DNA of 43,979 nt from Clostridia bacterium (lineage in GTDB: Bacteria; Bacillota; Clostridia; Oscillospirales; Acutalibacteraceae): positions 1 through 43,979 of the forward strand of contig JAFSYP010000043.1 of the NCBI GenBank assembly GCA_017449935.1, written 5' to 3'. Numbering within the stretch: the stretch's first letter is position 1; each line of letters starts with the position of its first letter. Below the pieces are notes generated by a model. The model did no database searches, had not been told where the DNA came from, and was given only the letters and a program-made list of their open reading frames with translations. Below are positions 1 through 43,979 of this stretch, one piece after another. The translations under genes were made by a program, and so were the position numbers.

Positions 1-682
1 CTGGAATATGGCTGCCATACCCGACCATATCAAAATACCGGTTCCGAAAGGCATAGAAGCTGCTGCCGAAAATCTGCGGATTCAAAAAGCGGTACTGTGA
101 AAACACGTCGAGTTCACGGTTGGTGATGATCGTTCCGGTCAGCAGCAGCTTGTACCGCGCCCGATCACCCAAATGATGCATGGCTTTCGATTGTGCGGTA
201 CGCGGTTCTTTGATCTTGTGTCCCTCGTCGGCAATGATCAAATCCGCATCATACCGCAGAAGCGCTGTTTCGATTCGCCAAACACTTTCATAATTCACGA
301 CTACGACTTGCAAGACGCCATCGGGGAGCATGCACAACTTTTCCGCTTTCTGTGCGCTCGATCCTTTCAGTACAGTGAGCGCATACGGATAATCGGCAAA
401 CGCCTCGAACTCTTTTTCCCACACGCCCAGAATAGACAGAGGCGCTACTATCAAGATGCGTCGGATATCCGCAAACTGAAATAACGCTCCGGCGATTCCG
501 ATGCTTGTGAGTGTTTTGCCTGTCCCCATTTCCATCAACAGCGCAATCCCGCGGCTGTTGGATTCTGCGGGCAAGACGCCGAATTGTCTGCACGCAAAAT
601 CAAAGGCGCGCTGCTGATGGGCATAGGGCTTCGTCTTGACCGGCATAGGTAGAGACGGGATTGATACCGTCACACGATTCAT
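1..682 (-). CDS. SNF2/DEAD-box family helicase, N-terminal part (runs off the window)
   Basis: ATP-dependent DNA translocase or helicase of superfamily 2, SNF2 group. The visible 227 residues hold a Q-motif-like start (KPYAHQQRAFDF, ~19-30), Walker A MEMGTGKT (50-57), Walker B box DEGH (152-155) and motif III LLLTGT (~179-184), in the order expected for helicase domain 1. Domain 2 would lie left of position 1. I chose the start at 682 because this ATG overlaps the stop of the 51-aa gene upstream as ATGA, typical of translational coupling; a second in-frame ATG lies at 646. SNF2 helicases of this short kind are common in Firmicutes prophages and conjugative elements, which fits the sigma-like gene and recombinases nearby. 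The family call is firm; its role in element replication is inferred. Confidence 0.85.
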   Translation of the reverse strand, partial: MNRVTVSIPSLPMPVKTKPYAHQQRAFDFACRQFGVLPAESNSRGIALLMEMGTGKTLTSIGIAGALFQFADIRRILIVAPLSILGVWEKEFEAFADYPYALTVLKGSSAQKAEKLCMLPDGVLQVVVVNYESVWRIETALLRYDADLIIADEGHKIKEPRTAQSKAMHHLGDRARYKLLLTGTIITNRELDVFSQYRFLNPQIFGSSFYAFRNRYFDMVGYGSHIP

Positions 683-834
683 TGCTTCCACCGGCTTTCC
701 GGGCGTCTGGCAATAAGGCGTCTGTACCAGCGGCGTCCGCTTTCTTCATCGGAAGAAGGACGGCAAACCACAATTTTGCACAGCACATATACCGTGATCG
801 CCTCACCGGTCAAACATTTTTTTCTGTTTCCCAT
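679..834 (-). CDS. Small 51-aa protein upstream of the SNF2 helicase
   Basis: Short, basic protein (starts MGNRKKCLTGEAITVYVL, ends RRPESRWKQ) with no domain I recognise. Two ATGs lie close together. The one at 834 is preferred because AGGAGG lies about 8 nt upstream, whereas the ATG at 840 sits almost against the Shine-Dalgarno. The stop overlaps the helicase start as ATGA, so both proteins are probably made from one mRNA. The promoter-like sequence upstream (878-920) is shared with the rightward recombinase arm. Coding status is supported by the ribosome binding site and the coupling, not by homology. Confidence 0.65.
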   Translation of the reverse strand: MGNRKKCLTGEAITVYVLCKIVVCRPSSDEESGRRWYRRLIARRPESRWKQ

Positions 835-877
835 TCTCATTCCCTCCTGGGAGGCATATATTGTGTTGTACTGCCTC

Positions 878-920
878 CACTGTATAAAGCAGATGGGAAA
901 ACCAAATTGACGATGTTTTT
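878..920 (-). promoter_or_regulatory. Promoter/operator module, copy A (drives 51-aa gene and helicase)
   Basis: The 17-bp core CACTGTATAAAGCAGAT (878-894 on the + strand) is exactly repeated, in inverted orientation, at 2935-2951 upstream of the HTH/recombinase arm. The adjacent 18 bp are also related, about 13 of 18 matching with no gaps. Read towards the 51-aa gene the core contains TTTATACAG, a -10-like box, but no good -35 hexamer stands 16-18 bp upstream. Use of an element-encoded factor is a reasonable inference. Confidence 0.5.
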
Positions 921-938
921 ATGGTTTTTTTCGTTTTT

Positions 939-1514
939 TTACTCGTCGTCGCCGTCTTTGTACGCACGGTAGCGGGCATAAAACAGCTTCTTCAGCTTTT
1001 GCAGGCGTGAACGGAGCGTTGTACGCGGAATTCCGACTTTTTCAGCAATCTCCGTTTCGGCATATCCGGAAACGAGGAGTGCGGCTATTTTTTGGATATC
1101 CGGAAAAACGTCCTCCATCTCCGCGAGCATCTCCGAAAACATGGCGGCATCCGCCACATTTCCTTCAAAATCAAGGCTTTCCTGCCCAAAATGCTTATCC
1201 ATCGTGTATGTTCCACCGTCTTGGTCTGTACGCGTTCCGTCCAGGGACGTCTGATCGCCGGCACAATGGTAAGGGCACATTTCGCAATTAATATCACATT
1301 GCCACCACTTGTCTTTCGGACACTTGCAGCGACCATGCTCATACTGCTTGTTGCGATAGGCATTAGTCATTTTGTTGTACTCGTGATACAACTCCGGACT
1401 TACCTGCACATACGCAGCACGCGTAAGTATTTCCTTGTGATCCTCACTGTAGTACGCTTCTTTTGAGACGATGTACGTTTGTTTCGTGCCTGGGTTTTTG
1501 TTTGGGTTTGACAT
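939..1514 (-). CDS. Sigma-70-like helix-turn-helix protein of a mobile element
   Basis: A 191-aa protein of the sigma-like type common in Firmicutes conjugative elements and prophages. The C-terminus has a region-4-like HTH (GYAETEIAEKVGIPRTTLRS, ~150-169) followed by a basic helix. The centre carries a Cys-rich cluster (Cys63, 65, 73, 77, 80, 84), probably metal-binding, and an acidic segment. The start at 1514 is preferred because GGAAAGGAAGG lies 6-7 nt upstream. The frame stays open to 1793, with another ATG at 1616 but only a weak ribosome binding site. Expected role is DNA binding or transcriptional control of the element. It is a candidate to act at the repeated promoter modules, but that is inference. 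Confidence 0.7.
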   Translation of the reverse strand: MSNPNKNPGTKQTYIVSKEAYYSEDHKEILTRAAYVQVSPELYHEYNKMTNAYRNKQYEHGRCKCPKDKWWQCDINCEMCPYHCAGDQTSLDGTRTDQDGGTYTMDKHFGQESLDFEGNVADAAMFSEMLAEMEDVFPDIQKIAALLVSGYAETEIAEKVGIPRTTLRSRLQKLKKLFYARYRAYKDGDDE

Positions 1515-1814
1515 AGAATACCTTCCTTTCCGTTTTCCGGAATGGAAGGCAATCAACGTACAGCCGCCAAATGGGTATGGGTATACCAAACCACACTCCG
1601 ATGAATTTTCTTCCATCCGGAATGCAGCTTCCCGCTCAAAAGGTCGCTGTTTCACTATTCTGTTTTTCCGATGCGCCGAGTTGAGCCATCTGTGATCAAG
1701 AGATGCGCAACGCACCGGCAGAGCTTTACGCTCTTCAGGCAGCCCTGCGGTCAAGACTGTCTGGACAACGTAAACCATTTTTATCATAATCAAGAAATAT
1801 TGGATTCCCTGTCG
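1515..1814. other. Region without a recognised gene
   Basis: Leader region of the sigma-like gene. The reading frame of that gene stays open through it on the minus strand, but no good ribosome binding site supports a longer protein. I see no clear promoter. Confidence 0.4.
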
Positions 1815-1888
1815 AAAAAAAGAAAAAGGCCAAGGCAGAAGTTGCTTACAGTCTTTAAAAAGACTGCTTACAACGACTACCTTGGCCT
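1815..1888 (-). terminator. Intrinsic terminator after the 103-aa gene
   Basis: Perfect outer stem AGGCCAAGG (1827-1835) with CCTTGGCCT (1880-1888), enclosing a second hairpin (CAGTCTTT/AAAGACTG, 1849-1866). Read on the minus strand it is followed by a T-rich tract (1826-1815). It lies downstream of the gene ending at 1991. Confidence 0.75.
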
Positions 1889-1990
1889 CTTCACGTTATA
1901 CGGACAGCACGTTCTGGTTGTCGATTATTCAATTGTGTGTCTTTGCGCTGTCACACACAAAAACGGTGCGCAAGTCCGCATAATTAATTG

Positions 1991-2302
1991 TTACGGTGAC
2001 ATTGCCTCTAAAATGTACTCCGGAATGTGACAGTCCGCGTCGAAAACAATCGCTATAATCTCATCCAGATATACAAACCCATAGGCTTGATTTTCTTTCA
2101 TGTAGGCAATGGCGGGTTTCCCGTTGATCCGAATCAAATAGCCCAAGATCAAAGGTCTTCCGTGACGGGTTTTAAGTGCTTTGGGTTTAGCGTTTGATCG
2201 AACAGGGCGCAGATTAACCTTGTGCACACGCACCTGCTTAGCATCGTGGTTTTGGTTTGTGTTGTCCGAAGCCGTGCTCGGAACAGAAGATTTCGTATCC
2301 AT
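1991..2302 (-). CDS. Hypothetical 103-aa protein under a structured leader RNA
   Basis: Not recognised. The N-terminal third is low-complexity and polar (Ser/Thr/Asn). The middle is basic (about residues 35-58). The C-terminal half looks like a small alpha/beta domain (LILGYLIRINGKPAIAYM, then YGFVYLDEIIAIVFDADCH). The start at 2302 follows GAGGAG by 11 nt; a GTG/ATG start a few codons upstream is possible. The gene is isolated, has a terminator behind it and a long non-coding leader in front of it (2432-2778), so its expression appears to be controlled by premature termination. No function can be assigned. Confidence 0.55.
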   Translation of the reverse strand: MDTKSSVPSTASDNTNQNHDAKQVRVHKVNLRPVRSNAKPKALKTRHGRPLILGYLIRINGKPAIAYMKENQAYGFVYLDEIIAIVFDADCHIPEYILEAMSP

Positions 2303-2341
2303 AGGGCATAGTTCTCCTCTGACTTTGAACATTGATAATGA

Positions 2342-2382
2342 TGTATGCTTTCATACAGATATTTGTCGTTCAATAGAACGAT
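2342..2382 (-). promoter_or_regulatory. Two short palindromes between leader terminator and 103-aa gene
   Basis: TGTATGctttCATACA (2342-2357) and TCGTTCaataGAACGA (2367-2382) are two perfect 6-bp inverted repeats, 9 bp apart, in the 5' UTR. They could be RNA hairpins or protein-binding sites. Only the symmetry is seen. Confidence 0.4.
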
Positions 2383-2431
2383 TTTCTTTTCACTCCCACC
2401 TAATAATTTTCAACAATTGGATTTTAAAAAC

Positions 2432-2778
2432 AAAAAAACGATCCAGCTCTTATACGCTGAATCGCCTTTTGGGAAAAGCCTGCATGAACCTATTCCCGGA
2501 AGGGTAGGCTGCATCCATTTCAGCGTATAAATTTCAACACGAACATTTAATTGCTTAAACAGACGGCCGTTTCCGGGTGGAAGGCTCCGCTCTACACCAT
2601 CCCTGATATAGCAGAGGACCGCAATCCTTCATAATCTTTGTTGCTCTAACGAGGCACTAAGCATGGACTTCCTGTAAAGCCACCAAAATCCAAAGTCACC
2701 GCTTCACCTCAAGTATCCGGTGCATGATAACCACGTCCTTTATCTGATTCGAAAAGCTCTTGTGGCGAACTTCTCACA
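2432..2778 (-). ncRNA. Structured leader RNA with alternative terminator/antiterminator
   Basis: A consensus promoter (2812-2785) starts a ~345-nt transcript with no credible ORF. Near its 3' end, GATTCAGC (2463-2456) pairs with GCTGGATC (2447-2440, one G-U pair) and is followed by seven T (2438-2432): an intrinsic terminator. The same GCTGAA bases also belong to a perfect 12-bp helix, TTATACGCTGAA (2530-2519) with its complement at 2461-2450. That helix encloses an inner hairpin (CCTACCC-TTCC-GGG..TAGG, 2509-2490). The two helices cannot coexist, which is the layout of a riboswitch or attenuator. I do not recognise the aptamer; it could instead be a stand-alone structured RNA. Confidence 0.6.
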
Positions 2779-2784
2779 AATAAA

Positions 2785-2812
2785 ATTATACACGAAATGA
2801 TGCAGATGTCAA
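2785..2812 (-). promoter_or_regulatory. Consensus sigma-A promoter of the structured leader RNA
   Basis: TTGACA (2812-2807), 16-bp spacer, TATAAT (2790-2785) on the minus strand; both hexamers match consensus. Transcription would start near 2778 and run into the leader and the 103-aa gene. Confidence 0.85.
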
Positions 2813-2900
2813 TACTGTTTCCAGAAAAAACCATGCTTTTCGTGTTTATTCATGTGTAGAAAACGCAAGCAAAAAATTGTGCAGCTTGTACAAAAATAAA

Positions 2901-2951
2901 AAAACATCTTTTCTTTCGTCAGTTTTGGTCTCCAATCTGCTTTATACAGTG
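2901..2951 (+). promoter_or_regulatory. Promoter/operator module, copy B (drives HTH/recombinase arm)
   Basis: Holds ATCTGCTTTATACAGTG (2935-2951), the exact inverted copy of 878-894, with CGTCAGTTTTGGTCTCCA upstream, related to copy A. It lies 34 bp before the start of the HTH gene, so it is placed as a promoter of the recombinase arm. A -10-like TATACA is present without a clear -35. Confidence 0.5.
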
Positions 2952-2984
2952 TACCGACAAACACAACAGATTGGAGGCATCCGA

Positions 2985-3377
2985 ATGACGTCCGTACAAC
3001 AGCAGCAAATCGAAATGCTCCGTGCGTCCGGGCAGAGCTATGCGCAGATCGCACGATCCCTCGGCATTCCTGTCAGCACGATCAAGTCCTTTTACTCCCG
3101 CCGCTCCCCTGCTGCAATCGCCGTGCAAAAGCACGTCTGCAAACAATGCGGGGTACCGATCGAACAAAAAAGCAAAACTAACCCGCGATTGTTCTGCTGT
3201 GACAAATGCCGCGCTTTATGGCGGTATCATAACATCGTTAAGTCGTGCCGCGCCCAATATCCGATGGTCTGTCCTGCTTGCGGCAGTTCCTTTCTGGCCG
3301 TTACCAAAACACAGAAATACTGCTGCCACACCTGCTATATCAATGACAGGTTCAGAAAGGACGACTCGCATGGATGA
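2985..3377 (+). CDS. HTH protein with two zinc-ribbon motifs
   Basis: A 130-aa protein. The N-terminus is a Trp-less resolvase/sigma-type HTH (QSYAQIARSLGIPVSTIKSF, ~17-36). Two Cys clusters follow: CxxC at 52/55 with CC-xx-C at 71-75, and CxxC at 96/99 with CC-xx-C at 113-117, both consistent with zinc ribbons. The start at 2985 follows GGAGG by 7 nt; the frame is open upstream to 2877 without a ribosome binding site. The stop overlaps the next start by 8 bp. Such proteins commonly precede paired serine recombinases in Firmicutes elements. A role as regulator or accessory factor for excision is inferred. Confidence 0.7.
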   Translation: MTSVQQQQIEMLRASGQSYAQIARSLGIPVSTIKSFYSRRSPAAIAVQKHVCKQCGVPIEQKSKTNPRLFCCDKCRALWRYHNIVKSCRAQYPMVCPACGSSFLAVTKTQKYCCHTCYINDRFRKDDSHG

Positions 3378-3537
3378 CTCGTTTTTTCAATCCCTGCTTG
3401 CATATAAGTCTGCAATGGCACAGGCCAAGGTTTTGCTCCAACGAGGCATCATCACGCAGAGAGAGTATGGTCATTTTGATACAATGATGGCGCATAAATA
3501 CGGACTAAGTTCGGGTAGTATTTTTCGAGAGAAGTAG
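3370..3537 (+). CDS. SHOCT-like 55-aa protein
   Basis: A 55-aa helical protein (starts MDDSFFQSLLAYKSAM). The central KVLLQRGIITQREYGHF has the short helix-turn-helix pattern (L-x-x-G-I-I-T-x-x-E) of SHOCT domains, typical of oligomerisation or nucleic-acid-associated small proteins. Its ATG overlaps the preceding gene by 8 bp, so it is co-translated with it. It lies directly before the recombinases, a recurrent arrangement in Clostridia elements, and may modulate them; that role is inferred. Confidence 0.7.
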   Translation: MDDSFFQSLLAYKSAMAQAKVLLQRGIITQREYGHFDTMMAHKYGLSSGSIFREK

Positions 3538-3585
3538 TTGATATGTATCCGCTTTAGAGGGATGATGTGACGGGGGTGAAAACTG

Positions 3586-4884
3586 ATGCAAATACAAAAG
3601 CTGCCGCAAATCCCGGCGCTGCCCAAGAAGAAGCGCGTTGCTGCATACTGCCGCGTATCGACCGGAAAGGACGCCATGCTGCATTCGCTGTCCGCGCAAG
3701 TCAGCTATTACAACAAATTGATCCAAAGCCATGCAGATTGGCTGTACTGCGGAGTGTACGCGGACGAAGGAATCAGCGGAACAAAAACCAACCGGGCGGA
3801 ATATCAACGAATGTTGACAGACTGCCGTGCGGGCAAGCTGGATTTACTACTCACAAAGTCTATATCCCGTTTCGCGCGAAACACAGTCATGCTTTTGGAA
3901 ACGGTGCGCGAATTGAAAACGCTGCATGTGGATGTGTATTTTGAGGAACAGCGTATCCATTCCATCAGTGCGGAAGGCGAACTGATGCTGACGATCCTTG
4001 CGTCGTTCGCGCAGGAAGAAAGCCGGTCGGTATCCGAGAATATGAAGTGGCGTATCCGCAAAAACTTTGAAGCTGGAATCCCGTGGAACGGAACGGTATT
4101 CGGATACCGAATCGTTAACGGACGGTATGTAATCGTACCGCACGAAGCGGAAATCATCCGTTGTATTTACAATTGGTATCTCTCCGGCATGGGTTACATG
4201 ACAATTACCGACAAACTGAACAACATGGGTGTGAAAACGCGCAGCGGAAACGAATGGAGTACGACCTCGGTGCAATGGATACTGCAGAACTATTCCTATA
4301 CGGGGAATCTGTTGTTGCAAACCACGTTTTCCGAAAGCTATATCACGAAAAAGCAACACCGAAATACGGGCGAGATGCCGATGTACCACGCGGAAGGCGC
4401 ACACGAGCCGATCGTTTCAAAAGAGACGTTTGACGCGGTGCAACGCGAAAAGGAACAGCGGGCAATAGAATTCCAGCGGACAGGAACCCAAAACCTGACC
4501 GATTTGTCCGGCAAAGTGTTCTGTGGGATTTGCGGAAAGCGATGCCGCAGAAAAAGCCGACACAATAAGTTTGTTTGGCTTTGTGGTACATACAACCTAA
4601 AAGGAAAAAAAGCGTGTCCTGCTAAAGCGGTACCGGAAGAAATCCTATTAGAGATCATTGCCGAAATCGACGGTAGCGTTGACAAAGTAGAAGTATGCAG
4701 TGACAACAGTTTGCACTTTTACCTTGCAAACAGCCGTGTCATCACGCGACAATGGCAAAACCCGTCCCGCAAAGACAGTTGGACAAAAGAAATGAAAGCG
4801 AAAGCAAGGGAGAGATATTATGGCTGTCGTAACGCAAATACCGGCGACAAAAAATCCGTTCACGACCAAACCGACGTCCGTTAA
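3586..4884 (+). CDS. Large serine recombinase 1
   Basis: A 432-aa site-specific recombinase. The resolvase catalytic domain starts at KKRVAAYCRVSTGKD, with nucleophile Ser25. Further expected signatures are YADEGISGTKTNR, LLTKSISRFARNT and FAQEESRSVSENMKW. A recombinase (DNA-binding) domain follows (~155-280), then a zinc ribbon (CGICGKRC...C..C, ~345-380). The C-terminal coiled coil seen in many relatives is absent, so the protein is on the short side. RBS GGGGGTG lies 7 nt before ATG. It overlaps recombinase 2 by 65 bp. It probably acts with recombinase 2 in integration or excision of the element; which does which cannot be read from sequence. Confidence 0.9.
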   Translation: MQIQKLPQIPALPKKKRVAAYCRVSTGKDAMLHSLSAQVSYYNKLIQSHADWLYCGVYADEGISGTKTNRAEYQRMLTDCRAGKLDLLLTKSISRFARNTVMLLETVRELKTLHVDVYFEEQRIHSISAEGELMLTILASFAQEESRSVSENMKWRIRKNFEAGIPWNGTVFGYRIVNGRYVIVPHEAEIIRCIYNWYLSGMGYMTITDKLNNMGVKTRSGNEWSTTSVQWILQNYSYTGNLLLQTTFSESYITKKQHRNTGEMPMYHAEGAHEPIVSKETFDAVQREKEQRAIEFQRTGTQNLTDLSGKVFCGICGKRCRRKSRHNKFVWLCGTYNLKGKKACPAKAVPEEILLEIIAEIDGSVDKVEVCSDNSLHFYLANSRVITRQWQNPSRKDSWTKEMKAKARERYYGCRNANTGDKKSVHDQTDVR

Positions 4885-6400
4885 ACAAAAACGACGCGTC
4901 GCCGGTTATGCCCGCGTTTCCACAGACAAAGACGAGCAGTTCACATCTTATGAAGCGCAGGTCGAATACTACACCGATTACATTCGCCGCAACCCAGATT
5001 GGGATTTTGTGAAGATCTATACGGACGAGGGCATTACAGGCACCAGCACAAAAAACCGCGACGGCTTCAACGAAATGGTACGCGACGCCCTTGCCGGTCG
5101 GATGGACCTGATCGTAACCAAGTCCGTCAGCCGGTTTGCAAGAAACACGGTGGACAGCCTTGTTACCATCCGGGACTTGAAAGCGCACGGTGTTGAGGTG
5201 TTTTTTGAAAAAGAGAATATCTACACCTTTGACGGCAAGGGCGAGCTTTTGCTCACGATCATGTCGAGCATTGCACAGGAGGAAAGCAGAAGCATTTCCG
5301 AAAACGTGACATGGGGACATCGTAAGCGTTTCGCAGACGGAAAAATCATCATGGCGTACAAGCATTTCCTTGGCTATGACCGTGGTGAAGACGGAACGCC
5401 GGTAATAAACCCAAAAGAAGCTGAAACAGTCCGATCGATTTACCGAATGTTCATGGAAGGCAAAACGCCGTTTGCAATCGGAAGGCATTTGGAACGAAAC
5501 CATGTGCCGTCTCCCGCAGGAAAACCGCGCTGGTCGGACAGCACGATTATTAGCATACTGACCAACGAAAAGTACAAAGGTGACGCGTTGCTTCAAAAGA
5601 AATTCACAGTCGATTTTCTCACAAAGGAAAAGAAAACCAATGAAGGTGAAGTACCGCAGTACTACGTTAAGGACAGTCATCCGGCAATCATTGACCCTCG
5701 CGAGTGGGACGCGGTACAGGTCGAATTTGCACGTCGTAAGAGCATGGGCAAATCGTACAGCGGCTCAAACGTATTTTCTTCCAAACTGATCTGTTCCGAT
5801 TGTGGCGATTTCTTCGGGTTTAAGGTTTGGCACTCGACCGACGCATACCGCAAAGAAATCTGGCGATGCAATCATAAGTTCGACCGCGAACATATTTGCA
5901 ACACGCCGCATCTGACAGCGCAGCAGATTCAAACGATGTTTCTATATGCGTACAACGAATTGATGCGGGACCGAAGTCAGGTAATTGCCGACTGCGCCCT
6001 GCTGCGGGAACAGGTTCTGAACTGTACCAAACAGGAAAAGGCGATTGCCGAAGCGGATCGCGAATTGTCCGTTACCGCTGCACTGGTCGCCGCAAGCGTC
6101 AAAGAGAACGCCACAACCGTGCAGGAACAGGAAGAATACGGCAGAAGATTCGCAGAGCTTGAGCGGCGATACAACGCGCAGAAAGCGAAAAAAGACGCCT
6201 TACAAGCAGAAATACAAAGCAAAAAAGAAAGGGCGCAGTGCCTTGGCGACTTCATGCGCACCCTCGCAAATAACGATCTGATTTTAGAGAATTGGGACGA
6301 ACAGTTATGGTTGACGCTGATCGAAAATGGTACCGTCCTGCCGGACGGCAGCATCAATTTCCTGTTTAAGAACGGAACAGAAATCTTAGCAACACTGTAA
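4820..6400 (+). CDS. Large serine recombinase 2
   Basis: A 526-aa recombinase with full large-serine architecture. The catalytic domain begins RRVAGYARVSTDKDEQ (nucleophile Ser34) and carries YTDEGITGTSTKNR, IVTKSVSRFARNT and IAQEESRSISENVTW. Next come a recombinase domain, a zinc ribbon (CSDCG ... WRCNHKF...C, ~335-372), and a Glu/Lys/Ala-rich coiled coil (~400-480) that in this class mediates synapsis and directionality. The ATG at 4820 has AAGGGAGAG 5 nt upstream and lies inside recombinase 1. A strong terminator follows the stop. It is distinct from recombinase 1 and not a recent copy. Confidence 0.93.
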   Translation: MAVVTQIPATKNPFTTKPTSVKQKRRVAGYARVSTDKDEQFTSYEAQVEYYTDYIRRNPDWDFVKIYTDEGITGTSTKNRDGFNEMVRDALAGRMDLIVTKSVSRFARNTVDSLVTIRDLKAHGVEVFFEKENIYTFDGKGELLLTIMSSIAQEESRSISENVTWGHRKRFADGKIIMAYKHFLGYDRGEDGTPVINPKEAETVRSIYRMFMEGKTPFAIGRHLERNHVPSPAGKPRWSDSTIISILTNEKYKGDALLQKKFTVDFLTKEKKTNEGEVPQYYVKDSHPAIIDPREWDAVQVEFARRKSMGKSYSGSNVFSSKLICSDCGDFFGFKVWHSTDAYRKEIWRCNHKFDREHICNTPHLTAQQIQTMFLYAYNELMRDRSQVIADCALLREQVLNCTKQEKAIAEADRELSVTAALVAASVKENATTVQEQEEYGRRFAELERRYNAQKAKKDALQAEIQSKKERAQCLGDFMRTLANNDLILENWDEQLWLTLIENGTVLPDGSINFLFKNGTEILATL

Positions 6401-6416
6401 GCTCAACAAAGAAACA

Positions 6417-6460
6417 GTCTGCACAAGCACGTGTAACAACGGGTTTGTGCAGATTTTTTG
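6417..6460 (+). terminator. Intrinsic terminator after the recombinases
   Basis: TCTGCACAA and TTTGTGCAGA form a 9-bp stem with a ~17-nt loop, followed by TTTTTT. It lies 17 bp after the recombinase 2 stop. Confidence 0.85.
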
Positions 6461-6514
6461 TGTTCAAAACGACGGTCTTTTCTGTCGGCAGATTTTCGAC
6501 CGCGCATCCGCAAA

Positions 6515-6604
6515 ATGCGACCACCCCCGTTTTGAAATGCGACCACCCCAAAATCGGATGCGACCACCTGAAATTTTGGACGCACAAACATTTGTTTGGA
6601 CGCA
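6515..6604. repeat. Array of short direct repeats with ~21-bp phasing
   Basis: ATGCGACCACC begins at 6515, 6537 and 6558 (steps of 22 and 21 bp). TTGGACGCA follows at 6576 and 6596 (step 20 bp). All repeats therefore fall on about the same face of the helix, two turns apart. The array sits between the recombinase terminator and the tRNA terminator, in the stretch where the right end of the element should lie. It could be protein-binding repeats at the element end; no ORF is credible here. Confidence 0.55.
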
Positions 6605-6730
6605 TTTTGAAAAGCCCTGCGAAAGCAGCGTATGCGAAAAGGCGGGTAAAAAACACATAGAATACCGTGTTTATCCTGTGTTTTCAAAGCTCGCACACAT
6701 TGCAAAACCGTTATGCAGCAACGATTTCAG

Positions 6731-6773
6731 ACAAAAAAAGAAACCTCGGTTACATTGTATCCAAATAACCGAG
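6731..6773 (-). terminator. Intrinsic terminator of tRNA-Arg
   Basis: CTCGGTTA (6773-6766) pairs perfectly with TAACCGAG (6752-6745) on the minus strand. It is followed by GTTTCTTTTTTT. It lies 7 nt beyond the tRNA CCA end. Confidence 0.9.
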
Positions 6774-6779
6774 ATTTCA

Positions 6780-6856
6780 TGGCCCGCCCGGAGGGATTTG
6801 AACCCCCGATCTTCAGAATCGGAATCTGCTGCGTTATCCAACTGCGCCACGAGCGG
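6780..6856 (-). tRNA. tRNA-Arg (anticodon CCG)
   Basis: A full 77-nt cloverleaf can be drawn with encoded CCA. The acceptor is CCGCTCG with CGGGCGG (one U-G pair) and discriminator G. The D arm is GCGC..TTGGATAA..CGC. The anticodon loop TTCCGAT gives anticodon CCG, reading CGG arginine codons. The T arm is GGGGG-TTCAAAT-CCCTC. One oddity is a G27-A43 mismatch at the outer pair of the anticodon stem. A consensus-like promoter and a perfect terminator flank it. I saw no duplicated tRNA 3' end nearby, so it is not shown to be an attachment site. Confidence 0.93.
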
Positions 6857-6868
6857 AACTATGGATGT

Positions 6869-6897
6869 ATTATACCACAGCCTTCCGGAAAATTCAA
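6869..6897 (-). promoter_or_regulatory. Promoter of tRNA-Arg
   Basis: TTGAAT (6897-6892), 17-bp spacer, TATAAT (6874-6869) on the minus strand, 13 bp before the mature tRNA 5' end. Confidence 0.8.
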
Positions 6898-6923
6898 TCC
6901 TTAATTTTGAAAAAAACCGCAGG

Positions 6924-7871
6924 TCACTTGCGCAGGATAAAGCTCTGCAGAAAGCCGTTTTCCGCCATATGCGCCGTCCCGGCGTCCACGGTCACGTCAA
7001 ATACGTGCTGTTCGCTGGCGACAGGCGTGACTTTATACTGCGTCAGGCTGCCGTTCTCCACGGACGCCTGCGGTACGTTCAGACCGAGCTTGTCAAACTC
7101 CGCCTTGAACGCCGCGGACAGGTCGCTGTACTTGGCGAGCTTGACGTCCGTTTCCGTCGCCGGGGCCTGTCCCGCAGCCTGCCGGAACAGCAGCGTCACG
7201 TTGTCGGTGCACATGAGCGTCACCGCGTCGCCGCTCTGGCGCAGGCGGTAGCTCTTTTTGACGGTCACCTTTTCCTTGGCATATTCCAGCACGATCGTAT
7301 AGGCGTTGTATTCGCCGTCCATCGCCTGCTGCTCCGCGGTCAGGCACAGATAACGGTCCGCGCCCTTCGGATAGATCGTCAGACGCGCTTCGATATGACG
7401 CATCCCGGGATCCGTCAGCATGAGCGGCGTCTCGTTCATCGGGTCCAGCTCGAGCTTCTGCGACGCGGCGTACTTCGCTTTGTTGTCGCGGAATTCGTAC
7501 ATGTCCGCAAAGACGCCGTCCTGCGACGTGCGCACGACCAGCATCTCCTCCTTGCCGTCCGTATCCATATCATAGATGTACACGCCCAAAAGCGCATCCG
7601 AAAGCTCCTGCGTCGGATACATCTCCTCCTTGGACAAAAACGCGTAGTCCTCGCGGAGCGTCTTGTGCACCAGCGTAGTGAACGCGTCGACGGCGTCGAT
7701 CTCGGCTGGCTCGGTCGTTTCCGTCACGGGCGGCCGCGACGTATGCTCCCCGACCGTCCAGGGCTTTTCGTCCGAAGCGTTTTCCGTCTCGTCGCTGCCG
7801 CGCAGGAAGAACAAGGTGCACAATACCCCGATCACTACAAGAAATACGGCCAGAACAAAAATCTTTTTCAT
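6924..7871 (-). CDS. Membrane-anchored extracytoplasmic protein, function unknown
   Basis: A 315-aa protein with an N-terminal signal anchor (MKKIFVLAVFLVVIGVLCTLFFL) and no lipobox. A Thr/Pro-rich linker follows (~30-58), then a soluble domain. The segment GVYIYDMDTDGKEEMLVVRTS resembles the FG-GAP/VCBS-like repeat seen in other Firmicutes surface proteins (D-x-D-x-D-G-xx-E-x-L). The rest is not recognised. It follows the phosphoesterase gene by 15 bp on the same strand, so they are probably one operon. Its stop lies in a weak hairpin followed by seven T on the minus strand (about 6935-6911), a possible terminator. Confidence 0.7.
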   Translation of the reverse strand: MKKIFVLAVFLVVIGVLCTLFFLRGSDETENASDEKPWTVGEHTSRPPVTETTEPAEIDAVDAFTTLVHKTLREDYAFLSKEEMYPTQELSDALLGVYIYDMDTDGKEEMLVVRTSQDGVFADMYEFRDNKAKYAASQKLELDPMNETPLMLTDPGMRHIEARLTIYPKGADRYLCLTAEQQAMDGEYNAYTIVLEYAKEKVTVKKSYRLRQSGDAVTLMCTDNVTLLFRQAAGQAPATETDVKLAKYSDLSAAFKAEFDKLGLNVPQASVENGSLTQYKVTPVASEQHVFDVTVDAGTAHMAENGFLQSFILRK

Positions 7872-7886
7872 GCTCTCTTTCCTCCC

Positions 7887-9506
7887 TTACGGCTGTTCCG
7901 TCACCGGTCTGTCTTCGCTCTCATGTTCAAAAGAAATAAAGTTGTTGTACGGCGCGTACGCCCAGCGCATCTCAAACGCGCGGCATCCGTCCGCCGGGAT
8001 ATACAACTGTCCGCGCTCGCCGCGGAATACCGGCGCGGAAAGTTGCAGCGCGCCGCGGTCGGTCTGCGCTGTGTCGCTGCCCTCCGTGAACCGCGCGGTA
8101 TGCCCGTACAGCTCCAGATCGACTTTGCCCGCCGTTTTCCGTACGCTGCCGCCCGCATAGGCGATCAGCGTCGCCATCGGCACAAACCAGACGCCGTCCT
8201 GCTCGCAGCAGGGCGTCGCCGCGCTCATGATGCCGGGGTCCATGCCGCGGTACATCATGCGCGTACGGTTGAAGCGCGGCGGCAAAGCATACGGCTGTAT
8301 CTCGTTCTTCTCTTTGTCGATCACGCATCTGTCCGCGATCCTGCCGTCGTCCATCATCGCCGTGAGCGTCATCTTTTTTCCGTCGACCTCCACGATGCAG
8401 ACCATCGCGCCCTGCTCCTCCTGCACGTAAAACGCACTGTGCCAGATCTTCGGCACCGAGCGCGTGCCGGGCGGGTTTTGGTTGGAATTGCCGAGCATGT
8501 AATGCACGGTGCCCTTCGACGGTTCGGCGTGCAGCTCTTCATTCCGCAGCGGAAACGAGCGCGCGAAGTTGTGTTCATGGCCGGAGAAAACCAGATCCAG
8601 CAGCTCGAAGCCCTCGCGCATGACGGGATAGGCGTCGTAGTTTTGCAGATTGCTGCCGGAGTAGCAGATCGGGAAATGATAGGCGCCGATCTTCCACGTC
8701 TGTTTCGTCTGCTTAAGATCCCGGATCATCCATTCGTTGACGTCCTCCGGGCCGTTGACGCCGAGCACGGAAAAATGCACGTTGCCGTAGTCGAACGTAT
8801 AGTTTTCCGTCTTCCATCCTTCGGGACCGTTGTCGGGATAGGACCCCTTGAACTGCTTGGCAAAGTATTCCGCCGGCTCGGAATAATACCGGCCGATGTG
8901 GTTGACATAGTCCTGAAAGCCGCGGTTGTCATGGTTGCCGAGCGTCATCATGAACGGAACGTACTCCGTCACGCCGACCAGCCCGCTGAACGCGCCGTTC
9001 CACTGGACCTCATGCTGGCCGCAGTCCGTGTTGTCGCCGCCGGTGAGGATGAAACGCGTGTCGGGATTGTCCCGCAGGACGCGTTTGAGAAAACCGTTGA
9101 ACCACGAATAATCCGGACAGTCGTGCGGCTCGCCCTTCTGCTGGTCGGAAACGCAGATGAACTTGAATTTCGTCAGATCGCGCGGCGCGGTCGTAAAGAA
9201 AAATTCGTCGCTGCGGAATTCGTCACTGCCGCAGGTGTAGTAGTATTTTGTGTCAGGTTCCAGGTTTTGAAGATGCGCCCAGAACATACGGCTGCGGTCG
9301 ATGTCGCTGATAAAGACGTCCGCGTCCGCGTCGCACCGCAGCACGTCGTCGGAGCCTTCCGCCCGATACAGCACATACCCGACCTCGTTCTCTATGCGCG
9401 TGCGCCACGTCACGGTCATGGACGACGCGGCGTCGCCGCGGATGGAGAGCATGATATGATCCGGCATGTCGCCGGAACCGCGCACGGGTTTGACAAATTC
9501 GCTCAT
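7887..9506 (-). CDS. Purple-acid-phosphatase-like metallophosphoesterase
   Basis: A 539-aa binuclear-metal phosphoesterase. The N-terminal ~110 residues form a fibronectin-like purple acid phosphatase domain (SMTVTWRTR, then LEPDTKYYYTCGSD). The catalytic core shows CVSDQQKG, LTGGDNTDCG (GDxxD), TLGNHDNR (GNHD), GAYHFPICYSG and FSGHEHNFARSF (GHxH), in canonical order. About 190 further residues form an uncharacterised C-terminal beta-rich domain that includes a copper-amine-oxidase-like WFVPMATLIAYAGGSV patch. No signal peptide is evident, unusual for the family. The start at 9506 is supported by GCGAGG upstream; the frame is open 14 codons further. Confidence 0.85.
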   Translation of the reverse strand: MSEFVKPVRGSGDMPDHIMLSIRGDAASSMTVTWRTRIENEVGYVLYRAEGSDDVLRCDADADVFISDIDRSRMFWAHLQNLEPDTKYYYTCGSDEFRSDEFFFTTAPRDLTKFKFICVSDQQKGEPHDCPDYSWFNGFLKRVLRDNPDTRFILTGGDNTDCGQHEVQWNGAFSGLVGVTEYVPFMMTLGNHDNRGFQDYVNHIGRYYSEPAEYFAKQFKGSYPDNGPEGWKTENYTFDYGNVHFSVLGVNGPEDVNEWMIRDLKQTKQTWKIGAYHFPICYSGSNLQNYDAYPVMREGFELLDLVFSGHEHNFARSFPLRNEELHAEPSKGTVHYMLGNSNQNPPGTRSVPKIWHSAFYVQEEQGAMVCIVEVDGKKMTLTAMMDDGRIADRCVIDKEKNEIQPYALPPRFNRTRMMYRGMDPGIMSAATPCCEQDGVWFVPMATLIAYAGGSVRKTAGKVDLELYGHTARFTEGSDTAQTDRGALQLSAPVFRGERGQLYIPADGCRAFEMRWAYAPYNNFISFEHESEDRPVTEQP

Positions 9507-9536
9507 AAAACAACCTCGCAGTAAAATACTATTCTT

Positions 9537-9565
9537 ATTATAACGCATATGCCTGCCGTTTGCAA
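9537..9565 (-). promoter_or_regulatory. Promoter of the phosphoesterase operon
   Basis: TTGCAA (9565-9560), 17-bp spacer, TATAAT (9542-9537) on the minus strand, 31 bp before the ATG at 9506. Confidence 0.75.
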
Positions 9566-9592
9566 GAGAAAACCGCCGAGCTTCCCCGGCGG
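9566..9592 (-). terminator. Terminator of the cobalamin-riboswitch operon
   Basis: CCGCCG/CGGCGG stem with the loop GGGAAGCT, followed by TTTTCTCTT on the minus strand, just after the DUF4430 lipoprotein gene. Confidence 0.75.
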
Positions 9593-9601
9593 AAAAGATT
9601 C

Positions 9602-10564
9602 TTATTCAAGCCCGTTTTGTTCGATGGAATAGATCCATTCGATTCGGTCGCCCGGATTCGCGGGATATGCGCTCGAGCCGACGTTCGGAAACTGACCGTT
9701 GACGTAATAGACCCATCCGGACGTGCCGCCGCAATCCTTTTCGTAAAGCTGGTGGATGCCCTCGACGTAGTAGCTGTCGAACTGCGGCGAATAGGACGAC
9801 TCCATCTGGATGCCCTCGCCCTGACAGAAGCGGCAGTTGTCCGTGCAGGTATGCGTCCGGCAGACCTCGCGCAGCACGTCGTAGACCGTTTCGCCGCCGG
9901 ACAGCGTCACCGTCACATCCTGTACGATATACCCGTTCGCCGGAACGAACAATGCCTTCTCCGGCTTTTTCAGCTTTTCCGGATGATCCCGAAGCTGCGT
10001 GCAGTTGATGGTCACGGTACACGTCTTCAGCGCGGACGAGGTCTGCGGCGATTTGGTTGTGGAACGCGCGGCCGTCTGCGTCACGGTCGGACCGGTCACC
10101 GGCGACGCCGGCGCTCTGCCTGTCGTCTGTGCGGCTTCTGCGGTCGTCGAAGTTGTCGGGCCGGTCGTCGAAGCCGTCGGTTTCGTCGTCGAGGTCGTCG
10201 CCGCAGTCGTTGATCTCTCAGTCGGCTTGGTCGTCCCGGCCGCGGGAACGGTAAAAAAGGTCTGCGATTCGCGCGCCGCCGCTGCGGTCGTCGGCATGGT
10301 CGTTGTGCGCGTCTGTTGCGCCGCCGCAGTCGACGAAGCCGCCTTTTTCGCGCTTTCCGTCCTTGTCGGCGCCGACTCTGTCTGCGGCGCAGGTTCCGAA
10401 AGCGTCTGCTCCAGTGTCTGCGGCTGCGTCGTATACGGCTGCGCGCTCTCCTGTTCGCTTTGCACGGCCAACGGCTGCGTCTGCGTCTGCGGCAAAGCAG
10501 CATTCTTGCCGCAGGCAGTCAGCAGCAGCACAAGTACGCAGCAAAGAACGCAGGCTCGTTTCAT
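9602..10564 (-). CDS. DUF4430-domain lipoprotein
   Basis: A 320-aa surface lipoprotein. The signal peptide ends in lipobox LLTAC (Cys18). A ~170-residue Thr/Ser/Ala-rich linker follows (many TTT, TTAAA and STT runs), typical of a wall-spanning stalk. The C-terminal domain (~190-318) fits DUF4430, related to the transcobalamin C-terminal domain: CTVTINCTQL, VPANGYIVQDVTV, GGETVYDVLREV, DSYYVEGIHQLYEKDCGG and TSGWVYYVNGQFPN in order. Two nearby Cys pairs (CRTHTCTDNCRFC) are extra. The start at 10564 overlaps the upstream stop as ATGA. It is the last gene of an operon headed by a cobalamin riboswitch, so it may bind a corrinoid or pass it on. That role is inference. Confidence 0.8.
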   Translation of the reverse strand: MKRACVLCCVLVLLLTACGKNAALPQTQTQPLAVQSEQESAQPYTTQPQTLEQTLSEPAPQTESAPTRTESAKKAASSTAAAQQTRTTTMPTTAAAARESQTFFTVPAAGTTKPTERSTTAATTSTTKPTASTTGPTTSTTAEAAQTTGRAPASPVTGPTVTQTAARSTTKSPQTSSALKTCTVTINCTQLRDHPEKLKKPEKALFVPANGYIVQDVTVTLSGGETVYDVLREVCRTHTCTDNCRFCQGEGIQMESSYSPQFDSYYVEGIHQLYEKDCGGTSGWVYYVNGQFPNVGSSAYPANPGDRIEWIYSIEQNGLE

Positions 10565-11826
10565 TGTTTCCCTCCGCTGAACCATGAGATCAGTTTATTC
10601 CAGAACGCACGCAAACGTTCGATCAGGCGCTGCAGAAATGTTTGCCGCACCGCTTTTTTCCCAACCGCGAAGATCGCGCCGGAATCATTCTTGTACAGAA
10701 GCGTCCCGTCAGGCATAACCTGCACCGGACTGATGCAGTAACCCTGCAGCCCCTGCGGCGGTTCGTACAGCGTCTGCACGGCGGACGATTGCGCGTCGAT
10801 CACATAGATGCTGCCGGGCGGCGTATTGCACGTCGCATACAACCGCGCGGTTCCGGCTGTCGAAAGCAGCAGCTCGGCCTGCGGATAGCCCGGCAAATCC
10901 GTCTTGCCCAGCACCTCCGTCGAGCTCGCGTCCAGCGTCATCAGCGCGCCGGCGCGGCCGTCCTGTACGCCGAGATAGAGCTTGCCGTCATATCCGATTG
11001 GCGCCGCCGTCGCCGCGCCGGGCAGTCGGACCGATCCGCAAAGCGTCAGGCTGCCCGCCTGCATTCGGACCTTGTACAGGACGCCTGCCTTTGTCACGAA
11101 CCAGAGCGCGTCAGCATAACTCAGAATGGCACTGCGGTGGTCGCCGGAGTACGAGAGCGTATCGAGCGTTTCTCCGGTCATTCGATCCAGGCAGCGGAAC
11201 GTGCCCGTGCCTGTTTTCACACTGCCGTCGTCGCCGCCGAGCAGCACATACGCTCCCTGCACAAGGCAGGACGTGCAGTAAAACCCGCCCGTCTGCACCA
11301 AACGCCACCGACATTCGCCGGTGCGCGCGTCGAGGCAGACGAACGCGGCGTCTTCGTTTTCGTCGTTCCAGAATCCCGTGTACAAGCATTCGCCGTCCCG
11401 GACGATCGGCGAAAGCGCCTGCCCGCCGAGCGGGTCCGCATACACCCATCGGGACGACAGCGTGTCGCGCGCGAACGCTTGCACCGTACCGCCCTCCAGC
11501 GGACAGTAGACCGCGTCGTCGGTACAGCAGACCGGCACGATCGCATAGCTCGGCGCGGCGGTCATGCTGCCGGAACGCTCGACCTTGCCGGTCGCCGCGT
11601 CCAGACAGTCGAGCGTTTTATTGTGCATCACATACACCTTGCCTGCAAAGGGCGCGGGCACGCTCGGCGCGTCACGGTAGCCCGTTCCGGGCACATAACT
11701 CCACAGCAGCGCCGCTTCCTCCGCCGTCCGCGGCGGATCAGCCTCGGTCACAAGCGCGCCGCACGGGGCGCACAGCATACACAGGATCAGAAGAAATACA
11801 ACGGAGATCGACGATACTTTTTTCAT
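10561..11826 (-). CDS. Secreted PQQ-like beta-propeller protein
   Basis: A 421-aa exported protein with signal peptide (MKKVSSISVVFLLILCMLCAPCGA). At least six propeller blades carry the pattern of PQQ/WD-like repeats: GKVYVMHNKTLDCLDAATGK, DAVYCPLEGGTVQAFARDT, AFVCLDARTGECRWRL, FRCLDRMTGETLDTLSYSG, KLYLGVQDG and SIYVIDAQS. The C-terminus ends in an amphipathic stretch (RLRAFWNKLISWFSGG) that may touch the membrane. There are no PQQ cofactor ligands I can assert; propellers of this kind usually scaffold protein or ligand contacts. It is the middle gene of the riboswitch operon: 26 bp after the first gene and overlapping the third by 4 bp. Confidence 0.8.
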   Translation of the reverse strand: MKKVSSISVVFLLILCMLCAPCGALVTEADPPRTAEEAALLWSYVPGTGYRDAPSVPAPFAGKVYVMHNKTLDCLDAATGKVERSGSMTAAPSYAIVPVCCTDDAVYCPLEGGTVQAFARDTLSSRWVYADPLGGQALSPIVRDGECLYTGFWNDENEDAAFVCLDARTGECRWRLVQTGGFYCTSCLVQGAYVLLGGDDGSVKTGTGTFRCLDRMTGETLDTLSYSGDHRSAILSYADALWFVTKAGVLYKVRMQAGSLTLCGSVRLPGAATAAPIGYDGKLYLGVQDGRAGALMTLDASSTEVLGKTDLPGYPQAELLLSTAGTARLYATCNTPPGSIYVIDAQSSAVQTLYEPPQGLQGYCISPVQVMPDGTLLYKNDSGAIFAVGKKAVRQTFLQRLIERLRAFWNKLISWFSGGKQ

Positions 11827-11852
11827 AAATAATCTTTTCCTTTTTTATTGAC

Positions 11853-12869
11853 TCAAAGTACCGGAGGAAATACACATCCGAGATAGATCGGAAGGAGCAA
11901 GAACTTCTTGGTCACGTCAGGCGTATGCGTCCGCAGGTCCTTATATCGCACCACAAGATACAGCTTGCCGATGATCGGTCCGCCCCGGAGATCGCTGATG
12001 TCAAACGAGAACGAGAGCCGGATCGGGAAATACAGCGGCTTTTTCGTCGGAACCGTCACCGCCTTGTAACTTGCGATCAGCGGAATGCCGTTCGACACGC
12101 CGCGCACAACAAGATACCACGTACCGCTCTGCGGGAGCGTCACGGACAGTTCGCCGTTCCCGTCCAGCCTGCCGAGTGGTTGGAACGTCTTAAAATCCTG
12201 CGTGCATTCGAGCGTTGAGCCGGCGAGCGGATTTGTGTTCTCGTCGATCGCTTCCTGCTTGTCGCAGCCGTAGTACATGATGCTGTATCCGCGCACGCAG
12301 ACCGTAAACGGCTGATCCTTTGCCGCGACGTCAGGGCAATCGAACACGGGCTGGATATCCGACCAGTACGCGTCCTTGTAAGTAAACAGCGCCACACGGT
12401 CGCCGTTCTGCACACGCGCCGTGTCGATCGCATACCCCGTATAATATCCGACGTTAGCGCCCTCAATATATGTATTGTCATGGGGCGTCGCGTCGTTGAT
12501 CGTAAAGCCCAGATTCGACGTTTCAAGTCCGAACGCCTTGGTCATAAAGCTGTTTTCAACGACGAGATAATCGCCTGCGGACTGCGGTGTAAACGCATCG
12601 CCGTAGATTGCTTTGTGCGCCGCGACGAGCACGTCCATCGCCGTCACGGTTTCAATCGGCGCGCCGGCGTGGTCTTTCGCGGCAACGACGAACCCGTACG
12701 CTTCCGCCGTGCCGTCCTGCACCGACAGATCCAGAACGGTCTGCATTTCGTACCCGTTCGCGAACAGGAACAAAACGGTACACGCGTCGTCCGCCGCCCA
12801 TACCGCGGGAACACAGGAGAGCAGCATCACAGCGCACAGGAACACGGCAAGCATTCTTTTGAGTTTCAT
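11853..12869 (-). CDS. Secreted DUF4430-like protein, first gene of the cobalamin-riboswitch operon
   Basis: A 338-aa protein. The signal peptide (MKLKRMLAVFLCAVMLLSCVPAVWA) is followed directly by a DUF4430-like domain. The pattern TVLFLFANGYEMQTVLDL, then TAMDVLVAAHKA, then NTYIEGANVGYYTGYA matches the order in the third gene. A second beta-rich, Ig-like region follows (TFQPLGRLDGNGELSVTLPQSGTW). The last ~55 residues are rich in aromatic and hydrophobic residues and may be membrane-associated. The start at 12869 has AAGGAAG 8 nt upstream. Its leader is the riboswitch at 12890-13095, so cobalamin would shut the operon off. Role in corrinoid capture is inferred. Confidence 0.72.
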   Translation of the reverse strand: MKLKRMLAVFLCAVMLLSCVPAVWAADDACTVLFLFANGYEMQTVLDLSVQDGTAEAYGFVVAAKDHAGAPIETVTAMDVLVAAHKAIYGDAFTPQSAGDYLVVENSFMTKAFGLETSNLGFTINDATPHDNTYIEGANVGYYTGYAIDTARVQNGDRVALFTYKDAYWSDIQPVFDCPDVAAKDQPFTVCVRGYSIMYYGCDKQEAIDENTNPLAGSTLECTQDFKTFQPLGRLDGNGELSVTLPQSGTWYLVVRGVSNGIPLIASYKAVTVPTKKPLYFPIRLSFSFDISDLRGGPIIGKLYLVVRYKDLRTHTPDVTKKFLLLPIYLGCVFPPVL

Positions 12870-12889
12870 TTCCAATCTTCCTTTCGTCC

Positions 12890-13095
12890 AAAAGCGCGCC
12901 CCTCCGGACCGGAAGGACGCGCCGACGCACAAACACACCGCGGCAAATACCCGCAGTTGTCAGGTTCGTCTGCATCGCCCTCCGTTCTGCCCAAAGGCGC
13001 AGCAGAATTATTTGACGGCGAGCAGGCATTCCGGCTGTTACGGCAATGGCTGTTGTGACGGATTTGCACCGCGCTTTCCCCATTCGTCGTCTTTA
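12890..13095 (-). promoter_or_regulatory. Cobalamin (B12) riboswitch with terminator platform
   Basis: Read on the minus strand, the leader contains the class signature in order: GGGGAAAGC, then GCGGTGCAAATCCGTCAC (~13072-13055), then a B12-box AGCCGGAATGCCTGCT (13036-13021). Downstream, GCGCGTCCTTCCGG (12922-12909) pairs with CCGGAGGGGCGCGC (12907-12894) and TTTT follows: an intrinsic terminator as expression platform. The first ATG of the operon is 21 nt further. In this family ligand binding represses, so the surface operon should be expressed when cobalamin is scarce. Confidence 0.9.
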
Positions 13096-13100
13096 CGGTA

Positions 13101-13128
13101 ATTATAGCACAAATACATTTTTTGTCAA
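13101..13128 (-). promoter_or_regulatory. Promoter of the cobalamin riboswitch operon
   Basis: TTGACA (13128-13123), 16-bp spacer, TATAAT (13106-13101) on the minus strand: both hexamers are perfect. The predicted start near 13094 is just before the aptamer. Confidence 0.9.
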
Positions 13129-13136
13129 TAATAATC

Positions 13137-13149
13137 GATATTGATTATC
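13137..13149. promoter_or_regulatory. Possible Fur/MntR-family operator between divergent promoters
   Basis: GATATTGATTATC is a near-palindrome (GATA/TATC arms, one mismatch), similar in form to Fur-family boxes. It overlaps the -35 of the rightward promoter and lies 9 bp from the -35 of the riboswitch promoter. Only symmetry and position are seen. Confidence 0.25.
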
Positions 13150-13169
13150 GCCGTACAAAGTGGTATACT
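13141..13169 (+). promoter_or_regulatory. Promoter of the glycerol-1-phosphate dehydrogenase pair
   Basis: TTGATT (13141-13146), 17-bp spacer, TATACT (13164-13169). The -10 lies inside the palindrome GGTATAcTATACC. Confidence 0.75.
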
Positions 13170-13193
13170 ATACCGAAGAAAGGAGCGTTGAGC

Positions 13194-14492
13194 TTGAACG
13201 TACCTTCCTTACTGAACGCTTTACAGTCCTGCGCGTGCGGCAAAAGCCATACGGTCGGCATCCGCGCCGTGGAGATCGGGCGCGGTCTGCTGGCGCAGAC
13301 GGCGAATATCCTTTCGGAAAACGGATTCCCGAAAAAGATCCTTGTCGTATCCGGCACGCATTCCTTCGCCGCGGCCGACGGGATCACGGATGTATTATCC
13401 GCCGGCGGCTTTTGCGTGCGTCTGCATCTGTTTGACGGCGTGCACACTTCGCACCAAAGCGATGTGGACGCGCTCACGGCGCTTTGCCGCGACGCGGACG
13501 GACTGCTGTTCGTCGGCGCCGGTTCTCTGGGCGACGTATGTCGCCGCGCGTGCTATGTGACGGACAAAGAGTTTGCCGTTTTTGCGACTGCGCCGTCTAC
13601 GGACGGCTTTGCCTCCGACACCGCGCCGATCACCATACACAATTTCAAGATCTCCCTCCCCGCCCGCGAACCGTCTGTCATCATCGCTGACACCGATATT
13701 TTAGCCGCCGCGCCCGCCGTACTGCGCAGCGCGGGCTTCGGCGATATGATGGGCAAGACGATCGGTCTGGCCGACTGGAAGATCGGAAACCTGACGACAG
13801 GCGAATACTACTGCGACACGGTCGCCGCGCTGACGCGCGACGCATACCGCCGCGTGTGCGCCGTCGCCGACCGCATTCCGCAGAACGATCCTGAAAGCGC
13901 CGGCGTCCTCATGGAAGCGTTGGTCATTACGGGCATGGCGATGAAGCTGTGCGGCTCCTCGCGCGCGGCTGCGGGCGCGGAGCATATCGTGTCGCATTTC
14001 TGGGAGATCAAGACGCTCGAACAGGGGCGCGCATCCGTCTACCACGGTCGAAAAGTCGGCGCCGCGTCGCTGATGATCACGCGGATGTATTACGATATTT
14101 GCAAAAACGCCGATCCTGCACGGTTCGGCGCGGACGAGACGGACTGGGAGCGTGTCTTTGCCGCCTACGGCGACGCGTTCAAGGCGGACGTCGTGAAGTG
14201 CAACTCGCCGACTGTGACCGAGGAAACTTCGCCCGCGATCCTGCGCGAAAAATGGAACGCGATCTGCGACGCGGTGTATGCGGAAATGCCCGCGCCGGAC
14301 GTGCTCGCGGACATGCTGCGCCGCGCAGGCGCGGCTGCGGCGTGCGAAGAAATCGAGATCACGCCGGAACTATGCCTTCTGGGCTTGGAATTTCATCCGT
14401 ATATGCGCCATCGGATGCTGCTCTCGCGGCTTCTGCCGATGCTGCGCTGCCGAACGGATTATACCGCCTGGGCTGGCTTGAATAAAGGATGA
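13194..14492 (+). CDS. sn-glycerol-1-phosphate dehydrogenase-like protein, copy 1
   Basis: A 432-aa member of the iron-containing alcohol dehydrogenase superfamily, AraM/glycerol-1-phosphate dehydrogenase branch. The N-terminus has CACGKSHTV. NAD-binding shows GAGSLGDVCR. The signature FATAPSTDGFASDTAPI and the metal-site region GAEHIVSHFWE, then VYHGRKVGAASLMITRMYYD, follow as in the family. The start is a TTG at 13194: AGGAG lies 8 nt upstream, the predicted transcript begins near 13176, and the resulting N-terminus aligns with copy 2. It would reduce dihydroxyacetone phosphate to glycerol-1-phosphate, or handle a related polyol phosphate. The exact substrate is not certain. Confidence 0.78.
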   Translation: MNVPSLLNALQSCACGKSHTVGIRAVEIGRGLLAQTANILSENGFPKKILVVSGTHSFAAADGITDVLSAGGFCVRLHLFDGVHTSHQSDVDALTALCRDADGLLFVGAGSLGDVCRRACYVTDKEFAVFATAPSTDGFASDTAPITIHNFKISLPAREPSVIIADTDILAAAPAVLRSAGFGDMMGKTIGLADWKIGNLTTGEYYCDTVAALTRDAYRRVCAVADRIPQNDPESAGVLMEALVITGMAMKLCGSSRAAAGAEHIVSHFWEIKTLEQGRASVYHGRKVGAASLMITRMYYDICKNADPARFGADETDWERVFAAYGDAFKADVVKCNSPTVTEETSPAILREKWNAICDAVYAEMPAPDVLADMLRRAGAAAACEEIEITPELCLLGLEFHPYMRHRMLLSRLLPMLRCRTDYTAWAGLNKG

Positions 14493-14497
14493 CGTCA

Positions 14498-15790
14498 ATG
14501 GATCTGCAAGAATTATTGAACAAAGTAAAGAACTGCCCGTGCGGACGCGCGCACACGGTCGATCTTGAGGGCGTAGAGATCGGTCGGAGCATACTCGGTG
14601 AAACGGCGCGTCTGCTGCATACATACCGATTTCGGCAGCGTCTTCTGGTCGTCGCGGACCGGAATACGCTCGCCGCCGCAGACGGGATCCTCGCGCACCT
14701 CGAACGCGGCGGTTATCACGTGCAAACGCTGATCTATGACGATCTGCGCACAGCGCATCAAAAGGATGTGGACCGTGTCCTCTCGCTTCTGGGAGACGTC
14801 GACGGCGTCCTGTCCGTGGGCACCGGCTCGCTCAACGACATTTGTCGGCGCGCCGCGTTCCTGGCGGACAAGCCCTTTGCGATCTTTGCCACCGCTCCGT
14901 CCATGGACGGGTTTGCGTCCGACACTGCGCCGATCACGGAAAACAACTTCAAAGTATCTCTGCCCGCGCGGCAACCGCGCGTCATTCTGGCGGACACGGA
15001 TATTCTGGCTGCCTCCCCTGCCGAGCTGAAATCCGCCGGGTACGGCGATATGATCGCCAAGTATTCCGCTATGGCCGACTGGCGTCTCTCGGCGCTGACG
15101 ACCGGAGAATACTACTGCCCGAGGATCGCCGCGCTCACGCGCGACGCGCTGCAAAAGGTGGTGCGGCTGACGGACAGCGTGACGAAAAACGATCCGCAGA
15201 CTGCGGCCGCGATCATGGAAGGACTCGTGACGACCGGTATTGCGATGAAGCTGTGCGGCTCGTCGCGCGCGGCTTCCGGCGCGGAACATGTCGTATCGCA
15301 TTTCTGGGAGTGCAAAAAGCTCGAACAGGGACTGCTGTCCGACTTCCACGGAAAAAAAGTCGGCGTCGCTTCGCTGATGATCACGCGGATGTACCACGAC
15401 GTTTGCCGACGTGCCGATCCTGCGCGGTTCGGCGCGGATGAGACGGACTGGGACCGCGTATTCGCCGTTTACGGCGACGCGTTCAAAGCGGATGTCGTGA
15501 AGTGCAACTCGCCGACCGTGACCGAGGAGACTTCGCCCGCGATCCTGCGCGAGAACTGGACCGCGATCTGCGACGCGGTACGCGAGGAGATGCCCGCCCC
15601 GGACGTGCTCGCCGATCTGCTTCGGCGCGCCGGCGCCGCCGCGACATGCGAAGAGATCGGCGTGTCGCGCGAGCTTTGCCTGTCCGGTCTGGAATTTCAT
15701 CCGTATATGCGCCATCGGATGCTGCTCTCGCGGCTTCTGCCGATGCTGCGCTGCCGAACGGATTTCTCCGCGTGGGCGGGACTGTCCTGA
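14498..15790 (+). CDS. sn-glycerol-1-phosphate dehydrogenase-like protein, copy 2
   Basis: A 430-aa tandem paralogue of the preceding gene, similar from end to end: CPCGRAHTV, GTGSLNDICR, FATAPSMDGFASDTAPI, GYGDMIAKYSAMADWRL, GAEHVVSHFWE and DFHGKKVGVASLM all align. The last ~30 codons are almost identical between copies (SGLEFHPYMRHRMLLSRLLP), including at the DNA level, suggesting recent conversion there. An ATG at 14489 overlaps the upstream stop as ATGA, but the ATG at 14498 has AAAGGA at 8 nt and matches the N-terminus of copy 1. A strong terminator follows. Two copies may form a heteromer or have split substrates; neither is shown. Confidence 0.78.
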   Translation: MDLQELLNKVKNCPCGRAHTVDLEGVEIGRSILGETARLLHTYRFRQRLLVVADRNTLAAADGILAHLERGGYHVQTLIYDDLRTAHQKDVDRVLSLLGDVDGVLSVGTGSLNDICRRAAFLADKPFAIFATAPSMDGFASDTAPITENNFKVSLPARQPRVILADTDILAASPAELKSAGYGDMIAKYSAMADWRLSALTTGEYYCPRIAALTRDALQKVVRLTDSVTKNDPQTAAAIMEGLVTTGIAMKLCGSSRAASGAEHVVSHFWECKKLEQGLLSDFHGKKVGVASLMITRMYHDVCRRADPARFGADETDWDRVFAVYGDAFKADVVKCNSPTVTEETSPAILRENWTAICDAVREEMPAPDVLADLLRRAGAAATCEEIGVSRELCLSGLEFHPYMRHRMLLSRLLPMLRCRTDFSAWAGLS

Positions 15791-15799
15791 ACAATTGTG

Positions 15800-15826
15800 C
15801 CGATCCGGACGGATCGGTATTTTTTA
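15800..15826 (+). terminator. Terminator after the dehydrogenase pair
   Basis: CCGATCC (15800-15806) pairs with GGATCGG (15811-15817), followed by TATTTTTT. Confidence 0.88.
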
Positions 15827-15859
15827 TCGTTTTTTATGGGTGTAAATCACATTTTTCTG

Positions 15860-15888
15860 TTGAAATAAAAGCGCGGATATGGTATAAT
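15860..15888 (+). promoter_or_regulatory. Promoter of the YhhN/lipid kinase operon
   Basis: TTGAAA (15860-15865), 17-bp spacer, TATAAT (15883-15888), 30 bp before the ATG at 15919. Confidence 0.85.
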
Positions 15889-15918
15889 ATGTTTTAGATT
15901 TTTTACGGAGGGGAAGAT

Positions 15919-16587
15919 ATGATACAATACGTTTTTCTTGCGCTGTTTGTTCTTTTCAGCGTGATCCATCTGTTCCACAGCTGGTCCGACGATCCCAAGC
16001 GCAGATACTCCAAGCCGTTCCTTTTGGCGTGTCTCGCACTGTTTTACTGTTTCTCGACGAAAGACATCAACTGGATCCTTGTGGCGGCGCTGGTGACGAG
16101 CTGGCTCGGCGACGTGTTGCTGATCCCTAAGGGCACGAAATGGTTCGTCGCGGGCGGGATCAGTTTCCTGTTCTGCCACGTTTTCTTCGTCTTCGTCTAT
16201 TTTCCGCAGGTCGTGTGGGCAAACGCGATCTGGTGGATTGTCATTCCCGCGGCTATCCTGTATTACGGCATTTCGGTGCGCGTCACACTGGCTGTCCGAA
16301 AGAATGTGCCGATCATGGTGCTGATCCCCATGATCCTCTACCTCATCATGAACAGCACGATGAACCTTTTCGCGCTCATGCAGCTCATGTCGCTCAAGAG
16401 CACAGGCTCCATCGTCGCGTACGTCGGCGCGGTGAGCTTCTTTATTTCGGACTGCGCGCTGTATCTGGTGCGGTATCATGACAACAAGGAACTGATTTTC
16501 AAGAAGCACTTTACCGTAATGCTGACGTATCTCGTCGGCGAGGCGCTCATCACGATCGGTATGCTGATGGTGCAATCGAACGCGTAA
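15919..16587 (+). CDS. YhhN family integral membrane protein (lysoplasmalogenase-like)
   Basis: A 222-aa protein with seven to eight predicted membrane segments spread over the whole length. Family features include LVTSWLGDVLLIPKGTKWFVAGGISFLFCHVFFVFVY-type spacing, with the acidic Asp of SWLGDVLL and the His of FLFCHVFF conserved in YhhN/TMEM86 proteins, and a C-terminal FFISDCALYLVRY with a further conserved Asp. Known TMEM86 members hydrolyse the vinyl-ether bond of lysoplasmalogens. Plasmalogens occur in anaerobic Clostridia, so this is a plausible activity. RBS GGAGGGG lies 6 nt upstream. It is followed 20 bp later by the lipid kinase, probably in one operon. Confidence 0.8.
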   Translation: MIQYVFLALFVLFSVIHLFHSWSDDPKRRYSKPFLLACLALFYCFSTKDINWILVAALVTSWLGDVLLIPKGTKWFVAGGISFLFCHVFFVFVYFPQVVWANAIWWIVIPAAILYYGISVRVTLAVRKNVPIMVLIPMILYLIMNSTMNLFALMQLMSLKSTGSIVAYVGAVSFFISDCALYLVRYHDNKELIFKKHFTVMLTYLVGEALITIGMLMVQSNA

Positions 16588-16607
16588 CACGGACAGGAGG
16601 AACGAAT

Positions 16608-17513
16608 ATGAAGTACGTATTCATTGTGAATCCCCGCGCGGGCGCGGAAAACGGCACGGCGAAGCTGAACGCCGCGATCGAAGCGCTGCCCGAAAAAGAC
16701 GACTGCGAAGTCTATGTGACCAAGGCGCCCGGCGACGCGACCGTATTCGTCGGCAAATGGTGCGACGCGCACCCCGGCGACGACGTGCGTTTCATCGCCT
16801 GCGGCGGAGACGGTACAACCAACGAAGTCTTCTCCGGCGCCGCGGGCAGAGAAAACGTGAGCGTGACCTGCTACCCCTGCGGCAGCGGCAACGATTTCGT
16901 GAAGGTCTTCGGCGGCGCGGAAAAGTTTCTCCGCGTTCCCGCGCTGATCGCGGCAAAGGACAGACCGCTCGATCTTCTGAAGGTCGGCGACCGCTGGGCC
17001 AACAACGTCGTGAACTTCGGATTCGATACGACCGTCGCCATCACGATCAACAAAGAGCGCGAAAAGACCGGTCACGGCAACAAAAGCGCCTATACCAAAG
17101 GCGTGGTGAAGGCGCTGCTGACCTCGATGAATAACTCGTTCACCGTGAAGGCGGACGGCGAAACGCTCAATCCTTCCGGAAAAGCTCTGCTCTGCACCGT
17201 GGCAAACGGGCAATATGTGGGCGGTTCCTTCAAGTGCGCGCCGCGCGCAAAGACCGACGACGGTCTGATCGAGGTATGTCTGATTCGCCCGATCTCGCGT
17301 CTGCGTTTTGTAAAGATTCTGACGCCCTATACGAACGGCGAGCATCTTGACCGCGAGGATATGCGCGACGTCGTGGTGTACCGGCAGGCCAAAAAAGTAG
17401 AGGTCGAGGCTCCGGAAGGCTTCGCCTATTCCTTGGACGGCGAGATCGTTTACGAATCCCGCTTCACCGTGGAGATCGTCCCCGGCGCCGTGCGGTTCGC
17501 CGTGCCGGATTGA
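16608..17513 (+). CDS. Diacylglycerol kinase-family lipid kinase (YegS/BmrU-like)
   Basis: A 301-aa soluble kinase of the DAGK_cat family. The nucleotide-binding N-terminal domain opens with YVFIVNPRAGAENG. The glycine-rich loop is ACGGDGTTNEVFSG (GGDGT motif, ~64-68), followed by YPCGSGNDFVKVFGG (GSGNDFA-like). The C-terminal beta-sandwich has NNVVNFGFDTTVA, TVANGQYVGGSFKCAPRA and a terminal FAYSLDGEIV (DGE) motif. It phosphorylates a diacylglycerol or related lipid with ATP. RBS AGGAGG lies 7 nt before ATG. Its position after YhhN and the G1P dehydrogenases suggests a lipid module. Confidence 0.9.
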   Translation: MKYVFIVNPRAGAENGTAKLNAAIEALPEKDDCEVYVTKAPGDATVFVGKWCDAHPGDDVRFIACGGDGTTNEVFSGAAGRENVSVTCYPCGSGNDFVKVFGGAEKFLRVPALIAAKDRPLDLLKVGDRWANNVVNFGFDTTVAITINKEREKTGHGNKSAYTKGVVKALLTSMNNSFTVKADGETLNPSGKALLCTVANGQYVGGSFKCAPRAKTDDGLIEVCLIRPISRLRFVKILTPYTNGEHLDREDMRDVVVYRQAKKVEVEAPEGFAYSLDGEIVYESRFTVEIVPGAVRFAVPD

Positions 17514-17535
17514 CGGAAAAGACGGGCGATTTCTC

Positions 17536-17564
17536 TTGACTTTTCTCGCTTTTTTCCATATAAT
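17536..17564 (+). promoter_or_regulatory. Promoter of the ATP synthase operon
   Basis: TTGACT (17536-17541), 17-bp spacer, TATAAT (17559-17564), 23 bp before atpZ. Confidence 0.88.
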
Positions 17565-17587
17565 TGACAAGAATATCAGGTGTTCGG

Positions 17588-17845
17588 ATGAAGAAAACAG
17601 ACGTTCTGCGCGCGCTCAGTTATCTGACGCAGCTCGGCCTCTCCGTCGCGATCCCGCCTGTTCTGTGCATCTTCGGCGGTCTCTGGCTGCAAAAGAGATT
17701 TGCGCTCGGCGACTGGGTGATCGCGGTCGGCCTTCTGGTCGGTCTCATCAGCGGCGCATGCAGCTTTGCGTCCTTCATCCGTACCGTTCGTTTCAATGCG
17801 CAGCAAAAGGAGGATACCGAGCATGAGACCGGACAAGACAGTTAA
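17588..17845 (+). CDS. atpZ: AtpZ/AtpI-type small membrane protein
   Basis: An 85-aa protein with two membrane helices (LSVAIPPVLCIFGGLWLQ and WVIAVGLLVGLISGACSF) and a basic C-terminus. This is the pattern of AtpZ-type proteins encoded first in many Firmicutes atp operons, implicated in ATP synthase assembly or cation handling. The start at 17588 puts the ATG 23 bp after the -10 box; the AGGTG ribosome binding site is weak. It overlaps atpI by 23 bp. Confidence 0.75.
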   Translation: MKKTDVLRALSYLTQLGLSVAIPPVLCIFGGLWLQKRFALGDWVIAVGLLVGLISGACSFASFIRTVRFNAQQKEDTEHETGQDS

Positions 17846-18233
17846 AAAAGAAACCGGCATCCTGCTGCTGGGCACGCTGATCCTGTGCGGGATCATGATC
17901 GGCATTTTTGCGCTTGCCAAGCATTTCAACTACACGGTCGTCACCGGCGCGCTGCTTGGCGGCCTGGCAAGCGTTTTCAATTTCTTTCTCATGGGGCTGA
18001 CCGTCCAGAACGCGGTCGACAAGGACCCGGCCGAGGCGAAGAAAAAGATCCAGCTTTCCTATTCTCTGCGCTCCTTTGCGCTGCTGGTTGTGCTGGGTGT
18101 CGGCGTGTATCTGCCGTATTTCCACTGGCTCGCCGTGGTGCTCTCCGCGCTGTTCCCGCGCGTCACGATCTTGTTCCGCTCCATGTTTCTTAAAAAGCAG
18201 GACGCGGACAACGGAGGTGTTTCCGAACCATGA
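17823..18233 (+). CDS. atpI: ATP synthase subunit I
   Basis: A 136-aa membrane protein with four predicted helices (ILLLGTLILCGIMIGIFAL, VVTGALLGGLASVFNFFLMG, SFALLVVLGVGVYL, LAVVLSALFPRVTILF). The order and GGxxxxxNF motif fit the AtpI family that helps assemble the c ring. The start has AAAGGAGG 8 nt upstream. The stop overlaps atpB as ATGA, so translation is coupled. Confidence 0.85.
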   Translation: MRPDKTVKKETGILLLGTLILCGIMIGIFALAKHFNYTVVTGALLGGLASVFNFFLMGLTVQNAVDKDPAEAKKKIQLSYSLRSFALLVVLGVGVYLPYFHWLAVVLSALFPRVTILFRSMFLKKQDADNGGVSEP

Positions 18234-19045
18234 ACGCCATCGAAAATCTGAATATTACCGGCGCAAAGATCCTCTTTGAAACGCCGATCGTCCTGTTCGG
18301 ACAGAAGCTCGTGATCACCGAGTCGCAGGTCAATTCCTGGATCGTGATCCTGTTTGTGGCGATCCTGTGCAAGGTGCTCACGCACAACATGAAGATCCGT
18401 CCCGAAAGCCGCCGCCAGATCATCGCCGAATTCATCGTCGAAAAAGCGACGAATTTCGTAAAGAGCAATATGGGCGAAAGGTTTGCCGGCTTTGCGCCGT
18501 TCATCGCGGCGCTGATGGCGCTGTCCGCATTCTCGAGCCTTTTGAGCATTTTCGGGATGTTCTCCCCGACCTCCGATCTGAACACCATCGCCGGATGGGC
18601 GGTCGTCGTGTTCGTGATGATCACCTACTACAAACTCAAGGGCGGTCTCGGCGGTTATCTCAAGAGCTTCACGCAGCCGATCTTCGTGCTCACGCCGTTC
18701 AACATCATCAGCGAGCTGGCAACGCCGATCTCCATGATGTTCCGTCATTTCGGCAACATCTGCTCCGGCTCCGTGATCATGACGCTGGTCTACGCCGCGC
18801 TCTCCACGCTGTCCGCCGTTTTGTTCCGGTGGATGCCCGGCGCACTCGCGCAGTTCCCCTTCTTCCAGATCGGCGTTCCGGTCGTCTTCTCCCTTTACTT
18901 TGACATTTTCGGCAGCCTGCTGCAAGCGTTCATCTTTGCGATGCTGACGATGATGTATATCTCCTCGGCAGCCGAGGACGGCGAAGCCGCCCGTGCCGAA
19001 CGTAAACTGCGTAAACAAAACAAACATAGAAAACAGGAGGAATAA
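18230..19045 (+). CDS. atpB: ATP synthase F0 subunit a
   Basis: A 271-aa integral membrane stator subunit forming the ion half-channels. The essential arginine is Arg172 in SMMFRHFGNICSG, equivalent to E. coli Arg210. Other family marks are LATPIS before it and QAFIFAMLTMMYISSA at the C-terminal helix. The His after Arg (FRHFGN instead of the usual RLFGN) is a small departure. The tail is unusually charged (RAERKLRKQNKHRKQEE). The ATG overlaps the atpI stop; atpE follows after 3 bp. Confidence 0.95.
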   Translation: MNAIENLNITGAKILFETPIVLFGQKLVITESQVNSWIVILFVAILCKVLTHNMKIRPESRRQIIAEFIVEKATNFVKSNMGERFAGFAPFIAALMALSAFSSLLSIFGMFSPTSDLNTIAGWAVVVFVMITYYKLKGGLGGYLKSFTQPIFVLTPFNIISELATPISMMFRHFGNICSGSVIMTLVYAALSTLSAVLFRWMPGALAQFPFFQIGVPVVFSLYFDIFGSLLQAFIFAMLTMMYISSAAEDGEAARAERKLRKQNKHRKQEE

Positions 19046-19309
<264 letters not shown>

Positions 19310-19348
19310 TACGCCGAACATTTCCCGGGAAAGGAGGCCGCTTGAGCT

Positions 19349-19846
19349 TTGGGTAACCTTGAACTGATTTCCGTCAACATTCCCCATATTCTTATCACGA
19401 TCGTCAATCTGCTGATCCTGTTTCTGCTGATTAAAAAGTTCCTCTTCAAGCCTGTGCAGCGCATCCTCGACGCGCGCAAGGCGGAGGTGGACAAGGTATA
19501 CGCGGACGCAGCGGATGCGCAGGAAGCGGCTGACAGAGACAAAGCGCTGTATGCCGAAAAACTGGAGAATGCCGAGGCGGAGGCCGACGCGCTGCTCAAA
19601 AACGCCGCGAAGAAAGCGGAGCAGAACAGCGACGTCGTGCTCGCAGAAGCGACGGAAAAGGCGTCCGCCATGCTGAAAAAAGCCGAGGCGGAAATTGCGC
19701 AGGAGCGCAAAAAAGCGGTCAATGAAATCAAAAACGAGATCTCCGATATTTCCGTTTCCATCGCCGGCAAGGTCATCGAACGCGAGATCAACGCCGACGA
19801 CCACAAGACACTCATCGACGGCTTTATCGAAGAGTTGGACGCATAA
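19349..19846 (+). CDS. atpF: ATP synthase F0 subunit b
   Basis: A 165-aa peripheral stalk subunit. One N-terminal membrane helix (IPHILITIVNLLILFLLIKKFLF) precedes a long Ala/Glu/Lys-rich coiled coil (~30-135) and a short delta-binding end. The start is a TTG at 19349 with GGAGG 11 nt upstream. An out-of-frame TTG at 19342 stands nearer the ribosome binding site but leads nowhere. Confidence 0.92.
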   Translation: MGNLELISVNIPHILITIVNLLILFLLIKKFLFKPVQRILDARKAEVDKVYADAADAQEAADRDKALYAEKLENAEAEADALLKNAAKKAEQNSDVVLAEATEKASAMLKKAEAEIAQERKKAVNEIKNEISDISVSIAGKVIEREINADDHKTLIDGFIEELDA

Positions 19847-19858
19847 CGGAGGGCAGAT

Positions 19859-20401
19859 ATGCGCACCGAAGTACAAAGAGAATACGGCAGCGCGCTGTGG
19901 ATGCTCGCCGTAGAGGACGGGTGCACCGACGCGATGCTCGAAGACGTGCGCGCCCTGCGCGCTCTGATGGCGGACAACTCGGAGTATCTGCGTTTGATCC
20001 GCTGTCCGGACATCCCGCTCGAGGAACGCCTCGGCCTGCTGGACGACGCTTTTCGTTCCCGCGTATGCGATCACCTGCTGCATTTTATGATGCTGCTGGC
20101 CGAGCGCGGGCATTTCGGCTGTCTGCCGGACTGTCTGGACGAGTTCTGCCGGAAATACGACGAAGCGAACAATATTGAGAACGTGACCGTCATCTCCGCC
20201 GTCGCGCTCACGCGCGAGCAGAAGGAGGCACTCGGACAGAAGCTCTCGCAAAAGCTGCGCAAGAACGTGCGGCTGAACGCAAAGGTCGATCCGTCCGTGC
20301 TGGGCGGTCTGCGCGTGGAGACAGAAGGCGCATCGCTGGACGGCACCGTGCGAAACAAGATCGAATCCATCCGTGGATCTCTATTACAAACCGTTTTATA
20401 A
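19859..20401 (+). CDS. atpH: ATP synthase F1 subunit delta
   Basis: A 180-aa stalk-connecting subunit. The N-terminal helical bundle starts VQREYGSALWMLAVEDG and contains IRCPDIPLEERLGLLDDAF. The C-terminal part has the typical ISAVALTREQKEALGQKLSQK, then VDPSVLGGLRVETEG (I-GG-x-x-x-x-G pattern) and DGTVRNKIESIR. RBS GGAGGG lies 5 nt before ATG. Length fits the family. Confidence 0.93.
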   Translation: MRTEVQREYGSALWMLAVEDGCTDAMLEDVRALRALMADNSEYLRLIRCPDIPLEERLGLLDDAFRSRVCDHLLHFMMLLAERGHFGCLPDCLDEFCRKYDEANNIENVTVISAVALTREQKEALGQKLSQKLRKNVRLNAKVDPSVLGGLRVETEGASLDGTVRNKIESIRGSLLQTVL

Positions 20402-20419
20402 AAGAAAGAGGCGATTCTA

Positions 20420-21937
<1,518 letters not shown>

Positions 21938-21952
21938 AGGGAGGCATACTGC

Positions 21953-22804
21953 ATGGGCGGCGCTTCCGCAAGAGACGTTAAAAACCGCATCCACAGCGTG
22001 GAGTCCACGATGCATATCACCAAAGCCATGCAGCTCGTGGCCTCCTCCAAGCTCAAAAAAGCCAAAGAACGCATGGAAAGCAGCCGCGCGTTCTTCACCG
22101 CGCTGTACGATACGCTTTCCGATCTGGCCGCTGCGAACGGCGACTTCTCCAGCGTATTCGTGCGCGAGCGCGAGGTGCGAAAAAACTGCTTCGTCGTCGT
22201 CGCGGGCGACCGCGGACTTGCCGGCGGCTACAACAGCAACGTGTTCCGCACCGTGCATGAAACGGCGGGCGATACGCCGTTTTGCGTGTTGCCGGTCGGC
22301 AAAAAGGCGCTGGAATACTTCCGCAAGAAGCGCATCGAGATCGTTTCCGAGGACTATGCCGTCGTCAGTTCGGTCGATCTGGCGCAGTGCAGCACACTTG
22401 GCAAACAGCTTGCCGAGAGCTTCCGCGCCGGGCTCTACGACGCGGTGTACCTTGTCTATACCGATTTTGTTTCCATGCTTTTGCAGCAGCCTGCGATCAA
22501 AAAGCTGCTGCCGCTGAGCGTGGACAACACGCACGCGCGCAAAAAAGAATTTATTCTGTACGAGCCGTCCGCTTCGGGCGTGTTCAATCAGATCATTCCG
22601 GAATACCTTTCCGGCATGGCATACGGCGCGATTTGTGAAAGCTACGCCAGCGAACTGGCCGCGCGCCGCACCGCCATGGACTCCGCCACCAAAAACGCTT
22701 CGGACATGATCGACGCGCTGTCGCTACAGTACAACCGTGCGCGGCAGGGCGCCATCACGCAGGAGATCACCGAGATCGTCGCCGGGTCCGAAGGTTCGGC
22801 ATAA
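21953..22804 (+). CDS. atpG: ATP synthase F1 subunit gamma
   Basis: A 283-aa central shaft. The N-terminal helix has ARDVKNRIHSVESTMHITKAMQLVASSKLKKAK and the C-terminal helix ELAARRTAMDSATKNASDMID, then YNRARQGAITQEITEIVAG, both diagnostic. The Rossmann-like middle has VAGDRGLAGGYNSNV. Length is usual. Ribosome binding site AGGGAGG precedes the ATG. Confidence 0.97.
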   Translation: MGGASARDVKNRIHSVESTMHITKAMQLVASSKLKKAKERMESSRAFFTALYDTLSDLAAANGDFSSVFVREREVRKNCFVVVAGDRGLAGGYNSNVFRTVHETAGDTPFCVLPVGKKALEYFRKKRIEIVSEDYAVVSSVDLAQCSTLGKQLAESFRAGLYDAVYLVYTDFVSMLLQQPAIKKLLPLSVDNTHARKKEFILYEPSASGVFNQIIPEYLSGMAYGAICESYASELAARRTAMDSATKNASDMIDALSLQYNRARQGAITQEITEIVAGSEGSA

Positions 22805-24226
<1,422 letters not shown>

Positions 24227-24237
24227 CGGAGGGCGTC

Positions 24238-24504
24238 ATGAATCAGTTTCATTTGCAGATCATCACGCCCGACGGCGTACAGTTCGACGGCGATTCTACG
24301 CAGCTTTCCGTGCGCGGCGTCGAGGGCGAACTGGCGATCCTGGCCGGACATATCCCGTTCGTGACGGCGCTTGCCGCGGGCGAATGCCGCGTCTATACCG
24401 ACGGCGGCGTACGCAGGGCGGCCTGTACCGGCGGTATGCTCTCCTGCTCCAAAGAGATCACGCGCTTGTTTTCCACGGACTTCGCGTGGAAAGATAAGGA
24501 TTAA
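24238..24504 (+). CDS. atpC: ATP synthase F1 subunit epsilon, short form
   Basis: An 88-aa epsilon subunit. The beta-sandwich is intact: FHLQIITPDGVQFDGDS, VRGVEGELAILAGHIPFVTAL (GE-x-x-IL-x-x-H) and CRVYTDGG. The protein ends at FAWKDKD, where a family member of usual length (about 130-140 aa) would go on into the two C-terminal helices that inhibit ATP hydrolysis. I looked in the other frames after the stop and found no continuation, so this looks like a genuine short form, not a frameshift. RBS GGAGGG lies 5 nt before ATG. Confidence 0.92.
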   Translation: MNQFHLQIITPDGVQFDGDSTQLSVRGVEGELAILAGHIPFVTALAAGECRVYTDGGVRRAACTGGMLSCSKEITRLFSTDFAWKDKD

Positions 24505-24551
24505 AGGGCTTCGCAAAGCAAACGGTTGCGGCCGAACGCCTGAACAAAATG

Positions 24552-24592
24552 AGCTGTCGGCTTTCCTGTGAAAGCGGCAGCTTGCTTGTTTA
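24552..24592 (+). terminator. Terminator of the ATP synthase operon
   Basis: AGCTGTC..GCTTTC pairs with GAAAGC..GGCAGCT (one bulge, one U-G pair), followed by TTGCTTGTTTAT. It lies 47 bp after the atpC stop. Confidence 0.7.
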
Positions 24593-24634
24593 TAGAATAA
24601 TAATTATGAGAACAAACAGACGGAGGGCTTGTCC

Positions 24635-25306
24635 GTGAACAAACAGATCTTCCGGCAGGCGTTCGGCAAATTCTTTGCCGGTCTGCTGTGCGTGGCGCTG
24701 CCGGTCTTTCTCTCTGCCGGCACTGTCCGCTTTTGGAACGGGTGGCTGCTGATCGCGATCCTCTTTGTACCGATGTTTGCCGCGGGGATCGTCCTGATGC
24801 GGCGCAGCCCGAAGCTTTTGAAAAAGCGGCTGAACGCCAAAGAAAAGGAAAGCGAACAGAAGCTCGTGCTGGTCTTGAGCGCGGTCATGTTCCTGTCCGC
24901 TTTTGTTGTCGCAGGACTGAATTTCCGTTTTCGCCTGATCGTGCTGCCCGCCTGGGCCGCCTGGATCGGCGCTGCGCTGTGCCTTGCGGCGTACGTTATG
25001 TACGCAGAGGTCCTGCGGGAGAACGCCTATCTTTCCCGGACCGTCGAAGTCCAGGAGGATCAGAAGGTCATTGATTCGGGACTGTACGGCGTCGTGCGCC
25101 ATCCGATGTACGCCGCGACACTTGTCCTTTTTCTGTCCATGGGGATCGTGCTCGGCTCGCCGATCTCTTGCGCGATACTGCTGCTGTATATCCCGATCAT
25201 CGCACTGCGCATCCGCAACGAGGAACACGTCCTTGAACAAGGTCTTGCGGGATACGGCGCGTACCGAAAAAAAGTCAAGTATAAAGTCATCCCGTTTATC
25301 TGGTAA
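24635..25306 (+). CDS. Isoprenylcysteine carboxyl methyltransferase/PEMT-family membrane methyltransferase
   Basis: A 223-aa protein with about five membrane helices. The C-terminal half holds the family motif GLYGVVRHPMYAATLVLFL (RHPxY, SAM-binding region) and EEHVLEQGLAGYGAYRKKVKYKVIPFIW (EE-x-x-L-x-x-x-x-x-x-Y-x-x-Y). These are shared by ICMT and phospholipid N-methyltransferases. The likely substrate is a lipid or a small membrane compound; bacterial members are diverse. The start is GTG at 24635, 7 nt after GGAGGG; the TTG at 24629 is too near the ribosome binding site. Confidence 0.78.
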   Translation: MNKQIFRQAFGKFFAGLLCVALPVFLSAGTVRFWNGWLLIAILFVPMFAAGIVLMRRSPKLLKKRLNAKEKESEQKLVLVLSAVMFLSAFVVAGLNFRFRLIVLPAWAAWIGAALCLAAYVMYAEVLRENAYLSRTVEVQEDQKVIDSGLYGVVRHPMYAATLVLFLSMGIVLGSPISCAILLLYIPIIALRIRNEEHVLEQGLAGYGAYRKKVKYKVIPFIW

Positions 25307-25326
25307 AAAAGCAGGAGGAGAACAGT

Positions 25327-28173
25327 ATGAAAAAAACAGTCGCATTATGTCTCGCCATATGGCTGACAGCGCAGACCTGCGCGTTTGCTGCAGCCGCAAA
25401 AGCGGACGCTTCCGTATACTCGGGCCGGGTACTCGCCGCGATCAACACGAATTACGACGACCTGATGCAGGACTTTGCCGCCGAAAGCACGACCGGCGAC
25501 AACGGTTCGGCGGCAGGCGTTTCGGCACAGTCGGACGCCGAAACGAGCGCGGGTGATTTCCTCGACAGGCCGCAGGACGAATCGCTGGAGCCGCTTTCCG
25601 CCGCGGAAGCGAAGCAGAAGGAAGCCGCGCTCGGCAAAAACGCGCCGAATGCCGTTGAGAAAACGGCTTATACAGTCGGCGACCACAAGCTGATCTTCTC
25701 CGACTATCGGGAAAACTACGACACGAACAGAGTCGATCTCGAATGTATACATACCAACGAATACTGCACGGTTTGGCGCGAAGAGGGATGCGCGAAAAGC
25801 ATTGAAAAGTGTATCGCGCTCGCCGAAGAATTCACCGCTCTTATCCCGCAGGAATGGGCGCTGTTCGGTGATAAGCGGATCGACGCGGACGGCGACGGCA
25901 AGATCGCGCTGTTCTTCTACGATATGAACGACGTCGGCGGTTATTTCTGGTCGAGCGATCTGATCGACCGATACGGTCGGATCGGTTCGGTGTGGCTGCG
26001 CGGCAAAGGGACCGGCAACGCCTGCGACTGCGTCCACCTGTACCCTTATGCGGATATCAACACGATCGTGCACGAGTACCAGCATTACCTGCATACCGGC
26101 TGGAAATACTGCGGAAAGAATAACCTCACGATCGTCGAAAACGAGCTGGAATCCTATATCAACGAGGGCTTTTCCGGGTGCGCGGAGTATCTGCTGGGCA
26201 CGCACGATCGCAGCTACTCTTTCCCCGACGCCGCCAACGAACCGAGCGTGTTTTCTCTGGTCAACTGGAGCTTCAACGGCAAAAGCTATTCGATGAGCTA
26301 CGTCTTCTGCCAGTATCTGCGCACAAGGTATGCCGCGCTCACGAACGATCTGGACAGCGCGATCCCAGGCGGCGCGTTCTTCCGGGAGCTGCAAAGCATC
26401 CGTTCACGCAAGTATGTGCGCAACTCCCTGTCCGTCGCCGCCGATCTGCTGTACCCGAAATCGCAGTATCCGGATCTCAAGACCGCGGACGAGCGCTGCA
26501 GAGCGCTCCTGCGGGACTTCTGGATCGCCGTTCTGCGCAGGGATGACAGCGGCGTCTACGGCTTCAACGGTGAAGAATGGTCGCGACATGTCTGCGTCGA
26601 TATCCGGAACGCACTGCCCGTTCAGGGCAGTCCCCTGCTGCGCAGCGGCACGGCCGTGTTCTATCAGATCCCACCGCAGGACCCCTTCAACGGCGCCGCA
26701 GGCAGCGCACGTGTGACCCGCGCCGGCTCTGAAATCGAGTTCGTCGCGCTGGATAACGTCGGCAAAACGCTGATCCTCGACTGGAGGGACGAACGGTTCC
26801 CGACGGAAACGTACATGACCGCTTCGGATACCGTCATGCTGGAGATGCGTGAAGACTACTTGGTTGCCGGCCGCACCTTTCTCGGCTGGACCTCCAACCC
26901 GGAAAGCAGCGCCGTCAGCTATCGTTTCGGCAGCAGCGTCCTGCTGAGGAATGATCCGACCGTGCTGTACGCGGTGTGGGAGGACGCAAAGACGCTGACA
27001 GAAAGCAGCCCCGTCTATTGCGGCAGATACAGCTACAAGAGCGTACGCTTTACACCCGAAACGGACGGATACTATCTGTTTACGACGAACGCCTACGGTC
27101 TGTATACCGTGAAAGAAAACGATCAGATCCTGACGCCCGAATGGTCAGAGAACGGCGAACGCAAGGTTTGTTATAACTTGAAAGCGGGGCAGCAGATCGA
27201 TCTGATCCTGAAAGCTGACAGCAGAAGCGAAACGCTGCGTGTAAAACGCGTCGAAGATCAGTACAAGCTGCGGTATGTCTATACAGTTTGCGGCGAAACA
27301 TATTCGGATACGGTCGGCGGAAACACGTCGTATGAACTCACGGAACCGGAAAGCGATCTTCTGGATCTTGCGCGGCGTGAGGGTCTGGAATTTGCCGGTT
27401 GGTCGCACTCTCCCGACGCGAAGGAGGCGGAATACACCGCATTTGATACGATCGAAATCGAAAAGGACGTCACGCTTTACGGCGTATGGCAGACGATTAC
27501 CGCCCTGCGGGAGAATACCGAACAGGATCTGACGCTGTACTACGAACCGCACAGTTACAGAAAGCGCACAATGACCTTTGCCCCGAAGACGAGCGGGACG
27601 TATCGTTTGAGCATTATGGCGAATGAAGAGCCTACGTCCGAAACGCTGGACGACTGCAAAAGCGGCAGGATGCTTTACTGGCGTGACAGCGAACCGGAGG
27701 ATTACTGTGAATTTGATCTGAGCCTGCGCAAGGGACAAACGTATACGTTTTTATATACCGCAACCGGCGACAACATAGAAATGTGTACGATGCGCATGGA
27801 AAAGATCTCGGACGCGATTTCCGCAAAGCTGATCTTCTGTCTGAAAGAAGAAAAGGACGTCCTGTTCTCGGGTAAAGAGATCGTACTGCAAAAGCGGTCT
27901 GTATTCACCTTTCCGAGATGGGACCCCAGTCAGAAAACGTCAAAAAAACTGGTCGGGTGGAGCGAAGACCCATATGACGAGACACAGACCGTCTACCTCC
28001 CCGGCGAAAAGATCGAGCCGATCGCCGATTTGACGCTGTACCCCGTGTGGGAAAAAACCGCGCAAACGCGGCTGAACGCATCCGACGCGGGCAATTTCCT
28101 GCACACGGTCTGCGGCTTTTTCCGGTATTCCGCCTACCTGCTGCGGTATTTTCCGTATCTGCGCGTTCGCTGA
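25327..28173 (+). CDS. Secreted HExxH metalloprotease with InlB-type repeats
   Basis: A 948-aa exported protein with a signal peptide (MKKTVALCLAIWLTAQTCAFAAA). The catalytic region has INTIVHEYQHYLHT: zinc ligands His249 and His253 with Glu250. A probable third ligand is Glu280 in YINEGFSGCAEYL, so a gluzincin-type (M6/M30-like) fold is likely. After ~residue 480 come three Listeria-Bacteroides (InlB/Flg_new) repeats, each ending in a W-x-x-x-P/D... YxVW block: GWTSNPESSAVSY..LYAVWE, GWSHSPDAKEAEY..LYGVWQ and GWSEDPYDETQTVY..LYPVWE. Pre-domains between them resemble PPC modules. No sortase motif is visible. RBS AGGAGGAG is excellent. Substrate unknown. Confidence 0.82.
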   Translation: MKKTVALCLAIWLTAQTCAFAAAAKADASVYSGRVLAAINTNYDDLMQDFAAESTTGDNGSAAGVSAQSDAETSAGDFLDRPQDESLEPLSAAEAKQKEAALGKNAPNAVEKTAYTVGDHKLIFSDYRENYDTNRVDLECIHTNEYCTVWREEGCAKSIEKCIALAEEFTALIPQEWALFGDKRIDADGDGKIALFFYDMNDVGGYFWSSDLIDRYGRIGSVWLRGKGTGNACDCVHLYPYADINTIVHEYQHYLHTGWKYCGKNNLTIVENELESYINEGFSGCAEYLLGTHDRSYSFPDAANEPSVFSLVNWSFNGKSYSMSYVFCQYLRTRYAALTNDLDSAIPGGAFFRELQSIRSRKYVRNSLSVAADLLYPKSQYPDLKTADERCRALLRDFWIAVLRRDDSGVYGFNGEEWSRHVCVDIRNALPVQGSPLLRSGTAVFYQIPPQDPFNGAAGSARVTRAGSEIEFVALDNVGKTLILDWRDERFPTETYMTASDTVMLEMREDYLVAGRTFLGWTSNPESSAVSYRFGSSVLLRNDPTVLYAVWEDAKTLTESSPVYCGRYSYKSVRFTPETDGYYLFTTNAYGLYTVKENDQILTPEWSENGERKVCYNLKAGQQIDLILKADSRSETLRVKRVEDQYKLRYVYTVCGETYSDTVGGNTSYELTEPESDLLDLARREGLEFAGWSHSPDAKEAEYTAFDTIEIEKDVTLYGVWQTITALRENTEQDLTLYYEPHSYRKRTMTFAPKTSGTYRLSIMANEEPTSETLDDCKSGRMLYWRDSEPEDYCEFDLSLRKGQTYTFLYTATGDNIEMCTMRMEKISDAISAKLIFCLKEEKDVLFSGKEIVLQKRSVFTFPRWDPSQKTSKKLVGWSEDPYDETQTVYLPGEKIEPIADLTLYPVWEKTAQTRLNASDAGNFLHTVCGFFRYSAYLLRYFPYLRVR

Positions 28174-28188
28174 CAGACGTCCGGTACG

Positions 28189-28650
28189 CTATTGCAGCCG
28201 CACAACCTGATAATTCAGCACGGCGGCAAACGTCAGCCAGAGCATATACGGCAGCATCAGAACCCCCGCCGCACGGGACGTTCGGAAGAACAGGATCGTC
28301 GCCGTCAGTGCCAGCGTCCAAAACGCGATCAGCCAGTAAAACGCCGCGCCGTACGCCTGCGCGTTGAAAAACAACAGCGGCCAGACGAAATTGAACGCCA
28401 GCTGCACAAGATAGATCGCCAGCGCCTGCCGCGAAGGCTCCGACTGCGTCCATACGAGATACGACGCGACGCCCATCAGCAGATACAGAAGCGTCCAAAC
28501 GACCGGGAACAGCGCCGGCGGCGGAGACAGCGGCGGCTGCGGCAGGTCGGCGTACGCCGCGATCCCGTCGCGGATCAGCAGCGCCGCCGTAAACCCGACC
28601 AGCAGCGGCAAAGCCAGACTGATAATGAGCTTTTTTGCATAGATCCTCAT
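28189..28650 (-). CDS. TspO/MBR family protein
   Basis: A 153-aa, five-helix membrane protein. The family is recognisable from PQPPLSPPPALFPVVWTLLYLLMGVAS (PPxWxFPxVWTxLY-like), LVQLAFNFVWPLLFF (NxxWxxxFF) and LMLPYMLWLTFAAVLNYQ at the end. TspO proteins bind porphyrins and related ligands and influence tetrapyrrole handling; the bacterial role is not settled. The start at 28650 has GAGGTG 6 nt upstream. A perfect AAGAACG/CGTTCTT palindrome (28665-28682) lies in its 5' UTR and may be an operator. Confidence 0.9.
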   Translation of the reverse strand: MRIYAKKLIISLALPLLVGFTAALLIRDGIAAYADLPQPPLSPPPALFPVVWTLLYLLMGVASYLVWTQSEPSRQALAIYLVQLAFNFVWPLLFFNAQAYGAAFYWLIAFWTLALTATILFFRTSRAAGVLMLPYMLWLTFAAVLNYQVVRLQ

Positions 28651-28664
28651 GATGATCACCTCAC

Positions 28665-28682
28665 AAGAACGTATGCGTTCTT
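28665..28682. promoter_or_regulatory. Palindrome between tspO-like and C39-like genes
   Basis: AAGAACG-tatg-CGTTCTT, a perfect 7-bp inverted repeat in the divergent intergenic region. It may be an operator or a small RNA hairpin; no other copy was seen. Confidence 0.35.
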
Positions 28683-28772
28683 TTCGCGGATTATGCACCG
28701 GGATCGACGCTCTGAAAGCGCCGGAAGCCATGCCCCAACCCAATCAATACTGTCAACGAAAGGTTGATTTCC

Positions 28773-29309
28773 ATGCTTGGTTATATCAATTTCCGCAACA
28801 ACAAACAATTGGACGACGCGCTGCCGCACGGTCTTCTGAACGCGCAGGGACTCGGAACGCTCGAACAGTACCGCTACGGGCTGTTCTCCTTCGGCTGGTG
28901 CGGATGCGAGATCATCGCCGTCTACAACTTTCTGCAAATGCTCGGGAAGCCGAAGCCGCTGAGCGAGATCGCGCGCGAGATCTACCGGTATGGGCATCTG
29001 CTGCTCGGCTTTTTCGGCACAAACGTCTACGTCCTCCCGCACTATTTCAAAAAACACGGCATTCCCGCGCTGCACACGACGGACAAGAAGGTCTTTTTGC
29101 AATATGCGCCGAAGGGACGGTTCGGACTCGTATCGTTCTGGACCGGAAAAGTAATGCGCAGTTCTATCCACACGGTCGCCTACCGCATCGAAGAAGACGG
29201 CGGCGTCACGGTCTTCAACCGCTATAATAAAAAGGACTTTGACCATCATTACGCCGATCTCGCCGAGGCGTTCGCGTCCTATCCGTTTTTGACGGCAAGC
29301 TGGGTATGA
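28773..29309 (+). CDS. C39-like papain-fold protein
   Basis: A 178-aa protein, no signal peptide. The segment LFSFGWCGCEIIAVYNFLQMLG resembles the Cys-bearing first helix of C39-type cysteine peptidases. The later SSIHTVAYRIEEDGGVTVFNRYN supplies a His and an Asn at the right order for a Cys-His-Asn/Asp triad. This suggests a papain-like peptidase or a non-catalytic relative; the catalytic call is not certain. AAAGG lies 9 nt before the ATG. The stop overlaps the next start as ATGA, so it is translationally coupled to a sugar symporter, an odd pairing. Confidence 0.5.
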   Translation: MLGYINFRNNKQLDDALPHGLLNAQGLGTLEQYRYGLFSFGWCGCEIIAVYNFLQMLGKPKPLSEIAREIYRYGHLLLGFFGTNVYVLPHYFKKHGIPALHTTDKKVFLQYAPKGRFGLVSFWTGKVMRSSIHTVAYRIEEDGGVTVFNRYNKKDFDHHYADLAEAFASYPFLTASWV

Positions 29310-30880
29310 ACATGACAAAAAACAAAAACGGAGCCGGCGGACGGCTCCTTCGATTTCTCGGATTTGACAGCGCGTTCCATTCTGCGCTGCCGACGATGGT
29401 CCATTACAACTGGGCGATCTTTCTCGGAAACGGTTCCTTTTATATCATCGGGTTGTTTTTCATCCCGTTCCTGACACGTGTCGAGGGCCTGTCTGCGGCG
29501 CAGGCGGGCGTCGTCGTGCTGTGTGCAAAGCTGTGCGACGCGTTCACCGACCCGATCATGGGTATCCTGACCGACCGCACGCGTTCGCGCTTCGGCCGTC
29601 ATCGGCGGTATCTGCTGCTCGGGCTTGTGCCTGTCGCCGTAACCTACTTCATGATGTGGACGTCGTTCTCTCTCGAGCAGAGCAGTCCGACGGTCAAGAT
29701 GTTTTACTACATCGTCGCGTACATGCTGTTCAGCACGGCGTACACTGTGGTCATGGTGCCGCATACGGCAATGCTGCCCGTGCTCGCGCCGACGTACGAT
29801 CTGCGCACGCAGTTCAACGCCATGCGCACGATCCTTGACGCGATCGGCACGGAAGGCTCCTTCCTGATCGCCACGATACTGCTGAGCTATCGCCGTATCG
29901 CCGGAAAATCCGTGCTGTCCAGCGCGGTGCGCGCGATCGGCAATACGCCGGAATTCGATCCGTCGTTCCGCCCGAAGTTCCTGCTGATGGGGCTGATCCT
30001 GTGCCTGTTCTTTTCGCTGCCGCTTTTGGCGACGTTCTTCGGCACGCGCGAGGAAAGCTCGCTGCACGAGCCTGTGCAGCCGTTCAGCTTCCGGACGTTT
30101 CTTGACGAATACCGTTCTATCCTGCGCAACCGCGCGTTCCGGCAGTACTTTGCGCTCAGCTTCTTCAACACCGTCGCGCTGGGTTTTACGCATAATTCTT
30201 CCTACTACTTCCTGCAGAGCGTGGCGGGCATGGTCGCGCTGTACACGATCACCAACCTTATCTCGCAGGCGGGCGAGGTCGCCGGATTCCCGCTCAACTA
30301 CGTTCTGTCCATCCGTTATTCCAAACAGACGCCCGCAAAGATCGAACTGCCGTTCATCCTGCTCGCGCTGTTCATCAGCTTTTTTGTCCGTCAGGGCGGC
30401 AGCCGATGGGTGCTGATCCTCGTGTATATCTTCTATAACTTCGGGATCGCCGGCGCGTCGGGCGTCACGAGCAATCTGTTCCCCGACGTGACGGACGTCG
30501 ACGAAATGATCTGCGGACAGCGCCGGGAGGGAAAGATCTCCACATTCTCGACACTGATCAAAAAGATCGTTTCCGGTTTCTCCGCGGCACTGACCGGCTT
30601 TGTGCTGCACGCGTTCGGCTTTGACCCGTCTGCATCGTCCCACAGCGCGACGGCACTGTTCGGCGTGCGGTTCACCTATGCCGTGCTGCCGATGCTCTTC
30701 ATCGCCTGCTCCATCTTCTGCGCCTACCGCTACCGCATGACGAAGAACGATCACGCGATGATCCGTCAGGCGCTGCGTGAAAAAAACGCCGGTCAGGAAA
30801 TAACCCTGACCGACGATGCAAAACAGCGCTGCGCCGAGATCTCCGGAGTAGCATGGGATCAAATGTGGATCGGAAATTAG
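29306..30880 (+). CDS. GPH-family sugar:cation symporter
   Basis: A 524-aa, 12-helix transporter of the glycoside-pentoside-hexuronide:cation symporter (MFS_2) family. Diagnostic is the loop 2-3 motif LCDAFTDPIMGILTDRTRSRFGRHRRYLL, with Asp conserved for cation coupling. The matching second-half segment is the YNFGIAGASGVTSNLFPDVTDVDE stretch. Substrate is probably a disaccharide or uronide but is not readable. It overlaps the C39-like gene by 4 bp, and its stop overlaps the convergent BIG2 gene by 4 bp. Confidence 0.85.
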   Translation: MNMTKNKNGAGGRLLRFLGFDSAFHSALPTMVHYNWAIFLGNGSFYIIGLFFIPFLTRVEGLSAAQAGVVVLCAKLCDAFTDPIMGILTDRTRSRFGRHRRYLLLGLVPVAVTYFMMWTSFSLEQSSPTVKMFYYIVAYMLFSTAYTVVMVPHTAMLPVLAPTYDLRTQFNAMRTILDAIGTEGSFLIATILLSYRRIAGKSVLSSAVRAIGNTPEFDPSFRPKFLLMGLILCLFFSLPLLATFFGTREESSLHEPVQPFSFRTFLDEYRSILRNRAFRQYFALSFFNTVALGFTHNSSYYFLQSVAGMVALYTITNLISQAGEVAGFPLNYVLSIRYSKQTPAKIELPFILLALFISFFVRQGGSRWVLILVYIFYNFGIAGASGVTSNLFPDVTDVDEMICGQRREGKISTFSTLIKKIVSGFSAALTGFVLHAFGFDPSASSHSATALFGVRFTYAVLPMLFIACSIFCAYRYRMTKNDHAMIRQALREKNAGQEITLTDDAKQRCAEISGVAWDQMWIGN

Positions 30881-31326
30881 CGGTACCAGATCCATCCGAA
30901 CAGAACGATCCGGATGATCCACTGCAGGAGCGTATACCGCACCGTAACGGTACATTCGGCGGTCCTGCCGTCCGCGGTCTGCGCGGTGACCGTGGCGGTC
31001 CCCCTGCCGGCTGCCTTCAGAACAGCGTTCGTGCCGTCTGACTGCACGAGCTTGACGACTTTTTCGTTGCTGCTTGTCCATGTCGCGACTTCAACGCTCG
31101 CGGTCAGCTGGGCGGAGGATCTGAAATCCATCGTCAGCGCCGCATTGCTCAAAGTCAGCGCAGCGGTCGTCTCCATCGGGATCGTTATCTCATATTCCGT
31201 ACTGACCTCCGGCAGCGTGCCGTCTGTCAGCGGGATCGACGGCATGTCGCCCGCGTGGGCAAGAATCGTCATACCGAATGCCGAAAGCACAAGCAGAACG
31301 GCAAGATAAACGCAGATCTTTTTCAT
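30877..31326 (-). CDS. Secreted BIG2 Ig-like protein with PxIPL motif
   Basis: A 149-aa exported protein. The signal peptide ends AHA, followed at once by GDMPSIPLTDG. One BIG2-type Ig-like domain follows: TWTSSNEKVVKLVQSDGTNAVLKAAGRGTATVTAQTADG is the typical W-x-S-S-x-x-x-V ... G-x-A-x-V-T pattern. It ends in a hydrophobic, aromatic stretch (LLQWIIRIVLFGWIWYR), possibly a membrane anchor. The ATG at 31326 has AGGAGA 8 nt upstream. It is the third gene of a leftward operon whose members share the PxIPL motif. Confidence 0.75.
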   Translation of the reverse strand: MKKICVYLAVLLVLSAFGMTILAHAGDMPSIPLTDGTLPEVSTEYEITIPMETTAALTLSNAALTMDFRSSAQLTASVEVATWTSSNEKVVKLVQSDGTNAVLKAAGRGTATVTAQTADGRTAECTVTVRYTLLQWIIRIVLFGWIWYR

Positions 31327-31342
31327 CACATACTCTCCTGTC

Positions 31343-31651
31343 TTATTTCAGCGTGACGTTCCAGCCGCCCGCAAGATACCGACGCAGCAGCACGACGTCC
31401 TTGAGATCAACACGATTATCGCCGTTGACGTCGGCGTTATCCTCTTTGATCGTGACGTTCCAGCCGCCCGCCAGATGCCGCGCAAGCTCTACGACGTCGT
31501 TTAAACCGACCGAACCGTCGCCGTTCACGTCACCCGCTACGCGCGTTTTTTTCGTCGTCAGCGGGATCGGCGGCAAATCGTCGGCATAGGCGGTCAGTCC
31601 GAATGGCAACAGCAAAAGCAGCGCCAAACAAATGCAGATCACTTTTTTCAT
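31343..31651 (-). CDS. Minimal secreted dockerin protein with PxIPL motif
   Basis: A 102-aa protein made of a signal peptide, a short DDLPPIPLTTKK segment and a type I dockerin. The two calcium-loop repeats are GDVNGDGSVGLNDVVELARHLAGG and ADVNGDNRVDLKDVVLLRRYLAGG (D-x-N-x-D-x-x-x-x-x-x-D), each followed by WNVT[IL]K. No catalytic or binding module is attached, unusual for a dockerin protein. It could act as an adaptor or competitor for cohesins, or as a calcium-stabilised structural piece. The ATG at 31651 has AGGATG 8 nt upstream. Confidence 0.9.
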   Translation of the reverse strand: MKKVICICLALLLLLPFGLTAYADDLPPIPLTTKKTRVAGDVNGDGSVGLNDVVELARHLAGGWNVTIKEDNADVNGDNRVDLKDVVLLRRYLAGGWNVTLK

Positions 31652-31664
31652 ACCGTACACATCC

Positions 31665-32282
31665 TTATCGAAGTGGGATCGCTGGCAGCTCGTATGGATC
31701 TTTGCCGCTGTCCGCGGTCGGAAGCGTTTGACCGTTCGTCGTCGTTTCGGACGACTTTGTCGTTGAAACGTCCCTCTTTGTCGTCGTCGTTTTTTGCGTT
31801 GTCGTCGCGGCAGGCGCGCCGCCGGCTGCCGTAGTGGTATCCGCCGCCTTTTGGGTTGTGGTCGCGGCCTTCTGCGTTGTGGTCGCCGCGTCAGGCTTTG
31901 TCGTGACGGGCTTTGTCGTGGTCTGTGCGTTCGAGCCGGAAGTCTGCGCAGTCGTCGCCTTTGTCGAAGTCTGCGTTTCGGACGTCTTCGCGGTCGTTCG
32001 CGCGGTCGTCGTGCCCGGCTTCGCGGTCGTTGCTTTTGCGGTTTCGTTCGCGGACGCCGTTGTCTTCGCCGCCGTCGGAACGTCCTCCAATGGCAGCAGG
32101 ATCTCTTGTCCGTCGTCCCCGACCGTCTCGAGTATGGTCAACTGTTCGGTGGATTCAAAGGCGTCTTCGGTTCGCGCCGAAGTATTCTCCGTCCTCTTTT
32201 TCTCCCCGCATCCCGCCAGCAGCAGCAGAATCGCCGCCGGGATGAGGAGGAGCAGGATCAACTTTTTTGTTTTGTTTTCCAT
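31665..32282 (-). CDS. Thr-rich lipoprotein ending in PxIPL
   Basis: A 205-aa lipoprotein with lipobox LLAGC (Cys25). An acidic segment (EQLTILETVGDDGQEILLP) is followed by ~110 residues of Thr/Ala/Lys low complexity (TTTQKAATTTQKAADTTT) and a C-terminal DPYELPAIPLR. No folded domain is evident, so it looks like a wall-spanning stalk presenting its C-terminal motif. It leads a three-gene operon and shares the PxIPL motif with the next two. RBS AAAGGAGA lies upstream of the ATG. Confidence 0.78.
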   Translation of the reverse strand: MENKTKKLILLLLIPAAILLLLAGCGEKKRTENTSARTEDAFESTEQLTILETVGDDGQEILLPLEDVPTAAKTTASANETAKATTAKPGTTTARTTAKTSETQTSTKATTAQTSGSNAQTTTKPVTTKPDAATTTQKAATTTQKAADTTTAAGGAPAATTTQKTTTTKRDVSTTKSSETTTNGQTLPTADSGKDPYELPAIPLR

Positions 32283-32311
32283 ATGTCAAAGTCTCCTTTA
32301 TATTCATTCTT

Positions 32312-32340
32312 AGCATAGCACAATCGTTTTCGATTGTAAA
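32312..32340 (-). promoter_or_regulatory. Promoter of the PxIPL operon with internal palindrome
   Basis: TTTACA (32340-32335), 17-bp spacer, TATGCT (32317-32312) on the minus strand. The spacer holds ACAATCG-tttt-CGATTGT (32320-32337 on +), a perfect 7-bp inverted repeat in an ideal place for a repressor. Confidence 0.7.
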
Positions 32341-32404
32341 GTCAAATACAGATATTTCGCGTATATTTTCTGAAAAAAAGCCGTCCGTTATTTGCGAATC
32401 AGGA

Positions 32405-32434
32405 TTGACAAACCCATCCTTTGCGGGGTAAAAT
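32405..32434 (+). promoter_or_regulatory. Promoter of the DUF1294 gene
   Basis: TTGACA (32405-32410), 18-bp spacer, TAAAAT (32429-32434), 27 bp before the ATG at 32462. Confidence 0.7.
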
Positions 32435-32461
32435 AAGAAAAAGCGTACAGGGGTTGGTCAA

Positions 32462-32743
32462 ATGAAACTGTTTTTGACGTATATTCTTTTAATCTCCGCC
32501 GTGTCCGTCCTGGTCACGATCTGGGATAAAAAGGCGGCGCGCAGGCATGCCATGCGCGTACCGGAAAGCGTGCTGCTGCTTCTGGCCGCACTGGGCGGCA
32601 GCGTGAGTATGTATGTGACGATGCTGGTGATCCGCCACAAGACGAGACACCCGAAATTCATGTTCGGCATCCCGGCCATTTTTGTTTTGCAGATCTCGCT
32701 CCTGCTGTTTCTGACCTGGCGATTTGAAGAAGGACTGCTGTAA
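32462..32743 (+). CDS. DUF1294 family membrane protein
   Basis: A 93-aa protein with two to three membrane helices. The loop IWDKKAARRHAMRVPESVLLLLAALGGSVSMYVTMLVIRHKTRHPKFMFGIP shows the DUF1294 pattern (D-K-xx-A-x-x-x-x-x-R-x-P-E, then G-G-x-x-x, then R-H-K-T-x-x-x-x-F). The family has no assigned activity. RBS AGGGG lies about 6 nt upstream. Confidence 0.85.
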   Translation: MKLFLTYILLISAVSVLVTIWDKKAARRHAMRVPESVLLLLAALGGSVSMYVTMLVIRHKTRHPKFMFGIPAIFVLQISLLLFLTWRFEEGLL

Positions 32744-32839
32744 TATGTATCGGCTTCGGCCGTATGTTCAAAGACTTTTCCCGTTTCATTATGAAGCAGA
32801 ACGGCGAAGGATCTGCCGTCAATAGAATCGGAGGGTATA

Positions 32840-33613
32840 ATGAAAAAACTGATATGTTTTTTGTCCGTGCTCTGTCTGCTGGCAGCGCTTGCCGGCTGTT
32901 CAGGCCGATCGGACAGCACAAATCCGACCGACACGGCCGCGGCAGACAACACACAGACTGCAAACGAAATAGGAGATGAGAGCATGACAGAAAACACACC
33001 CACGGCAAAGCTGCTGTATATGGGACACGCCAGCCTGCGTATCACCACGCCGGAGGGCAAGGTGATCTATATCGATCCGTATGCCGGAGACGGGTACGGA
33101 CCGCAGGCGAACATGATCCTCTTGACGCACGCGCATTTTGACCACACGGTCGTCAGCAAGATCGCAAAGCGCGCGCCGGACTGCCGGGTCATCTCCTGGC
33201 AGAAAGCGCTCGTCGACGGCGAATATCAGACGTTCAAAATGCCCTATGTGACCGTGGAAGCAGTACAGGCAGGCAACAACGCCAACCATGATATCAAGGA
33301 ATGCGTCGGCTTTGTGCTGACACTGTCGAACGGCATTACCGTCTACGTCTCCGGCGACACCTCGAAGACAGCGCAGATGGCGTCGCTGGCAGATAAGCAT
33401 ATCGACTACGCCTTTTTCTGCTGCGACGGCGTGTACAATATGGATCTGGACGAAGCGGCGGAATGCGCCCAGCTGGTCGGCGCAAAGCACAACATTCCCT
33501 ATCATGTGATCGCCGCAAAAGACGGCGTGTACTTTGACCGCGAGAGAGCGGAAGCGTTCGCGGTCGACAACCGCCTGATCCTCGAGCCGGGACAGGAGAT
33601 CGAGCTGAAATAA
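32840..33613 (+). CDS. MBL-fold (UlaG-like) metal hydrolase lipoprotein
   Basis: A 257-aa protein with lipobox LAGC (Cys20) and a short Thr/Asn linker. The metallo-beta-lactamase domain starts KLLYMGHASLRITTPEGKVIYIDPYAG, has the metal motif THAHFDH (96-102), and further residues SGDTSKTAQM and an IPYHVI near the C-terminus supplying a last His. This is the L-ascorbate-6-phosphate lactonase-like (UlaG) branch, metal-dependent. Anchoring outside the cell by a lipobox is unusual for that branch. RBS GGAGGG lies 7 nt before ATG. Confidence 0.82.
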   Translation: MKKLICFLSVLCLLAALAGCSGRSDSTNPTDTAAADNTQTANEIGDESMTENTPTAKLLYMGHASLRITTPEGKVIYIDPYAGDGYGPQANMILLTHAHFDHTVVSKIAKRAPDCRVISWQKALVDGEYQTFKMPYVTVEAVQAGNNANHDIKECVGFVLTLSNGITVYVSGDTSKTAQMASLADKHIDYAFFCCDGVYNMDLDEAAECAQLVGAKHNIPYHVIAAKDGVYFDRERAEAFAVDNRLILEPGQEIELK

Positions 33614-33701
33614 ACCGTCGGGGATTGCTTTTCGCGACAAATGCGGCACATCCCGACGAACCGAAACAATGCATCCATTCAACAAAAGGAGGACGATTAT
33701 T

Positions 33702-34193
33702 ATGAAAAACTGCAGGAAAACGGTGTCCTTGATCCTCGCGCTGCTGCTTATGCTCTGCTCGGCTTCGGTCGGCGGCATGACGGTTTTCGCCGCCGCACAG
33801 GACGACGGACAAACGGACGAAGTGACCGTGAAGGTCGTGAACAGCGGCCTTGAAGTGACCGCGGGATACAAAGAGACCATGTATTTCGAGTTCGAGGCGG
33901 CCAATATGCCCAAAGACGCATCCATTCACGTTTTCTGTAACGGCGAGGATCGCGGCGAAAGCGTGTACATCTATGTCAAAGACGCGACCGAGGACTATAC
34001 CGTCGAGGCGAAGGTCCTCGACAAGGACGGCAAGGTACTTACCACAAGCGACGTGATCAAAGTCACCGTGAAAAACGGATTCTTTGACCGCGCAAAAGCG
34101 TTCCTCAAGAAAACCTTTGGAACGGCCGGCGACGCGATCATGGACGTGCTCGGCGCGATCTTCATGAGAATCTGGATCTTTTTCCATAGATAA
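33702..34193 (+). CDS. Secreted 163-aa protein, unrecognised
   Basis: Exported (signal peptide MKNCRKTVSLILALLLMLCSASVGGMTVFA). The mature part reads as one Ig-like beta-sandwich (TVKVVNSGLEVTAGYKETM, IHVFCNGEDRG, YTVEAKVLDKDGKVL). The last ~38 residues form an amphipathic, aromatic-ended helix (FFDRAKAFLKKTFGTAGDAI, then IFMRIWIFFHR) that could dip into a membrane. The BIG2 protein at 30877 ends in a similar aromatic stretch. RBS AAAGGAGG lies 10 nt before ATG. Function unknown. Confidence 0.7.
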   Translation: MKNCRKTVSLILALLLMLCSASVGGMTVFAAAQDDGQTDEVTVKVVNSGLEVTAGYKETMYFEFEAANMPKDASIHVFCNGEDRGESVYIYVKDATEDYTVEAKVLDKDGKVLTTSDVIKVTVKNGFFDRAKAFLKKTFGTAGDAIMDVLGAIFMRIWIFFHR

Positions 34194-34209
34194 TCCGCCT
34201 GACCTGACG

Positions 34210-34240
34210 CCCGTACCGGAAACGGTACGGGTCTTTTTTT
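34210..34240 (+). terminator. Intrinsic terminator
   Basis: CCCGTACCG-GAAA-CGGTACGGG, then TCTTTTTTT. A perfect 9-bp stem after the 163-aa protein gene. Confidence 0.95.
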
Positions 34241-34251
34241 CGATGTTCACG

Positions 34252-34435
34252 GAAAGTTGGGGGATGCAGCAGTCTTTCCTTGATTGTCAATGCGAGCGCA
34301 AAGCGCGTGGCAATCCGTTCCCCTGTGTCACAGCTCGATGTGTTTTCGAAGGGGATGCGGATCGCCGCGGTCGGCGCAGACGCCTCCCTCGCGATGACGT
34401 CGCCTTTGGCTGCATCTGACCATCCCCCAACTTTC
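34252..34435. mobile_element. MITE-like element with 14-bp terminal inverted repeats
   Basis: 184 bp bounded by GAAAGTTGGGGGAT (34252-34265) and its exact complement ATCCCCCAACTTTC (34422-34435). Next to each end is ATGCAGC / GCTGCAT, also inverted. The interior holds GATTGTCAATGCGAGCG-type sequence and no ORF, as in dispersed non-coding repeats of Clostridia. No clear target duplication was seen. It sits between a terminator and the ceramidase-like gene. Confidence 0.65.
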
Positions 34436-34547
34436 TGTGATGAACCCTTTTTTGCTATTACAGCTTGTTTATAACAAAAATGTCACAAACACATCAACGG
34501 CAAGTCACATCCGTTCGGTAGAATGTGAATATAAGGAGGGATATGCT

Positions 34548-36386
34548 GTGAAACATAGAATACGAGTCCTTGCATTTCTGCTCGCCGTTCTGTTTGCCTT
34601 CGGCTGCGCCTTTCCGGTTTTTGCAGAAAAGGATGGCGGCTCGCCGTACAGTCCGTTCGCACACGCCTTTGACAATGTGCTCGGCATGCTGCACGACCGC
34701 ATCTTCCGCTTTCTGCAGGATCGTCTGCGTGAGAAAGACGTCCCGACGGTCGAGGAATACTTTAACGCCGAACACGGACCGTTCTACCCCGGAACGGACG
34801 GATGGACGCAGGGCGCACAGTGGATGGGCGCCTTTGCGTGCGGCAGCGTGATCCCGCCGTCCTGGCGCTGCGACGCAAACGGAAACAGCGATCCGAACGG
34901 CTTCTGCCTGCGCAGCGTCCACGGTACGGGCGGATATATACAAAACAAACTCAAACGGATCTACTCCGATCAGCGGCTGTCGCTGTTCATTCTCTCGAAC
35001 GGCAGCGACGCAAACGAGAACGGCGTGCCCGACCTGACGATCTTTACAAGCGCAGACGGCGTGGGCATCACGTCCGATACCTGTTTCAAAATGCGCGCTG
35101 CGGTCGAGCAGGCGCTCGCGCCGCTCGGCGTTACGGCGCAGGACATCGTCTGGTGCAGCGTCAGCGCGACACACTGTCACAACGCGCTGGATACGCAGGG
35201 CATGGCGATCCGGCGGGTCGCGCAGTGCCTTCTGACGGGACAGAAGCAGTCGCTGGAGCCGGAGATGGAGAACGCGCTCGTGACGCAGGCCGGCAATCTG
35301 GCCGCGGAAGCGTTCCGACGTATGGAGCGCGGCAGTCTCTTCTTCTTTGAAACGGACAAGGTCGACGGCGCGCACGATGATCTTTACAGCGGCGTGAAGC
35401 TCAAGAACAACTTCTCCTGTTTGCTGTTCGAGGGTGAAGAAAGAGGCGAAAAGACGATCCTTGCGAACCTGGCCGCGCATCCTGTCGCATACAGCAGGAA
35501 TTCCGGCGACATGCTGTATACGGATTATCCGTACTACATGGCGTTGGCGATGGAGGACGCCGGGTTTAACTTCCTGTTTGTCCAGAGCGCGCAGGCGACG
35601 GTATGCGGTCCGGGCATGAGCTGCGAGGCGGGAAGTGCGCGCGACGAAGAAGCCGACGCGTGGCTGCGGCAGCATACGCTCAGCTTTGACGACTGGGTCG
35701 AACGATACGGCAAACGCTTTGCCGATCGGTACTACGATCGGGGCACAGACTACGGGCAGGAAGAATTTGAACGGCACATAAAGACCGCCTACCTTCTTGC
35801 GCATTTCATCCTGGACGCCGCGCCGACTGCCGCACAAGTCGAGCCGGTCCTGCGCATCCGCAATACGCGGACGCTCCTGAAGCTCGATAACGGCGTGATG
35901 GCGCTGGGCTGTATCTCCGGCATTCTGCACGAACAGACCGTGCTCGCCCCGGACGCGGAATCCGGGTACGGCGTGATCACGGAGATCGGCTGCATGGAGA
36001 TCGGCGACAATATCGCGATCCTGTCCGCGCCGGGCGAGCTGTCCCCCGCCCTGCTGCTCGGTTCTGACCCGGAGTATACCGGAAACGCAAAATGGACCGG
36101 CGTCACGTCCTGGACAGGCGAAGAATGGGCATACGACACGCTTGAACAGATCGTACGCGACGCGACCGGCGATCCGCAGAAGACCGTGCTGCTGTTCGGC
36201 ATCACGAACGACGCGCTCGGCTACGTCTATCCCGACGTCTGCGCCACGCAGTCCATCTTAGGCGGCTTGTGCTATAAGCTGCCGCTGAAAGACAAAGGCG
36301 ACATCATAGGCGCCATGCTTCTGACGACCGGCTGCACAAGCGGCTCGCAGCTGACGGAAAGCTATATCCGTCTTCTTGAAAAGTGA
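34548..36386 (+). CDS. Neutral/alkaline ceramidase-like secreted protein
   Basis: A 612-aa exported protein. A signal peptide (RVLAFLLAVLFAFGCAFPVFAEK) follows a GTG start at 34548 with AAGGAGGG upstream. The domain resembles neutral/alkaline non-lysosomal ceramidases: VWCSVSATHCHNALDTQGM stands where the family has SATHTHSGPG (zinc His pair); LANLAAHPVAYSRNSGDMLYTDYPYYMA corresponds to the AAHP-xx-S..DYPG segment; FLFVQSAQATVCGPGM to FVQGAQGDVNP; and CMEIGDNIAILSAPGELSPALL to a typical core strand. The third-base change THCHN is a deviation. Target may be a ceramide-like amide or another ester; not shown. Confidence 0.7.
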   Translation: MKHRIRVLAFLLAVLFAFGCAFPVFAEKDGGSPYSPFAHAFDNVLGMLHDRIFRFLQDRLREKDVPTVEEYFNAEHGPFYPGTDGWTQGAQWMGAFACGSVIPPSWRCDANGNSDPNGFCLRSVHGTGGYIQNKLKRIYSDQRLSLFILSNGSDANENGVPDLTIFTSADGVGITSDTCFKMRAAVEQALAPLGVTAQDIVWCSVSATHCHNALDTQGMAIRRVAQCLLTGQKQSLEPEMENALVTQAGNLAAEAFRRMERGSLFFFETDKVDGAHDDLYSGVKLKNNFSCLLFEGEERGEKTILANLAAHPVAYSRNSGDMLYTDYPYYMALAMEDAGFNFLFVQSAQATVCGPGMSCEAGSARDEEADAWLRQHTLSFDDWVERYGKRFADRYYDRGTDYGQEEFERHIKTAYLLAHFILDAAPTAAQVEPVLRIRNTRTLLKLDNGVMALGCISGILHEQTVLAPDAESGYGVITEIGCMEIGDNIAILSAPGELSPALLLGSDPEYTGNAKWTGVTSWTGEEWAYDTLEQIVRDATGDPQKTVLLFGITNDALGYVYPDVCATQSILGGLCYKLPLKDKGDIIGAMLLTTGCTSGSQLTESYIRLLEK

Positions 36387-36410
36387 TCTCTCGGCTTGAG
36401 ATGCTATATA

Positions 36411-36457
36411 ACTGTCCCGCCGACGCATAAGAACGCTTCGGCGGGACAGTCGTTTTT
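36411..36457. terminator. Bidirectional terminator between convergent genes
   Basis: ACTGTCCCGCCGA (36411-36423) and TCGGCGGGACAGT (36438-36450) pair perfectly. CGTTTTTAT follows on the + strand; the minus strand side is less T-rich. Confidence 0.88.
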
Positions 36458-38099
36458 ATATTATTGTTTCGATGCATCCGACGGCGGCGCCGCGCTTGAC
36501 GGTCAGCGGTACGTCGGACGCATTGCCGCCGATCCCGGCGTATCGGAGATAACTGAGGTTGATCGTATACCGGTCGCCCAGGCTGTTCTCAAAACGGTTG
36601 CCGCGCACGATCAGCGTATCGTGCACGGGGCGGTCGGACGACTTGTCCATAACGACCGGCTCGTATCGGATCACATCGCAGTCAAGGTGCGTCTCGCGCG
36701 CCGCGCAGTCGATCACCGAATTGTTCTCGAAGACGATCCTGCCGCTTCTCCCCGACTCGAACCAGAAATTCGCGTCGTCCGCCACGCACAACACCGGCGC
36801 GCCCATGCATCGGAACGTGTTGCCGCAGATGACGACGTCCTGCCGCGTCGTGCAGAGGATCGCGCGCGACGGGATGCGCTCGAAGGTATTACCCTCGACC
36901 AGCAGACGCGCCGTGCGGGACACGTTTTCCACAACGTCGTTGGGCGCGAAACCGACCGGAGGTAAATCGTCCGTCGTAATGAAATAATCCGTGTCGCTGC
37001 ATTTTTTCACGGTTCGCACCGTCGCGCCGCCGTACGGCAGCAGCGTGTCGCCGCAGACAAATTCGATCCGATCCCCCGGCTGATACGGCTCAAACCCCCA
37101 CGATTCCGGGTGACAGTACCGCAGCAGCAGTTCGTTCTGCACGCTGTCCGTTTCCACGATCTTCAGATGCGTGCCGTGCAGGTTGATGACGTCGTCGTGC
37201 GCGCCCTTTGCGCGGCAGTTCAGCACGCGTACTGTTCCGCTGCATCCCGAAAAATGGAAGAAGTCCGCGTCGGAAACGACCGTCCTCCCTTCTTTCGGCG
37301 TGCAGTCCAGACCGCGGTACGTCACGTCGCAGCTGTTCTGCGCGAGGATGCCGAAGCCGTTCATCGAACGCACGCACAGGTTTTCCAGCGTCACGTCCGT
37401 ACAGCCGTCGATCGCCCCGCCTGTCTGCACGCGCCGGATGCTGCGCGTCTGCACGACAGTTCCCGCTTCGATCACTTTTTTGCGGTCGCGGAACGAAAAA
37501 TGCAGCAGACCGTCGTCCGGCTTCGTGATCGCTGTGATATCCGGGAATCCGCCGCGTGCGTCGCCCTCGCCGCACAGCATATCGCCGATCTGTCCCGTGC
37601 GCGGATCAAAGGCGTTGGTCAGCACCTTCGGCCCCTTATAGGGGATCTCCCAATACGGCTCCCCGGACGCGGACGGCTCGGAACGCCAGTACAGCGTATT
37701 GCCGTCGACGCGGTACAAAAACTCCGGTTCGATGCGCACCGTCGCTTCGCCCGGCGCGCTTTCGATCACGGTCATCTCGCTCATGGTCGGGCGGAAATGG
37801 TCGATCGTCAGACCGCGCATACGGATGTTCTTGCAGTTTTTGAGAATAAAAGGCGTCATCACGCCGTGGATCATGATCGTCGCGCCGTTACCGTCGACGG
37901 TCACATTTTCCTTATTCTCCAAATAGATCGCGCAGAACCGCTCTCCGTTCGGATTCTCGTCATGCTTGGCTGTGTTGCTGAAATACAGTCCTGTCCGATG
38001 AAAGCTGTCTTCCGGCGCGACGGCATATACTCTGCCCCGTTCCAGCGTGATGCAGTCGCCGTCCCGCACATCTCGGAACAGCTCGGACAAATCATTCAT
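36456..38099 (-). CDS. GH110-like right-handed beta-helix protein
   Basis: A 547-aa protein. Repeating beta-helix turns run through the protein (ENVTVDGNGATIMIHG, KNIRMRGLTIDHF, TDVTLENLCVRSMNGFGIL, DVVICGNTFRCMGAPVL). The segment DADFFHFSGC, then AKGAHDDVINLHGTHLKI matches the double-Asp region of GH110 alpha-1,3-galactosidases. It has no signal peptide, so the substrate would have to be imported or the protein released otherwise. GGAGGTCG lies upstream of the ATG at 38099. An intrinsic terminator stands 21 bp before the start, leaving no room for a usual promoter. Confidence 0.6.
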   Translation of the reverse strand: MNDLSELFRDVRDGDCITLERGRVYAVAPEDSFHRTGLYFSNTAKHDENPNGERFCAIYLENKENVTVDGNGATIMIHGVMTPFILKNCKNIRMRGLTIDHFRPTMSEMTVIESAPGEATVRIEPEFLYRVDGNTLYWRSEPSASGEPYWEIPYKGPKVLTNAFDPRTGQIGDMLCGEGDARGGFPDITAITKPDDGLLHFSFRDRKKVIEAGTVVQTRSIRRVQTGGAIDGCTDVTLENLCVRSMNGFGILAQNSCDVTYRGLDCTPKEGRTVVSDADFFHFSGCSGTVRVLNCRAKGAHDDVINLHGTHLKIVETDSVQNELLLRYCHPESWGFEPYQPGDRIEFVCGDTLLPYGGATVRTVKKCSDTDYFITTDDLPPVGFAPNDVVENVSRTARLLVEGNTFERIPSRAILCTTRQDVVICGNTFRCMGAPVLCVADDANFWFESGRSGRIVFENNSVIDCAARETHLDCDVIRYEPVVMDKSSDRPVHDTLIVRGNRFENSLGDRYTINLSYLRYAGIGGNASDVPLTVKRGAAVGCIETII

Positions 38100-38120
38100 T
38101 ACGGTCGACCTCCGATATAG

Positions 38121-38145
38121 AAAAACTGCCGCACGGCTGCGGCAG
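38121..38145 (-). terminator. Terminator after the ECF S-component gene
   Basis: CTGCCGCA-gccg-TGCGGCAG followed by TTTTT on the minus strand; it ends 21 bp before the next start codon at 38099. Confidence 0.9.
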
Positions 38146-38160
38146 TCAGAGGATGTTCGG

Positions 38161-38754
38161 TTATCGGGCGCGCTGCATCACCTTGGACACGGCGCGGTAC
38201 AGCGCGGGCACCAGGATGATCGCGGCAACCAGCTCGATCACGCCGTTGACGCCGACAAGCGTCTGGAAGATGCTGCCGAAGATGACGCGCACACCGCTCA
38301 TCTCGCCCACATGATGGTAGTTCTGCCAGATGTGCATGGCGGTCAGCACACATACCGTATTGGTCAGCGTTCCTGCGACCGCTGCGGCTGCGGCGCCGGC
38401 GAGCTGCGGCAGCTTCGTTTTGCGCAGAAGCGCGAACACCGCGCCGGCGACAAGGCCGACCAGAATGCGCGGCAGGCACGCCACGAAAAAGTTGCCGAAG
38501 CCGTAGTCGAGAAACACCGGGAACGCAATATACGCGCGCGCGATACAGCTCAATCCCCACACGCCGCCGACGACTGCGCCGAGCCACGGCCCCAGGCATA
38601 CGCCCGCCAAAATGACGACGATGTGCAGCGTGGTGATCTCGATCCCGCCATAGCTGATGTAGCCGAGGTACGGCGTCACTGTCATGACGATGATCAGTGC
38701 GGCGAAAACGGCCGTCAGCACCAGAGCGCGGATGCTTTGGGTTTGCTTGGACAT
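38161..38754 (-). CDS. ECF transporter substrate-binding (S) component, probably for pantothenate
   Basis: A 197-aa protein with six predicted helices. The N-terminus ALVLTAVFAALIIVMTVTPYLGYISYGGIEITTLHIVVILAG is the typical S-component opening, with the Ala-x-x-x-Ala helix used for docking. GPWLGAVVGGVWGLSC and VAGTLTNTVCVLTAMHI follow as in PanT/HmpT-type S components. No energising module is encoded here, so it would share a housekeeping ECF. It follows coaX by 67 bp in the same direction, which points to pantothenate; substrate is an inference from that context. Confidence 0.75.
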   Translation of the reverse strand: MSKQTQSIRALVLTAVFAALIIVMTVTPYLGYISYGGIEITTLHIVVILAGVCLGPWLGAVVGGVWGLSCIARAYIAFPVFLDYGFGNFFVACLPRILVGLVAGAVFALLRKTKLPQLAGAAAAAVAGTLTNTVCVLTAMHIWQNYHHVGEMSGVRVIFGSIFQTLVGVNGVIELVAAIILVPALYRAVSKVMQRAR

Positions 38755-38821
38755 ATTTATTCCTCCTTGCTGTCGTTCCGCAAAGCGCGGATACGGCGCA
38801 AAATTTAGCAGAATATAATAA

Positions 38822-39592
38822 TTATTTACGGTTTTTCAAATATATCAAGCGAAGTCCCGCCAGAACAAGATTGGGATCGATCAGGACGTTGCGGCGGCAG
38901 CTCTTCACGATGTCGCCGGACAGACCGCCCGTCGCGACGACGGTGCGCACCGGCTCGCCGAGCTCCGCCTCGATCTTGTCGCACATGCCGTCGAGCATCG
39001 ACGACACGCCGAACACGGTGCCGGACTGCATACTGTCGACCGTATTGCGCCCGATCACGCAGGCGGGCGTCTTAAAGCTGATGCTCGGCAGCTGCGACGT
39101 GCGCGCGGACAGCGCCTCGAGCGAGATGGACACGCCCGGAGAGATCGTACATCCCTGAAACGCGCCGTCCTTATCCAGCACGCTGATCTTCGTCGCGGTG
39201 CCGAGATCGAGCACAAGACAGGGCATCTCGTACCGCGCCACGGCGCCGACCGCCCCGGCGACCAGATCCGCGCCGACCTCAGCGGGGTTGTCGGTCCGGA
39301 TATTCAGCCCCGTGCGAACGCCGGGCGAAAGCACAAGCGGACGCGTGCCGGTCAAACGCTGTACCGCGCCGCACAGGGCTGCGGTCAGCTCCGGCACAAC
39401 CGAACCAAGCACAGAGGAATCAAGCTCCGACGGATCGACAGCATTCAACGCGAAAATGCTTTTCAGCTCCACGGCATACTGGTCCTCGGTGCGCGCACGT
39501 TCCGTCGCAAGGCGGGCGACGAACCGCAGTTCCTCCCCGTCAAATGCACCCATCGCAATATTGGTATTGCCTACGTCGATCGTCAGCAGCAT
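38822..39592 (-). CDS. coaX: Type III pantothenate kinase
   Basis: A 256-aa enzyme making 4'-phosphopantothenate, first step of coenzyme A synthesis. Motifs are LLTIDVGNTNIAMG (phosphate-1, Asp6), RTDNPAEVGADLVAGAVGA (GADR-like), LVLDLGTATKISVLD (phosphate-2) and QGCTISPGVSISLEALSARTSQLP. The adenosine motif TGGLSGDI is near the C-terminus. The ATG at 39592 is chosen with GAGGTG 6 nt upstream; a GTG lies 3 codons further. Type III is the usual form in anaerobic Clostridia. Confidence 0.94.
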   Translation of the reverse strand: MLLTIDVGNTNIAMGAFDGEELRFVARLATERARTEDQYAVELKSIFALNAVDPSELDSSVLGSVVPELTAALCGAVQRLTGTRPLVLSPGVRTGLNIRTDNPAEVGADLVAGAVGAVARYEMPCLVLDLGTATKISVLDKDGAFQGCTISPGVSISLEALSARTSQLPSISFKTPACVIGRNTVDSMQSGTVFGVSSMLDGMCDKIEAELGEPVRTVVATGGLSGDIVKSCRRNVLIDPNLVLAGLRLIYLKNRK

Positions 39593-39666
39593 CCTTCGCA
39601 CCTCATTTCATGGATATTATACACGATTCTCGCCGATTGTCAAGGCGCATCACGGTCGAAAAATAG

Positions 39667-39696
39667 TTGACATCACCGGCGGAACGGGTGTATAAT
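39667..39696 (+). promoter_or_regulatory. Promoter of the secreted phosphoesterase gene
   Basis: TTGACA (39667-39672), 18-bp spacer, TATAAT (39691-39696), 30 bp before the ATG at 39727. Confidence 0.88.
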
Positions 39697-39726
39697 TACA
39701 CGCGAAGAAAACAGAGGAGGCCGTTT

Positions 39727-40686
39727 ATGAATATTCTCGGAAGATTGCTTGCACTGTGTTTGTCAGTGTTCTATTGTATCACGCCCTACACTGCGCCGTC
39801 GCAGAAAACGCCGATCAAGGCGTCCGCGGACAGCCGGCTGACCTTCGTCGCATGGGCAGATACACAGGTGTCGAACTACATTCTCAAACGCGATCCGTAT
39901 TTTACCGCAGCGTGCGAGGACGTCGCCAATTCCAAAACGAGATTCGATGCGATGCTGCTTGCGGGCGACATCGTCGAGAACGGTCTGTTGTGCGAATACG
40001 ATCATGTGACCGAGCACCTGCCGACCAAAAGCATTCGCAATTTTATCATTGCGTCCGGCAATCATGACGTGCGCATGCATCCGTATAAAACCACTGTCAG
40101 GCACTTCACAAAATTCACCAATGATTTAAATACAACTGTCGGCAGCAGTCTGTCCATTGACGCGCTGCACTACCAGTACATGATCAAGGGCTTCACTTTC
40201 CTTGTTCTCGGCACCGACCGCACCGAGTTTGAGGAAGCGTATCTGTCCGATGCACAGTTGAAATGGCTCGATAACGCACTGAAAAAGGCAACGGGAAACG
40301 GCAAACCCGTCTTTGTGACCGTGCATCAGCCGTTCAAGGACAGCCACGGCCTGCCGGATACCTGGGGCAGCCCGATCCCCTCCGCAGGCAGCATCGGCGC
40401 ACAGTCCGACGCGCTCAAGAGCATTCTCAAGAAATACAAGAACATCATCCTGATCTCCGGCCATCTGCACACGGGCATCGGACAGTATACCTATGAAAAG
40501 ATCGACGGCATCCATTCGGTCAACTTGCCGAGCCTGACCATCGACAACAAGGACGGCCGCGTCACCGACAACGGACAGGGCTTCTGGGTCGAGGTCTTTC
40601 GCAAAAAGGTCGTTTTCCACGCGCGCAATTTTGCGCTGGGAAAGGATATTCCGAAGGAGGACTTCGTCATCCGACTGGCAAAATGA
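39727..40686 (+). CDS. Exported calcineurin-like metallophosphoesterase
   Basis: A 319-aa protein. A signal peptide (MNILGRLLALCLSVFYCITPYTA) precedes the binuclear-metal core: FVAWADTQVS (D-x-H variant, here DTQ), LLAGDIVENG (GDxxxxG), IASGNHDVR (GNHD), VTVHQPFKD and LISGHLHTG (GHxH). The first motif has Gln in place of the usual His, a change also seen in some purple-acid-phosphatase relatives such as the protein at 7887. RBS GAGGAGG lies 7 nt before ATG. Substrate unknown. Confidence 0.85.
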   Translation: MNILGRLLALCLSVFYCITPYTAPSQKTPIKASADSRLTFVAWADTQVSNYILKRDPYFTAACEDVANSKTRFDAMLLAGDIVENGLLCEYDHVTEHLPTKSIRNFIIASGNHDVRMHPYKTTVRHFTKFTNDLNTTVGSSLSIDALHYQYMIKGFTFLVLGTDRTEFEEAYLSDAQLKWLDNALKKATGNGKPVFVTVHQPFKDSHGLPDTWGSPIPSAGSIGAQSDALKSILKKYKNIILISGHLHTGIGQYTYEKIDGIHSVNLPSLTIDNKDGRVTDNGQGFWVEVFRKKVVFHARNFALGKDIPKEDFVIRLAK

Positions 40687-40734
40687 GCGTCCGATACCGA
40701 CGGGACGGCTCTAAACCGAACACATCACGATTTA

Positions 40735-40773
40735 CCGCGCAAAGGACTTGCCCGTTCTTTGCGCGGTTTCTTT
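40735..40773 (+). terminator. Terminator after the secreted phosphoesterase
   Basis: ACCGCGCAAAG and CTTTGCGCGGT form an 11-bp stem, followed by TTCTTTG. It could also serve the convergent spoIVB gene, though that side has few T. Confidence 0.75.
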
Positions 40774-40774
40774 G

Positions 40775-41935
40775 TCAGGAGGCCGCTTCTGCGGTCAGCT
40801 CCTGCATCTGGCGGACCATCGTCTGCGCGTAGACGCCGAAGCCCTGCAGCGGGTCCTGCACAAACACATGCGTAACGGCACCGACGATCATACCGTTTTG
40901 CAAAATCGGGCTGCCGCTCATCCCCTGCACGATCCCGCCGGTCTTGGCGATCAGGTCGGGATCGGTCACTTTGACGATCAGGTTTTTCTGCCGTGCGTCC
41001 GGGTTGGAAAACAGCTTCGTGATCTGCACCGAATAGGCCTGCGGACCCGAATCGTCCACCTCCGCCAGGATCGCCGCGTCGCCCGTCTGCACTTCGTAAT
41101 ACATGGCGACCGGCATCAGCCCTCTGTCGTCGCGGCAGGCACACGAACCGTAAATACCGCTTTCCGTATTGTCGAGCAGCGTGCCGATCTTTCCTTCCTT
41201 GAACACGCCGCACAGCTCCCCCGGATCGCCGTCGCGCCCTTTGTAGCTGCCCTTGATCTCCACCTCGACCGCTTCACCGTCGGACAGCGGCAGGAGCTTT
41301 CCCGTATCGACGTCGCATACCGCGTGGCCGAGCCCGGCGAACATGCCGTATTCCGGCACACAGAACGTCAGCGTGCCGATCCCGGCGGAACTGTCGCGAA
41401 CCCAAATTCCTGCCCGATACTGCCCGTCGAGCGCGGACTGTACGGCTGTCAGAGTCGTCTCAAAAGTCAGTCCGTCGCGCCGGACGCGCAGGCGCATCGG
41501 CTGTCCCCCGCTCTGCATAACGACCGCTGCGAGCTGCCGATTGGTATGCACACTCTGTCCGTCTACGGACAGGATCATATCTCCGGCGCGGACGCCTGCG
41601 TCTTTAGCGGGACTGACGCTGCCCTGCTCTGTATCGACCGCGTCCGCACGAACAACCATCACGCCTTCGGTATACAGCTTGATGCCGAATGCTCGCCCGA
41701 GCGGCTGCGCATAGACGCGCGACGATACGCGGACGCTGTTCTTTTTGACCGCAACGGTATGCAGAAACCGCACGTTGTCCGCATCGCGCGTAAACATCGC
41801 CGGCAGATACTCGTCGTCCTCCGACAGGACCTGCACCGTATCGGGGATCGCCCAGTTGCCGTATGCTACCGCCGCAAACGACGCCGCGCAGCAAAGTAAA
41901 AGCGCCGCCGTCAGGCGTCGTATCCATTTTTTCAT
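40775..41935 (-). CDS. spoIVB: SpoIVB sporulation protease
   Basis: A 386-aa serine peptidase (S55) that signals across the forespore membranes to start sigma-K processing. One N-terminal membrane helix is followed by a PDZ domain (GSVSPAKDAGVRAGDMILSVDGQSV, ~105-130). The peptidase domain has GIGTLTFCVPEYGMFAGLGHAV with the catalytic His, CDVDTGKLLPLSDG, and the nucleophile in TGGIVQGMSGSPILQNG followed by VGAVTHVFVQDP.QGFGVYAQ. Length and order fit the family. RBS GGAGGTGA is strong. It marks the host as a spore former. Confidence 0.95.
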   Translation of the reverse strand: MKKWIRRLTAALLLCCAASFAAVAYGNWAIPDTVQVLSEDDEYLPAMFTRDADNVRFLHTVAVKKNSVRVSSRVYAQPLGRAFGIKLYTEGVMVVRADAVDTEQGSVSPAKDAGVRAGDMILSVDGQSVHTNRQLAAVVMQSGGQPMRLRVRRDGLTFETTLTAVQSALDGQYRAGIWVRDSSAGIGTLTFCVPEYGMFAGLGHAVCDVDTGKLLPLSDGEAVEVEIKGSYKGRDGDPGELCGVFKEGKIGTLLDNTESGIYGSCACRDDRGLMPVAMYYEVQTGDAAILAEVDDSGPQAYSVQITKLFSNPDARQKNLIVKVTDPDLIAKTGGIVQGMSGSPILQNGMIVGAVTHVFVQDPLQGFGVYAQTMVRQMQELTAEAAS

Positions 41936-42040
41936 AGTTCACCTCCCGAATTTTTTGAGCGCTCAATATTCATTTTTACCCGTGCTTTTCGGATTATTTG
42001 CGGTAAATCTTCTGCGCAGTCGCAAAAAATACATAAAAAA

Positions 42041-42088
42041 TGCCGCGTGTTTCCGCGCTTTTAAAACGCAAACGAAACATGCGGCATA
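42041..42088. promoter_or_regulatory. Long hairpin in the intergenic region between spoIVB and the amidase gene
   Basis: ATGCCGCgTGTTTC pairs with GAAACATGCGGCAT across a ~20-nt loop that itself contains GCGCTTTTAAAACGC-type symmetry. It lies upstream of a TATTAT-like box and the amidase start. It could be a terminator remnant, operator or RNA hairpin. Confidence 0.35.
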
Positions 42089-42118
42089 TATTATACCAAA
42101 AACATTCGGAGGTAAAGT

Positions 42119-42865
42119 ATGGCAACAGTTTTTCTTTCGCCTTCCACACAGGACTATAATCTCTACGTCACGGGAAACGGCAGCGAAGCGCAGTTCATGA
42201 ACCGCCTCGCCGACGCGATGATCCCCGGGCTGCTTTTGAACGGTGTTTCCCTATCCAGAAGCGCGCCGGACGGCACGGTGGCGGACGCCGTCGCGCAGAG
42301 CAACGCGTATAATCCGGACCTGCACGTCGCGCTGCATTCCAACGCCGCGCCGGAAGGGATGGACGGACAGATCCGTGGTCCAGAGGTATACTACTATAAA
42401 GACAGCGAATCCGGCCGCCGCGCCGCAGAGCTGATCGCGGCACAGCTCGCGCAGGTCTACCCTTACTCGGACGACGCGGCGCTGATCCCGACCGACCAGG
42501 AGCTCGCGGAGCTTGTGCGCACCGAAGCGCCCGCCGTCTTTGTCGAGGTCGGGTATCATGACAACCTGCAGGACGCTGCGTGGATCGAAAGCAATTTGCA
42601 GGAGATCGCCAACGCGATCAACCGCGGGATCGCGGATTTTCTGGATATTCCGTTTTCCGACACGGACGGCGCCGAGGTCGGACGCGTAACGCTGTCCTCC
42701 GGCACGCTCAATCTGCGCTCTGCGCCGAGCGTCAAAGCGCCGGTCATCGGATCGCTGCAAAACGGCGAGATCGTCGTCATCCTGCGCACTGTGCCGGACT
42801 GGATGCAGGTGCTGACCGATTCCGGCAGCGGCTACGCAGCCAGCCGATATATTACGATCCTGTGA
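42119..42865 (+). CDS. N-acetylmuramoyl-L-alanine amidase (Amidase_3) with SH3 domain
   Basis: A 248-aa peptidoglycan hydrolase. The catalytic domain (~1-180) has DLHVALHSNAAPEG (zinc His) and APAVFVEVGYHDN (catalytic Glu). The usual first zinc motif DPGHGG is replaced by LSPSTQDYN, a variant known from Clostridia relatives. The C-terminal SH3b domain (~190-248: VTLSSGTLNLRSAPSVKAPV, VPDWMQVLTDSGSGYAASRYI) binds wall. There is no signal peptide, which suggests release by lysis, for example at mother-cell lysis. RBS GGAGG lies 7 nt before ATG. It overlaps the convergent isomerase gene by 14 bp. Confidence 0.85.
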   Translation: MATVFLSPSTQDYNLYVTGNGSEAQFMNRLADAMIPGLLLNGVSLSRSAPDGTVADAVAQSNAYNPDLHVALHSNAAPEGMDGQIRGPEVYYYKDSESGRRAAELIAAQLAQVYPYSDDAALIPTDQELAELVRTEAPAVFVEVGYHDNLQDAAWIESNLQEIANAINRGIADFLDIPFSDTDGAEVGRVTLSSGTLNLRSAPSVKAPVIGSLQNGEIVVILRTVPDWMQVLTDSGSGYAASRYITIL

Positions 42866-43769
42866 GCTGATCGCGGAAATAACTGCCGACCTGTGCGATA
42901 TAGCGCAGCATCGCACCCTTTAGCGTCTCGGGCAGATACATCAGAGAATGATACGTCTCAAAGGAAAGCACGCCGTCAAAGCCGACGTCGCGCAGTCCCT
43001 GCAAAAACCCGTTCCAGTCGGTCACATACTGCTGTCCGCGCGTGTAAGCGTACGGCTGCATATGCAGATCGTTGCGCCCGTCGTTGTCGTGGATGTGCAG
43101 CGCCTTCAGGCGCTTGCCGAGCTGATTGATCGAGCGGCGCTGATCCTTTCCAAGCAGCGTCGCGTGGCCGACGTCATAGCAGAAACCGAACCGTTCCTCA
43201 CCCGCGATCGCGTTGAGCGCGTCGATATACTCCGCCGCAGCGGCAAAGTCGGAACAGACCGCTTCCGTCATGTAACCGTACCGGCCGTGGAACATATTCT
43301 CCAGACAGATGCACACGTCGTACCGTTTCGCCGTTTCGATCAGCGCGGAATAGAACGCCATGTTCCGTTCGCGCTCCTCAGCGATCGTGCCGTCCCATGC
43401 GATCGGATGCACGATCAGATTCGGGCAGTCGAGCACGCGGCACACTGCCATGCATTTACAGATTGCGTCAAACAACGCATCGTTTGCGTCATCCTTTCCA
43501 GGAAGATAGACAGGAAACGGCGCGTGCATCTGTCCGAACGAAAGGCCGAGCACATCGGCCTGTTCTTTCATCGGCACGAACAGCACTTCGATCTCGCCGG
43601 TACTGCGCGAAAAAAACGGATTCGCGCCTTCGGCAGCCAGTTTTTTGACATTCAGCATCTCGTCGAGATTGATATCCACGCTCTCGAAGCCCGCCTCGCG
43701 GATCATGCGCAGGCCGTCCGCATACGCGTCCTTCGTGAATACATATCCGGATTGAACGCCGATCTTCAT
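42852..43769 (-). CDS. Sugar phosphate isomerase/epimerase (TIM barrel)
   Basis: A 305-aa protein of the AP-endonuclease-2/xylose-isomerase-like barrel family. Marks: KIGVQSGYVF at strand 1, FESVDINLDE, GLSFGQMHAPF, NLIVHPIAWDG, YDVCICLENMFHG (metal Glu), FGFCYDVGHATLLG (Asp/His) and KALHIHDNDGRNDLHMQPY (H-x-H-D-N), then LSFETYHSL (final Glu). Substrate not readable. The ATG at 43769 has AGAGGG 6 nt upstream; the frame is open 16 codons further with no ribosome binding site. Confidence 0.85.
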   Translation of the reverse strand: MKIGVQSGYVFTKDAYADGLRMIREAGFESVDINLDEMLNVKKLAAEGANPFFSRSTGEIEVLFVPMKEQADVLGLSFGQMHAPFPVYLPGKDDANDALFDAICKCMAVCRVLDCPNLIVHPIAWDGTIAEERERNMAFYSALIETAKRYDVCICLENMFHGRYGYMTEAVCSDFAAAAEYIDALNAIAGEERFGFCYDVGHATLLGKDQRRSINQLGKRLKALHIHDNDGRNDLHMQPYAYTRGQQYVTDWNGFLQGLRDVGFDGVLSFETYHSLMYLPETLKGAMLRYIAQVGSYFRDQLTGS

Positions 43770-43795
43770 GTTTACGCCCTCTTTCTGCATAAAAG

Positions 43796-43826
43796 AATCC
43801 TGCCGCGTAAAAAACACGGCAGGATA
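43796..43826 (-). terminator. Terminator of tuf
   Basis: ATCCTGCCGTGT and ACGCGGCAGGAT form a stem around a T-rich loop, followed by TCTTTT on the minus strand; the other strand also ends in AAAAA/T, so it is partly bidirectional. Confidence 0.8.
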
Positions 43827-43840
43827 AAAATGGTCAATAA

Positions 43841-43979
43841 TTATTCGTTGATCGCGATAACAACGCCGGAACCGACCGTTCTGCCGCCTTCACGGATAGC
43901 GAAGCGCAGACCTTCTTCGATGGCGATGGGGGTGATCAGCTCAACGTCCATCTCGACGTTGTCGCCGGGCATGCACATC
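43841..43979 (-). CDS. tuf: Elongation factor Tu, C-terminal end
   Basis: The visible 45 residues are the conserved end of EF-Tu domain 3: [20 protein letters not shown], then [20 protein letters not shown] and the last residues IAINE. The gene continues beyond the window. A terminator follows the stop. EF-Tu delivers aminoacyl-tRNA to the ribosome. Confidence 0.97.

Follow-up and report, generated by a model that had tools for sequence, protein, structure and literature searches.

The window analysed here is a 43,979-nucleotide stretch of DNA from a Clostridia bacterium of the family Acutalibacteraceae, and the subject of this study is a structured non-coding RNA or leader (2432-2782) that lies on its minus strand. 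Five promoter-like sites were found between positions 700 and 3700, a single one of which matches both hexamers at 12/12 bases: TTGACA-16-TATAAT at 2812-2785 on the minus strand, the perfect-consensus promoter already recognised in the preliminary description, with a spacer of 16 bases, not 17. The 5′ end of the RNA would lie near 2778. Some 345 nt had been described as devoid of any ORF, in agreement with a codon-usage score, with the element's genes as reference, that is negative in all six frames of 2432-2782. The one further copy known, in the genome G571 of the same genus, differs from it by gaps of 1, 2, 4 and 5 bases, and the sequence is therefore ill-suited to coding. A 25-codon ORF lying midway along the window copy (frame read by eye) is not kept in G571 and was discarded. 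The RNA ends with an intrinsic terminator (2432-2463, minus strand; equivalent at L037:9719-9692 in G571), an 8-bp hairpin made of the arm GATTCAGC (2463-2456), the loop GTATAAGA and the arm GCTGGATC (2447-2440), followed by a G and TTTTTTT (2438-2432). The terminator scan counts 15 pairs in this hairpin, as it includes those of the A-rich 5′ flank with the T-tract.

The next gene on the same strand starts about 130 bases past the T-tract, and a scan found no promoter-like site between the terminator and this gene. It encodes P0001, a protein of 103 aa (1991-2302, minus strand), and is, as had been claimed, the only gene seen downstream of the RNA: it stands alone before a large hairpin with arms at 1824-1856 and 1859-1891 (minus strand) and a T-rich tail, read from the sequence, which closes the promoter-RNA-P0001 unit. 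P0001 is probably, though not certainly, a gene. Its codon score of 0.098 in its own frame, the other frames being negative, compares with a mean of 0.210 and a minimum of 0.065 for the element's genes (35 windows) and with a maximum of 0.111 for wrong frames (175 windows). It has no family match in Pfam, NCBIfam, PHROGs or PADLOC. The homologue search gave one 28-residue Hymenobacter match and none that is clear, and a whole-genome search gave matches in 4/295 genomes including its own, the three others being weak. Of the loci L013, L015, L016 and L017, the two inspected, L015 and L017, coincide with other long frames, and no match was found in viral contigs, phages or plasmids. The AlphaFold model of P0001 is unusable (mean pLDDT 41.9).

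Divergent from the RNA lie the gene of a helix-turn-helix protein, P0003, which matches sigma-70 region 4, and two large serine recombinases, which bear out the earlier assignment of the locus to a mobile element. The only Rfam matches within the window are one tRNA and a DUF2800 RNA (RF02960, 96.3 bits) at 1557-1718 on the minus strand, upstream of P0002 (942-1514), a helix-turn-helix protein whose matches to sigma factors are all sub-threshold. P0002-like genes occur in 8/245 order genomes including its own, and the DUF2800 RNA precedes such a gene in two of the seven fetched stretches that carry one. The RNA studied here has no nhmmer match in these seven stretches (best blastn E 0.034), and neither P0002 nor P0003 gave relatives in viral contigs. 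A small gene beside the DUF2800 RNA in L029 shows no detectable relatedness to P0001. A 36-nt inverted repeat (86%) at 878-913 and 2916-2951 contains CTGTATAAAGCAGAT and lies, facing each gene in the same way, about 190 bases upstream of an SNF2-helicase gene and about 35 bases upstream of P0003, and may serve the element as a promoter or operator of its own. After the second recombinase and near a tRNA-Arg (6780-6856), three direct copies of ATGCGACCACC(C/T) with a spacing of 21-22 bases (6515-6573) possibly mark the element's recombination end.

Exclusive pairings at the terminator

The arm and loop of the terminator have a second partner upstream. The sequence TTATACGCTGAA at 2530-2519 forms 12 perfect pairs with TTCAGCGTATAA at 2461-2450 (both on the minus strand), and because this antiterminator-like helix takes up the 5′ arm and the loop of the terminator, the two structures are mutually exclusive. 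Both pairings put forward in the preliminary description, the 12-bp helix and the 8-bp hairpin followed by seven T, were thus recovered, and a 12-bp rival helix overlapping the terminator is more than chance would give: when the upstream part was shuffled 5000 times with its dinucleotides preserved, the longest perfect complement of the terminator arm and loop reached 12 bases in none, 11 in one and 10 in six. A similar picture emerges from 57 terminator-like hairpins, each taken with 350 bases upstream (85 records, 418,422 bases; 8 loci skipped as repeats, with some overlap left), for which the longest upstream complement is 12 in the window copy, 10 in the G571 copy, 11 in one other hairpin and at most 8 in the remaining 54.

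A diverged copy in a sister species

The preliminary description had called the RNA unrecognised, on the grounds that none of the known riboswitch signatures fits it, and had proposed to check it with Infernal and Rfam. Rfam 15 at gathering scores gives no match to the RNA in the window or to the G571 copy, and relaxing the threshold to E 10 on 2200-3000 brings up four snoRNA or sRNA models, all below cut-off and all outside 2432-2782. No published description of the RNA was found, the literature not being searchable by sequence. The collection of homologues, likewise proposed, was carried out and yielded the G571 copy besides the window's own. The RNA is matched in 2/11 genus genomes, its own and G571, with the same 2/11 obtained by a profile of both copies. 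A BLAST search of the family gave 11/300 genomes including its own, the other ten showing matches of 19-37 bases that were judged to be chance. The profile of the two copies matched 4/398 family genomes including its own; the three other matches (E 3e-4, 0.0016 and 0.004, with a further match of 0.014 at one locus) fall within ORFs or an apparent tRNA gene cluster and were discarded. The same profile matched 1/186 class genomes, again its own, and an exact pattern of the core was found among 295 order genomes in its own genome only. The family, class and order samples overlap, and the two large profile searches (398 family and 186 class genomes) used stricter filters, through which weak relatives can be lost. 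A further 42-base profile match in G571 (E 0.015) lies within a long reading frame and was likewise discarded. Five DNA patterns searched against viral contigs returned 0, 1, 0, 0 and 7 stretches, respectively. The single stretch from the second pattern has no profile match and lies within a reading frame; of the seven from the fifth, L085, L088 and L090 share the same weak profile match and the other four have none, and L085, the one of these three weak matches that was inspected, is in a reading frame. Phages and plasmids gave no match to the RNA, or matches of only 27-49 bases, which were put down to chance.

The homologue G571:C27:28184-28530 is identical to the window copy at 259/340 ungapped columns (76%). 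The match spans window positions 2823-2428: it begins a little before the -35 hexamer, runs to where the T-tract ends and leaves the flanks on either side unmatched. Together with the absence of an Rfam family, this conservation from promoter to T-tract agrees with the description of the locus as an unrecognised structured RNA, as do the minimum free energies, with z-scores of -2.5 for the window copy and -2.9 for G571 (1/100 shuffles as good in each). Kept in G571 are the TTGACA hexamer, 10 bp of the rival helix (the 5′ arm in full and the first 10 bases of the 3′ arm) and the terminator stem; the -10 element, as read from the alignment, is either TATAAT at a spacer of 19 or TATATA at a spacer of 17. 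The copies differ between the arms of the rival helix and in the terminator loop; one strongly conserved block, columns 181-210 of the alignment, is identical at 29/30 positions. Both exclusive helices are intact in G571 despite differences at 81/340 ungapped columns, the rival helix comprising 12 perfect bp in the window and 10 in G571. Within the stretch that it encloses, G571 carries a second terminator-like hairpin with a T-tract (L037:9746-9729), of which the terminator scan found no equivalent in the window copy.

In both copies, the sequence places an intrinsic terminator in a 5′ leader, between a promoter and a gene on the same strand. The gene in G571 starts about 50 bases past the T-tract, has a ribosome-binding site and codes for a protein of 1009 aa, with AAA and Lon protease domains, that is unrelated to P0001. 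Since the same RNA precedes P0001 in one genome and a Lon-like protease in the other, the RNA rather than its gene is the conserved unit, and the leader looks portable as judged from the two loci. This accessory Lon-type protease (L037:6604-9630) has phrog_15585, of unassigned function, as its best PHROG. Lon-type proteins 28-33% identical to it occur in nine other genomes of the genus and in G571 itself, with none in G575, and its first 560 residues have only partial matches, in 196/230 family genomes as well as in plasmids and phages. The contig that carries the G571 copy stops about 200 bases before the RNA on its upstream side, too soon to show whether that locus is mobile.

Near the 5′ end, both copies share a layout of AAAGGA, ten bases, ATG and nine codons up to a TGA. 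In the window, this corresponds to a Shine-Dalgarno-like site at 2736-2741 and a possible upstream ORF at 2696-2725 (minus strand), which reads MHRILEVKR-stop, with start, frame and stop kept in G571, where it reads MNQMLEVKR-stop (frame and translation by eye). Column shuffles produced a conserved Shine-Dalgarno site and ORF in 8/3000 cases with a 6-base site and in 67/3000 with a 5-base site, by criteria set after the ORF had been seen. Because the test was designed after the sighting and all three codon changes between the copies alter the amino acid, a translated leader ORF is to be regarded as a lead only.

Competing readings of the locus

The reading that best explains these observations, and to which we give about even credence, is that the RNA forms the 5′ leader of a transcription unit controlled by conditional termination, i.e., a transcription attenuator. 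It accounts for the wiring, for the conservation of that wiring in a diverged copy and for the same-strand gene that comes next in both loci with no promoter-like site found in between. The rival helix, longer than expected by chance, and the integrity of both helices in G571 speak for it, as does the two-sequence consensus fold energy of -64.9, which none of 200 column shuffles equals (-51.3, sd 5.4). In the window copy, moreover, the fold predicted for a transcript that ends just before the 3′ arm of the terminator is the rival helix (P 0.94); the conserved Shine-Dalgarno site and short ORF also fit. Against it, there are only two copies, and chance could account for both genes lying on the strand of the RNA (1 in 4). 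The index of structure conservation is unremarkable, 27/200 shuffles being as high. RNAalifold gives 82 pairs, 5 of them with two-sided changes, and one or two such changes are seen in several candidate helices, which were selected among all possible helices with no null for comparison. The long terminator and rival helices themselves are invariant across the two sequences and hence offer no covariation signal. In both full RNAs, a fold with the rival helix imposed is about 9 kcal/mol less favourable than the terminator fold, and in G571 the probability of that helix is 0.00 for each of the six transcript ends tested; pseudoknots, proteins and ribosomes do not enter into these energies. The promoter scan of G571 is a weak test, since it also misses the RNA's own promoter. 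The upstream ORF lies more than 200 bases from the terminator, no path from it to the antiterminator is identifiable from two sequences, and P0001, having no clear homologue, permits no comparison of its regulation. The switch announced in the preliminary description is supported by its wiring, by the integrity of both helices in both copies and by the same-strand gene, with no promoter-like site found before that gene; two sequences with invariant helices and a thermodynamically favoured terminator leave switching as such a proposal.

Transcription of the RNA, read-through, the direction of the switch and its signal are what we infer in the following model of the attenuator. RNA polymerase would start near 2778 and produce about 345 bases. 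If 2530-2519 is free, it would pair with 2461-2450 and block the terminator, so that the downstream gene would be made; if it is not free, the hairpin 2463-2440 would form and transcription would stop at 2432. Sensing would fall to the upper two thirds of the RNA, which are conserved, and a likely form of it would be a ribosome on the 9-codon upstream ORF, which could prevent the candidate helices 72-78/127-133 or 76-82/103-109 (numbered by alignment columns) from forming and thereby shift the fold.

The main and serious rival, which we consider a real possibility short of an even chance, is a free-standing small RNA of about 345 nt that has a promoter and a terminator to itself and acts in trans or together with a protein. 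In that case, the mature RNA would have the 12-bp helix as its closing stem, and the terminator fold would serve for release only. The self-contained conservation from promoter to T-tract between unrelated flanks, the terminator fold favoured in both copies, the strongly conserved blocks and the unrelated downstream genes are all consistent with such an RNA. A stable RNA whose own terminator must destroy its closing stem would nevertheless be oddly wired, and the G571 protease gene begins very close to the T-tract with no promoter-like site found before it.

It is improbable that a terminator-bearing piece of a mobile element simply landed upstream of unrelated genes as a passive brake, without sensing. 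The two large serine recombinases in the element of the window copy would suit this origin, and terminator clusters of this sort before unrelated genes are reported by Naville and Gautheret 2010 (PMC2965389). Each of the two genomes has, however, a single full copy, the repeat listing shows no repeat pair at the ends of the block, and the promoter and about 300 bases upstream of the terminator, needless for a passive terminator, are conserved as well. A riboswitch in the strict sense, whose conserved part would be a ligand aptamer, is very improbable: the typical wiring, the strongly conserved core and the unrelated genes under one leader would suit it, but no Rfam riboswitch fits, its known spread is tiny (2/11 genus genomes), the downstream genes hint at no metabolite and the conserved short ORF suggests a ribosome instead. 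From the preliminary description's "attenuator or riboswitch", the attenuator part is thus retained, a ribosome-sensed attenuator being, in view of the short upstream ORF conserved in both sequences, at least as plausible as a riboswitch.

Should the attenuator leader be right, it would be a hitherto undescribed leader RNA whose conserved core is large, and which is rare and yet placed before unrelated genes, one of them a protease, and a concrete test case for the spread of regulatory RNAs as units. The second copy makes the proposal testable. We are more tentative, and on the doubtful side, about the wider idea of a new portable class of large structured RNA switches with their own promoter, upstream ORF, sensor core and terminator, found in one genus so far, which would put unrelated genes under one signal.

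Comparison with known regulatory RNAs

The nearest regulatory RNA in place is the DUF2800 RNA (RF02960), a cis-regulatory RNA in the same mobile element and on the same strand; it is a separate RNA, about 0.7 kb from the RNA at 2432-2782, which no Rfam model matches. The mobile attenuators of Naville and Gautheret 2010 (PMC2965389) offer a precedent for one attenuator before unrelated genes: they share with the present RNA a single terminator-bearing leader that is found ahead of unrelated genes, one of which lies in a mobile element. Unlike them, the present RNA has its own conserved promoter, a long structured RNA and one full copy per genome, with no sign of an insertion-sequence end. For the mechanism of attenuation by exclusive helices, the precedent is the vmlR leader of Bacillus subtilis (PMC9226507), which is likewise a 5′ leader with a short upstream ORF, a Shine-Dalgarno site and exclusive antiterminator and terminator helices. 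The vmlR leader comprises 219 nt before the start codon, compared with about 345 nt up to the end of the T-tract. Its ORF has 3 codons and lies inside a defined anti-antiterminator, whereas the ORF described here has 9 codons, with no recognised anti-antiterminator and sensing that is only putative. Finally, vmlR precedes an antibiotic-resistance ABCF gene, whereas the RNA described here stands before genes of other kinds.
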